Source of the DNA: a virus | Length of the DNA stretch: 29,802 bases | Strand: one strand, 5' to 3' | IMG/VR virus record: IMGVR_UViG_3300033233_000135 | Span: 1-29,802 of that record | Shown here: piece after piece, positions 1-29,802 of the stretch | Layout of the letters: every line of letters starts with the position of its first letter | How positions within the stretch are numbered: position 1 is the stretch's first letter | Translations under genes and position numbers: made by a program | Notes under the pieces: generated by a model | What the model was told of the DNA's origin: nothing | Database searches by the model: none | Seen by the model: only the letters and a program-made list of their open reading frames with translations

Positions 1-1
1 T

Positions 2-130
2 GAGTTGACTTCAACGCAATCCCGAACCCTGCCGGTGGGTAAGGGAACCGCACGGTTTGCCATAGTGATCACAAAGGGCGGGGAAACCCTAGGCATCGTG
101 GTAGGTGTGGTTCACACAACGAAAGAGTAA
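2..130 (+). CDS. C-terminal end of an upstream gene (partial)
   Basis: The frame beginning at base 2 is open from the window edge to a TAA at 128-130 and gives 42 residues ending HTTKE. It is rich in Val, Gly and Thr, as a beta-strand structural domain would be. The next gene starts 2 bases after this stop, the tight spacing typical of this operon. No family can be named from so short a tail. Its position just before a gp36-like gene suggests another head-completion or structural protein, which is inference only. Confidence 0.55.
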   Translation, partial: ELTSTQSRTLPVGKGTARFAIVITKGGETLGIVVGVVHTTKE

Positions 131-132
131 AC

Positions 133-618
133 ATGACCTATATTGTTCGTGCGGATATCGAAGCCGTCTACGGACGCGACAACGTGTCCAAGTGGGCCGA
201 CCTGAACAACAACAACGACGCCGGGGAAATCACGGCCCGTGTCGATCGGGCTATCGCGGTTGCCGGGGATGAGTTGGATTCTCGATTGCGGCGTTCTCAG
301 TATCGCGTTCCGTTGGAGGGCGTCACGGGAACCTTGCCCTATGTCGTCAAGGACATGGTTGCTACGTTGGCCGGTGTATGGTTGTATGAATCCCGGGGCG
401 TGGTAGATGCGGAAGATGGTAGTCATCGGTTGCAATATGGACGCGAAAAGGTGGGAGACCAGATTTCTGATATTTTGGCCAATCGCCTTTGGATCGATTG
501 TGTGGAAGATGGTGGGGCTACTTGTCCGACGGTGATCACGCAAGATGTTCCGCCGCATGGAGTAAATGCGTCCGGTGATTTGGGATTCTATGATTCGCAA
601 CGATGGCGGAGTTCGTGA
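133..618 (+). CDS. Mu gp36-like head-tail connector protein (DUF1320)
   Basis: The product has 161 residues. Its N-terminus has the pattern of the DUF1320 family: an opening 'MTYIVRADIEAVYG', an Asp/Asn-rich turn around residue 25, then a VDRAI..A..ELDS helix and a 'YRVPL' turn near residue 57. DUF1320 proteins (Mu gp36) sit in head gene clusters and are thought to help join head and tail. A helical segment around residues 70-85 follows, as in the family. The C-terminal 30 residues (GGATCPTVI onward) are less typical. ATG 133 follows the previous stop by 2 bases, with a GAAAGAG Shine-Dalgarno. In Mu this gene lies after the capsid; here it lies before the terminase, so the module order is rearranged. 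The family call rests on pattern recognition. Confidence 0.75.
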   Translation: MTYIVRADIEAVYGRDNVSKWADLNNNNDAGEITARVDRAIAVAGDELDSRLRRSQYRVPLEGVTGTLPYVVKDMVATLAGVWLYESRGVVDAEDGSHRLQYGREKVGDQISDILANRLWIDCVEDGGATCPTVITQDVPPHGVNASGDLGFYDSQRWRSS

Positions 619-643
619 GGAATGGAGCGGAGGGAGCGAAGTC

Positions 644-1195
644 GTGTCCAAAAAAAGGAAATTTGGAGGAGGGGATCAGCATAGTCATCTTGACGGGGAC
701 GATACGGAATGGACCAAAATGAAACAGCGGAAAAGCCGGAACCGTTTGTTTACGTTGGTTTCGGACGCGAAAAAGAGGGCGTTCCTTGCATCGTATGCAG
801 CCCACGGTAACATTGGGTTGGCGTGCAAAATGGCTCAGATCAATAGAGCCTCAGAGATTGAGTGGAGGAAATCGGACGCGGATTACGCGGCAGCTTTTGC
901 GGAAGCTCATGCGGAATTTTTGGATTGTTTGGTAGGTGGTGTGTCCCGTCGCGTGATGAATGGACAGGAGTCGTACAAGTTTTTCCGTGGGGCCCCTATA
1001 AGGCATCCGGTGACAGGACAGCCTTACAAGGAAATCGTGTATCCAGACAAGTTGACTATTGCAATGCTGAACTATCACGTCAATGGGTCGTTTGGCGGGC
1101 AAAACGCGGGGCAACCGACCAGTGGTCCGACCATCACGCCGGAACAGGTAGAATCGGACAATCAATCCATGAAAGAGTTTTTCGAGCCGTGGTAA
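644..1195 (+). CDS. terS: Terminase small subunit
   Basis: The product has 183 residues from the GTG at 644. This subunit would recognise phage DNA and load it into the large terminase. Residues about 45-75 read as a helix-turn-helix of the kind seen in terminase small subunits: 'FLASYAAHGNIGLACKMAQI' followed by a W-x-D-x-DYAAAFAEA helix. Then comes the usual long helix leading to 'VYPDKLTIAMLNYH', the Y-x-D-x-L-x-x-x-L-L motif at the end of this family. I chose GTG 644 because GGAGGG lies 9 bases upstream and it begins after the previous stop (618). The frame is also open upstream to an ATG at 566 inside the previous gene, and an ATG at 719 is possible. The large subunit follows, overlapping by a few bases. 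Confidence 0.8.
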   Translation: MSKKRKFGGGDQHSHLDGDDTEWTKMKQRKSRNRLFTLVSDAKKRAFLASYAAHGNIGLACKMAQINRASEIEWRKSDADYAAAFAEAHAEFLDCLVGGVSRRVMNGQESYKFFRGAPIRHPVTGQPYKEIVYPDKLTIAMLNYHVNGSFGGQNAGQPTSGPTITPEQVESDNQSMKEFFEPW

Positions 1196-2703
1196 AAGTA
1201 GTGAGGAAATCCGCGTCCAATCACACCAAAAAGGAATCCCCGGCTTCTGCCGAAAAAACTCTAGTGAATCCGTTGACCCGACGTTGGAATCCTCAGTGGA
1301 AAACGCATGAAGTTCAGAACGCTTTGAAGAGAACACAGGTCCGTTTTGTCGCCGTCCCCGCCGGTAGAAGATCCGGAAAAACAGAGTTTGCGAAGATCCG
1401 TCTTGTTGCGGCGTTGCGGGTGAAGCGGCCGTGGTTTCATACACGGTATTTTTTCGGGGGACCCACCTATGAACAGGCTAAGCGGATTGCATGGCAGGAT
1501 TTGCTTGACTTGATCCCGGATCATTGGGTGCCCGGGGGAAAGGGAAAAGGTTCGCCTAATGTATCCCATTCGGAATTGTGGATTAGGGCGTTTCCATACC
1601 CGGATGGTCGGACGTCCACTTTGCATGTTGTGGGCTTGGACAACCCAGCGAGAGTAGAGGGAACTCCGTGGGACGGATGCGTCTTAGATGAGTCTTGCGA
1701 CTTGCATCCGACGGTGTTTGATCGGAGCATAAGACCCGCTCTTGCCGACCGTGGCGGGTGGTGCTGGAGAATCGGCGTTCCTAAGCGAATGGGGCAAGGT
1801 GCGTCCAATTACAGAGAGTTTTGCGAAGCGTGTGCTGCCGGCACTTATCCGGATGGGGCTTGCTTTACTTGGTCGGCAGAGGACATACTTCCGGAGGCGG
1901 AAATCGCCCATGCGAGGGCAACGCTTCCACCGAAGGATTATGCGGAGCAATATCAAGCGAAATGGGAAACCGCGTCCGGTCAAATTTTCTACGCTTTCGA
2001 CAAGAAATACAATGTCCGTCCTTGTGGGTACGATGGGACCCGGGCGTTGGTTGTCGGGTCGGATTTCAACGTGGATCCAATGGCGTGGGTGATCGGACAG
2101 CGATATGAAAACCCCAACCGGATGGAGTGGTTTGACGAATTGTGGTTAAGGGACGCCAATACCGAAATGGCATTGGACGTCCTTTGGAGTCGTTATGAGG
2201 CTCATAAAGGCGGGTGGGAATTCTACGGGGATGCCACAAGCAAGGCCCGCAAAACGTCAACAGCCCACAAGGCGGCCGTGGCTCAGACCGACTATTTCCA
2301 GATTGCCAACGATCCCCGTTTCAAGAAGGCGGGCCGGTCGGTTCATTACCCTTCAGCGAACCCCAATGTTGCGTCCAGGTTGTCGGCGTGCAATGCCATG
2401 TTCAAGACAGCGGACGGGAATCGACGTATGTTTGTGGACCCGGATTGTAAGCGGTTGATCCGCGATTTGGAAATGCGTGCCTACAAGCCCGGCACTCGGG
2501 AACCGGCCGACAGTGGCGATACAGGTCATATCACGGATGCGATGGGCTATCCGGTGCGGGCATTGTTCCCGGTGACGTTGGATTTGGCGGAAGAGGAGGA
2601 GGTGGTTTATTCCACGATACCGGAAGCCTACCGGGGTTCGTCGATGGGCGGGGTCGATCGGGCGTCACGGGCTCTTGGCATAGTGTCGGGAATGGGGAAC
2701 TGA
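1189..2703 (+). CDS. terL: Terminase large subunit (packaging ATPase and nuclease)
   Basis: The product has about 504 residues and is the motor that cuts concatemeric phage DNA and pumps it into the prohead through the portal. Walker A is GRRSGKTE at residues 59-66, and the Walker B pair is VLDE near 165. A coupling motif 'GVPKRMGQGASNYREF' lies near residue 200. The RNase H-like nuclease half begins at 'VVGSDFNVDPMAW' (first acidic residue near 290), continues with 'YGDATS', and ends with 'DTGHITDAMGY' near 448, which supplies the last aspartate. The length is typical. The frame is open upstream to 862, but that part overlaps the small subunit and looks like shadow. GTG 1189 (overlapping the previous stop) and GTG 1201 are both possible starts. 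HNH and portal genes follow, as in many cos-type phages. Confidence 0.92.
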   Translation: MVKVVRKSASNHTKKESPASAEKTLVNPLTRRWNPQWKTHEVQNALKRTQVRFVAVPAGRRSGKTEFAKIRLVAALRVKRPWFHTRYFFGGPTYEQAKRIAWQDLLDLIPDHWVPGGKGKGSPNVSHSELWIRAFPYPDGRTSTLHVVGLDNPARVEGTPWDGCVLDESCDLHPTVFDRSIRPALADRGGWCWRIGVPKRMGQGASNYREFCEACAAGTYPDGACFTWSAEDILPEAEIAHARATLPPKDYAEQYQAKWETASGQIFYAFDKKYNVRPCGYDGTRALVVGSDFNVDPMAWVIGQRYENPNRMEWFDELWLRDANTEMALDVLWSRYEAHKGGWEFYGDATSKARKTSTAHKAAVAQTDYFQIANDPRFKKAGRSVHYPSANPNVASRLSACNAMFKTADGNRRMFVDPDCKRLIRDLEMRAYKPGTREPADSGDTGHITDAMGYPVRALFPVTLDLAEEEEVVYSTIPEAYRGSSMGGVDRASRALGIVSGMGN

Positions 2704-2705
2704 TA

Positions 2706-3041
2706 ATGGATGTTTGGACGCGGTTTATCAATTGGCTATTTCCCGACAACAAGCCGGAAGGTGGGCGGTCGGGACGATGGCCTAAGGTTCGCATGGATCA
2801 CTTGGAGCGGTTTCCGACGTGTGCGGCGTGTGATGGCACGGAAGAGGTTGAGGTTCACCATATCGCCCCCTTCCATGTTTTCCCACGGTTGGAATTGCAT
2901 CCGGACAATCTTATTACGTTGTGCGAAAAGAAGGGATGCCATTTATTGTTTGGGCATCTTGGGAATTATCGGAGTTGGAATCAGGATGTAGAAGAGGACG
3001 TCAAACGATTCCTTATGCGGGTACGGGCAAGACCTTGTTGA
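2706..3041 (+). CDS. HNH endonuclease next to terminase
   Basis: The product has 111 residues. A CxxC knuckle (CAAC, about residue 38) is followed by EVHHIAPFH (HH pair about 49-50) and then 'LHPDNLITLC', an Asn-Leu-x-x-L-C element, and KKGCH, giving the Cys2-HH-N-H core of HNH nucleases. The N-terminal 25 residues start with a hydrophobic 'VWTRFINWLF' helix. HNH proteins beside terminase genes are known to work with the large subunit in cutting at cos ends, so a packaging role is more likely than a free-standing homing role. The start ATG lies 2 bases after the terminase stop, consistent with co-translation. Confidence 0.85.
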   Translation: MDVWTRFINWLFPDNKPEGGRSGRWPKVRMDHLERFPTCAACDGTEEVEVHHIAPFHVFPRLELHPDNLITLCEKKGCHLLFGHLGNYRSWNQDVEEDVKRFLMRVRARPC

Positions 3042-3063
3042 TCATGCCTAGGATAGGCGAATC

Positions 3064-3438
3064 ATGGGAACGGAGGATCGTCGGAAGAATGCACTCCTTG
3101 AGCGGATGCAAGTTCATTCGTTGCGGGGTGTATTCACCTTAGAGGAGATTGATATTGTCGAACGGGAGGTTCACCTGTTGTTGGTAATGAAACTCCCACA
3201 ACGGACAATTGCCAAACGTCTGAACATACCACGGACCACTCTTCAGTTGATCGGGATTGGTGTTTGGGGAGAGAGAAAAAGGCGACAATTGGTTCGGGCG
3301 ATGTTTCCTCAAAAGTCGGTGGCATTTAATGAGTGGACGCCTTTTGAGCGTTGCGGAATTTGCGGCGGTAAGGTAAAACTGCCCTGTTGGGCTTGCACGA
3401 TACGGGCTAAGGTAGCCTTGGAGAAAACGATCCAATGA
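3064..3438 (+). CDS. Helix-turn-helix protein with C-terminal zinc knuckle
   Basis: The product has 124 residues. Residues about 45-68 form a helix-turn-helix, 'LPQRTIAKRLNIPRTTLQLI', of the MarR/LuxR-like type used by small phage DNA-binding proteins. Residues about 96-112 hold CGICGG...CWAC, two Cys pairs that could bind zinc. The N-terminus is charged. The stop overlaps the portal start (ATGA at 3435-3438), so translation is coupled. It could be a late-gene regulator or an accessory packaging factor that binds DNA. No named family is recognised, and both DNA binding and zinc binding are inferred from the motifs. Confidence 0.7.
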   Translation: MGTEDRRKNALLERMQVHSLRGVFTLEEIDIVEREVHLLLVMKLPQRTIAKRLNIPRTTLQLIGIGVWGERKRRQLVRAMFPQKSVAFNEWTPFERCGICGGKVKLPCWACTIRAKVALEKTIQ

Positions 3439-4997
3439 GTAATGGAAGCATCACAAAGGCAGTGGAATACGGGATGCCCAATTCGGCTGACGAACCGAAA
3501 AACATGGGTCTGTTTGACGTGCCGTCCGACATGAAAAAGGTCAACGTAGAAGGGGAGCGGACAGGGATCCAATCCATCATTACAAGCCCGTGGGTGATGC
3601 GGTGGGCGTCGATGCCTACCACCTACTCCACCTATCGGGCAATCCGCAAGCATCCCACCATAGCGATTGCCAGGGCGGTCTCGGCGGCTCCGGTGCTTTC
3701 CTCAGAGTGGACCGTGGAATCCAAGGACGCGGATGAGATCGAGGAAAAGACGGGGATGGATGTTTCGGAGGTGATCAAGTTTGTGCAAGATGAGTTCTTG
3801 CCTTTGCGTCAAGACTTTTTGGAATCCACAATGCTCTACGGCAACGTAGATTTTGGATACATGGGTTTCGAGCAAGTCTTGGATGTGGGGGAAGAAGATG
3901 GGATGATCCACTTAACCAAGTTGAAGGGGCTCTTGCACGATATCACGGAGATTGTCCTTGATCCCTATGGGAATTTCCAGGGGTATAAGCAGCCGGCCAC
4001 TTGGTTAGGTAAGCCGAATTCTCTGCATATCGGGTTTCGTGTGGAGGGCTCACACCTATACGGTTATCCGCTCTTGGAAAATGTTCGGGAAACTTTCTAC
4101 CAATGGTTGGACGCGAATGATGGGGCAGCCCGGTACGATCGCAAAGTGGCCGGGGGTCGTATCGTGGTGTATTATCCGCCGGGCAAGTCGAAAGACGGGG
4201 CGGGGGTGATTCGACCGAACGATCAAATTGCCAAGACGATTGTGGACAGCCTTCAATCTTCGGGAGCGGTTGCGGTTCCCCGCGATATGGCGGCCTTTGT
4301 CGATCGGTTGAATGTTGAGAACCCGGGGTGGATTATCGACGTGTTGGATAAGGGGGCCGGGCTCCAACCGCAATTCATTGCTCGCCTTGAGTATCTGGAC
4401 AAACTTTTGTGCCGGGGTTTGCTCTTGCCGGAACGGTCGATCATAGAAGGGCAGCATGGGACGATGGCCGAAGCGGAAACGCACACGGACACGGCGTTGT
4501 GTACGGCGGAACAGAATCACAAGAAGGTTGTCCAATCCTTGAATAAGGACAGCGTGAACCCGTTGTTGGAATGGAATTACGGTCCCAAGATGCGGGACAT
4601 GGTTTACATTGTGCCGGCTCCTTTGACGGACGCCAAGAAGTCGTATCTCAAGCAGATATACCAAGCTATTTTGTCGAATCCTCAAGGGTTCCAAATGGAA
4701 GCCCCTCAGATCGACACTAACGTCTTAAAGGACAATCTTGGGATTCCCAAGGCGAAAGAGGTTGCTCCAATGCAGGGCACGGACGAAGACGCCTATGGGC
4801 AGGAAGGCCAAGCCGGGCAGAATGAGGATATGGGGCAGCAACCTGGGCAAGGTCAAGGGTTGCCGATGCCGGGGCAACAGGTCAAGGGGCAAATGAAAAT
4901 GCCCCAAGCGGCGTTGGATGGTGTGGATCCTAATGGGCCGGTTGGGTTGTCCATCCGCCGGATCTATGCTCGATTGGGAAGCATGATGGAGAATTGA
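3435..4997 (+). CDS. Portal protein (DUF935 / Mu gp29-like)
   Basis: The product has 520 residues and would form the ring at one head vertex through which DNA enters and leaves. The order of elements matches the portal family: 'TYRAIRKHPTIAIARAV' near residue 60, then 'VIKFVQDEF', an aromatic 'MLYGNVDFGYMGFEQV' strand near 135, 'LHDITEIVLDPYGNFQGY', the 'FRVEGSHLYGYPLLENV' stretch near 200, and 'YLDKLLCRGLLLPERSI' near 320. The C-terminal ~70 residues are low complexity, rich in Gly, Gln, Pro and Met (GQAGQNEDMGQQPGQGQG), and probably disordered. Position after terminase and before the F-like head gene is the Mu-like order. The start is set by the ATGA overlap. Confidence 0.85.
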   Translation: MSNGSITKAVEYGMPNSADEPKNMGLFDVPSDMKKVNVEGERTGIQSIITSPWVMRWASMPTTYSTYRAIRKHPTIAIARAVSAAPVLSSEWTVESKDADEIEEKTGMDVSEVIKFVQDEFLPLRQDFLESTMLYGNVDFGYMGFEQVLDVGEEDGMIHLTKLKGLLHDITEIVLDPYGNFQGYKQPATWLGKPNSLHIGFRVEGSHLYGYPLLENVRETFYQWLDANDGAARYDRKVAGGRIVVYYPPGKSKDGAGVIRPNDQIAKTIVDSLQSSGAVAVPRDMAAFVDRLNVENPGWIIDVLDKGAGLQPQFIARLEYLDKLLCRGLLLPERSIIEGQHGTMAEAETHTDTALCTAEQNHKKVVQSLNKDSVNPLLEWNYGPKMRDMVYIVPAPLTDAKKSYLKQIYQAILSNPQGFQMEAPQIDTNVLKDNLGIPKAKEVAPMQGTDEDAYGQEGQAGQNEDMGQQPGQGQGLPMPGQQVKGQMKMPQAALDGVDPNGPVGLSIRRIYARLGSMMEN

Positions 4998-5001
4998 GAC
5001 A

Positions 5002-5271
5002 ATGCAGACCACTTTGTTGAGTCGGAAAGTTGTGGTAGACAAGCAAGGCACTCTCCCCAAGGATTATGAAGACGAAGTGGGCACGGTCGTTTCCGTGTTC
5101 TTTTCGCCCGCAAGCCTTTGCTATGTCGGCGTGGAATACTTTGACGGACGCGTTCTATCGTTTGTCGTCACTTCCGTCCGATTTTTACAACCGGGGGAGG
5201 AAAGCAAGCCCAAGCCCAAGTTGGCAAGCAAGCCCGTCAAGAAGTCGGGAATCGAAAACGATGAAGGTTAG
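5002..5271 (+). CDS. Small hypothetical protein, SH3-like beta domain
   Basis: The product has 89 residues. Residues about 8-60 alternate short hydrophobic strands (KVVVDKQG, EVGTVVSVFF, CYVGVEYFDGRVLSFVV), as in small SH3-like barrels. The last 25 residues are a Lys/Pro tail (KPKPKLASKPVKK) that may bind nucleic acid or be disordered. It starts 4 bases after the portal stop and is followed by 276 bases without a gene. No known family is recognised. The neighbours suggest a head or packaging accessory protein. Confidence 0.65.
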   Translation: MQTTLLSRKVVVDKQGTLPKDYEDEVGTVVSVFFSPASLCYVGVEYFDGRVLSFVVTSVRFLQPGEESKPKPKLASKPVKKSGIENDEG

Positions 5272-5283
5272 GATGGAACCAAG

Positions 5284-5523
5284 CCCGGGAGTCGGCCGCT
5301 GAACGGTTTGGAATGGATGACCCCGTTTGGCCATAACCGATTCCCGGGAGCGGATCAATGTAGACCAATCCCGGGGCCGACGATAACGGTACATTGGAAG
5401 GATCCAACGTCGGCCCCGGGTGCGGGCAAGGAAGATAGGTTCTCCACCTTGGGGCTTCTGACGGATTTTCCATAGTCGGATTCGTCAGACCCGTTTCGCT
5501 ATTTACGGGAAAGCCCCGGGTGG
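5284..5523 (+). ncRNA. Candidate structured RNA or leader between portal module and head gene
   Basis: No reading frame looks real between 5272 and 5547, yet three strong fold elements follow each other. Element 1 is a 12-base stem, 5284-5295 with 5337-5348 (one G-U pair), with an inner AACGG/CCGTT pairing. Element 2 is a perfect 13-base stem, 5370-5382 with 5408-5420. A second hairpin in its loop (TTGGA 5394-5398, TCCAA 5403-5407) abuts the outer stem. Element 3 is a three-way junction: outer stem GGGGCTT 5451-5457 with AAGCCCC 5511-5517, extended by CCACC 5444-5448 with GGTGG 5519-5523; arm CTGACG 5458-5463 with CGTCAG 5483-5488; arm CCCGT 5490-5494 with ACGGG 5505-5509. The 3' side is followed by ATTTTTC, then the AAGGAAGG ribosome site of the next gene. 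It could be a regulatory leader, a terminator, or a free RNA. Several arms contain self-complementary CCCGGG, so other pairings exist. Confidence 0.5.
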
Positions 5524-5547
5524 ATTTTTCAAGGAAGGACGTGGAAC

Positions 5548-5850
5548 ATGGAAGAGGTTTCGGCGGACGGCACGGTGGAGGTGGACGTTCTTGACGAACA
5601 CGGGCCGGGTGGGGCCCATCACGTCTATCGGATCACGTTGCGGGATCTCGATTCGGCGTTGCCGATCTTGACGCAATCTATTATCTTTCAACGGGGCGGG
5701 ATTCTTGAAGCCGGGGTCAATGGCGTTTCGTGTGAGGCGTTGTTGGCAATTGTGTCCCATCGTCTTCAGCATTTTCAAGCGGGGGTTTTTCCATGTCCGG
5801 AGAATCAGGTGGCTTTCGATGCCGTCAACGAAGCCTTGCAAGCGTTGTGA
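5548..5850 (+). CDS. Small phage protein, possibly Acb2/Tad1-like anti-defence protein
   Basis: The product has 100 residues. From about residue 45 it shows a pattern I associate with small phage proteins in the group labelled Acb2/Tad1-like or hypothetical: F-Q-x-G, then EAGVNGVSCEALLAIV, RLQHFQAG and CPENQVAFDAVNEAL. Proteins of those families sequester the cyclic nucleotide or cyclic ADP-ribose signals of CBASS and Thoeris immunity. The usual C-terminal tail after the last helix is missing, and the N-terminal 40 residues look like an added beta domain (GTVEVDVLDEHG). ATG 5548 has a strong AAGGAAGG site 9 bases upstream and follows the structured region. The gene is secure; the family assignment is from memory and weak. 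Confidence 0.6.
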   Translation: MEEVSADGTVEVDVLDEHGPGGAHHVYRITLRDLDSALPILTQSIIFQRGGILEAGVNGVSCEALLAIVSHRLQHFQAGVFPCPENQVAFDAVNEALQAL

Positions 5851-6152
5851 ATGCGGGCAGTGGATCGGTCCATGCGGGGCGTGAAGGGACGTTCGGCAAA
5901 TTAGACCGGATTTGGATTCTTGAGTTCAAGCGGTGGGTGATGGATTACGTTGAACAGGAATGGGATAATACCCACGGATGGAAATTGCCTTTAGAGGACG
6001 TCACGAACATTTTACTGGACAATACGCGGTTGGGGGACATGGTGCAATTCGTTTTGTTATTCCGAAATGATGATGAAATAAAACGGATGGTTGCGACGGT
6101 GGGCGACAAGGTAGGACAATTCTTAAAAGCAAGTCGGAAAGTTCCCCAATGA
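5793..6152 (+). CDS. Hypothetical helical protein
   Basis: The product has 119 residues from ATG 5793, which has a GGGGG site 8 bases upstream but overlaps the previous gene by 58 bases. A GTG at 5847, overlapping the previous stop as GTGA, is a good alternative that removes the Ser/Gly/Arg-rich first 18 residues. The part from residue 40 on is clearly protein-like: 'FKRWVMDYVEQEWDNTHGW' followed by amphipathic helices LEDVTNILLDN and MVQFVLLFRNDDEIKRMV. The stop overlaps the start of the giant head gene (ATGA at 6149-6152), so the two are translationally coupled. No family is recognised. Confidence 0.65.
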   Translation: MSGESGGFRCRQRSLASVVNAGSGSVHAGREGTFGKLDRIWILEFKRWVMDYVEQEWDNTHGWKLPLEDVTNILLDNTRLGDMVQFVLLFRNDDEIKRMVATVGDKVGQFLKASRKVPQ

Positions 6153-9100
6153 TTGTAAAGCCTAGTGGCGTGGTATCCCCTAAGGAACGTCAATTGGCGT
6201 CCAATATGGACGCGGATCGTCGTGTGTTGGAGCCTTTGGGCGTGGGCGTGGCGGCCCGCATTGGATTGAAGGTCCGCCGGGCGGCTCAAGATACGTGGGT
6301 TAAAACGCGGTCGGTGCCTCAAGTCAAGGTGGCAACACGGCGGGCGTTGACCGAGTTGATCCCTATCATCGCCGCTTCGATGGTGGCCGGGAATCTTGCT
6401 GGGCGGTTGCGGGCGTTCAAGGAAGTGAAGAAGATCAAGTCGGACGTGGATCCGTTGACGGTGCCTATCGCTTTGGCGATTGTGCCGGCGGCTTATGACG
6501 GGGCAATCCGAATGCTCCGGCGTCGGTTGAATATGAGTCAAGAGCAATTGGACGCAATGCAAACGACGTATGAGGCGGAAGCCATTCACGTTTTGGACGG
6601 GGCGTCGGAGGAAATCGAACACAAGTTGCAACAGGTCTTGGCCGAATCCACGGAGCGGGGCTACCACGTCAAGGAGGGCGTGCAAGCCTTGGGTGAAGCA
6701 TTCGATGCTTTGGGATTGGTCCCCAGCAACAGCGGCACGTTGGAAGCTATCTTTCGGACGCAAACGCAATTGGCCTACGGGGCGGGCCGGTGGGCCTTGG
6801 ACCAACACGAAGAGGTTCAAGAGATCCTATGGGGATATAAATATGTCACGGTGGGCGATACTCGGGTGCGGGTGAACCATGCCGGGTTGGACGGGGTGAC
6901 GGCTTCTAAAGATGATCCTATTTGGAATACGATCTGGCCCCCCAATGGTTGGAATTGTTTTCCGATGGGAACGCCAGTTGTGGCGGTAGACGTTCAATGG
7001 GCGTCAAAATCCTTTTACGCGGGGGAAATGATCGAGTTGGTAACGGTCGGCGGAAAGCGGCTTTCCGTCACGCCCAATCATCCCATAGCTACCAATCATG
7101 GATGGGTTGCGGCGGGCAATTTGCAAGAAGGTGATGATCTTTTGTGCGATGATCGGGAAGTCGAATTCGTAAGGCAGCCCGGTAGTCCATTCATGTCCAC
7201 CCGGACATGTTACGAGAAGCAACGTCCATTTTTCATTCAAGATTGTTTTGAGTCGTGTTGGGAAAAGAGAATCGCGTCGAGATTGGAGTTGACGTGTTCC
7301 CCGTTGGATTTCCACGGCGACGCGGAGGGATTCATAGGCAAGGTCAACATTGTAGACGTGAATGGGGTATTCGTAAGACGGTTTCGGACCATGCAAGCGG
7401 AGAATCTCATTACCGATTCGTTTATTACGTGGTGGGATGCACACTTGACGGAGGAATCGGGTGTTCGCCATTTGGATCAATTCGACACGGGATCTTTTTC
7501 TACCCGTGACAGCGGTCCACGCGGCTTGGCATTGTCGGACACGATCCGTCCGATTCTTTCCAGTCCACTTCAGGAATTCAGCGGCGGATCGTCCCCGAAT
7601 TTGGACACTATTGTCTTGCAAGCATCGGGTGATCGCTCTCCGACTGACGTGGTAAATTTGAGAAAGGCTATTGATGCTTTGCCCCGCAAGGTAGTTGTGG
7701 ATCAACTCTTGCACGTTCGGCGGTATCCATTTCGCGGTCATGTTTATGATCTCCAGACAGGTGATGGGCTTATTATAGCATCGGGAATTGTATGTAGCAA
7801 TTGCCGGTGTGCGGTGATCCCCTTGTACCTTGAGGAAAAGACCCATTATCCGCCGAAGATGTTTACCTTCGAAGGCAAGACGGGGGTGCCGGGAGCGGAT
7901 CCGGGATTCGGCTACAATCCCGGGCAAGTGTTCAACGTGCCGGGCAAGCCGATTGCTCTTTCTTTAGGGAGCGTGGTGTGGAAAGAGGAATTGCATCCCC
8001 GCGATCACGGCAAGTTTGCATCCAAGCCCGGGGCTTCCGGTGAAGAGGACCCGGACAAGGAAGGGCACGAAAAGGAAAAAGAGGGCATTGCGAAAAAGGT
8101 CAAGACTATCCCGAACCATGAATTGTTGGTGTGGGCGGCACACAAGGGCTTTGACGCCAAGCAGACGGCGGCCATGCTTGAAGCATCAGGACACACTTTT
8201 GCTAAGGGATGGTCGGACGATTTGTTGGGGAGCGTTTTGAAGGCGGCCGGGGACAAACCCGATCCCGGTTTTGCTCCGTCGATCGAATCCCATCTTCTCG
8301 GTCAACACGCAAACACGCCTGAAGAGTCGTTTGCTGACGTCCCTCCATCGGCTTTGATCTCTTGGATGGCATTGCATAAGGTGCCAGTAGCCAAAGCTAA
8401 GTCGATGTTCAAGCAAATGAAGCCAACCAGCCATTTCAATGATATGGATGATGCGGATCTACAAGCCACAATGGACAGCATCGGGTCTAGCACGCATGGG
8501 TCCAAGTGGCATGAAAAGATTCCACCCGACTTGGTGAAAGAGTTGGAATCGAACATCGGCAAGGCGGGCCCGTCCAAGGAAGAGCCTAAACCCCAACCTC
8601 AACCCCAACCGGAGGCGGAACCCAAAGCTGAGGAAAAGCCGGCCGAAGAAGCGACGGCGGTCAAACCAGCCTTGACAGGAATTGAGGATCATTCTTCCAC
8701 GGGCTTGATCCGATGGGCGTGGCATAAGGGCTACTCGGAGAATGAGATCAAGAACATGATGGAGCACTTGGGCCGGAATGTTTCGGTCCATACCATCCGG
8801 GGTCAAAAACATGCGGCGTTGAAGAAGGGGGCGGTGGGGGCCAAGCTATCCCCAGAACAAGAGGCGTACTTTACCGCTTGGAAGGGGGGGAAAGCCCCGG
8901 AACCCGACACGACGCCGGCCGACAAGGTCCAAGAGCCCGGGGAACAGCCCAAAACGGCCCCGCCCGTGGCTCCGGAAGCCGAGAAGGCGTCAGAACCCGC
9001 CCCGGCAGCCGACGCAACAGGGGCGAAGCCGGCGGCCGACAAGCCCCGCCCCTCCTTCAAGGGGATCAAGTATTCCCAAACTATCGCGGCTATGGCGGCG

Positions 9101-12100
9101 TCCGGATTCACCAATGAAGAGATTCATGCCAAGTTGGATCCGATATGGGCGAAGAATCCGACGATCGGGGATCCCGGGACGAACATTCCGGACAATTATC
9201 TAAAGTTCCATGCTCAAGATGGCTACGATAACCCCACCAAAGATTTTGGGCTTTCGGACGATCAAAAGGACTACCTTGGCATTGCGGCGAAGAAAGAGGA
9301 TGCCAAGGCGTTTGACTTTACGAAGCACAAGATGACCCATCTTATGAAGTCGATGGGGGCTTTGGGGTTCACGTCCAAGCAAGCATCTTCGGTCTTGGAT
9401 GAGTTAGGACTACCCCATGCCAATGAGACCTTGAAAACATTCGTCAACAAGGGAAAGAACGGGCATCCCGGGGCACGATTGTCCAAGGATGAGAAGAAGC
9501 ACTTGTTGGCGTTGAAGGAACAGGTGGGCGTTGGCGACTACAAGGGTACGGTAGGCAAGGGCAAGTCGATCACGGTTGACGACAAGGACAACGTGGTAGT
9601 CCCTCAAGACGTGCCGGCGGATGGTGAAGGGGATTCCACGGCGGCGGCAAGTCAAGAGGTAAAACCGGATCCGTCGAATCCTCTTCATGGGGCATCGGCA
9701 AACGGGGTGATCAACCATCTTGTCGAAAAGGGGCTGACGTTAGAACAGGTCAAGTCCGTGTTGAAGGGTTTGCCCGGGAAGACCAGTTTGGGGAACGATT
9801 GGTCGGCCATGAAGCCGGATATGGTCGAAGCCAAGTACCACTTCACTAAGGAGGAGAAAGACAAGACGGGATTCCCCAAGGTTTCGGACGCGGCTAAGAA
9901 AGTTGCGGACGATGTTGTGGCAAAACAAGGCCACAAAGTTGAGGAGAAACCCAAGGCTCCGGCCCCACCCACGGGACCGGCAATGGATACCGTAGGCACC
10001 AACGGATTGATCAAGTTGTTGCAAAACGAAGGCTTAGAGCCGAACCAAATCGCTTCGGCCATCCAAGGTCTTCCGGGCAATCATAAGTCGGGCGTGGCGT
10101 GGAAGGATACTCCTACCAATTTCATCACGGGCAAAGCGGATTACGTCAAAAATACGGACATTGCTAAGAATCCCACGGCTCATGCTATCGGGGAAATTTC
10201 GGACGAACAAAAAGGGTTCATCAAACAGTTAGCGTCCCATCACAAAAAGTGGACCCCTGTTGAGGAAACCCCTTCGTATGATCCGAATCTAGTGGACGAA
10301 TCCCCCGTTCCCAAGAACGCCTTGGGCCCGGGGCATCTTGCCAAGTACGAGATGTCGCAAGTCAAGGAGTATCTCGGCGGCGGCAGCCCGGCCGACAAGC
10401 AAGATGCGGCGATCAAGTCGGTCCCATCGGGACAGTTGTTGGCTTGGGCGTCACACAACGGCCTTGACGTGGACGAAGCCAAGGACCTGTTGAAGATGGG
10501 AGGGCATGATTCCATCTTGGAGCATTATTCAGATCAAGATTTCCAAGAGGTTCTTGACACGTGGAAGGATAAGTTTTCGCCTAAAGCCTTGCCCTTTGAG
10601 CAACAGGTGGCTTTGCATGAATTCACGGGTAAGGGGCAGCCGGCCCAAGGCGAGGGCGGTGCCCCCAACCAAGAGCAAGTCAAGAAGGCCAAACCGAACA
10701 AGATCACGAAAGCCAAGTTAGAAGCTGTTGCCCCGGGGGCGGTTTTTCAATGGGCAGCGAAGAACGGGTTGGACGCGGCTGAAGCCCAAACCATGTTGAA
10801 AGAGTTGGGCAAATTCGACAAGTTCAAAAATTGGGACGATGGTTCTTGGGAGGATGCTTTACAAGAATCTAAGGAATCGGACAATACCCCCCATTATCCT
10901 TCGGAGGTGGACCAGAAACTTTTGTCCAAGTATTATGGCAAGACGACAAGCGGCAAGGTTAAAAAGAGCAAGGCTCCTAAGGACAATCCTTATCTTGGCA
11001 ACACATCACTTCCGGACGATATTCAGGAAACACAAGAGCCCGTCACGTTGGGAGGTTCTACCGGGGCGAAACTCATGTCCGTTTCGTCGGCGTCGGATCC
11101 CACGTCGAATGGAAAATACGTCAAGAAGGAATACAGCGGCAATTCCAACCAAGCTAAGAATGAGTATCTTGCGAACCAATTGTACGCGGCTCTTGGTGGG
11201 AATCATCCTAATGCGGCGGCGGCTACGTCTAAATTGGTGACGGATTCTACCACGGGCAAGACGGCGGTGTACAACAAGTTCGTCCCGGGTATGAAAGAGT
11301 TAGGGGGCCTTTCGGGGGATGAACAGAAAAAGGCGATGAAGTTCGCTCAGGACCATTTTGTTTTGGATGCTTTCCTTTCTAATTGGGATAGCGTCGGCCT
11401 TTCGATGGACAATATGGGATGGGACGGCAAGAAACTCCATCGTATCGACAACGGCGGGGCTTTGTTGTATCGGGCTCAAGGGTCTCCGAAGGGAGCATCG
11501 TTTGGGGACACTGTTTTCGAGTTGAAGACGATGCGGGACATGAATTCCAACCCCACGGCGGCTAAGGTGTTTGGGAATCTTTCGGATGAAGATATCGCCC
11601 GACAAGTAGGTCACCTTCGGACGCAAATGAATGCTAATCCGCATTTGATCAATCAGGTTGTGGATTCGGCCGGGTTCAACGACAACACTTCGAAGCTGTT
11701 GAAGGATACGTTGAACAAACGATACCAAAATTTATTGGCGTTTGAACACAAGCACAATCCGCAACCAAGCAGTATTGGAAATGAACCCGTGGGTCCGGGT
11801 GGATACGTGCCGGGGACCAAATATGTCCCAATTCAGCATTGGCAGCCGGCTCCATCGCCAACGATAGTAGCTCATACGCTTAGCAGCCTACATGCGGCGT
11901 CCAAGAAAGTGGCAGGAACGCTTCCCCCAGAGGAATACCAAGCAGTCAAGAAGTTCACAAACTCAAGTTCAGGAACAATAAATTCCGCCATTGTGAATGG
12001 GAAAACCTCTTCTACCGTCAGTTTGTTGGAGAAGGCGTTGAACAAAATGCCGTCCTATTCCGGGTGGTCTTGTCGGGGTGTAAGTAGTTTGTCGAGTGAT

Positions 12101-12499
12101 CTACTAGCTAAATGGAAATCGGGGGAATGGGCTCATGCCCGATGGCCCGCATTTTCTTCGGCTTCTGTTAAGCCCGGTTCTGAGTTTGGCAGTAGTGGCG
12201 GGGCGGCTTTTATCGTCAAGGATAACAAGCATTTTGGGCGGTACGTGGGGGGCATTTCTTCTCATACGTCCGAATATGAATTGTTATACCAAAAGGATTC
12301 TATGTTCCGTGTGGTAGGGTACGCGGAAGGTGCGAATGGTGGGACGATCAAGGGTACAAGCCATAGGCTGATTTTTGTTTTGGAAGAGATCACGGACAAA
12401 AACAAGATCCCCATGTCGCAAGAGAAGCCACCTAAAGTGGACGGGGAAGCCTTGTGGAAAGAATACATAACACAAGCGGCTAAAACAGGAGCACTTTGA
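6149..12499 (+). CDS. Giant minor head protein: F-like domain with intein, helical repeats, kinase-like domain, ADP-ribosyltransferase
   Basis: The product has 2116 residues (1834 if the intein is removed). Residues 1-269 and 552 to about 590 form a Mu F / SPP1 gp7-like head morphogenesis domain, ending in the NGWNCRC motif that is split by the intein (270-551). An HPRDHGKFAS linker follows near 615. Residues about 650-1575 hold nine helical repeats of about 45 residues (pattern LL-x-WA-x3-G-hydrophobic-x3-EA-x2-ML) joined by Pro/Glu/Ala/Lys linkers. Residues about 1625-1850 look like a kinase-fold domain: a Lys strand YVKKEY near 1657, 'NWDSVGLSMDN' near 1750 and IDNGGALL near 1770. Residues about 1960-2100 have the three R-S-E ADP-ribosyltransferase motifs: R1976 (CRGV), FSSAS at 2002-2006 and E2042-x-E2044. 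F proteins normally have 250-450 residues. The domain set suggests an effector packed in the head, like T4 Alt. The ATG overlaps the previous stop. Confidence 0.88.
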   Translation: MIVKPSGVVSPKERQLASNMDADRRVLEPLGVGVAARIGLKVRRAAQDTWVKTRSVPQVKVATRRALTELIPIIAASMVAGNLAGRLRAFKEVKKIKSDVDPLTVPIALAIVPAAYDGAIRMLRRRLNMSQEQLDAMQTTYEAEAIHVLDGASEEIEHKLQQVLAESTERGYHVKEGVQALGEAFDALGLVPSNSGTLEAIFRTQTQLAYGAGRWALDQHEEVQEILWGYKYVTVGDTRVRVNHAGLDGVTASKDDPIWNTIWPPNGWNCFPMGTPVVAVDVQWASKSFYAGEMIELVTVGGKRLSVTPNHPIATNHGWVAAGNLQEGDDLLCDDREVEFVRQPGSPFMSTRTCYEKQRPFFIQDCFESCWEKRIASRLELTCSPLDFHGDAEGFIGKVNIVDVNGVFVRRFRTMQAENLITDSFITWWDAHLTEESGVRHLDQFDTGSFSTRDSGPRGLALSDTIRPILSSPLQEFSGGSSPNLDTIVLQASGDRSPTDVVNLRKAIDALPRKVVVDQLLHVRRYPFRGHVYDLQTGDGLIIASGIVCSNCRCAVIPLYLEEKTHYPPKMFTFEGKTGVPGADPGFGYNPGQVFNVPGKPIALSLGSVVWKEELHPRDHGKFASKPGASGEEDPDKEGHEKEKEGIAKKVKTIPNHELLVWAAHKGFDAKQTAAMLEASGHTFAKGWSDDLLGSVLKAAGDKPDPGFAPSIESHLLGQHANTPEESFADVPPSALISWMALHKVPVAKAKSMFKQMKPTSHFNDMDDADLQATMDSIGSSTHGSKWHEKIPPDLVKELESNIGKAGPSKEEPKPQPQPQPEAEPKAEEKPAEEATAVKPALTGIEDHSSTGLIRWAWHKGYSENEIKNMMEHLGRNVSVHTIRGQKHAALKKGAVGAKLSPEQEAYFTAWKGGKAPEPDTTPADKVQEPGEQPKTAPPVAPEAEKASEPAPAADATGAKPAADKPRPSFKGIKYSQTIAAMAASGFTNEEIHAKLDPIWAKNPTIGDPGTNIPDNYLKFHAQDGYDNPTKDFGLSDDQKDYLGIAAKKEDAKAFDFTKHKMTHLMKSMGALGFTSKQASSVLDELGLPHANETLKTFVNKGKNGHPGARLSKDEKKHLLALKEQVGVGDYKGTVGKGKSITVDDKDNVVVPQDVPADGEGDSTAAASQEVKPDPSNPLHGASANGVINHLVEKGLTLEQVKSVLKGLPGKTSLGNDWSAMKPDMVEAKYHFTKEEKDKTGFPKVSDAAKKVADDVVAKQGHKVEEKPKAPAPPTGPAMDTVGTNGLIKLLQNEGLEPNQIASAIQGLPGNHKSGVAWKDTPTNFITGKADYVKNTDIAKNPTAHAIGEISDEQKGFIKQLASHHKKWTPVEETPSYDPNLVDESPVPKNALGPGHLAKYEMSQVKEYLGGGSPADKQDAAIKSVPSGQLLAWASHNGLDVDEAKDLLKMGGHDSILEHYSDQDFQEVLDTWKDKFSPKALPFEQQVALHEFTGKGQPAQGEGGAPNQEQVKKAKPNKITKAKLEAVAPGAVFQWAAKNGLDAAEAQTMLKELGKFDKFKNWDDGSWEDALQESKESDNTPHYPSEVDQKLLSKYYGKTTSGKVKKSKAPKDNPYLGNTSLPDDIQETQEPVTLGGSTGAKLMSVSSASDPTSNGKYVKKEYSGNSNQAKNEYLANQLYAALGGNHPNAAAATSKLVTDSTTGKTAVYNKFVPGMKELGGLSGDEQKKAMKFAQDHFVLDAFLSNWDSVGLSMDNMGWDGKKLHRIDNGGALLYRAQGSPKGASFGDTVFELKTMRDMNSNPTAAKVFGNLSDEDIARQVGHLRTQMNANPHLINQVVDSAGFNDNTSKLLKDTLNKRYQNLLAFEHKHNPQPSSIGNEPVGPGGYVPGTKYVPIQHWQPAPSPTIVAHTLSSLHAASKKVAGTLPPEEYQAVKKFTNSSSGTINSAIVNGKTSSTVSLLEKALNKMPSYSGWSCRGVSSLSSDLLAKWKSGEWAHARWPAFSSASVKPGSEFGSSGGAAFIVKDNKHFGRYVGGISSHTSEYELLYQKDSMFRVVGYAEGANGGTIKGTSHRLIFVLEEITDKNKIPMSQEKPPKVDGEALWKEYITQAAKTGAL
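7004..7741 (-). CDS. Homing endonuclease-like gene nested antisense inside the intein
   Basis: The product has 245 residues, read on the strand opposite to the head gene and lying wholly within the intein. Residues about 7-45 form a helix-turn-helix ('YLAGQSINSLSQIYHVSRRA'), followed by the linker RGRSAAEFLKW (49-59), which is typical of phage homing endonucleases of the Vsr-fold/EDxHD type. The nuclease region is NEIL (E112), 'YPIHVYNVDLAYESLRVAVE' with D133 and E144, then a basic stretch and 'FPTRLKTILNEKWTLLLV'. The D-x10-E pair resembles a restriction-fold active site. A His usually found just after it (G-x-W-H) appears replaced by R/Q, so activity is uncertain. The last ~45 residues are antisense to intein blocks A and B and look passively encoded. 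ATG 7741 has GGAG 9 bases upstream and a promoter beyond that. The frame extends upstream to 7927, but that part looks like shadow. Confidence 0.78.
   Translation of the reverse strand: MTAKWIPPNVQELIHNYLAGQSINSLSQIYHVSRRAITRCLQDNSVQIRGRSAAEFLKWTGKNRTDRVRQCQAAWTAVTGRKRSRVELIQMANTRFLRQVCIPPRNKRIGNEILRLHGPKPSYEYPIHVYNVDLAYESLRVAVEIQRGTRQLQSRRDSLFPTRLKTILNEKWTLLLVTCPGGHEWTTGLPYEFDFPIIAQKIITFLQIARRNPSMIGSYGMIGRDGKPLSADRYQLDHFPRVKGF
7751..7754 (-). promoter_or_regulatory. Ribosome binding site of the antisense endonuclease gene
   Basis: GGAG on the minus strand lies 9 bases before the ATG at 7741-7739. It decides the start at 7741 rather than the in-frame ATG at 7927. The start codon itself is the complement of the block F His codon (H531) of the intein. 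Confidence 0.6.
7772..7800 (-). promoter_or_regulatory. Sigma70-like promoter for the antisense endonuclease gene
   Basis: Read on the minus strand: TTGCTA (7800-7795), a 17-base spacer, then a perfect TATAAT (7777-7772) preceded by TGC, an extended -10. Transcription would start near 7765, about 24 bases before the start codon. The same bases encode the C-terminal splicing end of the intein (GLIIASGIVCSN) on the plus strand. Planctomycete or other host sigma factors may differ, so function is inferred. Confidence 0.6.
8100..10875 (+). repeat. Nine degenerate helical repeats in the giant head protein
   Basis: Repeat starts are near residues 653, 732, 848, 973, 1061, 1181, 1281, 1425 and 1527. 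Each is two short helices with the form 'x-LL-x-WA-x3-G-(L/F)-(D/S)-x2-(E/Q)-(A/V)-x2-(M/V)-L-x2-(L/G)G'. Examples are 'ELLVWAAHKGFDAKQTAAML', 'QLLAWASHNGLDVDEAKDLL' and 'AVFQWAAKNGLDAAEAQTML'. Spacers of 30-100 residues are rich in Lys, Pro, Glu and Ala. The helix-turn-helix shape resembles SAP or UBA-like mini-domains, which could bind DNA in the filled head. I cannot assign a family. Confidence 0.75.
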
Positions 12500-12870
12500 T
12501 GGTTGAGGCAACGAAGCGTGATGATTGGCGGATCACGATGGAGAAACTTCCCCCGTGTTTCTATTGTGTACATTGCATCAAGACGGGGACGCAAGACTTG
12601 CACGATGGTGGGTATTTGTGTTCGGCTTATCCTAAGGGAATCCCCGTGGCTATCTTGGCTCGGATGCAAGACCATGAAGAGCATATCCCCGGGCAGGAAG
12701 GCGAGGACGTTTACGAGTCTAAGGTGATGCCCTTCCCCGAAGGTCCATGTATCGTTACGTTTGATGGGGAGTGGTTGTTGGTGCGTCCGGACGGTACGTT
12801 TGAAGAGGTGTTCCCCGATGAAGAGGAGGAGCCTGTTGACGTGCCAGAGGACCTAGGGGAAATGGAGTAG
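12499..12870 (+). CDS. Small Cys-containing phage protein downstream of the minor head gene
   Basis: The product has 123 residues from ATG 12499, whose first base is the last base of the previous stop (TGATG), so the genes are coupled. The N-terminal half has CFYCVHC and LCSAYPKGIPVAIL followed by 'DHEEHIPGQEGEDVYE'. This is the pattern of a common small phage protein next to F-like head genes: Cys pairs, C-x-A-(F/Y)-P-x-GIP, then H-x4-PGQ/D-x-G. The C-terminus is very acidic (PDEEEEPVDVPEDLGE). The function is unknown in the family as far as I know. The Cys set may bind a metal. Confidence 0.75.
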   Translation: MVEATKRDDWRITMEKLPPCFYCVHCIKTGTQDLHDGGYLCSAYPKGIPVAILARMQDHEEHIPGQEGEDVYESKVMPFPEGPCIVTFDGEWLLVRPDGTFEEVFPDEEEEPVDVPEDLGEME

Positions 12871-12882
12871 TAAAAGATCATT

Positions 12883-13059
12883 ATGGAAAAAGAGCGATTG
12901 TGTTTACGGTGTGCCACGTTTTTCATGTCCGAAGGTCCTTACAATCGTATATGTCCACGGTGTACGAATAAAAAAATGAAGGGTGGTCCGAAACAGTGTC
13001 GTGTTGTGATCGAAGCGTTTAACAGTCGGACGCGTCCAAGAGGAATAGGCAATGTCTGA
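12883..13059 (+). CDS. Small zinc-ribbon protein (58 residues)
   Basis: A short frame from ATG 12883 to TGA 13057-13059 encodes two Cys knuckles, CLRC at residues 7-10 and CPRC at 26-29, spaced by 'ATFFMSEGPYNRI'. This matches the small phage zinc ribbons with the form CxxC..F.S....NRIC..C. The rest is basic. It overlaps the next gene's start by 8 bases. The spacing from the previous stop is 12 bases. It probably binds zinc and perhaps nucleic acid, which is inference from the Cys pattern. Confidence 0.7.
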   Translation: MEKERLCLRCATFFMSEGPYNRICPRCTNKKMKGGPKQCRVVIEAFNSRTRPRGIGNV

Positions 13060-13243
13060 GAAAAAGCAATTTGTGGGCTCAGAGGAAATTGCGGACATGC
13101 TCGGGTGTGCCCCGGGCACGGTTCGTAAGATGGCTCGGGAAAAGGAAATCCCGTCCTTGTCGTTGGGACGGGAATATCGCTTTGACCCTAATGCGGTCGT
13201 TTCGGCCCTGCAAAAGGACCAACAAACCACCAAAAAGCGGTAG
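13052..13243 (+). CDS. Excisionase-type helix-turn-helix (HTH_17) protein
   Basis: The product has 63 residues. 'VGSEEIADMLGCAPGTVRKM' followed by A-R-E-K-E-I-P-S and YRFDPNAVVSAL is the MerR-like winged helix of the excisionase/HTH_17 family: the first helix 'EEIADMLG', the recognition helix 'PGTVRKMARE', then the Ile-Pro turn and the wing. AGAGGAATAGG just before ATG 13052 is a strong ribosome site. In this late operon it is more likely a regulator or DNA-binding accessory than an excisionase, since no integrase is in view. A terminator follows at 13266. Confidence 0.85.
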   Translation: MSEKKQFVGSEEIADMLGCAPGTVRKMAREKEIPSLSLGREYRFDPNAVVSALQKDQQTTKKR

Positions 13244-13265
13244 GAATCAAACGGGACATGAATAA

Positions 13266-13317
13266 GGCGTTGGTGTACGTCGGCGTTTGCGGACGTGTGC
13301 CAACGTCTTGTTTTTGT
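13266..13317 (+). terminator. Rho-independent terminator after the small-gene cluster
   Basis: The arms 13266-13281 and 13292-13307 pair over 16 positions (several G-U), with a 10-base loop, and are followed by TTGTTTTTG. It separates the 12499-13243 cluster from the protease/scaffold gene, so a fresh promoter for the capsid module may lie in 13318-13372. I do not see a convincing one there. Confidence 0.7.
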
Positions 13318-13372
13318 TGGTAGGTTATATTTCCGCTAGAAAAAGGCCAGAGGATCCCTCATGCTGTAGGGC

Positions 13373-14794
13373 ATGAAGAAACTTTGGCCGCTTATCCTTG
13401 ACACTTCCACCAATCCCGCAAGGGAGATTGTGGAACCGAAACGGAGAACGCTCGGCGGGCAGCCCGTCAAGCGATTTGAGAAGGAGATCATCCGTTGCGG
13501 TAATTTTGTTAAGGAAGCGGACGATATTAGTTTCACCATTACTCCGTTGGTTCTTTCTCATTGGGTCAAGACGTTCAAGAGATTCGTGGCGGCCGGGAAC
13601 AAGGTTTTTGCCCCCGTAGGACACACTAACGATCCGGAAAAGAACAAGGGTTGGGTGGTAGACCTTGTGCAACGTGGGAATTCTCTTTTCGGCATCTTCG
13701 ATTTAGTGGGCGAGGATGCTATTGCGTTGGCCGGTCGGACGGACGTTTCCATTTACAGCCCGGCGTCCTTTATGGATGCTCATGGCAATGAATATGTTCG
13801 TCCGATTACGCATATTGCCCTTTGTTCGGAGCCCGTTATTCCCGGCCTATCGGGATGGGTTCCTTTGGCAGCGTCAAAGGGCGGGAAATTCAAGTTGAGA
13901 ATTCTACGCTTGTCGAATGATGATCAACCACGGGATCACGGCAAGTTTGCGTCTACCGGGGACGTGGAAGCGGAAGCGTTTTCCGGAACGCAATTAGCAG
14001 ACAAACGAAACCGCGATAAGTGGCTTCATCCAAAACCTTTAGCAATGGAGGCATCGAACATGCCCGCCGCTTTGTTGGATCCGAATAACCCGGACGCCAT
14101 GTTGAACCCGAAAGGGGGCATGTCCGAAGGCGATGAGGGTGAGGGCAAGGAATTGAAACTTGCCGACACCATCGACGCGGCCGTTGAAGAACAGATCCTT
14201 GGAATCTTCCGGGGTGAAGGGGACGTGAAATCCAAGTTGGCTCAGTTGGGCGATTTGGTGAAACGTCACGACAAGATCCGAAGCCTCTTGAATTTGGATG
14301 GTGGGGCGGCGGCCGGTGAAGAGGGTCTTCCTCCGGAAGTGACTCAAGGCGGGGATCCGCCGATGGAAATGGCGAGCGAGGATGAAGACAAGGAAAAGGA
14401 CAAAGCTATCGCCGCTTCGCGGTCGAAAGTGGGTCCGGTTGTTCTTCGTTTGGCGGCTGAAAACTTCAGCCTTCGCATCGGGGAATTGGTGCGGCTACGG
14501 AAGATCACGCCGGCCGTGGCAACCGAGTTGAAGAGTCGGTTCATGGGCAAGGCGAACGGCAGTCTTTCCTTGTCGCTTTCTCGTGCCCCGGCGTCGGGTC
14601 GCATCGAATTGGACCACGTCATTGCGGCTTTGGAAAAGAATTCCGCCATGCCGGTCATTGGCGAACGGTCGGGTGCTCAGTTGCGAACATTGCAATTGTC
14701 CAACCCGGCCAACGCGAAAGCGGGTCAAGACGATGAAACCAAGGACGCGGTGGAATTTATGTGGGGTCAAGCTGGCGTTCAGAACGCCAAGTAA
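13373..14794 (+). CDS. Head maturation protease fused to scaffold (Mu I-like)
   Basis: The product has 473 residues. Residues about 45-170 resemble the Mu gpI-type prohead protease: 'FAPVGHTNDPEKNKGWVVDL' (His near 84), a G-x-L-F-G-I-F strand, then 'DVSIYSPASFMD' near 126 with the candidate Ser, and ITHIALCSEPVIPGL. A PRDHGKFAS motif at about 187-195 marks the change to a scaffold-like part, which is acidic, low complexity (MSEGDEGEGKELK; 'MASEDEDKEKDKAI') and helical to the end. In Mu and relatives the protease cuts its own scaffold during head assembly. The start ATG 13373 lies in a 6-base hairpin (13359-13364 with 13371-13376), and no good ribosome site is seen. Confidence 0.75.
   Translation: MKKLWPLILDTSTNPAREIVEPKRRTLGGQPVKRFEKEIIRCGNFVKEADDISFTITPLVLSHWVKTFKRFVAAGNKVFAPVGHTNDPEKNKGWVVDLVQRGNSLFGIFDLVGEDAIALAGRTDVSIYSPASFMDAHGNEYVRPITHIALCSEPVIPGLSGWVPLAASKGGKFKLRILRLSNDDQPRDHGKFASTGDVEAEAFSGTQLADKRNRDKWLHPKPLAMEASNMPAALLDPNNPDAMLNPKGGMSEGDEGEGKELKLADTIDAAVEEQILGIFRGEGDVKSKLAQLGDLVKRHDKIRSLLNLDGGAAAGEEGLPPEVTQGGDPPMEMASEDEDKEKDKAIAASRSKVGPVVLRLAAENFSLRIGELVRLRKITPAVATELKSRFMGKANGSLSLSLSRAPASGRIELDHVIAALEKNSAMPVIGERSGAQLRTLQLSNPANAKAGQDDETKDAVEFMWGQAGVQNAK
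14773..14789 (+). terminator. Short hairpin at the end of the protease/scaffold gene
   Basis: A perfect 7-base stem, TGGCGTT (14773-14779) with AACGCCA (14783-14789) and a CAG loop, sits over the last codons of the gene. No T-run follows directly, so it is more likely a pause or RNA-processing/stability element ahead of the highly expressed capsid genes than a terminator. Confidence 0.3.
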
Positions 14795-14861
14795 CTCCAT
14801 CGCGGTTGCCGGGTTGTTCGATACAAAAACAAGATCACTTTTTGATTTAGGAGTGTAGACC

Positions 14862-15896
14862 ATGCCTGCCGTTGACATTAACAGGACCCCGGGTTGGGGA
14901 ACCACGGTTGACAGCGAATATCGCCGCATTTGGTGGAACGTCACCAACAAGCGGATCATCCCTCAGGGGATGGTGTTGGATGGGACCAAAGCCCGGGATC
15001 CCGACAATACGGGATACACGAACATTCTTCGGGCCGGAACGATTCTTGGCAAGATCACTTCGGGGGGTAAGTTGGCCCCCTCGATTATCGGCCAAACGGA
15101 TGCGGCTTACAACGGCACGGGGACCAGCATCACGGTTACGGCCGGTGTGGCGTTGGAGATTGCCCGCCGCATTGGGGCCACGGGCAGCATTCTGCTTGTG
15201 GGCCCGCCGGTGGCCGGTGGCTTGGTCCGAACCAAGAAGGTGGCATTTACGGCGGTGGGGGCCACAACGCTTACCATCGCGGCTCAGGGCCCCGCCCCGG
15301 CCGACAACGTCCAAACCATTACGTTGAACGCCGCTTTGACGGCGGGGACCGTCAGCTACGGAATTACCGACTTGACGGATGGCGTAATGAAGTGGGTCAC
15401 GGCGACTTGGGCCACGGATTGGGCAACCACGATGGCCGCTTGGAACGTGTTGGCGGATGCGGTGTTTGGAACCGCAGCGGTCGTTATGACCGGCACGGCT
15501 ACCGCTCAGATCTTCACGTTCAGTGGCGGTATTTACGCCAAGCGGATCAATCCGGAAGTCAACGTGGACGTGACGGGTGCAACCGGCCCGGCGACGTATA
15601 CCCGGGCGATGGTCGGCGGACATTCGGAAGCGTTTGTCACCAAGTCCCTTATCCTGCCTACCGATGGAAGTGAAAACTTCCTTGGCATTATAGCTAAGGG
15701 TGACGGAATGACGGTCACGGATCGTCTTGGAACCGGCGTGGACGTGTTGGTTCCGGAATTGGCGGTCGGCGGTGATCTCCTTTCGGAACAGATTTTGAAC
15801 TACCCGGCGGACGCCGCTTTGAAGGTTTGGTTGAAAAACAAACTGAAGGCGGTCGGCCCGTGGATCTTCTCCGACGATTTCATTGCGTCGGCGTAA
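14862..15896 (+). CDS. Head decoration protein
   Basis: The product has 344 residues. It begins like phage decoration proteins, with 'NVTNKRIIPQGMVLDGTKAR' leading to 'YTNILRAGTILGKITSGGKL' and a beta-rich 'LAPSIIG' segment near residue 75. It then has a long Ala/Gly/Thr-rich middle (about 85-235), and the C-terminus again has compact motifs (GTGVDVLVPELAVGGDLL, WLKNKLKAVG). It lies between protease/scaffold and major capsid, the usual place for a decoration protein. It is longer than typical gpD-like proteins of about 110-140 residues, so the middle is probably an added surface domain. TAGGAG 9 bases upstream supports the start. The family is inferred from position and N-terminal style. Confidence 0.7.
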   Translation: MPAVDINRTPGWGTTVDSEYRRIWWNVTNKRIIPQGMVLDGTKARDPDNTGYTNILRAGTILGKITSGGKLAPSIIGQTDAAYNGTGTSITVTAGVALEIARRIGATGSILLVGPPVAGGLVRTKKVAFTAVGATTLTIAAQGPAPADNVQTITLNAALTAGTVSYGITDLTDGVMKWVTATWATDWATTMAAWNVLADAVFGTAAVVMTGTATAQIFTFSGGIYAKRINPEVNVDVTGATGPATYTRAMVGGHSEAFVTKSLILPTDGSENFLGIIAKGDGMTVTDRLGTGVDVLVPELAVGGDLLSEQILNYPADAALKVWLKNKLKAVGPWIFSDDFIASA

Positions 15897-15916
15897 CGCC
15901 CCCGGGCGTGATCGTT
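15896..15916 (+). terminator. Possible weak terminator between decoration and capsid genes
   Basis: ACGCC (15896-15900) pairs with GGCGT (15905-15909) across a CCCG loop right after the stop codon, followed by GATCGTTTT. The stem is short and the T-run is brief. It may set the ratio of the two proteins, but this is weak evidence. Confidence 0.3.
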
Positions 15917-15959
15917 TTCGGACAAACTTTCAACTCAAGAAACAAGAGAGAATCGAGCA

Positions 15960-17090
15960 ATGCCTGCAAACATCGAAACTATCCTGGGGGCAAGGAACCT
16001 GATTGGTATGATTCAGGCTCGCGTCGCCGGGGTTCCCGACGATATCATGCCCCCGGAATTCTACCGGGCAAGTCGAACGTGTGAAGGAAATCGTGGCACG
16101 TATTGGAAGGTGCAAGGGACCCGCTTGACGGCTCGCCTTGTGCAATACGGGGCCCCGTCGAAGCAACGCGAATTGCAAGGCGTGTCGGAAGTTCCGATCA
16201 CGCTCTTGCATTCGGCGGAACATATCGTCCACGAACCGGCTACCCTGCAAAACCTGTTGGCGGAACAACAGGGGGATCCCAATGGGGAAATGAAGCAACG
16301 TCTTGGGCTTCAGACCGTTAGCCGGCAGATTGCCACTTTCGGAGATCTGTTTAAGAATCTCCGGGTGTCGGCTATCTATTCGGCGTTGGCGTTGGGCTAC
16401 ATTTACTGGGATGCGGCGGGCAATCTGTTGCCCACGTCTTCCGGTGCGATTGGTTCGGTGGATTTCGGTGTTCCGGCGGCCCACCAAAACCAATTGGACG
16501 TGTACGGCACGGGTGCCTTGATCGATGCGAAGTGGTCGGCGGCCACAACGGCAATCGAGACCCAAGTCAAAAGGATCATTAAAGCCGGTCGGAAGGTGAC
16601 GGGCTACCCGATCACGACGGCTTTCTATGGCGAAAACATTCCGAAGTATTTCGTTGGAAACAACGGCTACAAGGAAGCCATTCACGGATCGTCCCGGCTT
16701 GCCGAAGCCTACGCCACGTCGGAAATCCCCCCGGGTACGTTTGGGATCAAGCGGTGGATCCCGGTGTCGGAGGCGTTCTACGCTTCAGCCGGAACCGTGG
16801 GCGGCACGGAAACCTTGTCCGATTGGTTTGGGGTGAACCAGATCGTTTTCACTCCCGACGCCACACCGGATTGGTGGGAGGTGTTGGAAGGGACTTACCC
16901 GGTCCCGTCGGCGTTCAACATCGTGGCGGACGCCATGCAACAGTTGCAAGCGTTGAAGGAAGTGGCAGGGGCCTTTTCCTATGCAACCATTGTGACGGAC
17001 CCCGTGTCGATCAAGCAAGTTTGCGGGGACACGTTCTTGCCGGTCCTCAAGGTGCCGAAGGCCATTTTCAACGCAACCGTCGAGTTCTAA
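15960..17090 (+). CDS. Major capsid protein (gpE-like)
   Basis: The product has 376 residues and would form the icosahedral shell. Features of the lambda gpE group are visible: a helical N-arm (MPANIETILGARNLIG), 'DIMPPEFYRASRTCEG', a strand 'TRLTARLVQYGAPSKQRELQ' matching the E-loop region, then VPITLLHSAEHIV, 'LLAEQQGDPNGEMKQRLGLQ', and the IYSALALGYIYWDAAGN segment followed by 'VDFGVP', a hallmark of this group. The length fits (340-380). No Cys-rich or extra domain is seen. The upstream neighbours are protease/scaffold and decoration protein, and a strong hairpin follows the gene. Confidence 0.87.
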   Translation: MPANIETILGARNLIGMIQARVAGVPDDIMPPEFYRASRTCEGNRGTYWKVQGTRLTARLVQYGAPSKQRELQGVSEVPITLLHSAEHIVHEPATLQNLLAEQQGDPNGEMKQRLGLQTVSRQIATFGDLFKNLRVSAIYSALALGYIYWDAAGNLLPTSSGAIGSVDFGVPAAHQNQLDVYGTGALIDAKWSAATTAIETQVKRIIKAGRKVTGYPITTAFYGENIPKYFVGNNGYKEAIHGSSRLAEAYATSEIPPGTFGIKRWIPVSEAFYASAGTVGGTETLSDWFGVNQIVFTPDATPDWWEVLEGTYPVPSAFNIVADAMQQLQALKEVAGAFSYATIVTDPVSIKQVCGDTFLPVLKVPKAIFNATVEF

Positions 17091-17126
17091 TCGACGATTG
17101 ATTCAGGTGAATGCTCCGCTTCCCAA

Positions 17127-17167
17127 CCGGGGCACAAGGGTATACGGACATTCTTCTTGTGCCCCGG
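17127..17167 (+). terminator. Strong hairpin after the major capsid gene
   Basis: CCGGGGCACAAG (17127-17138) pairs perfectly with CTTGTGCCCCGG (17156-17167) over 12 bases, with a 17-base loop. No T-run follows, so it is probably a partial attenuator or an mRNA-stabilising structure at the head/tail boundary rather than a full terminator. The remaining bases of the 108-base gap hold nothing else I can support. Confidence 0.5.
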
Positions 17168-17198
17168 GTAGGGACGGGCCGACGAAAAGGGCGGCTCC

Positions 17199-18173
17199 AT
17201 GATCGGGATCCAAGTCGGCGTCAAAGTGGATTTGTCGGGATTGAAAGAATTTCAACAGGTCATTGACAAGGACTTGAAAGGAACCGGACAGGGTGTGGTT
17301 CGCAAGGCCCTAAAGCAGTGGGCGTTCATCTATCGGTCGGAAATGCAACAGCGGTTCGTCCGCAACAGTAGGGGAGGGGGCGATTGGCCCCCTCTTGCCT
17401 TATCTACCATCTTCGGCCGTCGCACCAATCGAAGCATTGGACGAAAGCCGAAACCCGATGAGAAAAAAACGTGGGGCAAGCGGCACACGTACCTAAACCA
17501 ACAGATCAAGAAAGCCCATAAGCAGATCGACAAGGGCGGGGAGAAAGCGAAAGAGGCGAAGGACAGATTGGCGGATCTGATAGCCAAGAAGAAGACACTC
17601 AACAAGGAAATGGCCGAACAGGCGAAGCATTATGCAAGCGGTCCAAACATAAATGCTAAAAAGCTGATTGCGGCTGGAAAGAGGGTCGACCGTGTCAAGG
17701 CTCAGGTAAGGAAGGCTAAAAAAGCCAAGACGGCTAAGGGCAAGGCATTTCGGATCACAAAGAAAAAGGCATACGAAAAGATCCAAAAGGCGGATAAGGA
17801 AAGGAAAGACATTGTAACGGGGAAAACGGTGTCCATTTTGCGGGATACCGGAACCCTGTTCAATTCCATTGCCCCGACACTATCCGGCAAGCCCGGCCAA
17901 ATACAGTTGGACATTCCTTTCGGTGTGCGGGTAGGAATCGGCGGCCCTGCCCAGCATCCGGAAGGTGAGGGCAAGACGATTGCCGAAATTGCGGAAATGC
18001 ACCAAACCGGAGGAGCCCATCTTCCAAAACGAACAATTTTTGTTGCTCCTAGCAAACAAGCCTTGGATCAAATGTCTCAAGGGATGGAACGGGCTATTGC
18101 AAAAATGATCCGGGATGAGATCAAGAAACTGAAGAACCCACCGAATCCGCCACCCGTGCCACCAACGCCATAA
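17199..18173 (+). CDS. Virion morphogenesis / tail completion protein (Mu G-like) with Lys-rich insertion
   Basis: The product has 324 residues. The two ends match the phage virion morphogenesis family (Mu gpG, P2 gpS): 'YRSEMQQRFVRNSRGGGDWP' followed by PL at about 48-68, then 'ILRDTGTLFNSIAPTL' near 215, the 'VRVGIGG' strand, EMHQTGG near 270 and 'LPKRTIFVAPSKQALDQM'. Between residues about 90 and 205 lies an extra, very basic helical stretch (many K/E pairs, AKKAKTAKGKAF) that likely forms a coiled-coil arm. The usual family length is 150-200, so the insertion roughly doubles the protein. The C-terminus is Pro-rich. It would cap or join the tail to the head. Confidence 0.78.
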   Translation: MIGIQVGVKVDLSGLKEFQQVIDKDLKGTGQGVVRKALKQWAFIYRSEMQQRFVRNSRGGGDWPPLALSTIFGRRTNRSIGRKPKPDEKKTWGKRHTYLNQQIKKAHKQIDKGGEKAKEAKDRLADLIAKKKTLNKEMAEQAKHYASGPNINAKKLIAAGKRVDRVKAQVRKAKKAKTAKGKAFRITKKKAYEKIQKADKERKDIVTGKTVSILRDTGTLFNSIAPTLSGKPGQIQLDIPFGVRVGIGGPAQHPEGEGKTIAEIAEMHQTGGAHLPKRTIFVAPSKQALDQMSQGMERAIAKMIRDEIKKLKNPPNPPPVPPTP

Positions 18174-18175
18174 AT

Positions 18176-18697
18176 ATGTCCACCGATCCTTTTAGCCTTG
18201 TCTATGACCGCTTGTGGGAATTGTTGGAATCTCATAAGGGTTTCACGGACTTGGTAAAGTTGCGAAACCGGACCAAATTCAGTGGGAACGATCGGTCCCC
18301 GTTGAAAGATGAAGTCCTAGCGGCCGACTTGCCCGAAGTGCGTTTGATCGTGTCGAAACTGTTTCCGCATATCCAGCGGACGTCCAGTAGCGGTTCGGTC
18401 AACATGACGTTCGAAGTTCAGATCTCCACAGGGGATCAACGGTTGACCGAAGTGATTTTTCCCGTGGTATTTGAGATCATTCGGGCAATGCACGGGTGGC
18501 CGATGGTTTTGCAAAGTTTGGAGTGGCGGGGCATTCCTTTTGTTGTCAAGTTTGTCCTTGGAGAGATCCCCATTGGGACTTCCGACCGGGACAAAAACCG
18601 GGGAATCATTGGATGGTCCACGGTTTGGACATGCGACTTGGAAATATGGTTGCCAACCACGTTGTTGCAACCCGACTTGCCGATCAAACTACCGTAA
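18176..18697 (+). CDS. Putative tail terminator / minor tail protein
   Basis: The product has 173 residues and starts 2 bases after the previous stop. It opens with a helix (SLVYDRLWELLESHKGFTDL) and then alternates strands and helices: 'LPEVRLIVSKLFPHI', 'SVNMTFEVQISTGDQRL', 'VIFPVVFEIIRAM', and 'IIGWSTVWTCDLEIWLP' at the end. This alpha/beta layout and a position between the tail completion and tail tube genes fit a tail terminator (gpU-like) role. No diagnostic motif is seen, so the call comes mainly from gene order. Confidence 0.6.
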   Translation: MSTDPFSLVYDRLWELLESHKGFTDLVKLRNRTKFSGNDRSPLKDEVLAADLPEVRLIVSKLFPHIQRTSSSGSVNMTFEVQISTGDQRLTEVIFPVVFEIIRAMHGWPMVLQSLEWRGIPFVVKFVLGEIPIGTSDRDKNRGIIGWSTVWTCDLEIWLPTTLLQPDLPIKLP

Positions 18698-18709
18698 GGA
18701 GATCATGAT

Positions 18710-19537
18710 ATGGGCGTTATTTCTGGAAAAGGCGGTGCTGTCAACGGGCAATCCGTGGTTCGTAAATGGAACATTGCCTACAAGTCGGACTTGGCGGCCT
18801 ATGCGTCCAGCAATACCGGCGGCATCATGTCGCAACTAGCCGGGAACACGGATTGGAATGGTGGGTTTCAAGCCTATGGGGATACGCCTTTGGTGTTGCC
18901 CGGGGATGCCTTATCCTTTGTTGGGTCGATGGAAGGGACCAAGGGGGCGTCGGGAACCGCGATCGTGGATCAAGTGGAAATCAGCGTTGACTTGGAAGGG
19001 GCTAAGCCGGTTGAATACAACGTCAATTTTTCCGGCAACGGCGTTTTGTCGCAAGGGGCGGCGGTGGCATCGGACGCTTCCTTGACGATTCCAGGGTCCT
19101 CTATCGGTTGTAAAGTGGCGACGGGGACCGTGGTAGCGTCCCCCGTGTGGACCGATCTTGCGGACATTCGTAATTGGAAACTGACTTTGACGGCGGCAAA
19201 CAAGGAATATGCCTCCAGTAGTTCGGCGGGCGGGAAGAAAAGAGTCAAGGGCAACGTGGACGCGGCCTTTTCGTTTTCCATGTATGGGGACGATCTGTCC
19301 TTGTTGCCGCAACCGAATTCGATTGCTGCTTATCGGTTCTACGTTTCCCCTACCACGTATTGGGAAGTGTTGTGGGGCATCGTGGGCGATGAAGGCGATA
19401 TCACGGCGGACATTGAAGGTGGGGAGTTGGTGGGTGCCACGATCAATGGGAAGTTTAGGGCGATCACGTTGGTAACGGCGGCGGCAACCCGTGGTTCGAT
19501 CAAGAAGCCCGGTGGATCGACGTGGTATCCGTGGTAG
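18710..19537 (+). CDS. Major tail tube protein
   Basis: The product has 275 residues. It is beta-rich and Gly/Ser/Thr-rich throughout, opening 'GKGGAVNGQSVVRKWNIAYK' and continuing with repeated strand-turn pieces such as 'DQVEISVDLEGAKPVEYNVN' and 'DIRNWKLTLTAANKEYASSS'. It closes with 'GDITADIEGGELVGATINGK' and a basic 'RGSIKKPGGSTWYPW' end. Phage tail tube proteins have this makeup and sit just before the frameshifted chaperone and tape measure genes, as here. A GTAAGGAGATC ribosome site precedes ATG 18710. No sheath gene is present, which points to a non-contractile tail. Confidence 0.75.
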   Translation: MGVISGKGGAVNGQSVVRKWNIAYKSDLAAYASSNTGGIMSQLAGNTDWNGGFQAYGDTPLVLPGDALSFVGSMEGTKGASGTAIVDQVEISVDLEGAKPVEYNVNFSGNGVLSQGAAVASDASLTIPGSSIGCKVATGTVVASPVWTDLADIRNWKLTLTAANKEYASSSSAGGKKRVKGNVDAAFSFSMYGDDLSLLPQPNSIAAYRFYVSPTTYWEVLWGIVGDEGDITADIEGGELVGATINGKFRAITLVTAAATRGSIKKPGGSTWYPW

Positions 19538-19575
19538 TGTTTGGTTTTGTTTGGGAAGCATAATGGAGCAATAAC

Positions 19576-20127
19576 ATGGCGAGTGGAGATCAAGTGGCGG
19601 CGGCCCCGGTCGATATTGTGATCGGTGGAAAAACTTATCGCATGTCCCCTTTACAAGATCGGGATGTTGCTGAGTTGGACAATTGGTTGCGAAGTCGTAT
19701 CATTCGCATGGCTCGGGATTCTCTTGCGGCGGATGAACCTGAGGATATGAAGCGGATCACGATGGAAGCGGCCATCCGGTTTGCTCAAGGGCTCACTTGG
19801 ATTAGCGGCGAAGGTGCCCAAGTGATGGACACCATTGATGGAATCAGTCGCATCGTATGGCAGGGGGTCTATCACAATCATCCCGAAGTTTCTTATGAGG
19901 AAGTTCGGCGTTCGATGTTTCAAGAAAAGGATAATCAGCACCAATCGTTAGAAGTGAAGCATTTTATCGACGCCTTTGGTATGTTGAATTTGTCGGCAGA
20001 GGACCGACTAAAAAAAAAGAAGACTGTCCGAAAATCACGACAACAACGCCAACAGTTAGCCGGGAAGAAGTTTATCGATCACTTAGCGAACGGTACGGGT
20101 GGACGCCGAAACAAATCTCAGAGTTGA
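19576..20127 (+). CDS. Tail assembly chaperone, short (unshifted) form
   Basis: The product has 183 residues, reading in frame past the slippery site. It opens with a small beta domain ('DIVIGGKTYRMSPLQDRDVA') followed by a helical body, 'LDNWLRSRIIRMARDSL', 'ITMEAAIRFAQGLTW' and 'MLNLSAEDRLKKKK'. This matches the gpG-like chaperone that coats the tape measure protein during tail building. The 36 residues after the slip site (TVRKSRQQRQQ...) are basic and low in structure, as expected for the unshifted tail. Confidence 0.8.
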   Translation: MASGDQVAAAPVDIVIGGKTYRMSPLQDRDVAELDNWLRSRIIRMARDSLAADEPEDMKRITMEAAIRFAQGLTWISGEGAQVMDTIDGISRIVWQGVYHNHPEVSYEEVRRSMFQEKDNQHQSLEVKHFIDAFGMLNLSAEDRLKKKKTVRKSRQQRQQLAGKKFIDHLANGTGGRRNKSQS

Positions 20128-20227
20128 CCCCACAACAACAAGAGACTTACCTTAAAAAGGATGGGACCTCCCAAAGGTCCCAAATGTCGCTTCAAGAGTA
20201 TCGACAAATGAAAGAGGCGTTAGGGTA
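19576..20227 (+). CDS. Tail assembly chaperone, -1 frameshifted long form (gpGT-like)
   Basis: A -1 slip at A-AAA-AAG (20013-20019) joins the first 148 residues to a frame open from 20019 to the TAA at 20226-20228. This adds 69 residues with clear protein character: 'PTVSREEVYRSLSERYGWTP' then KQISELTPQQQETYL and MSLQEYRQMKEALG. The 'YGWTP-x-QI-x-x-LTP-x-Q' element is usual in the T part of tail chaperones. Total length is about 217 residues. The extension's stop overlaps the tape measure start (TAATG). The frame has no start codon of its own near its beginning. Confidence 0.85.
20013..20019 (+). promoter_or_regulatory. Programmed -1 ribosomal frameshift site
   Basis: The heptamer A AAA AAG is in phase with the zero frame and lies within a run of nine A's (20010-20018). 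A weak downstream pairing (ACTGT 20023-20027 with ACAGT 20052-20056) may assist. Both frames on either side are coding, and the order chaperone, shift, tape measure is the conserved arrangement in long-tailed phages. Confidence 0.85.
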
Positions 20228-21829
20228 ATGGGAAACCAAGTTGTTACCGACCTGATTGCAAGAAATCAAACGTCCAAAGGCATCACAGGAGCACAACAAG
20301 CCTTTGAGAAGTTCGGTTCTAGTGTCAAAAAAGTAGTGACGGGGGTCATTGCGTTTCTTGCGGTCAAGAAGATGTTCGGTTTGGGTGAGGAATGGGTTAA
20401 GACTTACGCTCAGTTGCAAACAGCGGAAACCCGTCTTGCCTTGACGATGAAGAATACGGGAAACGCGGTCGGGTATAATACGGCTCAGTTGAAAGCCATG
20501 CGGGAGCAAATGAAATCATTGTCCAATCAATCGGACAAAAGTATTATGGAAGCCCAAGAAGCGATGGGCAAGAACCGATTGATTCACGGGGACCAGTTTT
20601 ACAAGGCTCAATTGTTGGCGTTGGACCTTGCCGAAACGATGGGCGGGGACCTTGTGGGGGCGGCCAACAAGTTGTCGGGAGCATTAGAAAACCCCATTGC
20701 CGGTTTGGAAATGGTGGATGCGTACACTCACGACGTAACGCTTCAAGAAAAGGCCCTAATGAAGGCATGGGTCGAATCCAGCCAGTTGATCACGGCTCAA
20801 GATTATCTCTTGGCTCGACTTTCCAAGCAGTACAAAGATCATGCCTCTACTTTAGGAGGAACAGTAGCCGGGAAAATTCGACAATTGTCCGTCGCTTGGA
20901 AAGAAATAAAGGAGATGTTGGGGTCCGCGATTGCCCCGGCGTTGGAAGTGATCCTAAACGCTTTGCGTCCACTTACCGAATGGATGATTGCGAATCGTGA
21001 GGTTGTGTCGAAGTGGGGTGAGAAGATTGTTGACGCAATGAAATGGATAGGTCAACAAGCCGTCAAGGCGTTCACCATCATAGAAACGGCGTTCAAGAAG
21101 TGGCCCATCTTTTTAGATTGGGCTTGGACCGGGGTTAATTATTGGATGGATTGCATCGGTAACACGATTGCCTATTTCTTTACGGACGTGTTCCCTGCTT
21201 ACCTCAAGCACTTTGCAAACTATTTTGTGTCTGTTTTTGGACACCTTTTAACCAAGTTGAAAGAGTTCTTACTTCATGCCGGCAAAAACATTAAGTCCTT
21301 TTTTGAAGCGGTTGGTCGTTGGCGTCCCGGCAAGGCATTCGATTGGGAGGGGTGGTTGGACATGCCGGAAGGGGCTCAGTTTGTTCCGCCCAAAATGGAT
21401 GCGATTGCAGATCGTGTGATCGGGCCGTTGGAAAAAGAATTGGGCGACAAGATGGACAAAATGACCAAGGAATTATGGGGGACGGAATTTGAAGGGATGA
21501 TCAAAAATCGCATTACAGCCTTAGGGTTAGACTTCCTTTTTCCTCAACCAAAACGACAAGAGAAAAAACCCGGGATAGACATGACACCTTCAGGAAAACC
21601 GTTCGCTTTCCAACATGGTGTTGGTGGAACAGGTTGGGAAGGGCTTCAAGAAACCTATAAGCGGATTCAGTCCGGGGCCATGAAGACGCCGGAACAATTA
21701 ACCGCTGACGCCACGGTCAAGGCTGTTGGTATCCAACAACGCATGGCGGGGACGTTGGAAACGATAGCAGCCAACACTGCCAAGTCCGCCGTTACCGCTA
21801 TCCCGCAAGGATTGGCTAACGGTCCTTAG
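20228..21829 (+). CDS. Tape measure protein
   Basis: The product has 533 residues. It is mostly helical, with an opening 'LIARNQTSKGITGAQQAFEK' followed by a hydrophobic segment at about 37-52 (VVTGVIAFLAVKKMFG). It continues with 'YAQLQTAETRLALTMKNTGN', 'IMEAQEAMGKNRLIHGDQFY', and a 'GKIRQLSVAWKEIKEMLGSA' then IAPALEVILNALRPL region typical of tape measure and tail-length proteins. A second hydrophobic stretch lies around 300-345 (WPIFLDWAWTGVNYW; IAYFFTDVFPAYLKHFANYF). At about 1.5 angstrom per residue this predicts a short tail of roughly 80 nm. It starts one base inside the chaperone extension's stop. Confidence 0.85.
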   Translation: MGNQVVTDLIARNQTSKGITGAQQAFEKFGSSVKKVVTGVIAFLAVKKMFGLGEEWVKTYAQLQTAETRLALTMKNTGNAVGYNTAQLKAMREQMKSLSNQSDKSIMEAQEAMGKNRLIHGDQFYKAQLLALDLAETMGGDLVGAANKLSGALENPIAGLEMVDAYTHDVTLQEKALMKAWVESSQLITAQDYLLARLSKQYKDHASTLGGTVAGKIRQLSVAWKEIKEMLGSAIAPALEVILNALRPLTEWMIANREVVSKWGEKIVDAMKWIGQQAVKAFTIIETAFKKWPIFLDWAWTGVNYWMDCIGNTIAYFFTDVFPAYLKHFANYFVSVFGHLLTKLKEFLLHAGKNIKSFFEAVGRWRPGKAFDWEGWLDMPEGAQFVPPKMDAIADRVIGPLEKELGDKMDKMTKELWGTEFEGMIKNRITALGLDFLFPQPKRQEKKPGIDMTPSGKPFAFQHGVGGTGWEGLQETYKRIQSGAMKTPEQLTADATVKAVGIQQRMAGTLETIAANTAKSAVTAIPQGLANGP

Positions 21830-21838
21830 GAGAAAAGA

Positions 21839-22750
21839 ATGCCGTATCCATACCCGGAAGTTTCGACTTGGGAAGAAATGTCGGGAAGCCCTGTTGAAAA
21901 GTGGTCTTACTTTGCTTTTCAATCGACGGTGACGTTGCTTTGTCCGTGGGATGAACGGACGTTACTTGCCGCTTCTATCATGTCCGGTGGCGGGGAATTC
22001 TATCCTCGTATTCCACAATCGACAGCACGGGCTCGCAATGTCGATATTGTGCCTTTTGATGCCCAAGTGACCGGGGTGTCGGGTGCAATCGCCACAAAAT
22101 ACGAAAAAGCACAAATCACGATCACTTACGATTCCAATTGTCCGGATGGGGATCTAATCCAAGAGTCGATGGAGCCGTCGTGTGACATGCTTCAGTTGGG
22201 AATCATTGGTTTTGCTTGGGGTAAGTGGATTCCAAGAGAACCTGATTTTGATCCCACTTTTTCTGAAATAGGGGAGGCTCATTGGATTAAAGAGTCTCCT
22301 TTGTTGGAGGAAGAGGGGCCGGCAAAAGTTGTTCCTATGTTTGATTGGAAACTGACGATCCATAAGGTGATCCAAGTTCCGGACATGATGGATGAAATTG
22401 TGGGCAAGGTCAACGACCGGGACATAATCAGCCCTACACTAAAACAGATTTTCAAGAAGGGTACGTTGTTATTTAACCCACCCACGGCTTCCCGAACGTT
22501 GACGGTGGACACAAATATGACGTGGCAAAAAACATGGGAATTGTCCTATCGTTTCACGCATCGGGTTACAGGGTGGAACTACTATTGGCGACGGGCAACT
22601 CGTAAGTGGCACCAAATTGTGTATGATCATTTTGCTCCCGGTGACAATGACCCAAATGTTATGGTTTTTACGGGAGTGAAAGAATACAAAAGCTATGAGG
22701 AGGTTGACTTTTCCCCGTTGCTGCCGTGGATAACCCCACAAAATGCCTAG
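21839..22750 (+). CDS. Putative distal tail / baseplate protein
   Basis: The product has 303 residues. No family motif is recognised. The sequence is beta-rich with many aromatic residues: 'EKWSYFAFQSTVTLLCPWDE', 'KAQITITYDSNCPDGDLIQE', 'DWKLTIHKVIQVPDMMDEIV', 'WELSYRFTHRVTGWNYYW' and VYDHFAPGDNDP. Its place right after the tape measure gene is where distal tail proteins lie, and the strand-rich composition agrees. AGGAGAAAAG before ATG 21839 is a strong ribosome site. The call is from gene order. Confidence 0.6.
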   Translation: MPYPYPEVSTWEEMSGSPVEKWSYFAFQSTVTLLCPWDERTLLAASIMSGGGEFYPRIPQSTARARNVDIVPFDAQVTGVSGAIATKYEKAQITITYDSNCPDGDLIQESMEPSCDMLQLGIIGFAWGKWIPREPDFDPTFSEIGEAHWIKESPLLEEEGPAKVVPMFDWKLTIHKVIQVPDMMDEIVGKVNDRDIISPTLKQIFKKGTLLFNPPTASRTLTVDTNMTWQKTWELSYRFTHRVTGWNYYWRRATRKWHQIVYDHFAPGDNDPNVMVFTGVKEYKSYEEVDFSPLLPWITPQNA

Positions 22751-22764
22751 GAAGGGAAGCGTAG

Positions 22765-25263
22765 ATGAAGGATCTGATTAGAACGCCCCGGGCAGGAGAA
22801 TTACTTACCGTAGGGCAAGTCCAACACCTTGTTGACAATGCTAAGGAATCGGACAAGATTCGGTCGGGAATCGTTAGCGGTCAAGGGACACTTCATCGCA
22901 AGATTGTGCAAAAAGGACAATGGCGTCCTTTTTATGCTCCGACTGAAATGGACGTCCCTGCTTTCGGTGTGTTGGTACAATCGTCTAGGGGAAAGAGTGG
23001 CACTTTTCCACCGATCCCGATAGCAGCCATGTTTGGGCGGGGATCATGTCCTATCTTCGTGAATGGTGATTCCATCGTTCCAAAAGAGGGGACGGGTCAT
23101 TGGATTTCCCCAACTATCGATCCTATCCAAGTTGCCTATGATCCCCAAGATGGGGTTCCGAAAAATGGGGAGGTTTGGGGCCCTGTCCCGGGCAGTTACC
23201 TTGTGCGAAAAGGGTTTCCGGGGTTTGTAGTTCAGTTAGACCCGGAGGTTTACACCATAACCCCGCCAACGGTTCAGACATGGGCTTGGATGGCTTACGA
23301 TTGGTCCTTGTGCGGTGTTCGGCTCGCGTGTGCCAAAGACCCGATCGTGCCTCAGGGCGTGGCGTGCGGGCGTCTACCGCGTTGGGATGCTACATTGAAT
23401 GGTGGTAAGGGATCCTACACGTTAGATCCGTGTAACCCAATTTGGGTAAAAGAAACAGCCCTCGCATTCTCCGCAAACCCCGGAGATTGCCTAGTCGTTC
23501 AACCGATCGAAAACGATACGACTTGGGAAGTTTTGGACGTGATTCCAGGGTGTGGTATTTGTGCCTCTTTGGCGGAAACGACTACCCCAACCCCGCCGGG
23601 CGATCCCGGCGGGGGAATCCCTACGGCCCATCCGACGTGTGCGGGATCGTGTAAATACGAATGGTCCGGTCCTTCTCAGTATTGGATTTTGGTAACGGAT
23701 GGATGTTCCGGAACCACAACTACAACCACAACCACGGGAACCCCAACCACGGGATCCCCAACGACAGCGGACCCCAATTTCACAACGATTACCCCGGCTC
23801 CGTGCAATTGTCCAACCACGGTAGCACCCATTCCGGTTGGGAATGCGTGGGTTCCGAACGATTTCATCGCAAATACAACAACTACAACCACAACCCCGGC
23901 TCCAACTACGTCCGTTTGTAAATGTTCACCCCCGTTGTTTTGTGGAGTGACCAATGGGGATTGCACTTGGACCTATTGTTCCACTTCGGACATTTATCCG
24001 CCGTGCGGGACCACAACAACCACAACAACAACCACAACCACGGGGTCACCCACAACCACAACGACTACCCCGGCTCCGTGTGCCTTAGGGTGTGAATGGT
24101 GGGGCGGATGGCCGGGACAAGGATCGGGATGGTACTTGTTGCGTAGTGATTGTATTCCGTTGACGTGTCCGTGTGCATACCCAACAAGAGAACCCGGAAG
24201 ATGCGATCGGATCACAATGCCTTGCGTTCCGGTCGTGCCCCCGCCCCCGCCCCAACCCTTTTGTTTGGGGACATGTACGTGGGCATGGGCGGCAGATCCT
24301 GCCAACGTATGGGTCCTTGTTAAGAGTGGATGCCTTGCGAGTGGTGTTTCTGATTGTCATTGTGACGCTCCTTCAGTTGCCGGAACCGTATGTTGGGAAC
24401 CAGCCGAAACGGGTTGCGGTTCTCATTCTGGAGGAGGTGGCGGCGGGGGTGGGGGAACCACTACAAGCGGTCCTACTACGCCTTCCGTAACAACTACCCC
24501 GGGGGTATGTTCCTCCAAGTGCAAGTGGCGTTGGGGACAATCATCTTGGGCACAAGTTTCCAATCCATGTCCTTCGTTGTGTCCTTGTTGCCCGCCGGTT
24601 TATTCTGGACGGGATAATTGTGAGATAGCGTCAACTCCATGCAATACCAATTGCAACACAACGACGCTTCCACCGACAACAACGACACCTCCACCGACAC
24701 CTCCACCGACAACAACAACGGGATCTTGTTCGGGATCGTGTACGTTTACATGCGTTCAAATTGAGGGAAACTACATTTGGCAAAAAACAATTCCATGTCC
24801 TCTTTACCTCATAGGACCGGGAACGTGTAATTGTGGACGATTTTGTGAACCCTATCCATGTATGGCAGGAACGGTGCAATACACAACACAAGTAAGTTGT
24901 GTCTCTTCATTGGATTCCACCCCAACAACAGGATGCCCCCCAACGACGATCCCTCCGATAACGACGATCCCTCCGACAACGACGATCCCTCCGACAACAT
25001 GGCCCCCTTTGTGTAATGGAGGTTCAACGTGGAATTGGATCGGTGGTGTTACTCCTCCATACTGTCAAGGGTATTGGGTATTGGTGGACAGCAATTGTTC
25101 TAGATCGGATTCGAAATCTCAGTGTGTCGGTCCTCCTGATTTTCCAAATAGCGGGTGTGCTCCTTACCCACCAATTTGTTCACCTTGTCTTGGTGGAAAT
25201 TGCGTTGCGAATGGAATGGCTGGAAGTCCTTGTGATTGTGGATATGTTCCGGGGGGCAATTAG
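22765..25263 (+). CDS. Tail fibre or adhesin: Cys-rich modules on threonine/proline linkers
   Basis: The product has 832 residues. Residues 1 to about 270 form a virion-attachment part with no repeats. After that about seven Cys-rich modules follow, most starting C-x-G-x-C-x-W-x-W and holding WVLV-x-SGC or similar (for example 'CLGTCTWAWAADPANVWVLV'). They are separated by linkers of 10-30 residues of Thr, or Thr with Pro (TTTTTTTTTTTGSPTTTTTT; PPTTTTPPPTPPPTTTTGS). A run of nine Gly lies near residue 555. The linkers look like stiff, possibly O-glycosylated spacers, and the Cys modules probably form disulphides outside the cell. The last gene before the glycosyltransferases, it is the natural candidate for their substrate. 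A receptor-binding role is inferred from position and make-up. Confidence 0.7.
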   Translation: MKDLIRTPRAGELLTVGQVQHLVDNAKESDKIRSGIVSGQGTLHRKIVQKGQWRPFYAPTEMDVPAFGVLVQSSRGKSGTFPPIPIAAMFGRGSCPIFVNGDSIVPKEGTGHWISPTIDPIQVAYDPQDGVPKNGEVWGPVPGSYLVRKGFPGFVVQLDPEVYTITPPTVQTWAWMAYDWSLCGVRLACAKDPIVPQGVACGRLPRWDATLNGGKGSYTLDPCNPIWVKETALAFSANPGDCLVVQPIENDTTWEVLDVIPGCGICASLAETTTPTPPGDPGGGIPTAHPTCAGSCKYEWSGPSQYWILVTDGCSGTTTTTTTTGTPTTGSPTTADPNFTTITPAPCNCPTTVAPIPVGNAWVPNDFIANTTTTTTTPAPTTSVCKCSPPLFCGVTNGDCTWTYCSTSDIYPPCGTTTTTTTTTTTGSPTTTTTTPAPCALGCEWWGGWPGQGSGWYLLRSDCIPLTCPCAYPTREPGRCDRITMPCVPVVPPPPPQPFCLGTCTWAWAADPANVWVLVKSGCLASGVSDCHCDAPSVAGTVCWEPAETGCGSHSGGGGGGGGGTTTSGPTTPSVTTTPGVCSSKCKWRWGQSSWAQVSNPCPSLCPCCPPVYSGRDNCEIASTPCNTNCNTTTLPPTTTTPPPTPPPTTTTGSCSGSCTFTCVQIEGNYIWQKTIPCPLYLIGPGTCNCGRFCEPYPCMAGTVQYTTQVSCVSSLDSTPTTGCPPTTIPPITTIPPTTTIPPTTWPPLCNGGSTWNWIGGVTPPYCQGYWVLVDSNCSRSDSKSQCVGPPDFPNSGCAPYPPICSPCLGGNCVANGMAGSPCDCGYVPGGN
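23716..25010 (+). repeat. Simple-sequence repeats encoding Thr and Thr-Pro linkers
   Basis: Runs of ACA/ACC codons occur near 23716-23770, 23875-23905 and 24010-24072, a CCACCGACA-type run at about 24665-24722, and three tandem copies of an 18-base unit (ACGACGATCCCTCCGACA, one base changed in copy 1) at 24943-24996. A G-rich block at about 24428-24456 encodes polyglycine. Such runs can expand or contract by slippage or recombination and change linker length. Confidence 0.8.
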
Positions 25264-25307
25264 TTTTTGATCTGTTTTTGGGAAGTGTCTTGAAAGGAAG
25301 TGGAACT

Positions 25308-27089
25308 ATGAATTTGTTGCTAACGATCGGCATGTCCTCTTATGATGATCCGGTAGGGTTGGCGTTCACCCTACATTCTCTCATGCTTCACCATGCGGAA
25401 GCCATGCCGCATTGTGAAATTTTCGTTGTGGACAATCACGCAAACAAGGACGTGAACCAACGGACAATGTCGGCGTGTGCTTGGTTGGCGGCATCCAGCC
25501 AAGAGGTATGGGATCAAGAGATCAAAGCCGGGCGAAGGCCGGAATGGATGCCTTTGGTGGGCAAAATCACGTATCGACCCTATACCGACGTGCAAGGGAC
25601 GTCCTATTCTCGGGAACAGATTTTTTTGCACGCGGCGGCCCCCAATGTTGCGTGTATTGATTCTCATGTCATTTTGTGTCCCGGGTTTTTGGAGAAACTG
25701 ATTGATTGGCTATCTTTCAACCCGGACGAAAAGTGGCTAGTCCAAGGTCCTGTGATTTTGGACGATCATCGAAACACGGCGGCCATATTTGCCGATACGT
25801 GGCGGGAAAAAATGTGGGGTACGTGGGAAAGTGATCCCCGGGCTGACGGAACCGAACCGTTTGATATCCCCATGCAAGGCTTGGGGTTCTTCGCTTGCCG
25901 GCGGGACGATTGGCTTCCGTTTCCACCCGGGCTTGCCGGTTTCGGGGGTGAAGAGGGAATGTTGCATGAATACTGGCGACAAAACGGACGAAGAACCGTT
26001 TGCATTCCGGATCTGAAATGGTGGCACCTGTTTCGGGACAAGGGTGCCCCGGCCCCGTACAATTCGGACATTTGGGATCGGATTCGCAACTACGTGATAT
26101 GGGCACAATTCTTGAAGATGGACATGGCCCGTATTCGTGATCATTTTTACGGTGGCGGTCTTGTGTCGAAAGAGGATTGGGAAGCCCTTATGAGGGATCC
26201 CATTGCTACCCGCATTCCACCTAGCCGGCCCCCGGCCGGGTCGTGTGGGTCGTGTGGCGGGGCTAAAGTAGCGGCCCCCGATGACATCCTGTCCCTAGAG
26301 GACCTGTTGTTCAACGTGAACAACGTACAAAGCGATATGCACGTTCACGCCCCCAAGCTGTTAGAATTGGCGAAACAGTGTCGCCATATCACGGAAATCG
26401 GAAAAAAGCATGAACCCACGGTGGTGTTCCTTGCGGCCCAGCCGGATCGTCTGGTAAGCTACAACCACGGGCTCCCCAGCAACGGCGTTCTTCAGGCGTT
26501 GCAAAAGAGATCCGGACGAACCGATTTCATTATTACGCACAACGATTGCATGACCGGGGATGCGGAAGCAACGGACATGCTTTTCGTCGATGAGATCCAC
26601 CGGGCAGATCGGTTGTGGGCTCAGTTGGAAAAGTTTGGCACCAAGACACGGAGGTTCATTGCCTTCCATGATACGGCACTTTATGCAGAGGCGGGGCAGG
26701 ACAACATGCCGGGCTTGTTGCCGGCCATTCGTCGGTTCGTGCAAACCTATCCGAAGTGGAGCGTGGTCTATCACACGCAAGAATTGTACGGCCTTACGGT
26801 TCTTTCGTGTGATCCGGAAGACAAGAAAAAGTTGCCTAGCGGTCCCCGGATGGCGTTCAACTATGCAAAGGCTTTGGCGAAACATACGCTCACGGGTAGG
26901 AAGGTTCTTTCAGAAGAACAGGTGATGGCCCGCTTGGACGTTTGTTCGTTGTGTGATCAACGATCGGACAATCGTTGTGCGGTGTGCGGTTGTTTCCTAG
27001 ACGAAGGCCCAAACGATATGGAGGGCAAGGCGTTGTGGGCCGATCAAGATTGTCCTCTTGCAAAGTGGCCGAAACATGAAGCGACGTGA
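25308..27089 (+). CDS. Bifunctional glycosyltransferase (GT2-like) / methyltransferase-like protein with zinc ribbon
   Basis: The product has 593 residues. ATG 25308 has AAAGGAAG upstream, and the frame's earlier ATG (25236) lies inside the previous gene. Residues 1 to about 275 look like a GT-A fold: 'LLLTIGMSSYDDPVGLAFTL', CEIFVVDNHAN near 43, and 'ACIDSHVILCPGFLEKLIDW' near 117 with DSH in the place of DxD. An SCGSCGG hinge lies near 311. Residues about 340-545 resemble class I methyltransferases or CmcI-like proteins ('ITEIGKKHEPTVVFL', 'TDMLFVDEIHRADRLW', 'RFIAFHDTALYAEAG'), but the Gly-rich SAM loop is poor, so activity is doubtful. Residues about 546-582 are a zinc ribbon (CSLC, CAVCGC, DCPLAKW). 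It probably decorates a virion surface protein or a cell-surface sugar. Confidence 0.75.
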   Translation: MNLLLTIGMSSYDDPVGLAFTLHSLMLHHAEAMPHCEIFVVDNHANKDVNQRTMSACAWLAASSQEVWDQEIKAGRRPEWMPLVGKITYRPYTDVQGTSYSREQIFLHAAAPNVACIDSHVILCPGFLEKLIDWLSFNPDEKWLVQGPVILDDHRNTAAIFADTWREKMWGTWESDPRADGTEPFDIPMQGLGFFACRRDDWLPFPPGLAGFGGEEGMLHEYWRQNGRRTVCIPDLKWWHLFRDKGAPAPYNSDIWDRIRNYVIWAQFLKMDMARIRDHFYGGGLVSKEDWEALMRDPIATRIPPSRPPAGSCGSCGGAKVAAPDDILSLEDLLFNVNNVQSDMHVHAPKLLELAKQCRHITEIGKKHEPTVVFLAAQPDRLVSYNHGLPSNGVLQALQKRSGRTDFIITHNDCMTGDAEATDMLFVDEIHRADRLWAQLEKFGTKTRRFIAFHDTALYAEAGQDNMPGLLPAIRRFVQTYPKWSVVYHTQELYGLTVLSCDPEDKKKLPSGPRMAFNYAKALAKHTLTGRKVLSEEQVMARLDVCSLCDQRSDNRCAVCGCFLDEGPNDMEGKALWADQDCPLAKWPKHEAT

Positions 27090-27285
27090 TTTCCTTTTGA
27101 ACGTGTGTGGAGCATTGCCGGCGGTTTTCTTGGTCCCGATGCTAGTTGAGGGACAGAAAACGTGTGAATGGGACACTCCTACACCAAAACCACAATTGAG
27201 GGAATGGTCCCCTACTACCACTACCCTTTCTCCAACAAGAAGGGAATTCGATCGAACGTGGTGGAATTCCGGCGAGAATAAATAG
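27076..27285 (+). CDS. Small exported protein with Tat-type signal
   Basis: The product has 69 residues from ATG 27076, which overlaps the end of the previous gene by 14 bases. The first 25 residues are 'MKRRDFLLNVCGALPAVFLV', with a twin-arginine RRDFL and a hydrophobic core, so it would be sent through the Tat pathway. The rest is short and Pro/Thr/Trp-rich (PTPKPQL, SPTTTTLSPT), like a miniature of the fibre linkers. A Tat signal is unusual among virion genes. It may carry a modified or cofactor-free small peptide to the periplasm or cell wall. No family is recognised, and the alternative in-frame ATG at 27058 would hide the signal. Confidence 0.65.
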   Translation: MKRRDFLLNVCGALPAVFLVPMLVEGQKTCEWDTPTPKPQLREWSPTTTTLSPTRREFDRTWWNSGENK

Positions 27286-27296
27286 GAATGTCCAAC

Positions 27297-29105
27297 ATGA
27301 ACATTGCAGTTTTGCTTCCGACGTATGGACGTCCGAAACTGGTATCCAATGCCGTGGGTTGTTTTGTTGCTCAGACATATCCCGCCGATAAGTGTCGTTT
27401 GTTGTGCCTTGACGACGGGAATCAGACTCACGGGGAAGGTCCTAATTGGAGAATCGTCAAGGAGGTGGATCGGTATCCTAACATGATGCCGAAATACAAC
27501 CGCATGGTGGAATTGCTGAACCAATGGTGGCCGGAATGGGACGCCATTGTTTTGCAAGATGATGATGATATCTATGGGCCGACGTGGTTGGAATCTCACG
27601 CATGGGCCCTTGAGCGTCGTCCGTGGTCTTATCCATCTCATGTTTGGAGTCTGTACGGGTCCAAGATCCACAAAGGGGAAATGCCGGTCATGGAGGAGTC
27701 CGGTGGCCGGTTTTGGGCATCGACGGGGATCACGCGAAAGTTGTTCGCTAACATCGGGGGCTTTGGTTGCGGGGAAGAGAAGGATTTTGATCTTCGATTT
27801 CTTGGAAAAATGCGAACCTTTGGCGGGGCCCCTGCAAACCCTATCGATCAATCAATGCTGCCCCAATACTGTTACGGTTGGGGACGGTCCAATCATCTAT
27901 CTTCATTGACGGGGAACCCGCATTGGTACTTGCTCCACCGAAAACAAGATGATCGGACGTGTCCATTCCCTACGGTTCCCGAATTGGACATGGACACGAA
28001 GCTGTTGTACGAACGAGTTTGGTATTCCAAGCCGTCATTCCCCGCCGTCCCTATGCAGTTTGGAACCAAGCATACGCGGTTTGATATCCCCCGGGTCTTG
28101 ATCCTTTCGTCAGCGTTGATGCTCGGCGGGGCGGAAGAGTGGATTCGTCAGCTTGTTGAGTTGGTTCCCAACGTCAACTTCATTGGGATAGCCCTACCCC
28201 GTACAGCAACGGGATTGACGCATCGGGCGAATGAATTCCGAAAGTGGCTTCCGGTATTCTTCATGGACGAACGCCCGGATCTGGTTCAGTCTGCCAACGT
28301 CTATTTGTGTTGGGGGCAAGGGGCGTCGGCCTTACCGACACCCAAAGGGCGTCCTAAGGTGTTTGTGTCGCACGGGGAGGACTTAGCATGGACCCGGACG
28401 GCCGTGGTGCAGGGCGTCAATCTCACGCATTGGGCGGCCGTGGCGGAAGTGGCAACCAAGTGTTTAGTGGAGGAGAAGAAATCCCCCATTAAAGTGATCG
28501 ACAATGCGATTGACTTGACTCGACTTGTTCCACTTCGGCCGAAGAAACAAGCCCGGGATTTGTTGGGGATTCCTACCGACAAAAAAATAATCATGTATGT
28601 TGGACGCAATTCCTCAGAAAAAGGATCTCTTCAATTTCGCAAAATGTCCGAATTGTTGTCCGATGATTGGATGGCAGTAGCAATCGGGTACTTGTGCGAT
28701 ACCTTGCCGGCAACGGATCACTTTCTTGGTCTTCCATATCATAACGATCGGGCAGCTATTTATGGGGCAGCGGACGTCCTTTGTTCCATGTCCATAACCG
28801 AAGGTTTTGGATTGGCGAATATCGAAGGACTTTGGTGTGGGCTCCCGTTGTTGTCAATGCCGGTAGGCGTCCTTTCGGACTTGCCGAAAGAAGCATTATG
28901 GTTCAGGATGACTCCAGATCAATCGTTGCCAGCATGGGCAGCTATGATCCCTTACACTTTGTTTCACAAGAACAAGGACCAACAAGAAAAGGGATGGAGG
29001 GTAAACCTAGTCCGGACCTATATTGAGGACCATTGGGGCTCTTCCACGTTTGCTAAAGAGTGGTCCGAATATCTCAACACTGTTGCACGGGAAGGAATCC
29101 TCTAA
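27297..29105 (+). CDS. Two-domain glycosyltransferase (GT-A plus GT4)
   Basis: The product has 602 residues. ATG 27297 is preferred to the in-frame ATG 27288, because the AGGA ribosome site is 9 bases before the former and abuts the latter. Residues 1 to about 235 form a GT-A (GT2) domain: 'NIAVLLPTYGRPKLVSNAVG', LCLDDGN near 37 and an acidic DDDDIY metal site near 88. Residues about 260-602 form a GT-B (GT4) domain: 'LILSSALMLGGAEEWIRQLV' near 277, VGRNSSEKGS near 436 and the EX7E pair in 'ITEGFGLANIEGLWCGLPLL' near 500. The two domains could add two sugars in turn. It sits between the GT/methyltransferase fusion and a methyltransferase, so one glycan pathway is likely. Confidence 0.88.
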   Translation: MNIAVLLPTYGRPKLVSNAVGCFVAQTYPADKCRLLCLDDGNQTHGEGPNWRIVKEVDRYPNMMPKYNRMVELLNQWWPEWDAIVLQDDDDIYGPTWLESHAWALERRPWSYPSHVWSLYGSKIHKGEMPVMEESGGRFWASTGITRKLFANIGGFGCGEEKDFDLRFLGKMRTFGGAPANPIDQSMLPQYCYGWGRSNHLSSLTGNPHWYLLHRKQDDRTCPFPTVPELDMDTKLLYERVWYSKPSFPAVPMQFGTKHTRFDIPRVLILSSALMLGGAEEWIRQLVELVPNVNFIGIALPRTATGLTHRANEFRKWLPVFFMDERPDLVQSANVYLCWGQGASALPTPKGRPKVFVSHGEDLAWTRTAVVQGVNLTHWAAVAEVATKCLVEEKKSPIKVIDNAIDLTRLVPLRPKKQARDLLGIPTDKKIIMYVGRNSSEKGSLQFRKMSELLSDDWMAVAIGYLCDTLPATDHFLGLPYHNDRAAIYGAADVLCSMSITEGFGLANIEGLWCGLPLLSMPVGVLSDLPKEALWFRMTPDQSLPAWAAMIPYTLFHKNKDQQEKGWRVNLVRTYIEDHWGSSTFAKEWSEYLNTVAREGIL

Positions 29106-29674
29106 TGCCGATGGGATGTTCTTCATTGGTCCCCTACGTTGTGAGTCTTTTAGAAAAGCAAGACCCACTTCATTGCATTTTGGATCTTGGGATTGGGATG
29201 GGGTTCTATGGGACGGCCATTCGCCAGTGGATCGACAAGGGCAAGCATCCTTTCGGGACATGGGTTGTGGGGGTGGAGGGTTTCCCCGAATACCGCAATC
29301 CGGCATGGAATCTGTACAACCAGATCCACGTTCAGACAATCCAAGCCTACTTGGACAATTGGGAATTGAGCGGCGAGAAACCGTGGGACGCTATTCTACT
29401 TATGGACGTCCTAGAGCACTTCCCTAAGGATGATGGGCGGATTCTGTTGCGGAGAATCCGAAACCAACTAGGCGGGGATACCGCCAAGTTGATCGTGGGC
29501 ACCCCGGCCGTGTGGATGGAACAGGGGGCCGCTTACGGCAATGCCTTAGAGGTTCACCATTGTTGGTGGACGGCTGAAGAATTAGCCGGTGAGGGCTTTA
29601 CCATCATCCAACAAGGCACGGAACCGAATGAGTTTGGGCATCGGATGGTGTTGGGGTGGTCCCCTCGATTGTGA
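29105..29674 (+). CDS. SAM-dependent class I methyltransferase
   Basis: The product has 189 residues from ATG 29105, which overlaps the previous stop (TAATG); the upstream ATG at 29060 lies in the previous gene. The SAM-binding loop is 'ILDLGIGMGFYG' (about 25-36), the acidic residue that binds the ribose is in VGVEGFPEY (about 55-63), and motif III is 'WDAILLMDVLEHFPKDDG' (about 93-110). The DVLEH form is common in small-molecule and sugar methyltransferases. The C-terminal half closes the fold (TAELAGEGF-type helix; HRMVLGW). It likely methylates a sugar laid down by the neighbouring transferases, which is inference from context. Confidence 0.85.
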   Translation: MPMGCSSLVPYVVSLLEKQDPLHCILDLGIGMGFYGTAIRQWIDKGKHPFGTWVVGVEGFPEYRNPAWNLYNQIHVQTIQAYLDNWELSGEKPWDAILLMDVLEHFPKDDGRILLRRIRNQLGGDTAKLIVGTPAVWMEQGAAYGNALEVHHCWWTAEELAGEGFTIIQQGTEPNEFGHRMVLGWSPRL

Positions 29675-29801
29675 ACGGGGATACTCGGTAGGACACCCAC
29701 ACCAATTGCCCATTATCGAGAATGTCGGCATGGTGGGGCTCCCGTTGGTGGATTTCTCCCCCGAACAAAACCCGATCGGCTTTGTATTGGGCATCCCGTA
29801 G
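29628..29801 (+). CDS. Small hypothetical protein after the methyltransferase
   Basis: A frame from ATG 29628 to TAG 29799-29801 gives 57 residues. The part beyond the methyltransferase stop, 'HQLPIIENVGMVGLPLVDFS' followed by PEQNPIGFVLGIP, reads like real protein rather than shadow. The true start is uncertain, since this ATG overlaps the previous gene by 47 bases and has no clear ribosome site. No family is recognised. It may be a small enzyme fragment or a short structural protein. Confidence 0.4.
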   Translation: MSLGIGWCWGGPLDCERGYSVGHPHQLPIIENVGMVGLPLVDFSPEQNPIGFVLGIP

Positions 29802-29802
29802 G

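Follow-up and report, generated by a model that had tools for sequence, protein, structure and literature searches.

A stable, terminator-like intergenic leader precedes a Tad1-like gene within the head cluster of an uncultured phage

Results

Gene context of the structured gap

The window analysed here is the whole of a 29,802-base virus record from an uncultured phage (IMG/VR IMGVR_UViG_3300033233_000135, positions 1-29,802), among whose head and packaging genes are those for a large terminase of the phrog_2 kind, a Mu-type portal, a MuF protein and a Phage_cap_E-type capsid. On the plus strand of this cluster lies a 276-nt gap (5272-5547) that extends from the stop codon of one small gene, ending at 5271, to the ATG of the next at 5548. 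The upstream member of the pair (5002-5271, plus strand) encodes 89 amino acids of unassigned function. Its product matched no family or PDB entry and gave a weak three-strand structure prediction (pLDDT 64). Protein-based scans for relatives returned none for this gene product and none for the capsid protein, and one distant relative for the product of the 5548 gene.

The gene downstream of the gap (5548-5850, plus strand, 100 amino acids) is Tad1-like. Its protein matches phrog_2428, shares 37.6% identity with the annotated Tad1 of Bacillus phage SBSphiJ7 and, over residues 12-98, matches the solved Tad1 structures 8kbh, 8kbg and 7uav with E of about 1e-9. Judged from these similarities, the product is probably a Tad1-like sponge and the gene a piece of anti-defence cargo. 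Tad1 proteins trap gcADPR and cyclic nucleotides on which Thoeris and CBASS rely (PMC12043709). Anti-defence genes need the right timing and amount, and the control of cargo genes within structural operons is poorly known; a stable, terminator-like leader before a Tad1-like gene in a head cluster is a concrete and testable case.

Inspection of relatives fetched by their match to the portal protein reveals no counterparts of the 5002, 5548 and 5793 genes. The portal gene leads into the MuF gene without a sizeable gap in two of these relatives (L002 and L008), and other relatives carry different genes at the same junction, including a sigma-factor-like gene in L009 and a Gp36-like gene in L039. 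The portal/MuF junction thus seems to collect cargo genes. Most likely, the window holds an anti-defence cargo cassette placed between the portal and MuF genes, with the gap as its intergenic regulatory region. The absence of the cassette from the fetched relatives is as expected of cargo that brings its own control.

Three independent hairpins account for the stability of the gap

The complete gap folds with a minimum free energy of -122.8 kcal/mol (z -4.3), a value as low as which was reached by 0 of 300 shuffles. Its stability exceeds that of each of 60 GC-matched 276-nt pieces taken from the window, the best of which folds at -114.9 kcal/mol. The first-pass annotation had described 240 bases of the gap as highly structured and had named folding against shuffled sequence as a check. 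Those 240 bases fold at -115.1 kcal/mol, compared with -91.0 +/- 5.0 kcal/mol for dinucleotide shuffles (z -4.8, 0 of 200), so that the description is clearly borne out. The reverse strand of the region also folds better than its shuffles (z -3.9), because inverted repeats must fold on both strands. In a 160-nt sliding scan of 371 windows the region ranks second by energy and eighth by z-score. That is to say, it is among the most structured places in the window, exceptional but not unique.

The folding energy comes from three independent hairpins, termed H1, H2 and H3, which appear in succession during extension of the RNA and persist in longer transcripts. H1 (5284-5348, plus strand) combines an outer 12-bp stem (5284-5295/5337-5348), containing one G-U pair, with an inner 9-bp stem (5298-5306/5323-5331) and folds at -34.3 kcal/mol (z -4.2). 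H2 (5370-5420, plus strand) is built on a perfect 13-bp stem (5370-5382/5408-5420) that encloses an inner 5-bp stem (5394-5398/5403-5407), with an energy of -32.9 kcal/mol (z -4.6). Its 13-bp stem is the longest perfect local inverted repeat of the window, where about 0.03 such stems are expected per shuffled window. H3 (5443-5524, plus strand) is a three-way junction at -42.4 kcal/mol (z -5.2), made up of a 13-pair basal stem with one bulged T (5443-5456/5512-5524), a 9+3-pair arm and a 5-pair arm (5457-5489 and 5490-5509). Each of the three hairpins was unmatched in 300 dinucleotide shuffles.

Three successive stems therefore lie where the first-pass annotation had placed them, and two of its finer points need correction. 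The junction linkers of H3, described as at most one unpaired base, measure 0, 0 and 2 nt in the minimum-energy fold. The gap, described as the only sizeable one of the head cluster, is the largest of several: the cluster has further gaps at 12871-13051, 13244-13372 and 17091-17198, with strong hairpins in the latter two.

Overlapping open reading frames within the gap had no family match, no tRNA or tmRNA was detected, and no terminal inverted repeats were found to flank it; an inserted element was rejected as the origin of the gap on this last ground. The motif CCCGGG occurs five times in the 240 bases, compared with 36 copies in the whole window.

H1 and H2 as possible diverged tandem units

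Two possible units surround the first two hairpins. Unit 1 (ACCAAGCCCGGG ... CCCGGGAGCGG; 5278-5353, plus strand) aligns over its full length with unit 2 (ACCAATCCCGGG ... CCCGGGTGCGG; 5364-5425, plus strand) at p 0.0005 relative to shuffles, at p 0.0086 without the CCCGGG ends, and at p 0.0098 relative to GC-matched real pieces of the window. The pattern common to both is ACCAA[GT]CCCGGG ... AACGGT ... TTGGAA ... GGAT ... CCCGGG[AT]GCGG. For a third unit, similarity to unit 1 is borderline (p 0.03-0.08) and to unit 2 absent, leaving units 1 and 2 as the only pair clearly beyond shuffles. Tandem Repeats Finder reported no strict tandem repeats in the gap. The alignment hints at, but does not prove, an ancient duplication of one hairpin unit, of which H1 and H2 would be the diverged tandem descendants.

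A terminator-like end directly precedes the ribosome site

The basal stem of H3 ends at 5524 and passes without a spacer into a T-run (5525-5529, plus strand; TTTTTC), which is followed by the ribosome site AAGGAAGG (5531-5538, plus strand) and the start codon at 5548, in the order first annotated. Two features of an intrinsic terminator are present here, namely a stable 3' hairpin and a U-rich tract immediately after its stem, the latter short at five T. H1 and H2 have no T-run attached.

To place H3 among comparable structures, all 81 T5 runs on both strands of the window were surveyed for structures ending within two bases of the run. H3 (-42.4 kcal/mol) is the most stable structure abutting any of them, the next best reaching -30.2 kcal/mol, one of which (13263-13310) lies in the leader of the 13373 gene. 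The plus strand contains 31 T5 runs, and the chance that one starts 0-2 nt from a given hairpin end is about 0.3%; the coincidence of T-run and stem end adds some weight to a terminator reading. A structure as stable as H3 ended at 2 of 150 random positions, so stability beside a T-run does not prove a terminator. A scan for terminators did not list H3 because its loop limit leaves out the branched stem, and the terminator-like sites that it reported in the region were no more numerous than in shuffles. A promoter scan listed no promoter-like site on the plus strand of the gap, which fits read-through from upstream.

Local folding leaves most of the ribosome site unpaired, and the leader therefore does not obviously hide it. 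Before its 3' arm is made, the 5' strand of H3 can pair upstream (CAAGG/CCTTG and GCGGG/CCCGT) in a competing fold that is 14-16 kcal/mol weaker than H3. This competition is compatible with an attenuator and is no proof of one. Hairpins beside head genes also occur in relatives: in L012, a canonical terminator (GGGCGCGGG..CCCGTGCCCGTTTTTC) that shares the T5-C tail follows the capsid gene directly, and L039 has a 14-bp hairpin (10657-10752) immediately 3' of its portal gene.

Homologues of the leader

A search of Rfam, which would miss a new riboswitch class, gave nothing at the gathering threshold; the best permissive hits (E 0.67 and 2.4) were of unrelated kinds. No homologous DNA was found in phages, plasmids or 392 genomes of one phylum, where a single 36-base match (E 7e-4, one of the 392 genomes) is in line with chance expectation. 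The three exact hairpin patterns had no match in viral contigs. Covariance models of H3 and of H1 plus H2, each built from a single sequence and reaching close relatives only, recovered from 36 loci only the window itself, besides a self match on the reverse strand and a single hit at E 1.1; in the 392 genomes the H3 model had no hit.

The leader is likewise absent in front of the other Tad1-like genes compared. These comprise eight loci (six phages, viral contig L163 and genome locus L165) with about 0-65 nt upstream, and on this basis the leader was rejected as a standing partner of Tad1. FLC9 was left out of the comparison, as the matched frame is not annotated there as a separate gene.

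Discussion

A brake on read-through as the preferred reading

We put a probability of roughly one half on the reading that H3 and its U5 tract form an intergenic terminator or attenuator leader, which restricts how much transcription runs on from the head operon into the tad1-like gene. Head-operon transcripts continuing beyond the 5002 gene would reach the stable H1 and H2 and then H3 with U5. Acting as an intrinsic terminator or attenuator, H3-U5 would stop most polymerases and leave a stable 3' end, and those polymerases that read through, or that are released by an antitermination event, would expose AAGGAAGG and allow the Tad1-like protein to be made. The analysis establishes the sequence, the stability of the fold against shuffles, the position and the identity of the downstream gene; from there we infer that H3 terminates, that Tad1 arises by read-through and that H1 and H2 have a protective or regulatory role. 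Early stops in 5' leaders are a widespread feature of E. coli transcription (PMC7815308). Against this reading stand the short U-tract behind H3 (UUUUUC), the terminator-scan and random-position results given above, and the lack of homologues in the collections searched; nor would a plain terminator need H1, H2 or the branched junction of H3.

A brake or switch on the tad1-like gene is most likely when set against the two roles that the first-pass annotation had raised, both of which are without positive support. Of the riboswitch-like geometry, the structured leader stands and H3 with its T-run has the arrangement of an expression platform, whereas the aptamer part has no Rfam match and no homologue in the collections searched. 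A packaging RNA gains no support from the gene content. Packaging RNA of the phi29 type is a structured RNA near packaging genes in another phage group with another motor. The present gap is similar in being a structured RNA close to packaging genes, but it accompanies a Mu-like portal and a phrog_2 large terminase, and relatives with the same terminase and portal lack both gap and cassette. For these reasons a phi29-type pRNA is not supported.

Among known systems, the gap resembles the intrinsic terminators and attenuators of 5' leaders (PMC7815308) in its stable hairpin, immediate U-run and ribosome site just downstream. It differs from them in its branched three-way junction, its short U5 and the two stable hairpins upstream, and its terminator role is a predicted one. 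It also recalls type III toxin-antitoxin loci such as ToxIN (PMC8860590), where structured RNA units are followed by a short terminator and the start of a small gene. Here, the downstream gene resembles tad1 and had no hit among toxin models, the units are diverged, 62-76 nt long and missed by Tandem Repeats Finder rather than near-identical, and no promoter-like site accompanies them. The lack of a ToxN-family endoribonuclease and of near-identical tandem repeats led us not to class the element as a type III toxin-antitoxin locus. T4-type phages have mobile regulatory stem-loop cassettes, which are equipped with an early promoter and turn up repeatedly in different genomes. The present element shares with these cassettes an intergenic stem-loop of terminator-like form next to cargo genes, but neither a promoter nor a second copy of it was found. 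Taken together, the gap looks like a member of the broad kind of intergenic terminator-like leaders, with an unusual branched shape.

Alternative explanations

The same hairpins could serve the message rather than end it. H1-H3 might be cut or protected by ribonucleases of the RNase III type without any termination, separating the head and tad1 messages and setting their half-lives. The stable hairpins in other cluster gaps (17122-17172, which has no T-run) and after the L039 portal gene would suit such processing, as would the bare ends of H1 and H2 and the accessible ribosome site; the exact ending of H3 on a T-run is left unexplained, and we regard processing as rather unlikely. Tad1 might instead merely adjoin a discrete noncoding RNA, some 240 nt in length, that ends at the T-run and acts in trans, on a host RNA or as a decoy. 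The self-contained fold with its terminator-like 3' end, the neighbouring anti-defence gene and the possible tandem units are consistent with this, and the escape from ToxIN by RNA mimicry offers a precedent, showing that phages can turn repeat RNAs against defence (PMC3475682). The absence of a promoter-like site in the gap, of an Rfam match and of any homologue in the collections searched makes such an RNA unlikely.

A regulated attenuator or riboswitch, in which H1 and H2 sense a ligand, a protein or an immune signal nucleotide and decide whether H3 forms, would account for the order of sensor-like folds, terminator and ribosome site, and for the ability of the H3 5' strand to pair with CAAGG and GCGGG before its 3' arm exists. 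The weakness of that competing fold relative to H3 tends to speak against a sensor, as do the missing Rfam aptamer and the absence of the leader from the other Tad1 genes compared, and we consider it quite unlikely. Narrowed to a tandem-unit leader RNA of a new class that senses host immune activation, perhaps through the signal nucleotide trapped by Tad1, and switches the terminator before the sponge gene, the idea becomes highly improbable. The present data do not demonstrate a response to immune signals; if the leader had one, we know of no earlier sensor RNA of this kind. It is improbable, finally, that the gap works at the DNA level, as inverted repeats bound by a protein through the CCCGGG motif, as a packaging site or as the remnant of an inserted element, with the RNA fold a by-product. 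The concentration of CCCGGG, the good folding of both strands and a MITE-like element in relative L039 agree with a DNA site; however, the arms lie 25-41 nt apart, too distant for a simple operator, the gap lacks terminal inverted repeats, and the H3 and T-run layout is strand-specific and RNA-like.

Further observations in the window and its relatives

Additional structured sites were noted in the course of the analysis. At 13258-13313, in the leader of the 13373 gene, a long hairpin is followed by TTGTTTTTG, forming a second terminator- or attenuator-like structure in the head cluster. Directly after the capsid gene, a strong hairpin (CCGGGGCACAAG/CTTGTGCCCCGGG) occupies 17122-17172 with no T-run, and its 3' arm ends in GCCCCGGGT, which is common to H2 and H3. 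The most extreme fold z-score of the window belongs to the DNA under an 832-aa protein (22765-25263) with threonine-rich, low-complexity stretches (TTTTTT, GSPTT). In L039, the stretch 797-1128 has 55-nt terminal inverted repeats that are 91% complementary, with 222 nt between the arms and a gap fold z-score of -11.8; it resembles a miniature transposable element carried by a phage contig. In L018, simple repeats of the GGTGACAAGGTGA type build a very long hairpin (z -9.8) that fills a gap at 8295-8442.

Two observations concern genes at or near the portal/MuF junction. Where the window has the Tad1 cassette, between portal and MuF, L009 has a gene for a sigma-70-like factor (9833-10735). The MuF reading frame of the window (6149-12499) contains an intein-like insert at a conserved cysteine, covering residues of about 230-545 (PPNGWN/C ... 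CSN/CRCAVIPLY), which matches the Pfam family Intein_splicing at E 5e-4, below the curated cut-off. The MuF protein of L002 is uninterrupted at this site (PPNGWACRC).
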